Shown one piece after another: positions 1 to 34,686 of a DNA stretch of 34,686 nt. Position numbers and translations under genes: made by a program. The notes below the pieces were generated by a model. The model was not told the origin of the DNA and ran no database searches. It was given only the letters and a program-made list of their open reading frames with translations. Position 1 is the first letter of the stretch. Each line of letters starts with the position of its first letter. Source of the stretch: Oceanobacillus caeni (GTDB lineage: Bacteria; Bacillota; Bacilli; Bacillales; Amphibacillaceae); contig NZ_JAHHXM010000033.1 in assembly GCF_019037185.1 (NCBI RefSeq), positions 1-34,686 of the forward strand. The letters are read 5' to 3'.

Positions 1-40
1 TAGCCGAAAAAGTGTACAAAAATAGAGTGCCGGAAATATT

Positions 41-95
41 GGTGTGAAAGACACACCGAGAAAAACTTGACACATACTTTTTCTATTATCTATTT
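41..95 (+). promoter_or_regulatory. possible moaC promoter with adjacent palindrome
   Basis: The first 158 bases contain no gene I can support. GGTGTG at 41-46 and CACACC at 52-57 form a perfect 6-bp inverted repeat with a 5-base centre. TTGACA at 67-72 is a perfect -35 box, but the AT-rich stretch downstream offers only a weak -10 (TATTTG at 91-96, 18-bp spacer). The palindrome lies just upstream of the -35 box, where an operator could sit. It does not fit the TGTGA-N6-TCACA pattern seen at the other promoters here. The role is inferred from position only. Confidence 0.3.
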
Positions 96-158
96 GAATT
101 TCAACATTTCTTAAGCTAAACTTAATATACGAATCTTAAATAGAGATAGGTGACAAAA

Positions 159-650
159 TTGACAGATTTCACACATTTTAATGAACATGGCCGGGCTAAA
201 ATGGTTGATATTTCGGATAAGAAAGAAACAGCACGAAAAGCCATTGCTAGATCTAGTATCCAAATGAAAAGAATCGTTTATGAAAATATCACAGAACAAA
301 AAAATAAAAAAGGAGATGTTTTGTCTGTCGCTCAAGTTGCAGGTATAATGGCCGCAAAACAAACATCTACTTTAATACCGATGTGTCATCCCATTCCAAT
401 AAGTGGAGTGGATTTATCATTTGAATGGACTAACATCGAAAATGATACATACGAACTTATGATTAATGTCGAAGTAAAAACAGTAGGGAGTACAGGTGTT
501 GAAATGGAAGCATTAACAGCAGCTTCTGTTACTGCATTAACTGTATACGACATGTGTAAAGCCGTTGACAAAGGGATGATTATTGGACAAACCTACCTTC
601 TTGAAAAAAGTGGAGGGAAAAGCGGAAATTTTAAAAGAGAAAATAATTAA
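159..650 (+). CDS. moaC: cyclic pyranopterin monophosphate synthase MoaC
   Basis: MoaC acts after MoaA in the first step of molybdenum cofactor synthesis, converting 3',8-cyclo-7,8-dihydro-GTP to cyclic pyranopterin monophosphate in the cytoplasm. The protein opens with [18 protein letters not shown] and carries the family motifs [23 protein letters not shown] and [20 protein letters not shown], including the conserved catalytic Lys/His region. I place the start at the TTG at 159, not the GTG at 150. AGGTGA at 148-153 is a Shine-Dalgarno site five bases before the TTG, and the resulting N-terminus matches the length of Bacillus MoaC (163 aa). The gene stands apart from the moaA operon and converges on modB, with which it shares a terminator. 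Confidence 0.95.
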
Positions 651-679
651 AACTGGAATAGCTTATTCCAGTTTTAATT
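645..679. terminator. bidirectional terminator between moaC and modB
   Basis: A perfect 16-bp inverted repeat (645-660 and 664-679) surrounds a 3-base loop GCT. The outer part of the stem is A/T-rich, giving a run of T on either strand. It overlaps the stop codons of both convergent genes, so one hairpin can end both transcripts. Confidence 0.85.
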
Positions 680-1337
680 ATTGATCTGGTTTCATTCGAT
701 TAATGATCAAAAGCAATACAAATGAAAAACTTATACTAACAAGAACGTAGTACCAGGCGATGCTTCTAGCTCCAGTTTCTATTGCAAGATATATAGCTGT
801 CGGGATAGTTTGCGTTTTTCCTGGTATATTTCCTGCAAACATTAATGTCGCACCAAACTCACCAAATCCCCTTGTAAAGCCAAGTACCAATCCAGTGACA
901 ATGGAGCGAGATGACAAAGGCAAAATAATCCTAATTAATACGGACCAATCATTTGCCCCATCCACCTTGGCTGCTCCAATAATAGTTTGATCTACTGATA
1001 AAAAACCTGTCTTAATAGATTGATAAATTAAAGGAAAAGCAACTACTAAAGCTGCAATAATAGCTGCTGTTGAAGTAAATAACACACTACCTCCAGTTAC
1101 CGTCTCAATGGCTTGTCCTACCCAACTGTTTTTACCAAATATTACAATGAGAAAGAAACCAATAACTGTTGGTGGTAATACCAATGGCAAGAAGAATATC
1201 GTCTCTATAATTGCCTTGCCTTTCCTGTCTTTCTGTATCATCCAAAAAGCTGAAACGACAGCTAATAGAAATGCAATTATTGTTGCTACGCTTGCTACAT
1301 AAAATGATAATTGAACGGGTTGCCATGACCATTGCAT
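678..1337 (-). CDS. modB: molybdate ABC transporter permease ModB
   Basis: ModB is the membrane channel of the molybdate importer. The 219-aa protein has about five to six hydrophobic helices and the binding-protein-dependent transport signature. The EAA loop is at about residues 120-142 (GAAKVDGANDW then LIRIILP), the site that docks the ATPase. The GFGEFGATLMFAGNIPGKTQT segment typical of ModB follows at about 155-175. The start ATG is preceded by AGGTGA at 7-base spacing. It is the last gene of a mobA-moaB-modA-modB run and converges on moaC. No ATPase gene modC lies in this operon or elsewhere in the window, so an unlinked or shared ATPase must energise it. Confidence 0.93.
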   Translation of the reverse strand: MQWSWQPVQLSFYVASVATIIAFLLAVVSAFWMIQKDRKGKAIIETIFFLPLVLPPTVIGFFLIVIFGKNSWVGQAIETVTGGSVLFTSTAAIIAALVVAFPLIYQSIKTGFLSVDQTIIGAAKVDGANDWSVLIRIILPLSSRSIVTGLVLGFTRGFGEFGATLMFAGNIPGKTQTIPTAIYLAIETGARSIAWYYVLVSISFSFVLLLIINRMKPDQ

Positions 1338-1373
1338 TTCTCTTTCACCTACTCTATTCGGTCCTTTTCATCC

Positions 1374-2168
1374 TCATTTTTGAACACTTATTGTAAATTG
1401 AAATCCATACTCTTCAAAAACTTTTTTAGCTGTTTCACTTGATATAAATTGATAATAGGTCTCTTTTGCTTTTAATTTAGCTTCATTTTCTTCGCCATTG
1501 TCAATAATTGCAGCATAATATTTGATTGGTGAGTGAATACTTTTGTCAAATTCCTGTAAAATATGAACGTTATCTGCCCGATTTACATCGCTTGAATATA
1601 CAATACCTACATCTGCTGCACCTTCACGAACTAATGTGAGAACTTGGGATACATCCTTTGTTGTAACAAGACGATTCTGCTTTTCTAATGTGTCCCATGC
1701 TCCTAAGTTTGTTAAAGTTTCTTGTGCATATGTACCTGCTGGAACTGCTTCTGGCGTGCCAATCGCAATAGTCCCCTCACCTGCTAAGAATGAATCAAAA
1801 GATGATACTTCCGCTTCATTTTCCGAAATAAGTACAAGATTATTGGAAAGGATAGCTTCCCCTTCCATTACCCTTTGCTGTTCTACTAATTTTTCATAAT
1901 CGATACTTGATGCCGATATAAATAAATCTATTGGTGCACCTTGTTCAATCTGCTTTCGTAGGGATCCGGAACCACCAAAATTGTATGAAATTTGAATTTC
2001 GGGATGCTCTTTTTCAAATGTATCTTGTAATTGCAGTAGAGCATCAGTTAAACTAGCAGCAGCCGAGATCGTTAATTCTATTTTCCCATCGCTGTCTTGC
2101 TCTTCAGATGAACATCCTGACAAGACAACCATTATTATAATCAAAATAAGTATGCTACATTTTTTCAT
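1374..2168 (-). CDS. modA: molybdate-binding lipoprotein ModA
   Basis: This is the extracellular molybdate receptor of the ABC importer. The N-terminus is a lipoprotein signal peptide (positively charged MKKC, hydrophobic core, lipobox LSGC with Cys19), as expected for a solute receptor in a Gram-positive cell. The mature domain has the ModA hallmarks: TISAAASLTDAL, NFGGSGSLRKQIEQGAP, DLFISAS and a C-terminal ADVGIVYSSD stretch. Its 264 aa match the family. AAGGAG lies 7 bases before the ATG. The gene is 14 bp downstream of moaB and 36 bp upstream of modB, so uptake genes are co-transcribed with cofactor genes. Confidence 0.95.
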   Translation of the reverse strand: MKKCSILILIIIMVVLSGCSSEEQDSDGKIELTISAAASLTDALLQLQDTFEKEHPEIQISYNFGGSGSLRKQIEQGAPIDLFISASSIDYEKLVEQQRVMEGEAILSNNLVLISENEAEVSSFDSFLAGEGTIAIGTPEAVPAGTYAQETLTNLGAWDTLEKQNRLVTTKDVSQVLTLVREGAADVGIVYSSDVNRADNVHILQEFDKSIHSPIKYYAAIIDNGEENEAKLKAKETYYQFISSETAKKVFEEYGFQFTISVQK

Positions 2169-2182
2169 GTTGCGGCTCCTTT

Positions 2183-2698
2183 TTAACGACCTATATCTTT
2201 ATGAATCTCTTTAACGATATGCCCTAACTCAGGTAAGATGATTTGTTCCATTGCTAGTGTAACCGCACCGGTCGATCCTGGAATTGAAAATATAACACAA
2301 TGATTCGCAACGCCACAAGTTGCTCTAGATAGAATACTCGCTGTGCCAATATCATGTTGAAAACTTAAATATCGGAATAATTCACCAAAGCCTGGCAGTT
2401 GTTTGTCAAATAATGGCTCAATCGATTCAATGGTTACATCACGATGAGAGATACCTGTCCCTCCATTTACAATAACTGCATCTATCTTTTCACTATAAAT
2501 CGCTTTTTCCACAGCTAGTCGTATTTGATCACCTTCATCAGGTACTATTTGATAAAGATTGACTTGATGATCATATTTTTGTAAAAATTCCTTTATTTTT
2601 TTACCACTTTTATCCGTAGTTTTAATTCTTGTATCACTAACCGTAATGACAGCACATGAAATATGTTGTGATGCATGTTTCCGATGATCTGCCAGCAT
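2183..2698 (-). CDS. moaB: molybdopterin adenylyltransferase MoaB (Mog-type)
   Basis: MoaB/Mog adenylylates molybdopterin with ATP to give MPT-AMP, the substrate for metal insertion by MoeA. The MoCF-binding fold is clear: AVITVSDTR near the N-terminus, VNGGTGISHRDVTIE (the GTG-x-x-RD signature), PGFGELFRYLSF, and SRATCGV followed by IPGSTGAVTLAM. I start at the ATG at 2698, eight bases after GGGAG. A GTG at 2707 in the same frame abuts the Shine-Dalgarno site and is less likely. It lies between mobA and modA in one tight unit. Confidence 0.94.
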   Translation of the reverse strand: MLADHRKHASQHISCAVITVSDTRIKTTDKSGKKIKEFLQKYDHQVNLYQIVPDEGDQIRLAVEKAIYSEKIDAVIVNGGTGISHRDVTIESIEPLFDKQLPGFGELFRYLSFQHDIGTASILSRATCGVANHCVIFSIPGSTGAVTLAMEQIILPELGHIVKEIHKDIGR

Positions 2699-2721
2699 CT
2701 TGAACACTCCCTATCCTCATT

Positions 2722-3315
2722 TTATTCTTCAGTTTCAATCCATTTCTCATAGTCCGATCTTCTATTTATATTATAAAAAGCCTTTTCTTCCTCCATCGAA
2801 ACATACTTTACTCTGCATTTTTTTAATAGCTCTTGAACAGATAATGTATTACTCTTGAGTTGAAGTTGAATAAGTCTTTTCACACGATAGTGATAGATGG
2901 AAAGGAGTGGTTGAATTTTACCCGAAACCACTGGGATTATGGCGTCAATATTTTTGTCCCTATGTAAAAGTAATGATTGGAATATATTTCCATTAATAAA
3001 GGGAACATCAATGGGAGAGATCACATACCAATCCCCTCGTATATATTCCATTCCACTAAAAATACCTGCTAAGGGGCCTAATCCCTCATACTCCTTCTTA
3101 TCTGTTATTATAGCAAAATTCACTTCTTGCTCATAAAGAAATTTACCTATTAGGGTTGGGTTCGTAACCAATACGAAAGAATCCACAACACTACTCAAAG
3201 CATCAATAGAGTATTGATAAAAATATTTTCCATCCTTCCTCGCAAAAGCTTTTGGAGAACCAAATCTTCTTGATTGCCCTCCAGAAAGTACAATACCTAT
3301 TATTTTATCTTTCAT
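2722..3315 (-). CDS. mobA: molybdenum cofactor guanylyltransferase MobA
   Basis: MobA transfers GMP from GTP to molybdopterin-Mo to form MGD, the dinucleotide cofactor needed by NarG-type enzymes. The nucleotide-binding signature GIVLSGGQSRRFGSPKA is at the N-terminus. EGLGPLAGIFSGM and VISPIDVPFI (metal-binding Asp region) follow in family order. About 197 aa is the usual size. The ATG at 3315 is favoured because GGGG lies upstream of it and the protein then begins directly before the first beta strand. An ATG at 3333 has no ribosome site. It is the first gene of the mobA-moaB-modA-modB unit and is divergent from fnr. Confidence 0.93.
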   Translation of the reverse strand: MKDKIIGIVLSGGQSRRFGSPKAFARKDGKYFYQYSIDALSSVVDSFVLVTNPTLIGKFLYEQEVNFAIITDKKEYEGLGPLAGIFSGMEYIRGDWYVISPIDVPFINGNIFQSLLLHRDKNIDAIIPVVSGKIQPLLSIYHYRVKRLIQLQLKSNTLSVQELLKKCRVKYVSMEEEKAFYNINRRSDYEKWIETEE

Positions 3316-3469
3316 AATAAAACCCCATTCCATATAAAAGATTCACAAATTCGTAACCGAAAAGTTCCAAAATCATTTTTATTCAATGATAAAATAATGG
3401 TAGGAAATTGTTAGTTATGCAGACTAATGATTCCATACGTTCCATTTGCAATCAAAGGAGATGAAAGAT

Positions 3470-4192
3470 TTGCAAACAAGTGTGTTATTAGATGCGAAAA
3501 CGGAAGAAGATTTAATTTCTCCAGATCTCCGGGCACTATTAAATTCCATCAGTACCCAAAAGGTGATGGATGAGGAAACCTATCTTTTCCATGAGGGTAC
3601 CGAAGCAGAAGAAATTTTTATCATTAAATCAGGACTCGTCCAAATCTCAAAGTTAACTGCCGATGGTAAAGAAATGATTTTACGAATTTGTAAACATAAC
3701 GATATTATTGGTGAATTAACTTTATTCTGTAATGACCCCAAATATATACTAAGTGCAAAAGTTATGGAACGTGGTGAGGTTCATGTTATACAGAAAGAAA
3801 TGTTAGAAAAGGCACTTATGACCAATAATGAGTTAACGTTTGAATATTTAAAATGGACCAGTAATCACATGAGAAAATATCAGTCCAAAATAAGGGATCT
3901 ATTATTAAACGGGAAGAAAGGTGCCTTATATTCCACCCTTATCCGTCTTTCCAATAGTTACGGAGTTGTAAAGGACGAAGGAATATTAATTGATCTAGTT
4001 TTAACTAATCAAGAATTAGCTAAATTTTGTGCCGCAACTCGGGAAAGTGTCAATAGAATGCTTGTTGAATTAAGAAAATTAGATGTTATATCAATGGATA
4101 AAAGTGGTAAAATACTATTAAAAGATATCGATTATTTACGAGCAAAAATAGGCTGTGAAAATTGCCCAATCGAAATATGCAATATTAATTAA
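3470..4192 (+). CDS. fnr: anaerobic regulator Fnr (4Fe-4S, B. subtilis type)
   Basis: Fnr is an oxygen-sensing activator of anaerobic respiration that binds TGTGA-N6-TCACA. The protein has an N-terminal cyclic-nucleotide-binding-like domain (about 20-130), a long dimerisation helix, and a C-terminal helix-turn-helix (LTNQELAKFCAATRESVNRML). The last residues hold C229-X2-C232-X4-C237, the spacing of the three cysteine cluster ligands of B. subtilis Fnr (227/230/235). Asp143 in SKIRD matches its fourth ligand Asp141. I start at the TTG at 3470, nine bases after AAAGGAG. This gives 240 aa and the expected +2 numbering offset. An upstream TTG at 3446 lacks a ribosome site. It sits alone between two divergent or convergent Moco units. 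The five FNR-type promoters in this window are its likely targets. Confidence 0.95.
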   Translation: MQTSVLLDAKTEEDLISPDLRALLNSISTQKVMDEETYLFHEGTEAEEIFIIKSGLVQISKLTADGKEMILRICKHNDIIGELTLFCNDPKYILSAKVMERGEVHVIQKEMLEKALMTNNELTFEYLKWTSNHMRKYQSKIRDLLLNGKKGALYSTLIRLSNSYGVVKDEGILIDLVLTNQELAKFCAATRESVNRMLVELRKLDVISMDKSGKILLKDIDYLRAKIGCENCPIEICNIN

Positions 4193-4198
4193 GAGATT

Positions 4199-4247
4199 AG
4201 AAAAACTCGCATTCACTAGTTCTTTAGCGAATGTGTTAGTTTTTCTT
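4199..4247. terminator. terminator after fnr, probably bidirectional with mobB
   Basis: AAAAACT plus CGCATTC (4201-4214) pairs with GAATGTG (4229-4235) plus AGTTTTT (4238-4244), with a two-base bulge and one G-U pair. On both strands the stem ends in a T run, so it can serve fnr and the opposing mobB operon. Confidence 0.75.
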
Positions 4248-4292
4248 ATACTTAGGCTTTTAACATTTTTACTTTGTCGGTTCACTTCCCGC

Positions 4293-4333
4293 TAACATTT
4301 TATATTTCCTAACGTATAAAATGTTATTTCTTT
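4293..4333 (+). terminator. second terminator between fnr and mobB
   Basis: TAACATTTTATA at 4293-4304 is a perfect 12-bp match to TATAAAATGTTA at 4315-4326, with a 10-base loop. It is followed on the + strand by a T-rich tail. The stem is AT-rich and so weaker than the first hairpin. On the - strand no T run follows. Confidence 0.55.
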
Positions 4334-4335
4334 TT

Positions 4336-4833
4336 TTATTCTTTTAATCTCATTTCTTTCCATATCCATTGGTAAATCCTTTCCATCTCTGTAATATGAA
4401 ATAAAGGAAAAGGACAGAAATTCTGTGTTAAAGGAATTCTACTGATGACAACCTTAATATTACTAACTTCTTCAACTAATCTAATGTCCTCTTCTTGACT
4501 TATTAGCACGATTTTTGGATATTTTTCCTTTTTAAATCCTTCGATTAATAATAAATCTACCTGCATGATTTTGTAAATTTCAATCATTTCACTTAGTTTC
4601 CAGTTTTTCTTGGATAATTGAAATAACCCATCTCCCTCTACACCTGCAATTAAAGATCCAGCACTCCGATGTTTTTCACTATCTGTACTACCTATTCCTT
4701 CTGGTACCCCACCATGGCCATGGTGTTTCAACGATGCTGTTCGAACTCCAATCGATGTAAAATACTCTATAAGTTTTGTTGTTAAGGTCGTTTTTCCACT
4801 ATTTTTATAGCCGACGATTTGTAAAACAAACAT
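4336..4833 (-). CDS. mobB: molybdopterin-guanine dinucleotide adapter MobB
   Basis: MobB is a small GTP-binding protein that assists MobA in MGD formation. The Walker A motif GYKNSGKTT is at residues 8-16, followed by the family's LKHHGHGG and GSTDSEKHRSAGS stretches and LLLIEGFKKEKYPKIVLI. Length 165 aa is normal. Its ATG directly follows the moaD stop codon (TAAATG), indicating translational coupling. It is the last gene of the moaA operon. Confidence 0.93.
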   Translation of the reverse strand: MFVLQIVGYKNSGKTTLTTKLIEYFTSIGVRTASLKHHGHGGVPEGIGSTDSEKHRSAGSLIAGVEGDGLFQLSKKNWKLSEMIEIYKIMQVDLLLIEGFKKEKYPKIVLISQEEDIRLVEEVSNIKVVISRIPLTQNFCPFPLFHITEMERIYQWIWKEMRLKE

Positions 4834-5067
4834 TTAACCACCACTAACTGGGGGAATAAATGCAACTGTATCTCCAGATTTAACAATATCATTTTCCATT
4901 GCATATTCTTCATTTATTGCCGTCATTACTTGGTCTAATTGTAATAGACCATATTCATTTTTTATTTTCTTTTTTAACTCCTTAACTGAGATGGATTCTT
5001 CCTCCAATTCCAGTTGATCCTTCCCTACCTTTTCTTGTAAATCAGCAAATAATAAAATATGAATCAT
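4834..5067 (-). CDS. moaD: molybdopterin synthase small subunit MoaD
   Basis: MoaD is the ubiquitin-like sulfur carrier that donates sulfur to precursor Z within molybdopterin synthase. The 77-aa protein ends in VSGG, the Gly-Gly tail that MoeB adenylates and which then carries the thiocarboxylate. The start ATG (MIHILLFADL) lies two bases after the moaE stop, with AAGGATG upstream. A longer in-frame reading upstream is only overlap with moaE. MoaE, MoaD and MobB are contiguous, so partner subunits are made together. Confidence 0.94.
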   Translation of the reverse strand: MIHILLFADLQEKVGKDQLELEEESISVKELKKKIKNEYGLLQLDQVMTAINEEYAMENDIVKSGDTVAFIPPVSGG

Positions 5068-5069
5068 CT

Positions 5070-5537
5070 TTACACATCCTTTATATTTGGACTTCCGCTT
5101 GGGTAGGCAGCGGTTTCCAATTGATCTCCTATCCATGTTTCGCCATCTTCCCAATGTTCCTTCTTCCATATCGGTACTATTTGTTTAATGCGTTCAATGG
5201 CATATTCATTTGCTTCGTATGCTGCTTTTCGATGTGGAGAAGACACAGCAATGACGACTGCAAGATCAGAAATATCTAGATGCCCAATACGATGAGTAAT
5301 AGCAACCTTTGTGTTGGGCCACTTTTCTTCTATTTCATCACCGATTTTAGTAAGCATTTTTACTGCCATTGGTTTATACGCCTGATATTTCAAATAGACG
5401 GTACGCTTTCCCTTCGTCCATTCACGTACAGTACCCATAAAAGTAGTAATAGCCCCTGCTTCTCTTCTTTTCACTTTTTCAATAATCGCTTCTACATCAA
5501 TAGGCTCTTCAACGATTTCAAATAATGAATCAGTCAT
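5070..5537 (-). CDS. moaE: molybdopterin synthase catalytic subunit MoaE
   Basis: MoaE forms a heterotetramer with MoaD and converts cPMP to molybdopterin. Family features in order: GAITTFMGTVRE, LKYQAYKPMA, ITHRIGHLDISDLAVVIAVSS, HRKAAYEANEYAIERIKQIVPIWKKE (with the catalytic Lys pair) and a C-terminal W-I-G-D segment. Length 155 aa is typical. The start overlaps the moeA stop by 8 bases. Confidence 0.95.
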   Translation of the reverse strand: MTDSLFEIVEEPIDVEAIIEKVKRREAGAITTFMGTVREWTKGKRTVYLKYQAYKPMAVKMLTKIGDEIEEKWPNTKVAITHRIGHLDISDLAVVIAVSSPHRKAAYEANEYAIERIKQIVPIWKKEHWEDGETWIGDQLETAAYPSGSPNIKDV

Positions 5538-6858
5538 ATTTTCTCTGACTCCTTCTCGTATTTACATCCATTGTTGTAAATTTTTCCATTGTAGTACCTT
5601 CTTGGTCTTCTAATAATATAACAGAAACCTCCATTCCAGCCTCATATCCACGTGTCCCCCCTGGTAGGACAATAAGAATATTAGCTTCAGCTAAAGAGGA
5701 AACAACGTTTGACTTGTCTAAACCGACCGGTGTTGCAACTAAACGACCACTTTCATAAGTTAAATGACCTCGAACAAAACGATCAAATGGATTGGGCTTA
5801 GGAAAATCAGACCCAAGAATGGCAACTTCTTTTTTCAAAAATGCATTTGTATGATGTAAGAAAGTTCGAATGATAGGTCGAGTATAAAGTTCAAAACCAA
5901 CATAGCAAGCAGAAGGATTTCCAGAAAGACCATATAATAGCTTTCCTTCTATTTCAGCAACCGTTGTTACACTCCCTGGTCTCATCCCAATTTTATTAAA
6001 TAAAACATTGGCATGTAGCTTGTTATATATTTCCGGTAAATAATCATAATCACCAACAGATACTCCACCTGTTGTTATTAAAATATCCACTTGACTCAGA
6101 GCATTTGCGACTTGGTTAAAGCATGTTTCAAACTCATCACTAAACTGACCAAAATAGATAGGCTCTCCACCCGCACGAATAATTTGTGATTGAACCATGA
6201 AAGCATTACTATTTCTAATTTTTCCTGGTTGTAACGGCTCATCAACACCTAATAATTCACTTCCAGTAGCTATGATTCCAATTTTAGGTTTCTTACTTAC
6301 TGGAACCTTTTTATAACCGAATGTCGCAAGTAACGCAACAATACCAGGATTAATAAAGGTACCCTTCCTAACAAGAGATGTTCCTTTTTTCGTATCTTCT
6401 CCGGTAAAAGAAATATTGTCACCGGACTTCACATTTCTTTTCAATTGGATAAAAGACTTATTATCATTCTCAAACTCTTTCACCACTTCAAACATAACAA
6501 CTGCATCACAACCATCGGGAATTTGTGCACCTGTCATGATCCGAACCACTTGACCTTCCGTTACTGTATCTTCAAAAACACTTCCTGCACCAATTTCTCC
6601 AACTACTTCTAACTCGATGGGATTGGCACTGGAAGCCGCTATTGTGTCTATAGAGCGTATAGCAAATCCATCGTATGGGGAACGATCAAATGGAGGTACA
6701 TGATGATCGGCGATTAAATCTTCTCCTAAAAAACGGCCATAACTGTCTTCTATCGGAACATATTCTACCTTTCCACTTGTTGCAAAGTTCATCACTCGGG
6801 AAATAGCTTCATTCACTTTTATTGGTTTTCTTCTTTCTACCACGTTATTCACCTTCAT
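5530..6858 (-). CDS. moeA: molybdopterin molybdenumtransferase MoeA
   Basis: MoeA inserts molybdate into adenylylated molybdopterin. The protein shows the standard four-domain order: N-terminal segment with AISRVMNFA, a domain II around DHHVPPFDRSPYDGFAI (conserved Asp/Ser/Tyr), the MoCF domain at about 185-330 (IGIIATGSELL, then ITTGGVSVGDYDYLPE and GLSGNPSACYVGFE), and a C-terminal beta domain. At 442 aa it is slightly long because of a charged tail (MEKFTTMDVNTRRSQRKYD) that overlaps moaE and has no obvious domain. The start overlaps the moeB stop by 4 bases. Confidence 0.95.
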   Translation of the reverse strand: MKVNNVVERRKPIKVNEAISRVMNFATSGKVEYVPIEDSYGRFLGEDLIADHHVPPFDRSPYDGFAIRSIDTIAASSANPIELEVVGEIGAGSVFEDTVTEGQVVRIMTGAQIPDGCDAVVMFEVVKEFENDNKSFIQLKRNVKSGDNISFTGEDTKKGTSLVRKGTFINPGIVALLATFGYKKVPVSKKPKIGIIATGSELLGVDEPLQPGKIRNSNAFMVQSQIIRAGGEPIYFGQFSDEFETCFNQVANALSQVDILITTGGVSVGDYDYLPEIYNKLHANVLFNKIGMRPGSVTTVAEIEGKLLYGLSGNPSACYVGFELYTRPIIRTFLHHTNAFLKKEVAILGSDFPKPNPFDRFVRGHLTYESGRLVATPVGLDKSNVVSSLAEANILIVLPGGTRGYEAGMEVSVILLEDQEGTTMEKFTTMDVNTRRSQRKYD

Positions 6859-7862
6859 CCTGCTAACTGATAATAGATACTTTTCGCTTTTTCAATAGAA
6901 TTGGTCCCATGTATTAACGTTCTACCATCTTGAAAGAAAACAAGTCGATAAGACTCATATTCAATAGAAATTAAAAAGTCATTTACTTTTACTGGCGCAA
7001 TTCTTTCCAAACGTTCTTTTAATAGATTTAAATTTTGCTTTTGGGATGTCCTAATTTGAACTGTATTTCTTCCACAAAGCACTTCTGATTTGGTTGTAGA
7101 TTGATAATCTAAAGCTGGATAATTTGGATTTTCTCCACAAGCTGGGCAAGTCTGTTTTTTCGCCCTATCTACCTTCATCATATGGTAGTGATTATTCCAT
7201 AAATCAAAAGTAACTAGTGAGGTACGTAGAGATTTTTGATTTTCGATTAAAATTTTTAGGGCTTCTGTTGTTTGATGAGCAACTACCATCTGAACTGCAG
7301 GTGAAATAATGCCGACTGAATCACATGTAGCTCCGGAAACGGGAATTGCATCTAGTAAACATCTTAGACATGGTGTTTGATTAGGTAAAATCGTATAACT
7401 CATTCCCGTACTTCCTACACATGAACCAAAAATCCAGGGAATAGAATACTTTTGTAACATATCATTAAGTAAAAACCGGGTATCAAAATTATCGGTTGCA
7501 TCCATAACCAAATCGATACCTGTTAATAAAGGTTCCAGAGACGTTACCGAGGCATCCATGACATGTGCTTCTATGTCAATCTCTGAATTAATCTCTTGTA
7601 ATCTTTTCTTTGCTGCAATAGCTTTTGGTATTTGGTTGTAGACATCTTGTTCTGTATATAGTTGCTGTCTTTGTAAATTACTTATTTCCACATAATCCCG
7701 ATCAATCAGTGTTAATTTACCTACACCAGCACGAGCTAAGTTATCTGCGTTTGCGGAACCAAGAGCGCCACAACCAAGAATAAGCACATGTTTTTCGGAT
7801 ATTTTTTGTTGTCCTACTTTTCCAATTGGCTTAAATAACATTTGCCGTGAATATCTTTCCAT
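6855..7862 (-). CDS. moeB: molybdopterin-synthase adenylyltransferase MoeB (ThiF family)
   Basis: MoeB adenylates the MoaD C-terminus with ATP before sulfur transfer. The E1-like fold is clear: ERYSRQMLF at the N-terminus, nucleotide-binding GCGALGSANADNLARAGVG, an R-finger region SNLQRQQLY, the DATDNFDTRFLLND motif, and SGATCDSVGI with the family's conserved catalytic-site Cys. Two CxxC pairs (CLRC, CPAC) form the structural zinc site. At 335 aa it carries about 90 extra residues after the core; this tail has no rhodanese active-site loop I can recognise. It follows moaA by 15 bp. Confidence 0.92.
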   Translation of the reverse strand: MERYSRQMLFKPIGKVGQQKISEKHVLILGCGALGSANADNLARAGVGKLTLIDRDYVEISNLQRQQLYTEQDVYNQIPKAIAAKKRLQEINSEIDIEAHVMDASVTSLEPLLTGIDLVMDATDNFDTRFLLNDMLQKYSIPWIFGSCVGSTGMSYTILPNQTPCLRCLLDAIPVSGATCDSVGIISPAVQMVVAHQTTEALKILIENQKSLRTSLVTFDLWNNHYHMMKVDRAKKQTCPACGENPNYPALDYQSTTKSEVLCGRNTVQIRTSQKQNLNLLKERLERIAPVKVNDFLISIEYESYRLVFFQDGRTLIHGTNSIEKAKSIYYQLAG

Positions 7863-7877
7863 CTACTTGTTCCCTTT

Positions 7878-8888
7878 CTATCCGCCAATATAAGACATTT
7901 CAATTTTGCTTCTACTTTTTGCTGATTCTTCTGTCCGTTCATCGGAATATCGGTCCGTACGATTATTCCATATACGTATCACTTCATCTTTAATCTCCAG
8001 ATCCGATTTATCCGAACGTAAAAGCTCTCGAAAATCAAACCCATTTTCAGCAAATAAGCAAGTATACATTTTTCCATCCGCTGCAATTCTTGCTCTTGTA
8101 CAAGTAGAACAAAATGATTCCGAAACAGAAGTGATAAAACCTACTTCTGTATTCGTTCCTACATAACGATAACGTTTAGCAACTTCACCAAGATAATCCG
8201 GATCAACTGGTTCCAAGTCAAATTGTTCGTTTAACTGTTCGTAAATTTGTTTTTTCGTAATAACTTTACTAAAATCCCAGGAATTTGTTTGTCCGACATC
8301 CATAAATTCAATGTATCTTAATATGATTCCTTGTTCTTTAAAATAAGCCGCCATAGGAACAACCTGGTGATCATTCATTCCTTTTTTAACGACCATATTC
8401 ACTTTCACTTCAAGTCCAACTTCTTTTGCTTTCTGGATCCCTTTAAGAACACGTTCCGGTCCTACACCACTATCATTAATAGATTTGAATAATTCGTCAT
8501 CTAATGCATCCAAACTTACATTGACACGCTTAAGTCCAGCTTCTTTTAATTTTTCAGCTAAATGACCTAATAAAGAACCATTTGTTGTTAATCCGATGTC
8601 TTCCAACTGATCGATTTTGGTTAATTTACTAATTAATGTTGGCAAATCCCTTCTCATAAGGGGCTCTCCACCGGTTAATCTAATTTTTCTAACACCTAGA
8701 TCTACAAAAATTTTAGCTAACCGCTCTATTTCTTCAAAGCTTAATAATTGTTCTCTAGGCATAAATACAAAATCCCTGCCAAAAATCTCTTTCGGCATAC
8801 AATAGGTGCATCTAAAATTACAACGATCAATAACAGAGATACGAAGATCCTTTAACGGGCGACCGAATTTATCTGTAATAACTGACAC
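7878..8888 (-). CDS. moaA: GTP 3',8-cyclase MoaA
   Basis: MoaA is the radical SAM enzyme that starts Moco synthesis from GTP. The N-terminal 4Fe-4S motif is CNFRCTYC (C-X3-C-X2-C). GGEP ([12 protein letters not shown]) and the SAM-binding strands follow. The C-terminal second cluster is CSTC-X13-C ([18 protein letters not shown]), and the protein ends in the conserved Gly-Gly (SYIGG). The GTG start has AAAGGAG 9 bases upstream. It is the first gene of moaA-moeB-moeA-moaE-moaD-mobB. No FNR box is visible in its ~140-bp upstream gap. Confidence 0.96.
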
Positions 8889-9031
8889 TTTGGATCTCTC
8901 CTTTTAGGGGTGGTTCCTTTTATCTATCATAAGAATAGTATATATTATTGTATCTGGCTTATCTGTTAAAAATGTCACTTAGTCTATTAATACATCATTA
9001 TGATTAATATAGAACTTATTTCATGAATATG

Positions 9032-10519
9032 TCATTTTTTCTTATTTACTAATTTCACAAATTTATCTTCATACATTTTTCTTTTTGATGGCTGATTATT
9101 TCTGTTATAAAATTCGATGATTCCTGCTAAAGATTCTTCTAACAGTTCTTGATTACGAGTCTTTTCTATCATATTAAATCCTTTTACGTAACATATCTCC
9201 GCCTTATTCAAATCTTGATTAGGTAGATTTTCATAACAGTATGCTAATCGAATATATGTTAGCCCTTTTTCGTCTCTACAGTTCGGAATCTTTTCATAGA
9301 TTGCTAGTGCATCTTGGTAATGCGTAAAAGCAAGTTCTACATTTTCTTGCTCTAAATGATTAAATGCAATTGCCTGTAACGTATTTCCATAGGCTATAGA
9401 ATTTTTACGCCCTTCTTGTTCCAAACTTTGTAAAAACTCATCAAATACTTTCTGTGCTTCACCATAATCTTTTTTATCAGAGTATATTTTTCCTAATGCG
9501 TATAGAAATTGCATGCGAATTTTGGGAAACGCGTTAGATAATGGTAATCCTCTTTCCAGGTATTCCTTTGCCTGATCTAATTTAAACGTCCGGATAGAAA
9601 TAGTACCGATTTTTGAATAAATATAAACAATCATGAAATGACTTTCTTCATATATTTTTAATAATTCGTTCAGTGCTTGTTTGTAATAATTAATTGCTCT
9701 GGGGAAATTCCCCATATTTTCATCAATTTCTGCTAACATTAAAACCGCTTTTGACATGTCTAAAGGATTTTCTTCAGGTAACTTGGCCATTAACTTAATT
9801 GCATCTGTAATTATTTTTCTTGCTTCTTTTAGATCAATATAAAAGTGAATCTCACCTATTTTTAATAATTCCCTAGCCTCTAAACGTTTATTATTATTCA
9901 TTTGATAAGCTTCCATCAATTGTTTGTGTAGCTTTAAGGCACTTTGATAATCTTCTATTTTGATATATATGTCAGATAATTCATAAATAGTTGATAACAG
10001 TACGGGATGAGTTTCAGTTAATGACTCTCTAAAGTAATTCACTGCTTTTTCATACTGTTTCATTCCGTTCTCTATATTTTCTTCCATTAAAGAAACTCTA
10101 GCTAAACTGCTGAAAATCGTTCCATACGTATACGGATCTCGATATTCATGGTTATCTAATACCGCTAATAATTTAGCAAGTTCCATTCGTGCATTAGATT
10201 CTTGACCATACTCCATCTCTAAATAAGCATAATCCAAGTATGTATCAATGATCATTTCTAAATGGTTATTTTCTATTTTTTTTGACAAACGAAGCGACCT
10301 GCGACAATAGTCCCCTGCTTTATCATAATTTTTAACTTTACAATAAAATTTACCTAACGTGCTTAAAGCATAGAATTGCTCTTCGACTGTTAAATTTTGC
10401 TGCTCGAGATGGATTTCCAATTCTTTTATTTTTTCTTTTACCTTTTCTGTATCGCCATCAATAATCGTTTCTCTAATGTCTTCATAATAATCGAGGGGAG
10501 AATCTATTTTCATGATCAT
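9032..10519 (-). CDS. TPR-repeat protein at the end of nar operon 1
   Basis: This is a 495-aa helical protein built almost entirely of tetratricopeptide-like repeats: repeated ~34-40-residue units with the A-x-x-Y/F and A-L-x-x-Y/L patterns, for example NYDKAGDYCRRSLRLSKKI, DYQSALKLHKQLMEAY, NFPRAINYYKQALNELLKIY and NVELAFTHYQDALAIYEKI. There is no signal peptide, membrane segment or helix-turn-helix, so it is a cytoplasmic protein-protein interaction scaffold. Its start follows AGGAAGTG. It lies 41 bp after the membrane cytochrome gene and appears to be the last cistron of nar operon 1. The specific role is unknown. Rap-type or AimR-type peptide receptors have similar repeats, but I see no N-terminal effector domain. 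Confidence 0.8.
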   Translation of the reverse strand: MIMKIDSPLDYYEDIRETIIDGDTEKVKEKIKELEIHLEQQNLTVEEQFYALSTLGKFYCKVKNYDKAGDYCRRSLRLSKKIENNHLEMIIDTYLDYAYLEMEYGQESNARMELAKLLAVLDNHEYRDPYTYGTIFSSLARVSLMEENIENGMKQYEKAVNYFRESLTETHPVLLSTIYELSDIYIKIEDYQSALKLHKQLMEAYQMNNNKRLEARELLKIGEIHFYIDLKEARKIITDAIKLMAKLPEENPLDMSKAVLMLAEIDENMGNFPRAINYYKQALNELLKIYEESHFMIVYIYSKIGTISIRTFKLDQAKEYLERGLPLSNAFPKIRMQFLYALGKIYSDKKDYGEAQKVFDEFLQSLEQEGRKNSIAYGNTLQAIAFNHLEQENVELAFTHYQDALAIYEKIPNCRDEKGLTYIRLAYCYENLPNQDLNKAEICYVKGFNMIEKTRNQELLEESLAGIIEFYNRNNQPSKRKMYEDKFVKLVNKKK

Positions 10520-10560
10520 ACTTTATCACTTCCTGTCTATATATTCTTAATCCGGGGATA

Positions 10561-11037
10561 TTAAAATAACACGTGCAGTGTTATGAGGAAAAACAAAGAG
10601 ATTCCCAATCGTAAATGAATTCTACGTAATTTTCCGGTTGGTTTCATTAGTCTCCACCAACCAGTCATGACCATAAAAATCAAATTAATCAACGCCAATA
10701 ATCCAAAAATCATTTTAATATTGGTAAATGAAAAGCCGTACCAATATCCAATAAAGAAAACATGAATCATAATAATGACAAGCGCAATCGTCCCTGTATA
10801 GCGGTGAAAAGGCATCACTTTTTTAGACAAATTAGCCAGCTTAATTTTCGTTTTCCGATCATCTACATTTCGAATCGTGGAAAATACTGCATTTCTCGTC
10901 CAGTTAAATAAGAAAAATAAAAAACCAATCAATCCGAAAATAATTGGTAACGTTAATTTAGGAAATGAAAAATACGTAACCACTCGAACGATTACAATGA
11001 CCAATAATGCTGTATTCCAATAAAACCATTTACTCAT
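10561..11037 (-). CDS. membrane di-heme cytochrome, ferric-reductase-like
   Basis: This is a 158-aa integral membrane protein with about five hydrophobic helices. Four histidines fall in two pairs, H78/H92 and H141/H155, each H-X13-H and each within a helix (FHRYTG to MIHVFF, and RRIHLRL to TLHVLF). This is the bis-His heme pattern of the ferric reductase/NOX transmembrane domain and implies two stacked b hemes. It has no flavin domain, so it would be an electron-transfer partner and not a complete reductase. AAGGAAG precedes the ATG. It follows narI1 in the same direction across a repeat element. A link to quinol oxidation or to the nitrate reductase is inferred from position. Confidence 0.75.
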   Translation of the reverse strand: MSKWFYWNTALLVIVIVRVVTYFSFPKLTLPIIFGLIGFLFFLFNWTRNAVFSTIRNVDDRKTKIKLANLSKKVMPFHRYTGTIALVIIMIHVFFIGYWYGFSFTNIKMIFGLLALINLIFMVMTGWWRLMKPTGKLRRIHLRLGISLFFLITLHVLF

Positions 11038-11075
11038 GAGAATCTTCCTTTAATGAATTACAATAATAGTATTTC

Positions 11076-11316
11076 GAGGTTGGGAAAAAATGTTTTATCA
11101 AAAGGAAAATCCGAACTTTACAGAAGTTATGGAGTAGATAAACCGCTCCGGAAATATACTTCGCTTTCCGCGGGCGGCTGGTGAGCCTCCTCGCGCTAAC
11201 GCACTGCGGGGTCTCACCCAGGCCTTTTTTCCCGCAGGAGTCTACGTATATTTCCTCCGCTAATTCTGTGGGATTGTTCGATTTTTGAGTTAAACATTTC
11301 GTTATGTCCCAACCTC
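11076..11316. repeat. MITE-like palindromic repeat element, full copy
   Basis: The 241-bp element has perfect 10-bp terminal inverted repeats: GAGGTTGGGA at 11076-11085 and TCCCAACCTC at 11307-11316. Inside, GGAAATATAC (11150-11159) and GTATATTTCC (11246-11255) form a second perfect 10-bp inverted repeat. Within that lies a GC-rich hairpin core (CTTTCCGCGGG to CCCGCAGGAG, with GGTGAG/CTCACC arms). It carries no transposase. It fills nearly all of the gap between narI1 and the cytochrome gene. A degraded copy lies at 31803-31936. The core resembles a dispersed repeat I recall from many Bacillaceae genomes; that is memory, not a search. Confidence 0.8.
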
Positions 11317-11327
11317 TTTTTAGTTTA

Positions 11328-12017
11328 TCAATAACTTTCTTTATTCGTTGGGATTCTTCGTTTATAGATAACATAGCTTCTGCTTAAATAACGAATTGGG
11401 AAGCTAAATGCATGCACCAATCTAGTGAATGGCCAAGCAGCGTATAATGCAAATGTGCAGTAGATGTGTATTTTAAACCAAATAGGTACAGTTGCCATTA
11501 GTTCGGGCTGTACATTAAAAATAAATAAACCTCTCAACCAAGGTGCAATCGTTGTTCTGTAGTCAAACCCATTAGGATCAACATTAAAAGTAGTCGCAAT
11601 AAGTCCAGTTGCAATGGCTAATAGAATAAAAAACAATGATACCCAGTCACTCGGCGAAGTAGTCGCTTTTATCCGTTTCACACTCATTCGACGATAGGTT
11701 AAAAGGAAAATTCCTACAAAAGCAGCAATTCCAGCTGGTACTCCAAAGCTTATGGCTACCATATGATACATATGCTCCGTAATTCCTAAAGCATTATATA
11801 ATCCTACAGGTATAATCAATCCTAATACATGACCACCGAATACGAATATTATTCCCCAATGAAATAATAGTGAACCAATTCTTAGACTTTTTTTCTCTAA
11901 AAATTCACTTGATTTCGTTGTCCATCCGAATTGGTCTTTTTGATAACGATAAATATGTCCACCAATAAAAATGGTTAATATAATATATGGAAATATTCCC
12001 CATAATAGCAAATCCAT
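11328..12017 (-). CDS. narI: respiratory nitrate reductase gamma subunit NarI (copy 1)
   Basis: NarI is the membrane cytochrome b that oxidises quinol and passes electrons to NarH. The 229-aa protein has five helices. Its heme ligands are visible as H53 and H63 (LFHWGIIFVFGGH) and H184 and H202 (KIHIYCTF, RLVHAFSFP). The spacings of 10 and 18 residues are those of E. coli NarI (56/66 and 187/205). It starts 12 bp after narJ. Its stop is followed within 12 bp by the repeat element. Confidence 0.96.
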   Translation of the reverse strand: MDLLLWGIFPYIILTIFIGGHIYRYQKDQFGWTTKSSEFLEKKSLRIGSLLFHWGIIFVFGGHVLGLIIPVGLYNALGITEHMYHMVAISFGVPAGIAAFVGIFLLTYRRMSVKRIKATTSPSDWVSLFFILLAIATGLIATTFNVDPNGFDYRTTIAPWLRGLFIFNVQPELMATVPIWFKIHIYCTFALYAAWPFTRLVHAFSFPIRYLSRSYVIYKRRIPTNKESY

Positions 12018-12029
12018 CTTTATCCCCTC

Positions 12030-12539
12030 CTAATATTGAGCTGAAAACGTAAGCTCGAGCGCATCAAATAAAAGAGAGTAGAAACTATCTTGTTCCTTTA
12101 ATTTGCCGTGGATTTCAGCTATTGCTTTATCATGCATTTGAAGCAATTCATTACTTATTTCCACAGGAACATGAGCACAAAATTCTAACATGAGTGGTAA
12201 ATAATCTGGCAATTCTTTATCTGTTACGTCAAAACCATGTGCCTCGTAATATTTTTTTAGTTTTAATAGCTCTAATCCTCGTTCTCTTTGCTCGCCTAAT
12301 TTTAAATAGGTCACATAAAGGTTCGTTAGTTTTCCAAAATCAAAATGCTCTATATAATGGGTCACCCAATCATCTAATGATCTACCTTCAATTTCTTGAA
12401 TGAAACTCAATACCTTTTCCTTAAAACAGTCTTCTTCGGTCTCTTCTATTTCTTTCTTAAGTTCAGGTAACATATTTTTTAGTTCTTCACTTGGATAGGA
12501 TAAAAGAAAGGAAATCATTTGATAGTTAAATGAGTTCAT
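12030..12539 (-). CDS. narJ: nitrate reductase molybdenum cofactor assembly chaperone NarJ (copy 1)
   Basis: NarJ is a cytoplasmic chaperone that binds NarG and is needed for cofactor insertion and membrane docking; it is not part of the final enzyme. The protein shows the TorD/NarJ-type all-helical pattern: FLLSYPSEEL near the start, LYVTYLKLGEQRERGLELLKLKKYYEAHG in the middle, and ELPDYLPLMLEFCAHVP. Two ATGs adjoin (12542 and 12539). I use 12539, seven bases after GGAGG; the alternative adds one Met. The longer upstream reading has no ribosome site. Length is about 169 aa. Confidence 0.93.
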   Translation of the reverse strand: MNSFNYQMISFLLSYPSEELKNMLPELKKEIEETEEDCFKEKVLSFIQEIEGRSLDDWVTHYIEHFDFGKLTNLYVTYLKLGEQRERGLELLKLKKYYEAHGFDVTDKELPDYLPLMLEFCAHVPVEISNELLQMHDKAIAEIHGKLKEQDSFYSLLFDALELTFSAQY

Positions 12540-12602
12540 CATCAAACCTCCTCTTATAGATAGGATGATAGAATTTGGGTTTTCTATCATCCCTTCAAAT
12601 AA

Positions 12603-14075
12603 TTAATGCAATACACCACAACTTCCTGGTCCCCCAGCAAAGTCTAAGCCACATGCGCCTTGTTCTACGTATAGATCCGCTACTTCTTCTTTATGACTCT
12701 TGGGAATAACAAATCGATCATCATATTTTGCAATAGCTAATAAACGATACATTTCTTTGATTGCTTTTTCCGTTAAACCAAGCTCTGAAATGATGTCTTT
12801 ATCAAAATCTTTACCAGTCTGTTCTGCTCTCATAAAGCTGCGCATCACTGCCATTTTCTTAAGTACCGTACGAATATGGCCTGTGTCTCCTGCAGTCAAC
12901 AGGTTAGCAAGGTATTCAATCGGAATACGCATTTCATCAATTGCTGGGAAAATATCAGCAGTATCAGCTGTACTTCCCTGTCCTTCAATCATGTTCATAA
13001 TAGGACTTAATGGTGGAATATACCAAACCATTGGCATCGTTCTATATTCTGGATGTAATGGCAAAGCAATCTTCCAATCAATAATCATTTTATAAAGTGG
13101 AGATTGTTGTGCAGCTTCAATCCAGTCCATTGGAATTCCATCTTTCTTCGCTTGCTTAATAACTTCTGGATCGTTTGGATCTAGGAAAATGTTTAATTGA
13201 GCATTGTACAGTTCTTTTTCATCTTCAACGGACGCCGCTTCCAATACACGATCTACATCATAAAGCATGATACCGATATAACGGATACGACCCACACAAG
13301 TTTCTGCACAAATCGTTGGTTGACCATTTTCAATTCTTGGGAAACACATGGTACATTTTTCTGCTTTATTTGTTTTCCAGTTAAAATACACTTTTTTATA
13401 TGGACAAGAAGTTGTACAATGTCTCCAAGCACGGCAGGCATTTTGGTCAACAAGTACAATACCATCTTCATCTCGTTTGTACATGGCACCAGATGGACAA
13501 GATGACACACATGGTGCATTAATGCAATGTTCGCAAATACGTGGAAGATACATCATAAATACTTCTTCAAATTCTGTTTTAATAGATTCTTCCATTTGAA
13601 TAACGTTAGGATCACGCAAACCAGTAATATGTCCTCCAGCTAAGTCATCTTCCCAGTTTGGTCCCCATTCAAGATCCATGAATTCACCAGTGATAGCTGA
13701 TTTTGCACGGGCAACAGGTTGGTGGTTTCTTTCCTTACTGTTTGTTAGAGTTTCATAATCATAGTTCCATGGTTCATAGTAATCATCCATTTCTGGTTGA
13801 TTCGGATTGTAAAACAAATTCATTAATCGATTCGTTTTAGAGCCTGATTTCAACCGTAATTCACCATTATGAAGCTCCCAGCCACCTTTATATTTTTCTT
13901 GGTCTTCCCATTGTTTTGGGTAACCAACGCCTGGTTTCGTTTCTACGTTATTAAAATACATGTATTCTGCACCCGGACGATTGGTCCATGTATTTTTACA
14001 TGTCACACTACATGTATGACAACCAATACATTTATCCAAATTCATTACCATTCCGACTTGCGCTTTAATCCTCAA
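12603..14075 (-). CDS. narH: respiratory nitrate reductase beta subunit NarH (copy 1)
   Basis: NarH is the iron-sulfur subunit that carries electrons from NarI to NarG. Four cysteine groups are visible: CIGCHTCSVTC (16-26), CEHCINAPCVSSCP, CRAWRHCTTSCP and the pair CTMC/CAETC. The Trp in CRAW marks the 3Fe-4S cluster of NarH-type proteins. Length 490 aa is typical. The start is a TTG that overlaps the last 11 bases of narG1 and is preceded by a perfect AAGGAGGT eight bases away, so translation is coupled to NarG. The same arrangement occurs at narH2. Confidence 0.96.
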   Translation of the reverse strand: MRIKAQVGMVMNLDKCIGCHTCSVTCKNTWTNRPGAEYMYFNNVETKPGVGYPKQWEDQEKYKGGWELHNGELRLKSGSKTNRLMNLFYNPNQPEMDDYYEPWNYDYETLTNSKERNHQPVARAKSAITGEFMDLEWGPNWEDDLAGGHITGLRDPNVIQMEESIKTEFEEVFMMYLPRICEHCINAPCVSSCPSGAMYKRDEDGIVLVDQNACRAWRHCTTSCPYKKVYFNWKTNKAEKCTMCFPRIENGQPTICAETCVGRIRYIGIMLYDVDRVLEAASVEDEKELYNAQLNIFLDPNDPEVIKQAKKDGIPMDWIEAAQQSPLYKMIIDWKIALPLHPEYRTMPMVWYIPPLSPIMNMIEGQGSTADTADIFPAIDEMRIPIEYLANLLTAGDTGHIRTVLKKMAVMRSFMRAEQTGKDFDKDIISELGLTEKAIKEMYRLLAIAKYDDRFVIPKSHKEEVADLYVEQGACGLDFAGGPGSCGVLH

Positions 14076-17000
14076 GCCAATCTACCTCCTTCATTTTACG
14101 GATTACTACATTTAGGTCTCGTTGGTTTCCTGTTGGTCCATAATAGTTAAATCCGTAACTTAATTGTGCATAACCACCAATCATATGAGTTGGTTTAACA
14201 TGAATACGAGTTGGACTATTATGTGTACCACCACGGTTTTTCGTTAGGTTAGTTCCTGGTGTATGAATATGACGATCCTGTGCGTGGTGCATAAATGCCA
14301 TCGTTCTAGGGATGCGGTGAGAAACAACCGCTCTTGCTACGACAACACCGTTTCTATTGAAACATTCAATCCAATCATTATCTTCTACATCAATTTCAGC
14401 CGCATCATCTTTATTTAGCCAAATGGTTGGCCCACCACGGAATAGTGTTAACATTGGCTGTGCATCAAAGTACATACTATGGATGGACCATTTGTTATGT
14501 GGGGTTAAGTAATTTAATGTTATTTCCTTCCCTTCCACATCAGGGCGTTTGGCATTAAATGGTTTCTGATTCAAAATTGGTTTAAATGTTGCAAACGACT
14601 CACCAAATTCTTTCATCATTTCGTGATCGACAAAGTAAGACTGACGACCTGTTATGGTTCGAAATGGAATCATTCTCTCAATATTGGTTGTAAAAGGAGA
14701 GTACCTTCTTCCACCTTTTTCCGATCCACTGAATGCTGGTGATGTAATAACCGTTTTAGGTTGGGCGGTTATCGTTTCAAACGTAAATAATTCTTCTTCT
14801 CTCTCTTCAGCCAAATCTCTCAATTGTAGGTTTGTTTTTTCTTCTAAAGCTTCCCATGCTTTGACAGCAACTTTTCCATTTGTTGTTGATGAGAGCATTA
14901 AAACAGCATCACATGCGTCTTTTGCATTCGTAATATTAGGACAACCATCGGCAATAGAACCATTATCAATGGTGCCAAATGTGCGTTTTGCTTGTTCATA
15001 TTCTTTTTCCATGGACCAATTGATTCCTTTACCGCCATACGCCCCTGTTGCAATATTAGGACCAAGAGATATCATTTTGTTATAAATATTTTTATAATCT
15101 CGTTCCACTACATGGATTTGTGGCATGGTTTTACCTGGGATTGGTTCGCAATCTCCCTTAGACCAATCTTTGATTTCCCCATATGGTTGTGCCATTTCTG
15201 CTTTCGTATCATGATTTAATGGAGTAGCAACAATTTCTTTTATCATATCCATGTCGATTTCTTCCGCTAAATCAGAAACACCTTTAGCTAATGCTTTGAA
15301 AATATCCCAGTCTGATTTCGCTTCCCAAGGAGATGAGATGGCTGCGTTAAATGGATGAACAAATGGATGCATGTCTGTACTTGATAAATCGTGTTTTTCA
15401 TACCAAGTAGACGCTGGCAAAATAACATCAGAATATAAAGCTGTACCTGCCATCCGGAAATCAAGATTAATAAGAAGATCTACTTTTCCTTCAGGGGCTT
15501 CCTCCCGCCATGTAATTTCCTCTGGGCGGATACTGTCTTCATCATCATTTAGTACACCATGTTGAGCTCCAAGTAAGTGTTTCAAGAAATACTCATGCCC
15601 TTTTCCGGAACTTGAAATTAAGTTTGCTCTCCAAACAAATAAGTTTCTCGGGAAGTTCACCGGATTATCTGGATCTTCAATCGCGAATTGTAATTCCTTT
15701 TCTTTTAATTGTTTTGCAACATAATTTCCAATTTGTTCGGTGGTTTCATTACCTGCTTCCACCGCTTCGTTGTATAAATCAATTCCGTTTTTATTAAATG
15801 TAGGATAAGAAGGTAACCATCCTAACCGTGCAGCTAAAACATTGTAGTCTGCTGGATGTTCATACCTAGACTTTTCAACCGTTGCACTTGTAAGTTCACT
15901 AATTGGTGTTTCTTCATAACGCCATTGATCTGTGGCAAAATAAAAGAAAGAAGTACCATTTTGAAATTTCGCCGGTCCGCTCCAGTCTTTTGCAGATTGA
16001 ATGGTAGACCATCCTTCTACGGGACGTAATTTTTCCTGTCCTACATAGTGGGCCCAGCCACCACCATTCACACCTTGTGCTCCAACCATAAGTATTAGGT
16101 TAACAATGGCACGGTAAATCGTATCGGAATGGTACCAGTGGTTAATTCCGGCTCCCATAATAATCATGGAACGACCCTTAGTATCTATTGCATTCTGAGC
16201 AAATTCGCGAGCAATCTTAATGACTAAGTTTCGATCAACTCCAGTAATTTGTTCTTGCCATGCTGGTGAAAATGGTGCGACCTCATCATAAGACGCGGCA
16301 ACCTCTCCACCAATGCCCCGATCAATTCCATAATTCGCTAGCATTAAGTCGTAAACAGTTGCAATGTATTCGGTTTTTCCTTGGATTTCTATTTTTTTAA
16401 CCGGAACTGCACGAGATAAAACCTTTCTCGTTTCCGCATCAAAGTATGGCATATTTACGAGAACAACTTCATCTTCCATTCCAAGAAAACTTAAAATAGG
16501 TTTAATTTTTTCATTTGTATTTTCATCAATTAGTTTTAAATTCCATTTTCCTTTCTCATCCCAACGAGAGCCCATCGTACCATGTGGAATGGAAAATCCT
16601 TCAGTAAGACTGTTGTACATCGCTGGTTTCCATTCATTATTTTCAGATTCAATTCCTAAATCTTTTGCATGTAAAAATCGATCTGCAGTAAAAGCTCCAT
16701 TTTCTTTTTTTAATCGAACGGAAAATGGGAAATCTGTGTATGTCAGAGCGTAATCTTCAAAGTAAGGAGTCATGTTTTTATGATAGAATTCATTTAAAAT
16801 AACATGCCCCATCGCCATTGCCACTGCACCATCTGTCCCTTGTTTAACAGATAACCAGTCATCAGCAAATTTTGTTGATTCTGCATAGTCTGGACTAACT
16901 GAGACAACTTTTGTTCCTTTATACCTTGCCTCAACTAAAAAGTGAGCATCCGGTGTACGTGTTAGTGGAACATTAGAACCCCATGTCATAATATAACTAG

Positions 17001-17748
17001 AATTAAACCAATCTGAGCTTTCAGGAACATCCGTTTGATCTCCCCAAATTTGCGGAGATGCTGGCGGTAAATCAGCATACCAATCATAAAAACTTAACAT
17101 TTGCCCACCTAGTAAATGCATAAACCGGCTGCCAGATGCGTAACTAAGCATAGACATCGCTGGAATTGGTGAAAAACCAACATTTCGGTCCGGACCATAT
17201 TTCACAACAGTATAAAGGCAAGATGCTGCTATAAGTTTCGTTACTTCTTCCCAATCTGCACGAACTAATCCGCCTTTTCCTCTTGCTTGCTTATAGGATT
17301 TAGCTTTTTCTTTATCTTCTACAATACTCTTCCAAGCTTCTAGTGGATTGTCATGTACTTCTAAAGCTTCTCTCCATAAGTCGAGTAATCTTTTTCTAAC
17401 ATACGGATATTTCACACGTAATGGACTATAAATATACCAAGAAAAACTGGCCCCTCTTGGACAACCGCGGGGTTCAAATTCTGGCATGTCAGGTCCTGTC
17501 GTCGGATAATCCAATGCTTGACCTTCCCATGTAACAATTCCGTCTTTCACGTAAATATTCCAGCTACATGAACCAGTACAGTTCACACCATGTGTTGAAC
17601 GGATGACTTTATCATGTTGCCACCTTCTGCGATAAACGTTCTCCCAATCTCGATTACCTTCTTGTAATTGACTATGTTTATTAGAATACGTTTCTTTTGG
17701 TTTTAAATAATTTAGTCGTTGCCAAAGTGGAGACGGCTTCTTCCCCAT
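14065..17748 (-). CDS. narG: respiratory nitrate reductase alpha subunit NarG (copy 1)
   Basis: NarG is the catalytic Mo-bisMGD subunit reducing nitrate to nitrite at the inner membrane face. At 1227 aa it is full length. The FS0 cluster ligands are H53, C57, C61 (HGVNCTGSC) and C96 (RGCPRG). The Mo-ligand region YADLPPASPQIWGDQTDVPES and the MGD-binding segments (TWGSNVPLTRTPDAHF, MGAGINHWYHSD, GVNGGGWAHYVGQEKLRP) are intact. I start at ATG 17748, nine bases after GGAGGG. The reading frame continues 279 bp upstream into the promoter and a repeat, but that part is not NarG-like. An FNR box lies 67 bp upstream of the ATG. Confidence 0.97.
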   Translation of the reverse strand: MGKKPSPLWQRLNYLKPKETYSNKHSQLQEGNRDWENVYRRRWQHDKVIRSTHGVNCTGSCSWNIYVKDGIVTWEGQALDYPTTGPDMPEFEPRGCPRGASFSWYIYSPLRVKYPYVRKRLLDLWREALEVHDNPLEAWKSIVEDKEKAKSYKQARGKGGLVRADWEEVTKLIAASCLYTVVKYGPDRNVGFSPIPAMSMLSYASGSRFMHLLGGQMLSFYDWYADLPPASPQIWGDQTDVPESSDWFNSSYIMTWGSNVPLTRTPDAHFLVEARYKGTKVVSVSPDYAESTKFADDWLSVKQGTDGAVAMAMGHVILNEFYHKNMTPYFEDYALTYTDFPFSVRLKKENGAFTADRFLHAKDLGIESENNEWKPAMYNSLTEGFSIPHGTMGSRWDEKGKWNLKLIDENTNEKIKPILSFLGMEDEVVLVNMPYFDAETRKVLSRAVPVKKIEIQGKTEYIATVYDLMLANYGIDRGIGGEVAASYDEVAPFSPAWQEQITGVDRNLVIKIAREFAQNAIDTKGRSMIIMGAGINHWYHSDTIYRAIVNLILMVGAQGVNGGGWAHYVGQEKLRPVEGWSTIQSAKDWSGPAKFQNGTSFFYFATDQWRYEETPISELTSATVEKSRYEHPADYNVLAARLGWLPSYPTFNKNGIDLYNEAVEAGNETTEQIGNYVAKQLKEKELQFAIEDPDNPVNFPRNLFVWRANLISSSGKGHEYFLKHLLGAQHGVLNDDEDSIRPEEITWREEAPEGKVDLLINLDFRMAGTALYSDVILPASTWYEKHDLSSTDMHPFVHPFNAAISSPWEAKSDWDIFKALAKGVSDLAEEIDMDMIKEIVATPLNHDTKAEMAQPYGEIKDWSKGDCEPIPGKTMPQIHVVERDYKNIYNKMISLGPNIATGAYGGKGINWSMEKEYEQAKRTFGTIDNGSIADGCPNITNAKDACDAVLMLSSTTNGKVAVKAWEALEEKTNLQLRDLAEEREEELFTFETITAQPKTVITSPAFSGSEKGGRRYSPFTTNIERMIPFRTITGRQSYFVDHEMMKEFGESFATFKPILNQKPFNAKRPDVEGKEITLNYLTPHNKWSIHSMYFDAQPMLTLFRGGPTIWLNKDDAAEIDVEDNDWIECFNRNGVVVARAVVSHRIPRTMAFMHHAQDRHIHTPGTNLTKNRGGTHNSPTRIHVKPTHMIGGYAQLSYGFNYYGPTGNQRDLNVVIRKMKEVDWLED

Positions 17749-17781
17749 TGTGATCCCTCCAGTAAAATACTCATTCTTTCT

Positions 17782-17830
17782 ATGTACATTAAAGCATTTC
17801 ATTTTATCCTGCGTTGTGAAAAACATCACA
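17782..17830 (-). promoter_or_regulatory. FNR-type promoter of nar operon 1
   Basis: TGTGA-AAAACA-TCACA at 17815-17830 matches the CRP/FNR consensus perfectly in both half-sites. On the - strand a -10 hexamer TTTAAT (5/6) occupies 17788-17793. Its centre is 32 bp from the centre of the box, which places the box at -41.5 (class II activation). The transcript would begin near 17781, leaving a short leader before the narG1 ATG. Confidence 0.85.
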
Positions 17831-17867
17831 CCTTTATGCACTGTCAAATTTTGGTCAAATTTGGAAC

Positions 17868-18193
17868 AAAAGCACAAGCGCCCGTTTAGCGACGTACGGA
17901 CTGCGCCTGGCCATGCCAGGTGGTCCGATGTTGCCGCGCAAAGCGGCGGTTTTAATCGGACATTCCACTTCCGTAGGAGATAAAGGAAACATGCCCCTTC
18001 ATAGGGGTATGCCGACGTTGGCCGCAAAGGCCGTACTTAGTCGGCCTTCCTTTAGTACTTTGAGTCGATGTTGACTTTCACCGCAAGGGTATAAGTGCGA
18101 CTAAGCCTCTGGTTTCACCAATCGGCAAGTCTTCTTTATCGCACGGAGGTGAAGGAAGTCTCGCTACGGCTTTAGCGCTGGAGCTAGACGTGG
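17868..18193 (-). repeat. GC-rich dispersed repeat between the narG1 and narK promoters
   Basis: A block of about 326 bp is markedly richer in G and C than its flanks and contains no convincing gene. Read on the - strand it begins GTCTAGCTCCAGCGC and ends GGGCGCTTGTGCTTTTGTTC, with several hairpins inside (for example GGCCGACTAAG/CTTAGTCGGCC-like arms near 18025-18050). I recall elements with these ends scattered through Bacillaceae genomes; this is memory only. It shares ATAAAGAAGACTT (18127-18139) and TTAGTCGCACTTAT (18091-18104), both on the - strand, with the repeats at 29385-29759. It separates the two divergent FNR boxes by over 400 bp. Confidence 0.7.
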
Positions 18194-18253
18194 CTAATTT
18201 TATAATAAGGATTTTCTCTCTTTCCCGTTTATTCATAAAAACGTCACAAATTA

Positions 18254-18296
18254 TGTGATGTTTTTCACTTAATAACAAAAAAGAAAGGATTAAACT
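18254..18296 (+). promoter_or_regulatory. FNR-type promoter of narK
   Basis: TGTGA-TGTTTT-TCACT at 18254-18269 is a one-mismatch FNR box. TAAACT at 18291-18296 is a -10 candidate (4/6), 32 bp from the box centre to centre, giving the -41.5 class II spacing. Expected transcript start is about 18303, 54 bp before the narK ATG. Confidence 0.8.
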
Positions 18297-18356
18297 GTAG
18301 TCATAAACAAACACTAGGGTTAAATGAATATTATTTATAAGAAGGAAGGATGTATT

Positions 18357-19883
18357 ATGAAAAAACCTGGATTGCAATTAACTTTGCAAACATCAAGCTT
18401 GTTTATAGGATTTATGGTATGGGTATTAATTTCATCACTTATGCCCTACATTACAGCGGATATTCCATTAACGTCCGGACAAGCGTCCATCGTAACGGCA
18501 ATACCTGTCATATTAGGATCATTCATGCGTATTCCAATTGGTTTTTATGCAGACCGATTTGGGGCTAGAATTATATTTTTAATCAGTTTTCTTATTTTAC
18601 TATTTCCTGTCTTCTATCTAAGTATTGCTAACTCTTTTTTAGACTTAGTAATTGGAGGACTCATACTTGGTATTGGTGGGGCCGTGTTTTCCATCGGGGT
18701 TACGTCGCTTCCTAAATATTACCCAAAAGAAAAACATGGATTTATCAATGGGGTTTATGGTATAGGTAACATTGGTACTGCGATTACTTCGTTTGGAGCC
18801 CCTATATTTGCTGAATCTATTGGCTGGCAAGGAACCATTCGTATATTCCTAATCATATTACTTTTATTTGCTGCTTTAGTTTTCATTTTTGGTGATAGAA
18901 AAGAAACCAAAGTGAAAAAATCAATGATGGAACAAATTAAAGGCGTATATAAAAATGCAACTTTATGGTTCTTAAGCTTATTCTATTTCATTACATTTGG
19001 GGCATTTGTTGCTTTTACAATGTTCCTCCCAAGCTTTTTAGTAGATAACTTTGGCTTAGATCCAGTTGATGCTGGGATTCGGACAGCAATCTTTATTATC
19101 ATTGCTACATTGTTAAGACCAATAGGAGGACTATTAGCTGATAAATTTAATGCTTTCATTATTCTAATGTTTGTTTTTATAGGTGTTGCTTTTTCCGGAA
19201 TTTTACTTTCTTTCTCTCCAGGAATTGCTTGGTACACTGTTGGAGCATTAGCTGTAGCTGTTACAGTAGGTTTAGGAAACGGTACGATTTTTAAATTAGT
19301 TCCTCTCTACTTTTCCGAACAAGCAGGTATCGTAAATGGTATCGTTTCTGCGATGGGTGGTATTGGAGGATTTTTCCCACCATTATTACTTACAGCAGTA
19401 AGTAATCTAACTGGCCATCATGCCATTGCTTTTATGTTAATGTCTGAATTTGCTCTAGTAAGTTTTGTGATTGTTATCTTTATGTTTTATCAAGATCGTG
19501 TAAATGTGGAAGGAAAAATTATTGAAGGCGTTGCTGAAGGTATGATGATCACAAATAAAAATAAAATCATTCAACATGTGAACCCTGCCTTCACTAGAAT
19601 TACGGGCTATAGTCAAGAAGAAGTAGCTGGAAATACTCCTAAAATTATTAGCTCTGGAAAACATGATAAAACTTTTTATCAAGAAATGTGGAAATCCATT
19701 CATGAGAAAGGTTTCTGGGAAGGAGAAATCTTTAATAAACGTAAAAATGGTGAAGTTTATAAAGAACTTTTATCCATTAGTCCTGTTAAAAATAATGTTG
19801 GTGATATTATCCATTATGTCGGAGTATTTAATGATATCTCCTCTCAGAAAACTGATGAAAATAACGATAAACAAAAATCCTGA
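18357..19883 (+). CDS. narK: nitrate/nitrite transporter NarK with C-terminal PAS domain
   Basis: Residues 1-380 are a 12-helix major facilitator of the NarK/NNP family, importing nitrate and exporting nitrite. Both nitrate signatures are present (about 104-146, GIGGAVFSIGVTSLPKYYP and following; about 305-345, GLGNGTIFKLVPLYF and GGIGGFFPP), as are the substrate arginines R58 (FMRIPIG) and R254 (LLRPIGG). About 388-495 is a cytoplasmic PAS fold (GVAEGMMITNKNKIIQHVNP, FTRITGYSQEEVAG, GFWEGEIFNKRKNGE, HYVGVFNDIS). A bacterial NarK normally ends near residue 400, so this is a fusion in one uninterrupted frame. The ATG at 18357 follows AAGGAAGGATG. The gene has its own FNR promoter and is divergent from narG1. 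Confidence 0.94.
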   Translation: MKKPGLQLTLQTSSLFIGFMVWVLISSLMPYITADIPLTSGQASIVTAIPVILGSFMRIPIGFYADRFGARIIFLISFLILLFPVFYLSIANSFLDLVIGGLILGIGGAVFSIGVTSLPKYYPKEKHGFINGVYGIGNIGTAITSFGAPIFAESIGWQGTIRIFLIILLLFAALVFIFGDRKETKVKKSMMEQIKGVYKNATLWFLSLFYFITFGAFVAFTMFLPSFLVDNFGLDPVDAGIRTAIFIIIATLLRPIGGLLADKFNAFIILMFVFIGVAFSGILLSFSPGIAWYTVGALAVAVTVGLGNGTIFKLVPLYFSEQAGIVNGIVSAMGGIGGFFPPLLLTAVSNLTGHHAIAFMLMSEFALVSFVIVIFMFYQDRVNVEGKIIEGVAEGMMITNKNKIIQHVNPAFTRITGYSQEEVAGNTPKIISSGKHDKTFYQEMWKSIHEKGFWEGEIFNKRKNGEVYKELLSISPVKNNVGDIIHYVGVFNDISSQKTDENNDKQKS

Positions 19884-19910
19884 GTTTTGATTAACTCAGG
19901 ATTTTTGTTT
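19873..19910 (+). terminator. terminator after narK
   Basis: A perfect 14-bp stem (AAAAATCCTGAGTT at 19873-19886, AACTCAGGATTTTT at 19893-19906) surrounds a 6-base loop and ends in a T run. The stem overlaps the narK stop codon. Confidence 0.9.
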
Positions 19911-19965
19911 GGAAATGGTAGTTTTTTGGGTAAATTACTCAGCTATTGCGAACCTAAAAAAAGTA

Positions 19966-20003
19966 AGGGAAGATCTCTATGATAAAGATCTTCCCTGTTT
20001 TTT
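19966..20003. terminator. terminator between narK and narI2
   Basis: AGGGAAGATCT at 19966-19976 pairs perfectly with AGATCTTCCCT at 19986-19996 around a 9-base loop. T runs follow on the + strand (GTTTTTT) and, three bases after the stem, on the - strand (TTACTTTTTTT). It is placed to end nar operon 2 and to back up the narK terminator. Confidence 0.85.
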
Positions 20004-20697
20004 AGTTATGTTGTCCTCTATAGTTATCTCTTGATCGGTATTGTTGTGGTGATCTCGCTGGATATCTTATTGGAAAACTAAAGATATGAACTAAGCGTGT
20101 AAATGGGATTGTTGCAAAGAAAGCAAATGCCGAAGCTACATGGATTTTTAAAATCCATGGTATCCCAATCATTAATTCATACTTAGGCATAAAAACAAAT
20201 AAACTACGAAACCATGGTCCAATGGTTGCCCGATACTCATATGCAACTACAGTAGTATTGTAAATAATTGACATATATGTTCCAGTACCAGCTACAAATA
20301 GTAAAGCAAGAACAGAGAAAAAATCAGCAAACGTTGCTTTAATCCGAACTGGATCAATGGTAATTTTTCTAATTAATAAGATCACAAGCCCTACTACTAC
20401 CATTAATCCAGCTATACCACCACCCCACATAGCTCCAATATGGTATAAGTGGTCTGAAATACCAATTCCTTGGTAGAACTCCATTGGAATGACCATCCCC
20501 ATGACATGTCCAATAAACGCGAAGATAATCCCATAGTGAAATAAAGGTGATCCGATGCGCAACCACTTTTTCTCAAGAAAATTGGTTGATGGTGCTGCCC
20601 ATGTTAGTTGTCTAAACGTGAAACGATAAAGGAGACCTAAAATCATGATGGTTAGTGCAATATACGGGAATATGACCCACCAAAAAATTCCGGCCAT
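20002..20697 (-). CDS. narI: respiratory nitrate reductase gamma subunit NarI (copy 2)
   Basis: This is the second NarI quinol-oxidising cytochrome b, 231 aa and five helices. Heme ligands H54/H64 (LFHYGIIFAFIGH) and H186/H204 (KIHVASAF, RLVHIFSFP) keep the canonical 10- and 18-residue spacings. The C-terminal tail is longer and more basic than needed (SPQQYRSRDNYRGQHN). AAGGAGGGAG precedes the ATG. A gap of 104 bp separates it from narJ2, wider than the 12 bp in operon 1. Confidence 0.96.
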   Translation of the reverse strand: MAGIFWWVIFPYIALTIMILGLLYRFTFRQLTWAAPSTNFLEKKWLRIGSPLFHYGIIFAFIGHVMGMVIPMEFYQGIGISDHLYHIGAMWGGGIAGLMVVVGLVILLIRKITIDPVRIKATFADFFSVLALLFVAGTGTYMSIIYNTTVVAYEYRATIGPWFRSLFVFMPKYELMIGIPWILKIHVASAFAFFATIPFTRLVHIFSFPIRYPARSPQQYRSRDNYRGQHN

Positions 20698-20801
20698 CTA
20701 TCTCCCTCCTTTATATTAAATGGATACCTCTACCAATTAGAGTAGATGTAAAGATCCTAGTGAAATTTATTCTTTAAAACAACCTTTTGAAATAATTAGG
20801 T

Positions 20802-21404
20802 TTATTTGTACATAATAGGGTATGGTAGTTCTTCTAAGTCTGCTTCTTCTCTACCTGCTTCTAATTGCTTCATTTCCTCTTCAGTAGGAGGTGAGAATAC
20901 GTACTTCATTAACATAGAAAGAATTCCAGCATATGGATTTTCCTTCTCTATGTGTTCTAGCATGTAGTTAATAGCTACTGAAATGCGTTTTTCTAAACGT
21001 TCCACTTCCTTTGTTTTTGGAGATAATGCGAGAAACTCCAGCAACATTGGAATGTAATCTGTCAATTCTTCTCCTACTCTTTCGAAGCCTGCTTGACTAA
21101 TTATTTTTTGTAACTTAATTAATGCAGCTCCGCGCTTATTGCTATCCCCTAGTTCATGAGCAGTTAAATAGAGACCTAATTTTGATTTTAAATCAAAGGT
21201 TTCAACATACAATTCTTGAACGTCTATGGATTTCACTTTTCCTAACGGTGCATAACAATTTTTTAATTCTTCTTTTACCGTTTCATCATTAATCGTTTCA
21301 TCAATGAGTTCATCCATATCCTTCATTAGTATGTGAAAATCTTCGCTAGGATATCCAAGTAATCGAGAAGCCATCACTAGAATGACTCTTTTATTCTCGT
21401 TCAT
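20802..21404 (-). CDS. narJ: nitrate reductase assembly chaperone NarJ (copy 2)
   Basis: This is the second NarJ chaperone, 200 aa. The family pattern is present: MASRLLGYPSEDF at the N-terminus, LYLTAHELGDSNKRGAALIKLQKI centrally, and ELTDYIPMLLEFLALSP. It is about 30 residues longer than copy 1 because of an acidic C-terminal tail (EEEMKQLEAGREEADLEELP). The start overlaps the narH2 stop by 4 bases (ATGA), indicating translational coupling. Confidence 0.94.
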   Translation of the reverse strand: MNENKRVILVMASRLLGYPSEDFHILMKDMDELIDETINDETVKEELKNCYAPLGKVKSIDVQELYVETFDLKSKLGLYLTAHELGDSNKRGAALIKLQKIISQAGFERVGEELTDYIPMLLEFLALSPKTKEVERLEKRISVAINYMLEHIEKENPYAGILSMLMKYVFSPPTEEEMKQLEAGREEADLEELPYPIMYK

Positions 21405-22909
21405 AGATTGTCTCTCACTTTCATCATGCCGAATCTTGGATTAACCCCTTCTTGCGGCGCCAAATCCTCTAAACTACATGTTCCTTGTTTATAATAAAGA
21501 TCATCATCCATTTCCCTTCGTCCAGTTGGAATGACATACCGCTCATCATATTTTGCCACACCTAAAAGTCTGGCCATTTCTTCTAATTCTTCTGGAGAAG
21601 TGTTCGCCGCTTTGACTAACTCGCTCTGACGAAATTCGTCAATCCCACCAACAGTTTTACCACGCATGTAGACACGCATAGCAGACAATTTCAATAACAC
21701 TTTTCGAACTACTTCTTTATCGTCTGCAGCTAGAATGGATGCTAAGTACTCTATAGGAATACGCATTTGGTCTACTGCTGGAATATAACCGTCCGTATCT
21801 AGCTCCTCCTCATTTGTAATGTGGTTCATGATTGGGCTTAATGGAGGAACATACCAAACCATTGGCATTGTCCGATATTCTGGATGTAATGGTAGAGCAA
21901 TCTTCCATTTCATCGCCATTTTATAAACCGGAGATTCTTTAGCCGCTTCTAGCCAAGAATCATTTATACCAGCTTCTCTAGCCTTTTTTTGAATTTCTGG
22001 ATCAAAAGGATCAAGGAAACAAGAAAGTTGTGCCTCATACAAATCTTGTGGGTCTTCAACTGAAGCAGCTTCCTTCACTTTATCTGCATCATATAGAACG
22101 ACTCCGATATATCGAATTCGTCCAACACATGTTTCAGAACAAATAGTTGGCAATCCAGCTTCTGTTCTTGGATAACAGAAATTACACTTTTCTGCTTTAT
22201 GCGTATTCCAATTGTAGTAAACCTTATGATACGGGCAGCCATTTTGACAGAAACGCCAGCCACGACATGCATCATGGTCTACTAATACGATTCCGTCTTC
22301 ATCACGTTTATATAAAGCGCCTGTAGGACACGAAGCAACACATGATGGGTTTAAACAGTGTTCGCAAATTCTTGGTAAATACATCATAAATGTTTTTTCG
22401 TATTCCATTTTAATATGTTCTTGCAGTTTTTCTACATTTGGATCAAGGGGAACAATTTCACTTCCCCCTGCTAAGTCATCATCCCAGTTTGAACCCCATT
22501 CTGGCTTATCCATATACTTACCTGTAATTTCCGAATAAGGTCTCGCAACAGGAAGATTCTCTCTCTTCGGACTATGAATTAAATTATCGTAATCATAGGT
22601 CCAAGGCTCATAAAAATCTTCCATTTCAGCCATATTTGGGTTGTAGAAAATATTGGCAAGCTTGGAAATCGGTCCTCCAGCACGTAGCTTAAGTTTGCCG
22701 TTTTCTAATTTCCATCCACCCTTATAGCGATCCGTGTCTTCCCATCTTTTCGGATACCCTGGACCCGGTCTTGTTTCCACGTTATTAAACCACATATACT
22801 CTGTCCCAGGACGGTTTGTCCACGTTGTTTTACAGGTTACAGAACAAGTATGGCATCCAATACACTTGTCCAAGTGCATAACCATGGCAACTTGTGCCTT
22901 AATTCTCAA
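21401..22909 (-). CDS. narH: respiratory nitrate reductase beta subunit NarH (copy 2)
   Basis: This is the second iron-sulfur subunit, 502 aa. Cysteine groups CIGCHTCSVTC, CEHCLNPSCVASCP, CRGWRFCQNGCP and CNFC/CSETC match the four clusters; the CxxW residue for the 3Fe-4S cluster is present. The start I prefer is TTG at 22909, nine bases after GGGAGG; a TTG at 22918 abuts that site. With this choice narH2 overlaps narG2 by the same 11 bases as in operon 1. It has an extended tail after the last cluster domain (EGVNPRFGMMKVRDNL). Confidence 0.95.
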   Translation of the reverse strand: MRIKAQVAMVMHLDKCIGCHTCSVTCKTTWTNRPGTEYMWFNNVETRPGPGYPKRWEDTDRYKGGWKLENGKLKLRAGGPISKLANIFYNPNMAEMEDFYEPWTYDYDNLIHSPKRENLPVARPYSEITGKYMDKPEWGSNWDDDLAGGSEIVPLDPNVEKLQEHIKMEYEKTFMMYLPRICEHCLNPSCVASCPTGALYKRDEDGIVLVDHDACRGWRFCQNGCPYHKVYYNWNTHKAEKCNFCYPRTEAGLPTICSETCVGRIRYIGVVLYDADKVKEAASVEDPQDLYEAQLSCFLDPFDPEIQKKAREAGINDSWLEAAKESPVYKMAMKWKIALPLHPEYRTMPMVWYVPPLSPIMNHITNEEELDTDGYIPAVDQMRIPIEYLASILAADDKEVVRKVLLKLSAMRVYMRGKTVGGIDEFRQSELVKAANTSPEELEEMARLLGVAKYDERYVIPTGRREMDDDLYYKQGTCSLEDLAPQEGVNPRFGMMKVRDNL

Positions 22910-25900
22910 GCCAATCAACCTCCCTAAGCGGCCTAACTATAGCCATCGTATCGCGCTGATGACCTGTTGGACCATAATAGTTAAAGCCGTAACTCAATTG
23001 TGAATAACCACCGATCATATGAGTTCCTTTTAATGTGATTCTCGTAACACTGTTATGGGTTCCACCACGTTTTTTATTAACGGCAGTTCCAGGCACCCCC
23101 ATTGTTCGATCTTGCGCATGGTACATATAAACCATACCTTTTGGAATACGATACGTCAGAACAGCACGGGCAGCAATTGCTCCATTTCGGTTATACACTT
23201 CAATAAAGTCATTGTCTTTTATACCAATAGAATGTCCATCTTCTTCATTCATCCAAACAACTTGCCAGCCTCTAAATAGTTGTGCCATGTGTTTTGCTTC
23301 CGTAAACATCGTATGAATTCCCCATTTTTGGTGTGGGGTTAAATAGCGAACCGTAATAGACTTTCCATTTTCTTCTACACCTTTATCTGTTTTAATAAAT
23401 GGACCTTTATTTAATGGTGGTAAATATAATGGAAGCCCCTCACCGTAATCTAACATCACCTCGTGATCTAAATAGAAACTTTGTCTTCCTGTAAGTGTGT
23501 GCCATGGAAGATTGTATTCCGTATTCACTGTAAATGGCGAATAGCGTCTTCCATCCTTTTCCATCCCACTCCACATTGGGGTAGAAATCGATGTTCGTGG
23601 TTGGACAGTTATTTCTTTTAAGGTAAAATCTTCTTCTTCTCTTGCTTCTGCAATTTCAGTTAACTTCTGACCTGTCTTAGCTTCCATCGATTTCCAGCCC
23701 TCTACAGCACGTTTTCCATTAGAAGCACCAGACATTAATAAAATCGCATTAATCGCTTTTTTATCTGTTGATAGATCTGGATTTCCTTTTCCAATACCTT
23801 CGCGTTTGGAAACCCCGAGTCTACTCTTAAGCTCCTCAAAGACCTTTTCACCTGGTATTTTGACGCCTTTTCCACCATAACCGTTCTTTAAATTGGGACC
23901 AATAGTTGTCATTTTTTCATAGGTACTTGGGTAGTCACGCTTAATAACGTGCAAGTTTGGCATCGTTTTTCCAGGTATGGCTTCCACTTCGCCCTTTCGC
24001 CAATCTTTAATTTTACCGTGAACTTGAGCGATTTCATCAGGTGAATCATGTGCAAGTGGTTTCATCATCAATTCTTCTGTTTCTGGTAAATGTTCTTTTG
24101 CTAGATTGGAAAATTCTTTAGCAATCTCCTGGAACGTATTCCAGTCACTTTTCGCTTGCCATGGTGGTGATATGGCAGCATTAAATGGATGAATAAATGG
24201 ATGCATGTCCGTCGTACTAATATCAAATTTTTCATACCATGTGGCTGCTGGTAAGACGATATCTGAGAATAATCCTGAACTTGTCATACGGAAATCTATC
24301 GCAACAAAAAGATCAGTTTTCCCTTCTGGAGCCTCCTCAGAGACGTTTACCGTTTCTGGTTGCCAAGAATTCTTTGTATCGGTCATAACCTGGTTTTCGC
24401 CACCAATAAGGTGTTTAGCAAAATATTCATGACCTTTTCCACTGTCACCAAGAAGGTTTGATCGCCAGTTAAAGAAAACCCTTGGGAAATTACGAGGGTC
24501 ATTCGGATTTTCAATGGCCCATTCCAAATCTCCAGACTTAATTCGTTGTACGACATGATCAATAACTTCTTTATTTGAACTCGCCCCTTGTTCTCTACTT
24601 TCCTTCACAATATCAATAGAGTTTTGTGAGAACTGTGGGAACGATGGTAGCCATCCTAACCTAGCAGAGAGAGCATTCATATCTGCCGGATGCATATATG
24701 AGTACTTACTTCCCCAATTCGTTTCCTTTTCTTCAACCTGTTCTTCATAACGGAATTGTTCGGTTGCAAAATAGAAAAATGATGTTCCGTTTTGATGTCT
24801 TGGTGTAGCTCCCCAATCATTCGCAAAAGCAACCACGCTAAAACCTTCTATAGGACGTACTTTTTCTTGTCCAACATAATGGGCCCAGCCACCACCATTC
24901 ACACCTTGGGAACCGGTTAAGAGAATCAAGTTTAAAATGGAACGATAAATTTGGTCACTATGATACCAGTGGTTTGTTCCACCACCCATTGCAATCATAG
25001 ACTTACCTTTCGTTCTGGCAGCATTGTCCGCAAACTCTTTTGCTATTTTAATGACATGGTTTTTATTTACACCTGTTATGCTCTCTTGCCATGCTGGAGT
25101 ATACGGTTTCGGATCATTATAATCTGTAGGATAATCCCCTGGAAGATGCCGATCCACACCAACATGTGCCATCATTAAATCATAGACAGTTGTAACCTTT
25201 AATTTGTTCCCTTTTATATCCGTTACATATTTAATTGGAACACCGCGATGAACAGTTCCACCTTCTTCTTCCGCAAAGTAAGGAAATGAAACTTGGGTAA
25301 CCTCGTCTGAGTCATCAATGAAACTCAATTTTGGATCAATTATGGAACCGTCTTCCTTTTGGAGTTCGAGATTCCACTTACTACCATTGTCCCATCTATG
25401 GCCTTGGGTGCCATTTGGAATTTCCATTTGGTTTGTTTGTTCGTCCCAAACCACTGTTTTCCATTCACCTAATTTTTCCGTACCATTTAAATCTGATGCT
25501 CTTAAGAAACGATCGGTACGATACTCATCTCCATGTTCACGTAAAATAACAAGAAATGGCAGATCCGTAAATTTCTTAACATAGTTAATGAAGTACGGTG
25601 TCTGTTGGTTAACATAAAATTCTTTCAAAATAACATGTGTCATTGCCATCGCAAGAGCTCCGTCTGTACCAGCTCTAGCGGGAAGCCACATATCAGCAAA
25701 CTTCTCATACTCTGCATAATCCGGACTTACCCCAACCACTTTTGTTCCGTTATATCTTGCCTCTACCATAAAATGAGCATCTGGCGTACGCGTTTGCGGT
25801 AAATTGGTACCCCAAATAATAAAATATTTCGTATTATACCAATCAGCACTTTCAGGTACATCTGTTTGATCGCCCCAAACTTGTGGAGAAGCTGGAGGAA

Positions 25901-26576
25901 GATCTGCGTACCAATCATAGAAACTCAGGATGGTACCACCAATTAAAGAAAGAAATCTTGTTCCCCCCGCATAGCTGACCATGGACATTGCAGGAATTGG
26001 ACTAAATCCTACAACCCGGTCTGGTCCATACTTTTTAATCGTATAAATGATGGAACTAGCTATCATTTGGCAGATATCTTTCCAATCTGCACGAACGAAT
26101 CCACCTTTTCCACGTGCTTTTACATACTTCTTACGCTTTTCAGGTTCATTTTGAATGTTTTCCCATGCTTTTACAGGGTTCTCAGCTACAGCTATTTCAG
26201 ATTTCCATAATTCATATAGATCACTACGAACATATGGATATTTCACCCTTACTGGGCTATATGTATACCATGAGAAACTGGCACCCCTTGGACAGCCACG
26301 TGGCTCATATTCTGGAAAATCATCACCTGTAGATGGGTAATCCGTTTGTTGCGTTTCGGATGTAATAATCCCGTCTTTCACATAAATTTTCCAACTACAT
26401 GAACCTGTACAATTTACACCATGCGTAGATCTCACAATTTTATCATGTGCCCATCTGCGACGATAAATATCCTCGGCATCCCTTGAACGTGGACTTTCCT
26501 CCGTCCAACCATCGTTAATTTTTTTTCCACGTTTAATATACTTGAAATGTTCAAGTAATTTATTTTTTTTCGCCAT
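22899..26576 (-). CDS. narG: respiratory nitrate reductase alpha subunit NarG (copy 2)
   Basis: This is the second full-length catalytic subunit, 1225 aa. FS0 ligands are H52, C56, C60 and C95; the Mo region YADLPPASPQVWGDQTDVPES and the MGD-binding segments are intact. It is clearly a paralogue of copy 1 and not a recent duplicate, since differences are spread along the whole length, including the N-terminal 30 residues. ATG 26576 follows GGAGGAGG; an upstream ATG in frame lies inside the preceding gene. It overlaps that small gene by 17 bases. No separate promoter is visible at this point. Confidence 0.97.
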   Translation of the reverse strand: MAKKNKLLEHFKYIKRGKKINDGWTEESPRSRDAEDIYRRRWAHDKIVRSTHGVNCTGSCSWKIYVKDGIITSETQQTDYPSTGDDFPEYEPRGCPRGASFSWYTYSPVRVKYPYVRSDLYELWKSEIAVAENPVKAWENIQNEPEKRKKYVKARGKGGFVRADWKDICQMIASSIIYTIKKYGPDRVVGFSPIPAMSMVSYAGGTRFLSLIGGTILSFYDWYADLPPASPQVWGDQTDVPESADWYNTKYFIIWGTNLPQTRTPDAHFMVEARYNGTKVVGVSPDYAEYEKFADMWLPARAGTDGALAMAMTHVILKEFYVNQQTPYFINYVKKFTDLPFLVILREHGDEYRTDRFLRASDLNGTEKLGEWKTVVWDEQTNQMEIPNGTQGHRWDNGSKWNLELQKEDGSIIDPKLSFIDDSDEVTQVSFPYFAEEEGGTVHRGVPIKYVTDIKGNKLKVTTVYDLMMAHVGVDRHLPGDYPTDYNDPKPYTPAWQESITGVNKNHVIKIAKEFADNAARTKGKSMIAMGGGTNHWYHSDQIYRSILNLILLTGSQGVNGGGWAHYVGQEKVRPIEGFSVVAFANDWGATPRHQNGTSFFYFATEQFRYEEQVEEKETNWGSKYSYMHPADMNALSARLGWLPSFPQFSQNSIDIVKESREQGASSNKEVIDHVVQRIKSGDLEWAIENPNDPRNFPRVFFNWRSNLLGDSGKGHEYFAKHLIGGENQVMTDTKNSWQPETVNVSEEAPEGKTDLFVAIDFRMTSSGLFSDIVLPAATWYEKFDISTTDMHPFIHPFNAAISPPWQAKSDWNTFQEIAKEFSNLAKEHLPETEELMMKPLAHDSPDEIAQVHGKIKDWRKGEVEAIPGKTMPNLHVIKRDYPSTYEKMTTIGPNLKNGYGGKGVKIPGEKVFEELKSRLGVSKREGIGKGNPDLSTDKKAINAILLMSGASNGKRAVEGWKSMEAKTGQKLTEIAEAREEEDFTLKEITVQPRTSISTPMWSGMEKDGRRYSPFTVNTEYNLPWHTLTGRQSFYLDHEVMLDYGEGLPLYLPPLNKGPFIKTDKGVEENGKSITVRYLTPHQKWGIHTMFTEAKHMAQLFRGWQVVWMNEEDGHSIGIKDNDFIEVYNRNGAIAARAVLTYRIPKGMVYMYHAQDRTMGVPGTAVNKKRGGTHNSVTRITLKGTHMIGGYSQLSYGFNYYGPTGHQRDTMAIVRPLREVDWLEN

Positions 26577-26850
26577 TAGAATAGCCTCCTCCAAGCATGG
26601 ATTCAATTGGATTGAATCGTTCACCAACCATTCGGAAATTCCCTTCTCCCGCTTCCATTTCTTCTAAAAAAATCCCTAAAGTTGGTGCGTTTGCGGCAAC
26701 TAGGATTAAACGTTCTATCGTGTTTAAATCATCAATCATGTAAATGGCTTCAACTATACCAGGAGCTATATCACCAAACCGCATTCGCAATACTTGCAAC
26801 AAATCTTCACGATCCTGGACAAAATCAGCTTGATTTTCGAATAAAAACAT
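26560..26850 (-). CDS. small protein of unknown function upstream of narG2
   Basis: This is a 96-aa soluble acidic protein. ATG 26850 follows GGAGGAG. Its core LLQVLRMRFGDIAPGIVEAI and DDLNTIERLILVAANAPTLGIFLEEM resembles the short helical domain found at the C-terminus of Rpn/PD-(D/E)XK transposase-like proteins (DUF4351 type), here without any nuclease part. That similarity is from pattern only. It overlaps the narG2 start by 17 bases, so its translation is coupled to NarG2. A role in NarG2 maturation or assembly is possible but not shown. Confidence 0.75.
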   Translation of the reverse strand: MFLFENQADFVQDREDLLQVLRMRFGDIAPGIVEAIYMIDDLNTIERLILVAANAPTLGIFLEEMEAGEGNFRMVGERFNPIESMLGGGYSNGEKK

Positions 26851-26903
26851 TTTTTCTCCTCCTTCATATGGAGTGCCGGTTATTTTAAGCAAAATTAAAA
26901 CAA

Positions 26904-27224
26904 TTAAGGTGCCATTTTATTAAAATAGTCATCAATCATCACTTGCTTACACGCTTCCCCAACTTCTTCCACGAATGATTCTAAGACTTTTTCATCTTCT
27001 AACATTTCATTCGTTAGAAATTGATCTTTTTCATTGTTGTAATGCTCACCAAATCTTACAAAGAGATGGATTCCATTTTCTTTTGTGATTGCACCTGCTT
27101 GAAGGTCATAGGAATGAATATGGTATCTTTTTTCTAATTCAGATGTAATATACCGATAAAGTTTAGGGGAAACCGAAATTAATGACCGTACTTGATTTTG
27201 ACTCTTTTTCGTTTTATTACTCAA
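26904..27224 (-). CDS. small protein of unknown function in nar operon 2
   Basis: This is a soluble protein of 106 aa with a TTG start at 27224, six bases after AGAGGTG; a GTG at 27233 overlaps that site. The N-terminal third is basic and the C-terminal half acidic and helical (NEMLEDEKVLESFVEEVGEACKQVMIDDYF). No cofactor motif, membrane segment or known domain is recognised. It sits 19 bp after the hemerythrin-like gene and 53 bp before the next small gene, and reads as part of the narG2 transcript. Confidence 0.7.
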   Translation of the reverse strand: MSNKTKKSQNQVRSLISVSPKLYRYITSELEKRYHIHSYDLQAGAITKENGIHLFVRFGEHYNNEKDQFLTNEMLEDEKVLESFVEEVGEACKQVMIDDYFNKMAP

Positions 27225-27243
27225 AACTATCACCTCTTACGGC

Positions 27244-27660
27244 CTAATGGTGGGGTAGTATTCTCTCTTCTTCTTGATTATGAAAGGCATCAACATGTAC
27301 TAAAGTGTGGAGCATTTCCAGAACACCTTGATTAAATCCTTCCGTTTCAAGTGATTGTTTAATTTCTTTAACTAAAAAACGTAATATGTCATGATCCCTA
27401 GTTAGTGCAACAACGTCATTTTTTAATTCTGGAGATTCCTCTACAAGCTCCTTATATAACCCTTCTTCTTCCGCATCTGCATGACGTAATGTTCTTGTCT
27501 CCCAATGTTCAACAGCTATATATGCAATTTCTAACGCCTTGTCCGTTTGATTATTGTTTACTAATTTACCAAGGATTCCATTAAGTTCCCTTGCCTCTTC
27601 TAAAGCCGCCTCATGTATAGCGGAATGACTATCCACATGCTTTAATCCCTTACCCGACAT
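27244..27660 (-). CDS. hemerythrin-like HHE domain protein
   Basis: This is a 138-aa single-domain, four-helix protein with the hemerythrin cation-binding pattern. Candidate diiron ligands include H12/H16 (DSHSAIHEAA), H60 and E64 (RHADAE), H90 (TRDHDILRFLV), H118/H122/H127 with E130/E131 (LHTLVHVDAFHNQEEER). Such proteins bind O2 or NO or handle iron. Bacterial versions often accompany denitrification genes. The ATG at 27660 follows GGGAGGG; an ATG 42 bp upstream in frame lacks a ribosome site. It appears to be the first gene of the narG2 transcript, since a terminator closes the unit upstream. I find no clear FNR box in its ~160-bp promoter region. Confidence 0.88.
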   Translation of the reverse strand: MSGKGLKHVDSHSAIHEAALEEARELNGILGKLVNNNQTDKALEIAYIAVEHWETRTLRHADAEEEGLYKELVEESPELKNDVVALTRDHDILRFLVKEIKQSLETEGFNQGVLEMLHTLVHVDAFHNQEEERILPHH

Positions 27661-27814
27661 ATGCTTCCCTCCCTTTAGATTAATCACGTAAATGATATAC
27701 ATAATCCATTATGAGTTTCCTTTTCCTTTTTTATACAAAAAAAGAAGTTATTTATAAGAAGACATTTCTCAATTCATTTTTGAATATCTCAGGGAATTCG
27801 ACAAATTTCACGAA

Positions 27815-27849
27815 ATAAAAATAGCGACTTAACTTGAATATTAAGTCGC
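27815..27849 (-). terminator. terminator after the radical SAM gene
   Basis: On the - strand GCGACTTAA (27849-27841) pairs with TTAAGTCGC (27832-27824) around an 8-base loop and is followed by TATTTTTATTTC. It ends the DUF2249-radical SAM unit. Between it and the hemerythrin ATG lie about 165 AT-rich bases with no gene; a promoter for operon 2 must lie there, but no hexamer pair stands out. Confidence 0.85.
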
Positions 27850-27871
27850 ATTTTTTCTTATCTTATTCCGT

Positions 27872-28996
27872 TTACCTTTTGCCTTTTTTCCTCATTACTT
27901 TAGGTATATATACACAGTACGGTTCACTTTCCATATAATCTCCTGTTGCATTATATGCTCTAGATCTTGAACCACCGCAAACATGTCTAAATTCGCAAAC
28001 CCCACATTTCCCTTTATATTTGTCTGGATTTCGAAGATTTTTAAATACCTCGGATTCTCTATAAATTTCTTGTAGTGGGTTAACACGAACGTTTCCTGCC
28101 TTAATTGGCAATAATCCACTAGGGTATACATCGCCAATATGAGAAATGAATACAAATCCATTCCCATCATTTACTCCTTTAGGTGCACGACCTAATCCAT
28201 CAATCTGTCCGGTTTTTCCCTGATTTACAGCATCTTCATAAAAGATATGTTCCTTATCACTCATTCCCTTGTGTTCACGCATCTTTTGTTGGATCACTAC
28301 TCGTCTGTAATGTTGACCAGCGGTTGTTTTAATATCAAAAGGAACTCGCTTGGATAATTGATATAACCATCTAAACACTTTTTCATGTTCTGCAGGAGAA
28401 ATCATATCTGATTCTTTTCCTCTACCTGTCGGAACAAGGAAAAACACACTCCATAATACGCAGTTTAGGCTCTCGACCATTTCTGCCATTTCCTCTAAAT
28501 AATCAAGATTATATTTAGAAATAACCGTATTAATCTGTAAAGGCATCTTTAGTTCATGCAAATATTGAATTGCTCTCATTGTTAAATCAAATGATCCTTC
28601 AGTCCCACGAAAGTGATCATGGATTTCTTTACAGTGACCATCGATACTAAATGCCCATCTAGCAAGACCAATATCTTTTGCTTTTTTCATTGCTTCTTTG
28701 GTAACATTTGGTGTTGCGGAAGGCGTCATGGAAACACGTACACCTTTTTTAATGGCATGTTCTGCAATATCAAATACATCTGGCCGCTCCAGTGGATCGC
28801 CCCCTGTGAACACAAGCATGGGATTATCCATGTCATAAATATCATCAATTAATTTCTTTCCTTCTTCAAAAGTTAATTCGAGTGGATGTCTATGGTGTTG
28901 AGCTTCTGCACGACAATGCAAACAATGCAATGCGCATGCACGTGTTAATTCCCATATTACAATAAATGGATTTTGATTATAATCTCTATTAAACAT
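27872..28996 (-). CDS. radical SAM/SPASM protein, NirJ/AhbD-like
   Basis: This 374-aa protein has the radical SAM motif C21-X3-C25-X2-C28 (CALHCLHC) after NPFIVIWELTRA, then TGGDPLERPD and a SAM-binding core. The C-terminal SPASM region is CGVCEFRHVCGGSRSRAY followed by a distal Cys (EPYC), for auxiliary cluster binding. The N-terminal pattern places it near the heme-modifying NirJ/AhbC/AhbD group and related SPASM proteins of unknown substrate. No nirS or other heme d1 gene is in the window, so a d1 role is not supported. AAGGATGGG precedes the ATG. It is co-directional with, and 70 bp after, the DUF2249 gene. Confidence 0.85.
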   Translation of the reverse strand: MFNRDYNQNPFIVIWELTRACALHCLHCRAEAQHHRHPLELTFEEGKKLIDDIYDMDNPMLVFTGGDPLERPDVFDIAEHAIKKGVRVSMTPSATPNVTKEAMKKAKDIGLARWAFSIDGHCKEIHDHFRGTEGSFDLTMRAIQYLHELKMPLQINTVISKYNLDYLEEMAEMVESLNCVLWSVFFLVPTGRGKESDMISPAEHEKVFRWLYQLSKRVPFDIKTTAGQHYRRVVIQQKMREHKGMSDKEHIFYEDAVNQGKTGQIDGLGRAPKGVNDGNGFVFISHIGDVYPSGLLPIKAGNVRVNPLQEIYRESEVFKNLRNPDKYKGKCGVCEFRHVCGGSRSRAYNATGDYMESEPYCVYIPKVMRKKGKR

Positions 28997-29027
28997 AATT
29001 TCCCATCCTTTAGTTACACGTATCTGT

Positions 29028-29062
29028 GAATATAAGTCCCTGTCTAACTCAAGGACTTATTC
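29028..29062 (-). other. intercistronic hairpin between DUF2249 and radical SAM genes
   Basis: ATAAGTCC (29032-29039) and GGACTTAT (29053-29060) pair perfectly, with an outer GAAT/ATTC extension across a bulge. No T run follows on the - strand, so this looks like an mRNA-processing or stability hairpin, not a terminator. Function is inferred from form only. Confidence 0.4.
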
Positions 29063-29066
29063 GGTG

Positions 29067-29306
29067 TTATTTTTTCTTAATTTTCACTTGCCACAAGTCG
29101 GGGCCTTCTTCTAAATACTCCCAACTAAATTGATTTTTTCTTTCCATTAAAAATTGATAATATAATGGTTTCGGATTGTGGTCATTGGACAGATGCATTA
29201 TTTCACCAGATTTTAATTGGTCAAACGCTTCAAATATTTTGGGATGTCGAATTTTTGGTTCAATGTCTGGTGCATGAAGTTTAATGGTATAGTGTTTTTC
29301 GTTCAT
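29067..29306 (-). CDS. DUF2249 domain protein
   Basis: This is a 79-aa protein spanning one DUF2249 domain: KLHAPDIEPKIRHPKIFEAFDQL, then the conserved GEIMHLSNDHNPKPLYYQF segment (the N-D-H/R-x-P-x-P-L-Y pattern) and a C-terminal W-Q-V-K-I strand. DUF2249 domains are TusA/SirA-like in fold and often sit beside hemerythrin or NO-related proteins; the molecular role is not established. ATG 29306 follows GGAGGG at 6-base spacing. The FNR promoter at 29533-29598 drives it across a ~220-base leader that contains repeat copy C1 in antisense. Confidence 0.85.
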   Translation of the reverse strand: MNEKHYTIKLHAPDIEPKIRHPKIFEAFDQLKSGEIMHLSNDHNPKPLYYQFLMERKNQFSWEYLEEGPDLWQVKIKKK

Positions 29307-29384
29307 GTGAATCCCTCCGTTTCTTTTCATAATCATTTGCTATATTTTGGAGTAAACTAATTTTGGAATTTAGGTACTCCTCCT

Positions 29385-29527
29385 ATGAAGAAGACTTCCA
29401 TCGGTGAGGGGCTCCTTCATCCCCCATTGATGGTTAGTTGCACTTATCGGACCTTTACGGGCAGTTGATCTCCTTCTTTCCCAAGAAGCTTTAGGTGAGA
29501 GTCTTACTGCACGTTTAGGGTGGCATA
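29385..29527 (+). repeat. dispersed repeat copy C1
   Basis: The repeat begins ATGAAGAAGACTTCCATC and contains a GGGG-CCCC hairpin inside a longer CCATC/GATGG stem. It aligns with C2 (29656-29759) along most of its length. It keeps a 22-base segment around TTGCACTTATCGGACC that C2 lacks, and C2 has about 10 bases near CACCTACC that C1 lacks. It encodes a short spurious reading frame on the - strand. I recall the sequence type as a common Bacillaceae repeat; no search was made. Confidence 0.75.
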
Positions 29528-29532
29528 AATTT

Positions 29533-29598
29533 AAGATACAATATAATAGCTCCATTCATTGTGACAAAACGCACTTATGAAACGTGATTTTACTCACG
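29533..29598 (-). promoter_or_regulatory. tandem FNR-type promoter for the DUF2249-radical SAM unit
   Basis: Box A, TGTGA-CAAAAC-GCACT (29560-29575), is centred 32 bp from a -10 candidate TATCTT (29533-29538, - strand), giving -41.5. Box B, CGTGA-TTTTAC-TCACG (29583-29598), is a symmetric variant centred 23 bp further upstream (-64.5). The same -41.5/-64.5 pair occurs before the heme-copper operon. Predicted start is about 29526. Confidence 0.7.
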
Positions 29599-29608
29599 GT
29601 TAATATAG

Positions 29609-29651
29609 AATGATATTTCTCACAACATAAGAATTATCTTCGTGATAGGAT
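29609..29651 (+). promoter_or_regulatory. FNR-type promoter of the second CRP/FNR gene
   Basis: AATGA-TATTTC-TCACA (29609-29624) has a perfect right half and a two-mismatch left half. TAGGAT at 29646-29651 is a -10 candidate (4/6) exactly 32 bp away centre to centre. Predicted start is about 29658, at the first bases of repeat C2. Autoregulation or control by Fnr is possible. Confidence 0.55.
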
Positions 29652-29655
29652 ATTT

Positions 29656-29759
29656 ATAAAGAAGACTTCTATCAGTGGGGAGTCCTTCATCCCCGCTAAT
29701 GGTTACGGGCAGTCGATCTCCCACCTACCTTCTTTGTTCCCCAGGAGCTTAAGGTGAGA
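29656..29759 (+). repeat. dispersed repeat copy C2, in the leader of the second CRP/FNR gene
   Basis: The repeat begins ATAAAGAAGACTTCTATC and holds a GGGG-CCCC hairpin with loop AGTCCTTCAT. It is a direct repeat of C1 with a 22-base deletion. By the predicted start it makes up nearly all of the ~130-base 5' leader of the downstream regulator gene. Whether it has regulatory activity or is a passenger is not known. Confidence 0.7.
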
Positions 29760-29788
29760 TAAAATTTGACATAGAAAGGTGGAGTGAA

Positions 29789-30481
29789 ATGTATCCTGAA
29801 TCGATAAAAAAATTACTACAGCGTTTCCCACTTTTTAAAAGTTTAGAGGATCACGAAATAAATCATGTAGTTGAATTAGCAAGAAATCGTAACTACCCAC
29901 ATGGAACACACATATTTATGCAGGGGGATCCATTAGAGAATGTTTATTTTATTCATCAAGGTAAGATTAAAATTTATCGAACAGACATCCATGGAAAAGA
30001 GCAAATTATTAATGTTTTAAGTGCTGGAGAAATGTTTCCTCACCAAGGATTCTTTAGAAATGATAATTACCCTGCACATGCGGAAGTAATGGAGGATGCT
30101 CATTTAATCTATATTCCCATTCATTTATTTGAAGATTTTCTTATTAATAACCCTGAGGTCAGTGTTAAAATCTTCCGAGTATTAGGTGATAAAATTGTAG
30201 ATTTACAAAATCGATTAGAAGATAAGATTCTTCGCAATACATATGAACAGATCATCCTATTATTAATTCGGTTAGGGAAAAAACACGGTAGAATGAATGG
30301 AAATGAAGAAATTACTCTGCTAACACAGTTTACCAATAAAGATCTTGCTAACATGATAGGCTCTAGTCGTGAAACGGTTAGTAGAACATTAACCCAATTA
30401 AAGAGGAAAAAGTTAGTTTTTACGGATACAAAAGGAAGAACCGTTCTTGATACAAAGAGATTAAAGGAAGAATTGTTTTAA
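29789..30481 (+). CDS. CRP/FNR-family regulator without cysteines
   Basis: This 230-aa protein has an N-terminal cyclic-nucleotide-binding-like domain (HIFMQGDPLENVYFIHQGKIKIYR, about 41-64), a dimerisation helix, and a C-terminal winged helix-turn-helix (TNKDLANMIGSSRETVSRTLTQL). The E-T-V-S-R recognition helix fits TGTGA half-sites. It has no cysteine at all, so it cannot hold an Fe-S cluster like Fnr. The N-terminal half is rich in His (H22, H26, H38, H41). Cys-free relatives such as DNR/NNR sense NO through heme; that is possible here but unproven. AAGGTGGAG precedes the ATG. It is divergent from the DUF2249 unit and convergent with the oxidoreductase cluster. Confidence 0.9.
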   Translation: MYPESIKKLLQRFPLFKSLEDHEINHVVELARNRNYPHGTHIFMQGDPLENVYFIHQGKIKIYRTDIHGKEQIINVLSAGEMFPHQGFFRNDNYPAHAEVMEDAHLIYIPIHLFEDFLINNPEVSVKIFRVLGDKIVDLQNRLEDKILRNTYEQIILLLIRLGKKHGRMNGNEEITLLTQFTNKDLANMIGSSRETVSRTLTQLKRKKLVFTDTKGRTVLDTKRLKEELF

Positions 30482-30482
30482 T

Positions 30483-30524
30483 AATAAAGGTATTCCAATC
30501 CAAAAGGAATGGTATACCTTTATT
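30483..30524. terminator. bidirectional terminator between the CRP/FNR gene and the CtaG-like gene
   Basis: AATAAAGGTA (30483-30492) pairs with TACCTTTATT (30515-30524); ATTCC/GGAAT extend the stem inside a small bulge. The hairpin abuts the CRP/FNR stop and overlaps the stop of the opposing gene. Confidence 0.7.
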
Positions 30525-31092
30525 CATTTTCACTTTCTTCTAGGCTATAATCTTTTATAAATAGAGATTGAACAAAATAAATGAAGAGACATAAACCTAT
30601 TAGTAAAAATGTCCAGCCAAGTGCTTTTTGTTCTACGATGAGGTAATTGTTACATATTTGTGTAGGAATAGCGATGTATAACCAAGCCATAGCACTTGAT
30701 ATTAAAATCAAACAAATAAAAATGATATTTTTTCCTAAAGTATTAAGATTACTCCAGCTATCCCGTAAAGGTATTCCTGCTAAAAATGGCAAGCTGATAA
30801 ATTTAAAAATCTCAATAGTTGATATCGCAAGTGCTTCATCCATCGCACGAGGAATCATCCAGTAGATTACGATAATCATAAATAGCATGATTCCTGGTAT
30901 TCCATTATAATTCCAGTTCTCAAAAACATTAGGAAATCTATCTTTTAAATACGGTGTAAATAGCATTCCAACTATTACGAGAAGCGGTATTTGCATATGC
31001 ATATGGACGACCATAATAGATTCAGATAATGTAATTACCGGTGGGAGCATAAGAAATAGATACAGTACTAAACCATATATAGCTTGCTTCAT
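30520..31092 (-). CDS. CtaG-like polytopic membrane protein
   Basis: This 190-aa protein has about six transmembrane helices. ESIMVVHMHMQIPLLVIVGML resembles the His/Met-rich helix of CtaG-type cytochrome oxidase copper-assembly factors. YWMIPRAMDEAL and FISLPFLAGIPLRDSW recall the second CtaG motif, but the usual histidines there are missing. The ATG overlaps the sco stop by one base (TAATG), so it is coupled to sco. A copper or heme assembly role for the adjacent oxidoreductase is inferred from this and from position. Confidence 0.65.
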   Translation of the reverse strand: MKQAIYGLVLYLFLMLPPVITLSESIMVVHMHMQIPLLVIVGMLFTPYLKDRFPNVFENWNYNGIPGIMLFMIIVIYWMIPRAMDEALAISTIEIFKFISLPFLAGIPLRDSWSNLNTLGKNIIFICLILISSAMAWLYIAIPTQICNNYLIVEQKALGWTFLLIGLCLFIYFVQSLFIKDYSLEESENE

Positions 31093-31724
31093 TACTTATC
31101 ACCTACCTCATTTTCAAGAATGCTCATTAGCTTGCTTGCTGCTTCATCCACCTTTTGGTAATCCATTACATCTACTAATTTCCCTTGTGGGTTGACAAGA
31201 TAAAAGGCAGAGTTGTGAGTAAAATTACCTTGATTATCGGGAATAACAATAACGCCAAATTCATCTAGTAAACTATGCAATTCTTCAGCATTTGGTACTC
31301 TTGCCATTCGCCATGTTTCCCCGTCACTTCCAAAAAGGCGACGATACTTTTCTAAGGTTTCAACATCATCACGCTCAGGATCAAAACTAATACTTAAGAA
31401 TACAATATCTTCCCCTATATATTTTTCTGGTACTTGATCATAGACATTAAATAGATTCATCTCTAATTCTGGACATACAGATGTACATGTTGTGTAAACA
31501 AATGTTATCATTACGTATTTCCCTTTGAATTCAGAAAAGGAGTATATATTTCCCTTACTATCCTCTAATGTTACATCTGGAAATACCGGTTGTTCCTCTA
31601 CCAATTTCATGGTTCTTGCCTATTCCGTAGTAAAAGCTTGAAATCCATCTGTTTCAATAAAAAACAGAACAACTCCAAATAAGACAACTACACATAAGGA
31701 TATTGTATTTTTATTTTTGATCAT
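31092..31724 (-). pseudogene. Sco-family copper chaperone, interrupted by an in-frame amber codon
   Basis: Sco proteins deliver copper to the CuA site and are membrane-anchored. The thioredoxin-like domain (31610 to 31092, 172 aa from an internal ATG) keeps the copper ligands C42-X3-C46 (TTCTSVCPE) and the distal His (GNFTHNSAF). Immediately upstream, in the same frame, ATG 31724 opens a 34-residue signal anchor (basic MIKNKNT, a hydrophobic helix, then ETDGFQAFTTE) with AGGGTG as ribosome site. TAG at 31622-31620 follows, then Ala-Arg-Thr and the internal Met. The join reads like one protein of about 210 aa with a single nonsense change. If the domain is made from the internal ATG, which has only a weak ribosome site, it would lack its anchor. 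Confidence 0.8.
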
Positions 31725-31802
31725 CCGATCACACCCTATATTTTTTAAGGAAATTAATGCTTCAAAATTTTATCTTTCTTTATCTCTTTATAAAAATCAA
31801 AA

Positions 31803-31936
31803 ATGTTTTATAAAAAGAGAAATCCGAACTTTACAGAAGTTATGGAGTAGATAAACCGCTTCGGAAATATACTCCGCTAATTCTGTGGGATTCTTCGTCA
31901 TTTGAGTTAAACATTTCGTTATGTTCCAACCTCATA
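31803..31936. repeat. MITE-like repeat element, degraded copy lacking the core
   Basis: This aligns with the element at 11076-11316 over both flanks: TCCGAACTTTACAGAAG (31823 on) and the following GTTATGGAGTAGATAAACCGCT, then AATTCTGTGGGATT and TTAAACATTTCGTTATG. The central 96 bases present in the full copy (11160-11255) are absent, and the left terminal repeat is lost. The right terminal repeat survives with one mismatch (TTCCAACCTC). It sits between the heme-copper subunit I gene and sco. Confidence 0.75.
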
Positions 31937-31966
31937 TCCTCACTCTTTAAAAAGAAGAATGTTTGT

Positions 31967-33646
31967 TTACCAAGTCCTAAATGGCGGGGATCCTGGTGGT
32001 GCATTAACGATAATATCCATTAATGGCACTACATATCCCATAGCTACAATTGCCAAAAACATAACAATCCATAACCCCCAGCGCTCTGTCCATTTTGGAG
32101 TCGGCATTACATTTTCTTCAGCTTCCGCAATCGGGAATTCAGTTTCTCCTTTTGGTGCAAAGAACATTAAGTGGATTGCGATATAAAACATGAGGATAAC
32201 TCCAATGATAAGTAGTGTTCCTCCAATAGCTAATAAGAACAAATACGGATCCCAACTTAAAGCAGTTGCTTGATCACCATAAGTAGAAAAAGAACTTCTT
32301 CTAGGCGCCCCTAATAATCCAACCCAATGCATAGAACCAGACATAAAGATCATACCAACTGTCCAAATAATGGTTTGATAAATACCTAATCGATTGATTC
32401 GCGGTGTTAATTCACGCTTGGAAAGATGTGGAATTAACCAATAGGCGATTCCAAAGAAGGTAAGAACTACTGTAACACCAACTGTTAAATGAAAGTGACC
32501 CGTTACCCATAACGTATTATGGACAACTTGATTTAACTGATTATTTGTTTGTGCAATTCCACCTGCACCACCAAATATAAATGCAACCATCGCAATAAAT
32601 GGTGCTAAGAAGCGGACATCACCCCAAGGTAATTTCTTGAACCAACCTAATAATCCTTTTGCTCCTTTTTTTCTTCCTGTCCGTTCAAATGCAGCAAACA
32701 TTGCAAAGGCCGTCATCAAGGATGGAAATGCAATTGATAGGCTCATAAATACATGAATAAATTTCCAAGTTTCTGTAATACCAGGATCAATAATTTGATG
32801 GTGAAACCCACCTGGGATATTTAATATAACTAACAAAATAACAACTAATCGAGTTAAGCCATCACTAAATAATTTACCGCCAATAACCTTTGGTACAACA
32901 ACATACCACGCTGAAATAGCAGTTAAATACCAAATATTAACTAATGTATGACCAAAGCTCCAAAACAGCGTACGGCTAAGCATAACATTGACGGTTTCCG
33001 TCCAACCGAAAGCCCATGGAATAAGCATGAACACTTCAACAGTTACTCCAATACTTCCGAAAAATAGTAGTACAAATACACCAGTTGCAAAAAATGCTAA
33101 TAATGGAGTATGTTTTCCACGATGATTTTTTCTCCAATTGGCGATATTTATAAACGCTCCAAATGCAGCAATCCAAATACCTAGAACAACAAAAACTAAA
33201 CCAATATAAAACCACGGGGAAGCTTGCATTGGTGGATAAAAGGTATATAAAACGGATGCATCCCCCATAACAATAGTTGTTGCAACAAAGGCAACCCCAA
33301 TCATCATCATTCCAAATGCAATCCAACCCATTTTCCGAACTTTAGGTAATAGGCCGCCTAACGTATGGGATAGAGCTGCATAAAAATAGCCGACTGTAAA
33401 TAATGTTGTAAAGACTAATAATAATAAAATGCCATGTGCTGTTAGCGTTTGATAGTAGTCAAACCAACTTGGTAACTCCAGCAATCCTGCTCGATTTAAT
33501 CCTTGAAATAAACCTAGAAAACCTCCAATTAATAATACGAGAAATGCTACTGCGAGATACGTTAAGCTGAGTCGAGCATCATCTTGATGAAATCCAGCAA
33601 CATAGTTTATTTTTTTTGAAAGATTACGTTTTTCCACTAATTCCAT
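31967..33646 (-). CDS. cbaA: B-family heme-copper oxidoreductase subunit I, predicted CuA-type nitric oxide reductase
   Basis: This 559-aa protein has about 12-13 helices. By sequence it would be named b(o/a)3 cytochrome c oxidase subunit I. All six metal-ligand histidines are present: H71 and H386 for the low-spin heme, H384 for the high-spin heme, and H233, H282, H283 for the second metal. Numbering coincides with T. thermophilus ba3 from 233 onward. The helix VI motif, however, is GHTLVNIW: residue 237, the His-cross-linked Tyr essential for O2 chemistry, is Asn. Y248, S309 and T312 of the ba3 K-path remain; 315 is Ala. Loss of the Tyr, together with nar genes and FNR boxes, fits the CuA NO reductase described from Bacillus azotoformans. 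ATG 33646 follows AAGGAGGGG. Confidence 0.85.
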   Translation of the reverse strand: MELVEKRNLSKKINYVAGFHQDDARLSLTYLAVAFLVLLIGGFLGLFQGLNRAGLLELPSWFDYYQTLTAHGILLLLVFTTLFTVGYFYAALSHTLGGLLPKVRKMGWIAFGMMMIGVAFVATTIVMGDASVLYTFYPPMQASPWFYIGLVFVVLGIWIAAFGAFINIANWRKNHRGKHTPLLAFFATGVFVLLFFGSIGVTVEVFMLIPWAFGWTETVNVMLSRTLFWSFGHTLVNIWYLTAISAWYVVVPKVIGGKLFSDGLTRLVVILLVILNIPGGFHHQIIDPGITETWKFIHVFMSLSIAFPSLMTAFAMFAAFERTGRKKGAKGLLGWFKKLPWGDVRFLAPFIAMVAFIFGGAGGIAQTNNQLNQVVHNTLWVTGHFHLTVGVTVVLTFFGIAYWLIPHLSKRELTPRINRLGIYQTIIWTVGMIFMSGSMHWVGLLGAPRRSSFSTYGDQATALSWDPYLFLLAIGGTLLIIGVILMFYIAIHLMFFAPKGETEFPIAEAEENVMPTPKWTERWGLWIVMFLAIVAMGYVVPLMDIIVNAPPGSPPFRTW

Positions 33647-33659
33647 CCCTTCCCCTCCT

Positions 33660-34127
33660 TTATTTAACGGTTATCGTCGTTGCCATCAACTGATGACCTG
33701 CTCCGCAATATTCATTACAAAGTACAAGGTATTCACCAGGTTCATCGAATTTTTGCGAGATTCGTTGAATATAACCTGGCGTTACCATTGCATTAATGTT
33801 CGTTCCAGCAACTTGAAAGCCATGAACGACATCTTTAGAAGTTAACGTAAAATGAACTTCAGAACCCGCCGATATTTCAATTTCATTTGGAGTAAAACTA
33901 AATGCTTGTAGTGTCATAACTACTTCATATTCATTTTCTCCTATTTCAAACACACCTGGATTATCAAATGGAGCATGTTCATCTACCTTTTGTGGATCTA
34001 ATGTTTCCGTATTACTTGGTGGTGCCATTCCTTGGGCAAACGCTTGGTATCCAGTAAACACCATGGAAAGCACAAGAATAGCTACACCAACAATTAACCA
34101 AATTTCTTCAGCACGATGCATTTTCAT
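33660..34127 (-). CDS. cbaB: heme-copper oxidoreductase subunit II with CuA site
   Basis: This is a 155-residue subunit: one N-terminal helix (about 9-30, WLIVGVAILVLSMVFTGY) anchors an external cupredoxin domain. The CuA ligands are H in VVHGFQV and the C-terminal LCNEYCGAGHQLM (C-X3-C with His and Met). It has no heme c motif. A Glu preceding the helix (AEEIW) aligns with Glu15(II), the K-path entry of ba3. I start at the ATG at 34127; AAGGAGG lies within the longer reading, eight bases upstream. It accepts electrons from a cytochrome c or quinol donor and passes them to subunit I, 13 bp downstream. Confidence 0.92.
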   Translation of the reverse strand: MKMHRAEEIWLIVGVAILVLSMVFTGYQAFAQGMAPPSNTETLDPQKVDEHAPFDNPGVFEIGENEYEVVMTLQAFSFTPNEIEISAGSEVHFTLTSKDVVHGFQVAGTNINAMVTPGYIQRISQKFDEPGEYLVLCNEYCGAGHQLMATTITVK

Positions 34128-34145
34128 CAGGTTAACCTCCTTCAT

Positions 34146-34298
34146 TTAGATTCGAATCATATAAAAAACGATGAGTAAGACGATAAAAGCTACAATCGTT
34201 CCACCAACAAATACAATAGAAGAAAATAATGCACCTTTTAATGAATTTTCATCTTTATAGAGATCATTTTTCGGAATAACACCTTTATTTCTTTCCAC
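34146..34298 (-). CDS. small single-helix subunit (ba3 subunit IIa-like)
   Basis: The GTG at 34298, seven bases after GGAGGG, gives a 50-aa protein. It has a polar N-terminus (ERNKGVIPKNDLYKDENS) followed by one transmembrane helix, with KGAL just before it. The size and KGAL-helix pattern match subunit IIa of ba3-type enzymes. A longer in-frame reading upstream runs into the promoter and is not used. It is the first gene of the operon, 19 bp before subunit II. Confidence 0.75.
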   Translation of the reverse strand: MERNKGVIPKNDLYKDENSLKGALFSSIVFVGGTIVAFIVLLIVFYMIRI

Positions 34299-34328
34299 TT
34301 TTAATCCCTCCCTTATCCTCTTATCTAT

Positions 34329-34394
34329 ATTGTAGATTGAAATGATAGAGGGAAAAGTGAACCAAATCACAACTTTCATGTGATTTACCGCACA
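34329..34394 (-). promoter_or_regulatory. tandem FNR-type promoter of the heme-copper operon
   Basis: On the - strand, box A TGTGA-TTTGGT-TCACT (34371-34356) is centred 32 bp from a strong -10 hexamer TACAAT (34334-34329), giving -41.5. Box B TGTGC-GGTAAA-TCACA (34394-34379) is centred 23 bp further upstream at -64.5. Predicted start is near 34322, 24 bases before the first start codon. Two boxes in this arrangement imply strong anaerobic or NO-linked activation. Confidence 0.8.
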
Positions 34395-34442
34395 CTTGTG
34401 AAATTCATTCATTTTTTTGGTAATTTGAAACTTTATTCAGTA

Positions 34443-34589
34443 GGGGGGTTTGTGTGGGGGGGTGGGTACTTTGTCTGTTGGTTGGTACTATCACGGACAT
34501 TTCGAGGTATTTTGAATGCAACTTTGTTCGTGACAACCTCTCATGGACATTTCAGGCTATTTCGAATGCAGTTTTGTCCGTGATAGCTC
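34443..34589. repeat. G-rich tract and tandem 50-bp palindromic repeat
   Basis: Runs of six, seven and three G lie at 34443-34466 on the + strand. Next to them are two imperfect 50-bp units (34490-34539 and 34540-34589) sharing GGACATTTC, a GAATGCA core and TCCGTGA/TTCGTGA ends. The outer arms TATCACGGACA (34489-34499) and TGTCCGTGATA (34575-34585) are perfect 11-bp inverted repeats. There is no gene here; it looks like an intergenic palindromic repeat. Confidence 0.65.
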
Positions 34590-34686
34590 ATGTTATTGTA
34601 TCAGTAAAATAGACAATTTTAGAAAGTGTCCTATTCATTTGATAATCTTATAGTAGAAAAAGATAGAAATTAGGGGATGAATATGG
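34590..34686 (+). other. AT-rich end of window with a possible gene start
   Basis: No gene is complete here. AGGGG at 34672-34676 followed six bases later by ATG at 34683 could start a + strand gene that continues beyond the window. Only one codon is visible, so the product cannot be judged. Confidence 0.25.

Follow-up and report, generated by a model that had tools for sequence, protein, structure and literature searches.

A probable CuA-containing nitric oxide reductase of the B family of heme-copper enzymes in Oceanobacillus caeni

The locus described here raises the question of whether a heme-copper enzyme that resembles the b(o/a)3-type oxidases, and in which an asparagine stands where these oxidases carry the cross-linked active-site tyrosine, reduces O2 or nitric oxide (NO). 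It lies in a stretch of 34,686 nucleotides from Oceanobacillus caeni (contig NZ_JAHHXM010000033.1), which was analysed as a whole and is hereafter called the window, in a neighbourhood that comprises two nar operons and a regulator of the Crp/Fnr family. An initial annotation, made from the letters of the window, had read the enzyme as a probable CuA NO reductase, with the enzyme known from Bacillus azotoformans as its precedent.

This precedent was confirmed, both for the asparagine and for the gene cluster. According to Heylen and Keltjens (2012, PMC3475470), the genes of the B. azotoformans CuA NO reductase (CuANOR) were identified via the sequenced N-terminus of its subunit II, the cross-linked Tyr is replaced by Asn, which was read, as here, as the mark of an NO reductase, and the cluster cbaC1-cbaB1-cbaA1-senC1-cbaD1 is common to other Gram-positives. 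Since the Tyr-to-Asn change, its reading and the five-gene cluster are all described there, the novelty of the present locus is low: the window enzyme is a further member of a described and catalogued enzyme type (bNOR, also type I qCuANOR), for which the same inference was published in 2012. In a 2024 survey, bNOR is reported from 123 of the 433 genomes of Bacillota phyla with NOR or Nos (PMC11388526).

Gene cluster, metal sites and the interrupted SCO gene

Five genes on the minus strand follow one another in the order cbaC-cbaB-cbaA-SCO-cbaD. The open reading frames (ORFs) are where the initial annotation had put them, and its span 31967-34298 takes in three of the five: cbaC (34146..34298), which starts with GTG behind GGGAGGG and encodes a 50-residue, single-helix peptide, the third small subunit; cbaB (33660..34145), which encodes subunit II, with one N-terminal helix (read from the sequence) and a CuA cupredoxin domain; and cbaA (31967..33646), an intact ORF of 559 residues for a B-family heme-copper subunit I. 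They are followed by a gene for a copper chaperone of the SCO1/SenC type (31092..31724), whose reading frame is interrupted, and by cbaD (30520..31092), encoding a 190-residue membrane protein with no Pfam match; by the description in PMC3475470, cbaC and cbaD are the counterparts of cbaC1 and cbaD1. The gene of the Crp/Fnr-family regulator (29789..30481, plus strand) is convergent with the cluster. Near the contig end, at 34440-34580, a G-rich run and repeated GGACATTTC stretches were noticed by eye.

The closest solved structures to subunit I are those of the ba3 oxidase of Thermus thermophilus (best E 6e-101), and over the active site its numbering coincides, in the alignment, with that of 1EHK. 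An AlphaFold model built from 16 sequences (mean pLDDT 80.2, with only 63 over residues 221-230 and 55 over residues 281-290) has 13 long helices, counted by hand, and Foldseek aligned it to ba3 structures with a TM-score of 0.82-0.84. The initial annotation had claimed all six metal-binding histidines and listed five of them; the alignment with Thermus ba3 upholds the number, the one omitted being H71 (Thermus H72) beside H233, H282, H283, H384 and H386. Asn237 does occupy the place of the Thermus cross-linked Y237. In subunit II, E13 aligns with Thermus E15, so that the glutamate had been correctly reported as retained, and a CuA motif (C143-N-E-Y-C147-G-A-G-H151-Q-L-M154, plus H108, residues which we take to be the CuA ligands) is present without any heme c motif, also as first noted. 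The top NCBIfam match of subunit I is CtaD_CoxA, with 79 bits against a cut-off of 671, and under standard annotation a probable NO reductase would wrongly be called a cytochrome oxidase.

The SCO frame encodes a membrane anchor from the ATG at 31724 and then meets an in-frame TAG (31620-31622) before the thioredoxin-like domain; at the same place the frame is open in all four Oceanobacillus relatives read (L036-L039). Since the linked SCO gene carries this stop, CuA loading could be impaired, and the complex might be inactive in this strain, with CuA unloaded and assembly poor. We consider this very improbable: the genes for the structural subunits are unbroken, contig 17 of the same genome has another gene of the SCO family (101 bits, above cut-off), four of the 33 Asn-type loci described below have no SCO match within the stretch covered, and in a draft genome such a stop may stem from faulty sequencing or assembly.

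The Asn clade and its probable link to the purified enzyme

Subunit I sequences were collected, among the matches listed, from the own genome, from a search of relatives (58 genomes) and from a search of the class (299 genomes). From 114 loci, part of which are not cbaA, 85 distinct rows were aligned together with Thermus, after nine duplicates had been dropped and two partial matches set aside. At position 237, among the matches listed, 47 rows carry Asn and 39 carry Tyr (38 from Bacillota, plus Thermus), with no other letter. Identity to the window subunit I is 54-100% for the Asn rows and 52-56% for the 38 Bacillota Tyr rows, which are b(o/a)3-type oxidases with a CuA subunit II and include the contig 33 paralogue of the own genome. 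Named strains of Oceanobacillus, Virgibacillus, Ornithinibacillus, Neobacillus, Sporosarcina, Jeotgalicoccus and Salinicoccus are among the Asn rows.

Trees were made without columns 233-244. In a quick tree with Thermus, the 47 Asn rows all fall on one side of a single branch (SH-aLRT 99), and a more careful tree without Thermus (LG+G4, a simpler model) recovers the same Asn/Tyr split, with bootstrap 100 and SH-aLRT 99; in 100% of 200 bootstrap trees without Thermus, a single Tyr/Asn change is required. Independent losses of the Tyr are thus unsupported (the long branches being those of L099 and Thermus), and an N237 arising by chance or from an annotation error is ruled out, given that every one of the 47 clade rows among the matches listed carries Asn. 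The deepest-branching Asn enzyme, L099/L120 (G287:C1), is 54% identical to the window protein and carries Met240, Phe203 and T302; no SCO or cbaD match was found within the 13 kb read around it, and it is possibly an early bNOR lineage.

The published 20-residue peptide from the N-terminus of the B. azotoformans subunit II connects this clade with the purified enzyme. Aligned with the subunit II proteins of the rows with a readable cbaB (three, L016, L103 and L105, were without one), it scores above 59 (60-93) in 16 of 46 Asn rows, ten of them reaching 85-93, and in none of 36 Tyr rows, where the range is 42-59. Because scores above the Tyr range occur in Asn rows only, the enzyme that was purified probably falls in the Asn clade. 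The window subunit II itself scores 44, a value that none of 500 shuffles equalled; as Tyr enzymes score 42-59, this number is silent on NO reductase versus oxidase, and we do not read the window N-terminus as matching that of the purified protein. The link of the window to that enzyme would instead run through subunit I and the cluster, with the subunit II peptide on the B. azotoformans side.

The cluster itself recurs. Among the matches listed, all 33 Asn loci that have longer flanks show cbaB linked to cbaA, SCO and cbaD accompany it in 29 of the 33 (missing in L050, L055, L056 and L060), and a small ORF with an ATG start precedes cbaB in 28. Of the two Tyr loci with longer flanks, neither L069, which has cbaB only, nor the paralogue of the own genome (L121) has an SCO or cbaD match beside it. 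The B. azotoformans enzyme (BAZO_06394-06409) is described as having the same Asn for Tyr, the same one-helix CuA subunit II, a small cbaC peptide, the same gene order and a linked SCO gene and membrane protein; the window enzyme differs from it in organism and sequence, with a subunit II N-terminus that is not close, and in the stop of its SCO gene (PMC3475470).

Taken with the six histidines, the Asn and the one-helix CuA subunit II without heme c, the Asn clade, the peptide and the published type I cluster order argue for the assignment first proposed: judged from its sequence, the cluster very probably encodes a bNOR, that is, a CuA-containing NO reductase (type I qCuANOR) reducing NO to N2O.

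Helix VI and the presumed proton path

Subunit I shares with the Thermus ba3 oxidase (1EHK) the B-family fold, the six metal-binding histidines, the CuA subunit II and part of the K path, and differs from it by Y237 to N237, Y244 to I244, L240 to Y240, V279 to G279 and T302 to S302. The K path of ba3 presumably comprises Y248, S309 and T312 together with Y244. The initial annotation had suggested that a K-type path is retained, naming Y248, S309, T312 and the subunit II Glu. These residues are retained in the window, and Y248, S309 and T312 in 47 of 47 Asn rows among the matches listed; its account omitted that Y244, in our reading also a K-path residue, is lost along with Y237. Among the matches listed, every one of the 39 Tyr rows has Y244; the 47 Asn rows have instead V (30), I (15, as in the window), L (1) or A (1), and all 38 Bacillota b(o/a)3 rows keep Y237, P234, L240 and Y244.

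One turn below N237, a tyrosine appears at position 240 in 46 of 47 Asn rows and in 0 of 39 Tyr rows, which carry L240, again among the matches listed; the exception is L099, the deepest Asn row, with Met. On an ideal helix, measured from H233, residue 240 lies at -20 degrees, residue 237 at +40 and residue 244 at +20, from which Y240 would face the active site and the path, the argument being one of ideal helix geometry. In open-literature searches we found no mention of Y240, and publication of the Tyr swap elsewhere is possible.

The substitution belongs to a wider set. Requiring one letter in at least 90% of the Asn rows, another in at least 80% of the Tyr rows and at most 5% crossing, 12 of 559 columns are clade-specific (from the Tyr to the Asn clade: F87Y, M186F, P234T, Y237N, L240Y, S276N, V279G, L285I, L301M, T302S, V305I and T409S), and nine of the 12 lie within residues 221-326, in helices VI-VIII (binomial p 4e-5). 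When columns conserved in both clades are taken without a crossing limit, 11 of 50 inside this stretch differ, against 7 of 110 outside it (Fisher p 0.005); both p values are optimistic, since the stretch was picked after the list had been seen and related rows are not independent.

A tyrosine so placed bears directly on the question of substrate. Against its own reading, the initial annotation would have counted a tree that puts the protein firmly among the O2-reducing ba3 enzymes, together with another Tyr within reach of the active site; the tree sets the protein apart from the Tyr enzymes, and Y240 may be such a Tyr. The enzyme could then be a true O2 reductase without the cross-link, in which another Tyr, such as Y240, serves as radical and proton donor: the residue is confined to the Asn rows and lies on the face of 237 and 244, and a relocated Tyr is known from C-family oxidases, where the cross-linked residue is supplied by a different helix (PMC8780969). 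We nevertheless judge this very improbable, and slightly more so than an inactive complex, as the enzyme purified from B. azotoformans, which probably falls in the Asn clade, reduces NO (PMC3475470, PMC5826923), the deepest Asn row has Met240, and the genome holds three other COX1-family genes, all oxidase-like. These are a Tyr-bearing paralogue, a gene passing QoxB and one passing CtaD, so O2 respiration need not rely on the window enzyme, which lacks a cross-linkable Tyr at 237 and stands outside the Tyr enzymes in the tree. A type II qCuANOR, which is also a B-family enzyme with Asn and CuA, is a negligible prospect, because that type is described (PMC3475470) with a 12-helix subunit I and a two-helix subunit II, compared here by description only, and the window enzyme has 13 helices in subunit I (in the model), one in subunit II (from the sequence) and the type I gene order.

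For the preferred bNOR, the hint of electrogenic turnover in the initial annotation agrees with what is published for the B. azotoformans CuANOR, with a respiratory control ratio of 2.4 (2015 work, as told in PMC5826923), and by analogy would extend to the window enzyme. A fuller scenario, which we offer tentatively and regard as rather doubtful, is that bNORs rebuilt a K-type path by giving up the tyrosines at 237 and 244 and placing between them Y240, which would pass protons from the cytoplasm to NO at the binuclear centre in an electrogenic reaction, with Met240 of L099 representing the stage before.

Control, host and proposed turnover of the enzyme

Upstream of cbaC, the reported tandem FNR-like boxes are present, each one mismatch from TGTGA-N6-TCACA: the first (34356..34371) is centred about 65 bases before the cbaC start, and the second (34379..34394) lies 23 bases further upstream. 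The whole window has five such sites against 1.21 expected, a number reached in 2 of 100 shuffles. Among the matches listed, at least one box with at most one mismatch precedes the cluster in 25 of 33 Asn loci, where about 0.02 per locus would be expected from 50 simulated sequences each, and a second set of loci gave a box for 18 of the 20 with Asn and for 11 of the 37 with Tyr; the two sets share some Asn genomes, and the Tyr locus L103 had too short a flank and a misplaced scan. As Tyr loci carry boxes too, such a site, though frequent ahead of the NOR cluster, does not separate NO reductase from oxidase, and its use as proof of NO reductase function was ruled out.

Further FNR-like boxes occur at 17815-17830 (no mismatch), near the first narG start, inside the listed narG ORF and ahead of the start of the profile match (residue 99), and at 18254-18269 (one mismatch), preceding a single ORF (18324-19883, plus strand) for a NarK-like MFS transporter with a C-terminal PAS domain, which lies between the two nar operons. 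Both operons, as first reported, are real, with narG, narH and narI of each above the NCBIfam cut-offs. On the minus strand, a radical SAM/SPASM protein (27872-28996; TIGR04053, above cut-off, the next models being the heme b synthase AhbD and NirJ types) adjoins a DUF2249 protein (29067-29336).

The draft genome (3.57 Mb in 87 contigs, 99.86% complete) has no qNOR or cNOR among its four COX1-family genes; these two reductases catalyse the same reaction as bNOR, are without CuA and are related to C-family enzymes (PMC11388526). In profile searches of this genome, NirS gave no match; three weak matches to NirK were rejected as multicopper oxidases; the three NosZ matches were below cut-off, two of them being the CuA subunits of the window cluster and of the paralogue; and none of 12 NirB matches passed the cut-off (the best is a CoA-disulfide-reductase-like protein), which is a strict one, as only 2 of 14 control genomes pass it. 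Globin domains occur in two ORFs, 417 and 425 residues long, which are plausibly flavohemoglobins, and four cytochrome c domains exceed the Pfam cut-off, one in an ORF beside CtaD. By the NOR, NirK, NirS, NirB and NosZ profiles tried, the host looks like a nitrate respirer and not a full denitrifier, unlike B. azotoformans, which denitrifies fully and has four NO reductases (PMC3475470). With NirK and NirS not found by profile, the supply of NO is uncertain. N2O is described from B. licheniformis without either of these, and CuANor is said to be the source of N2O in B. vireti, which ammonifies nitrate, so that there is precedent for a CuANOR outside classical denitrification (PMC4719734).

In the turnover we propose, electrons donated by a membrane cytochrome c, by menaquinol or by both (cytochrome c551 and menaquinol being the donors that characterise the bNOR class) would enter at CuA of subunit II and pass by way of the low-spin heme (H71, H386) to the binuclear centre, formed by a high-spin heme on H384 and a metal, Cu or Fe, on H233, H282 and H283. 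There, two NO would be joined to give N2O and water, while the site, with Asn237 in the place of a Tyr cross-linked to H233, would lack the electron and proton donor for splitting O2. Protons from the cytoplasm would probably arrive along the rebuilt K-type path, through the subunit II Glu, S309, T312, Y248 and then Y240, and, since they would come from that side, turnover would probably be electrogenic. Control of the FNR type would switch the cluster on at falling O2, during nitrate respiration, and the enzyme would remove NO that escapes from the metabolism of nitrate and nitrite.

For the family, the swap of Y240 for Y244 offers a testable site for energy conservation by a B-family NO reductase. 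For the organism, this probable bNOR is the sole heme-copper NO reductase found, beside two nitrate reductases, and the profiles gave no NirK, NirS or NosZ, so that strains of this kind may emit N2O.
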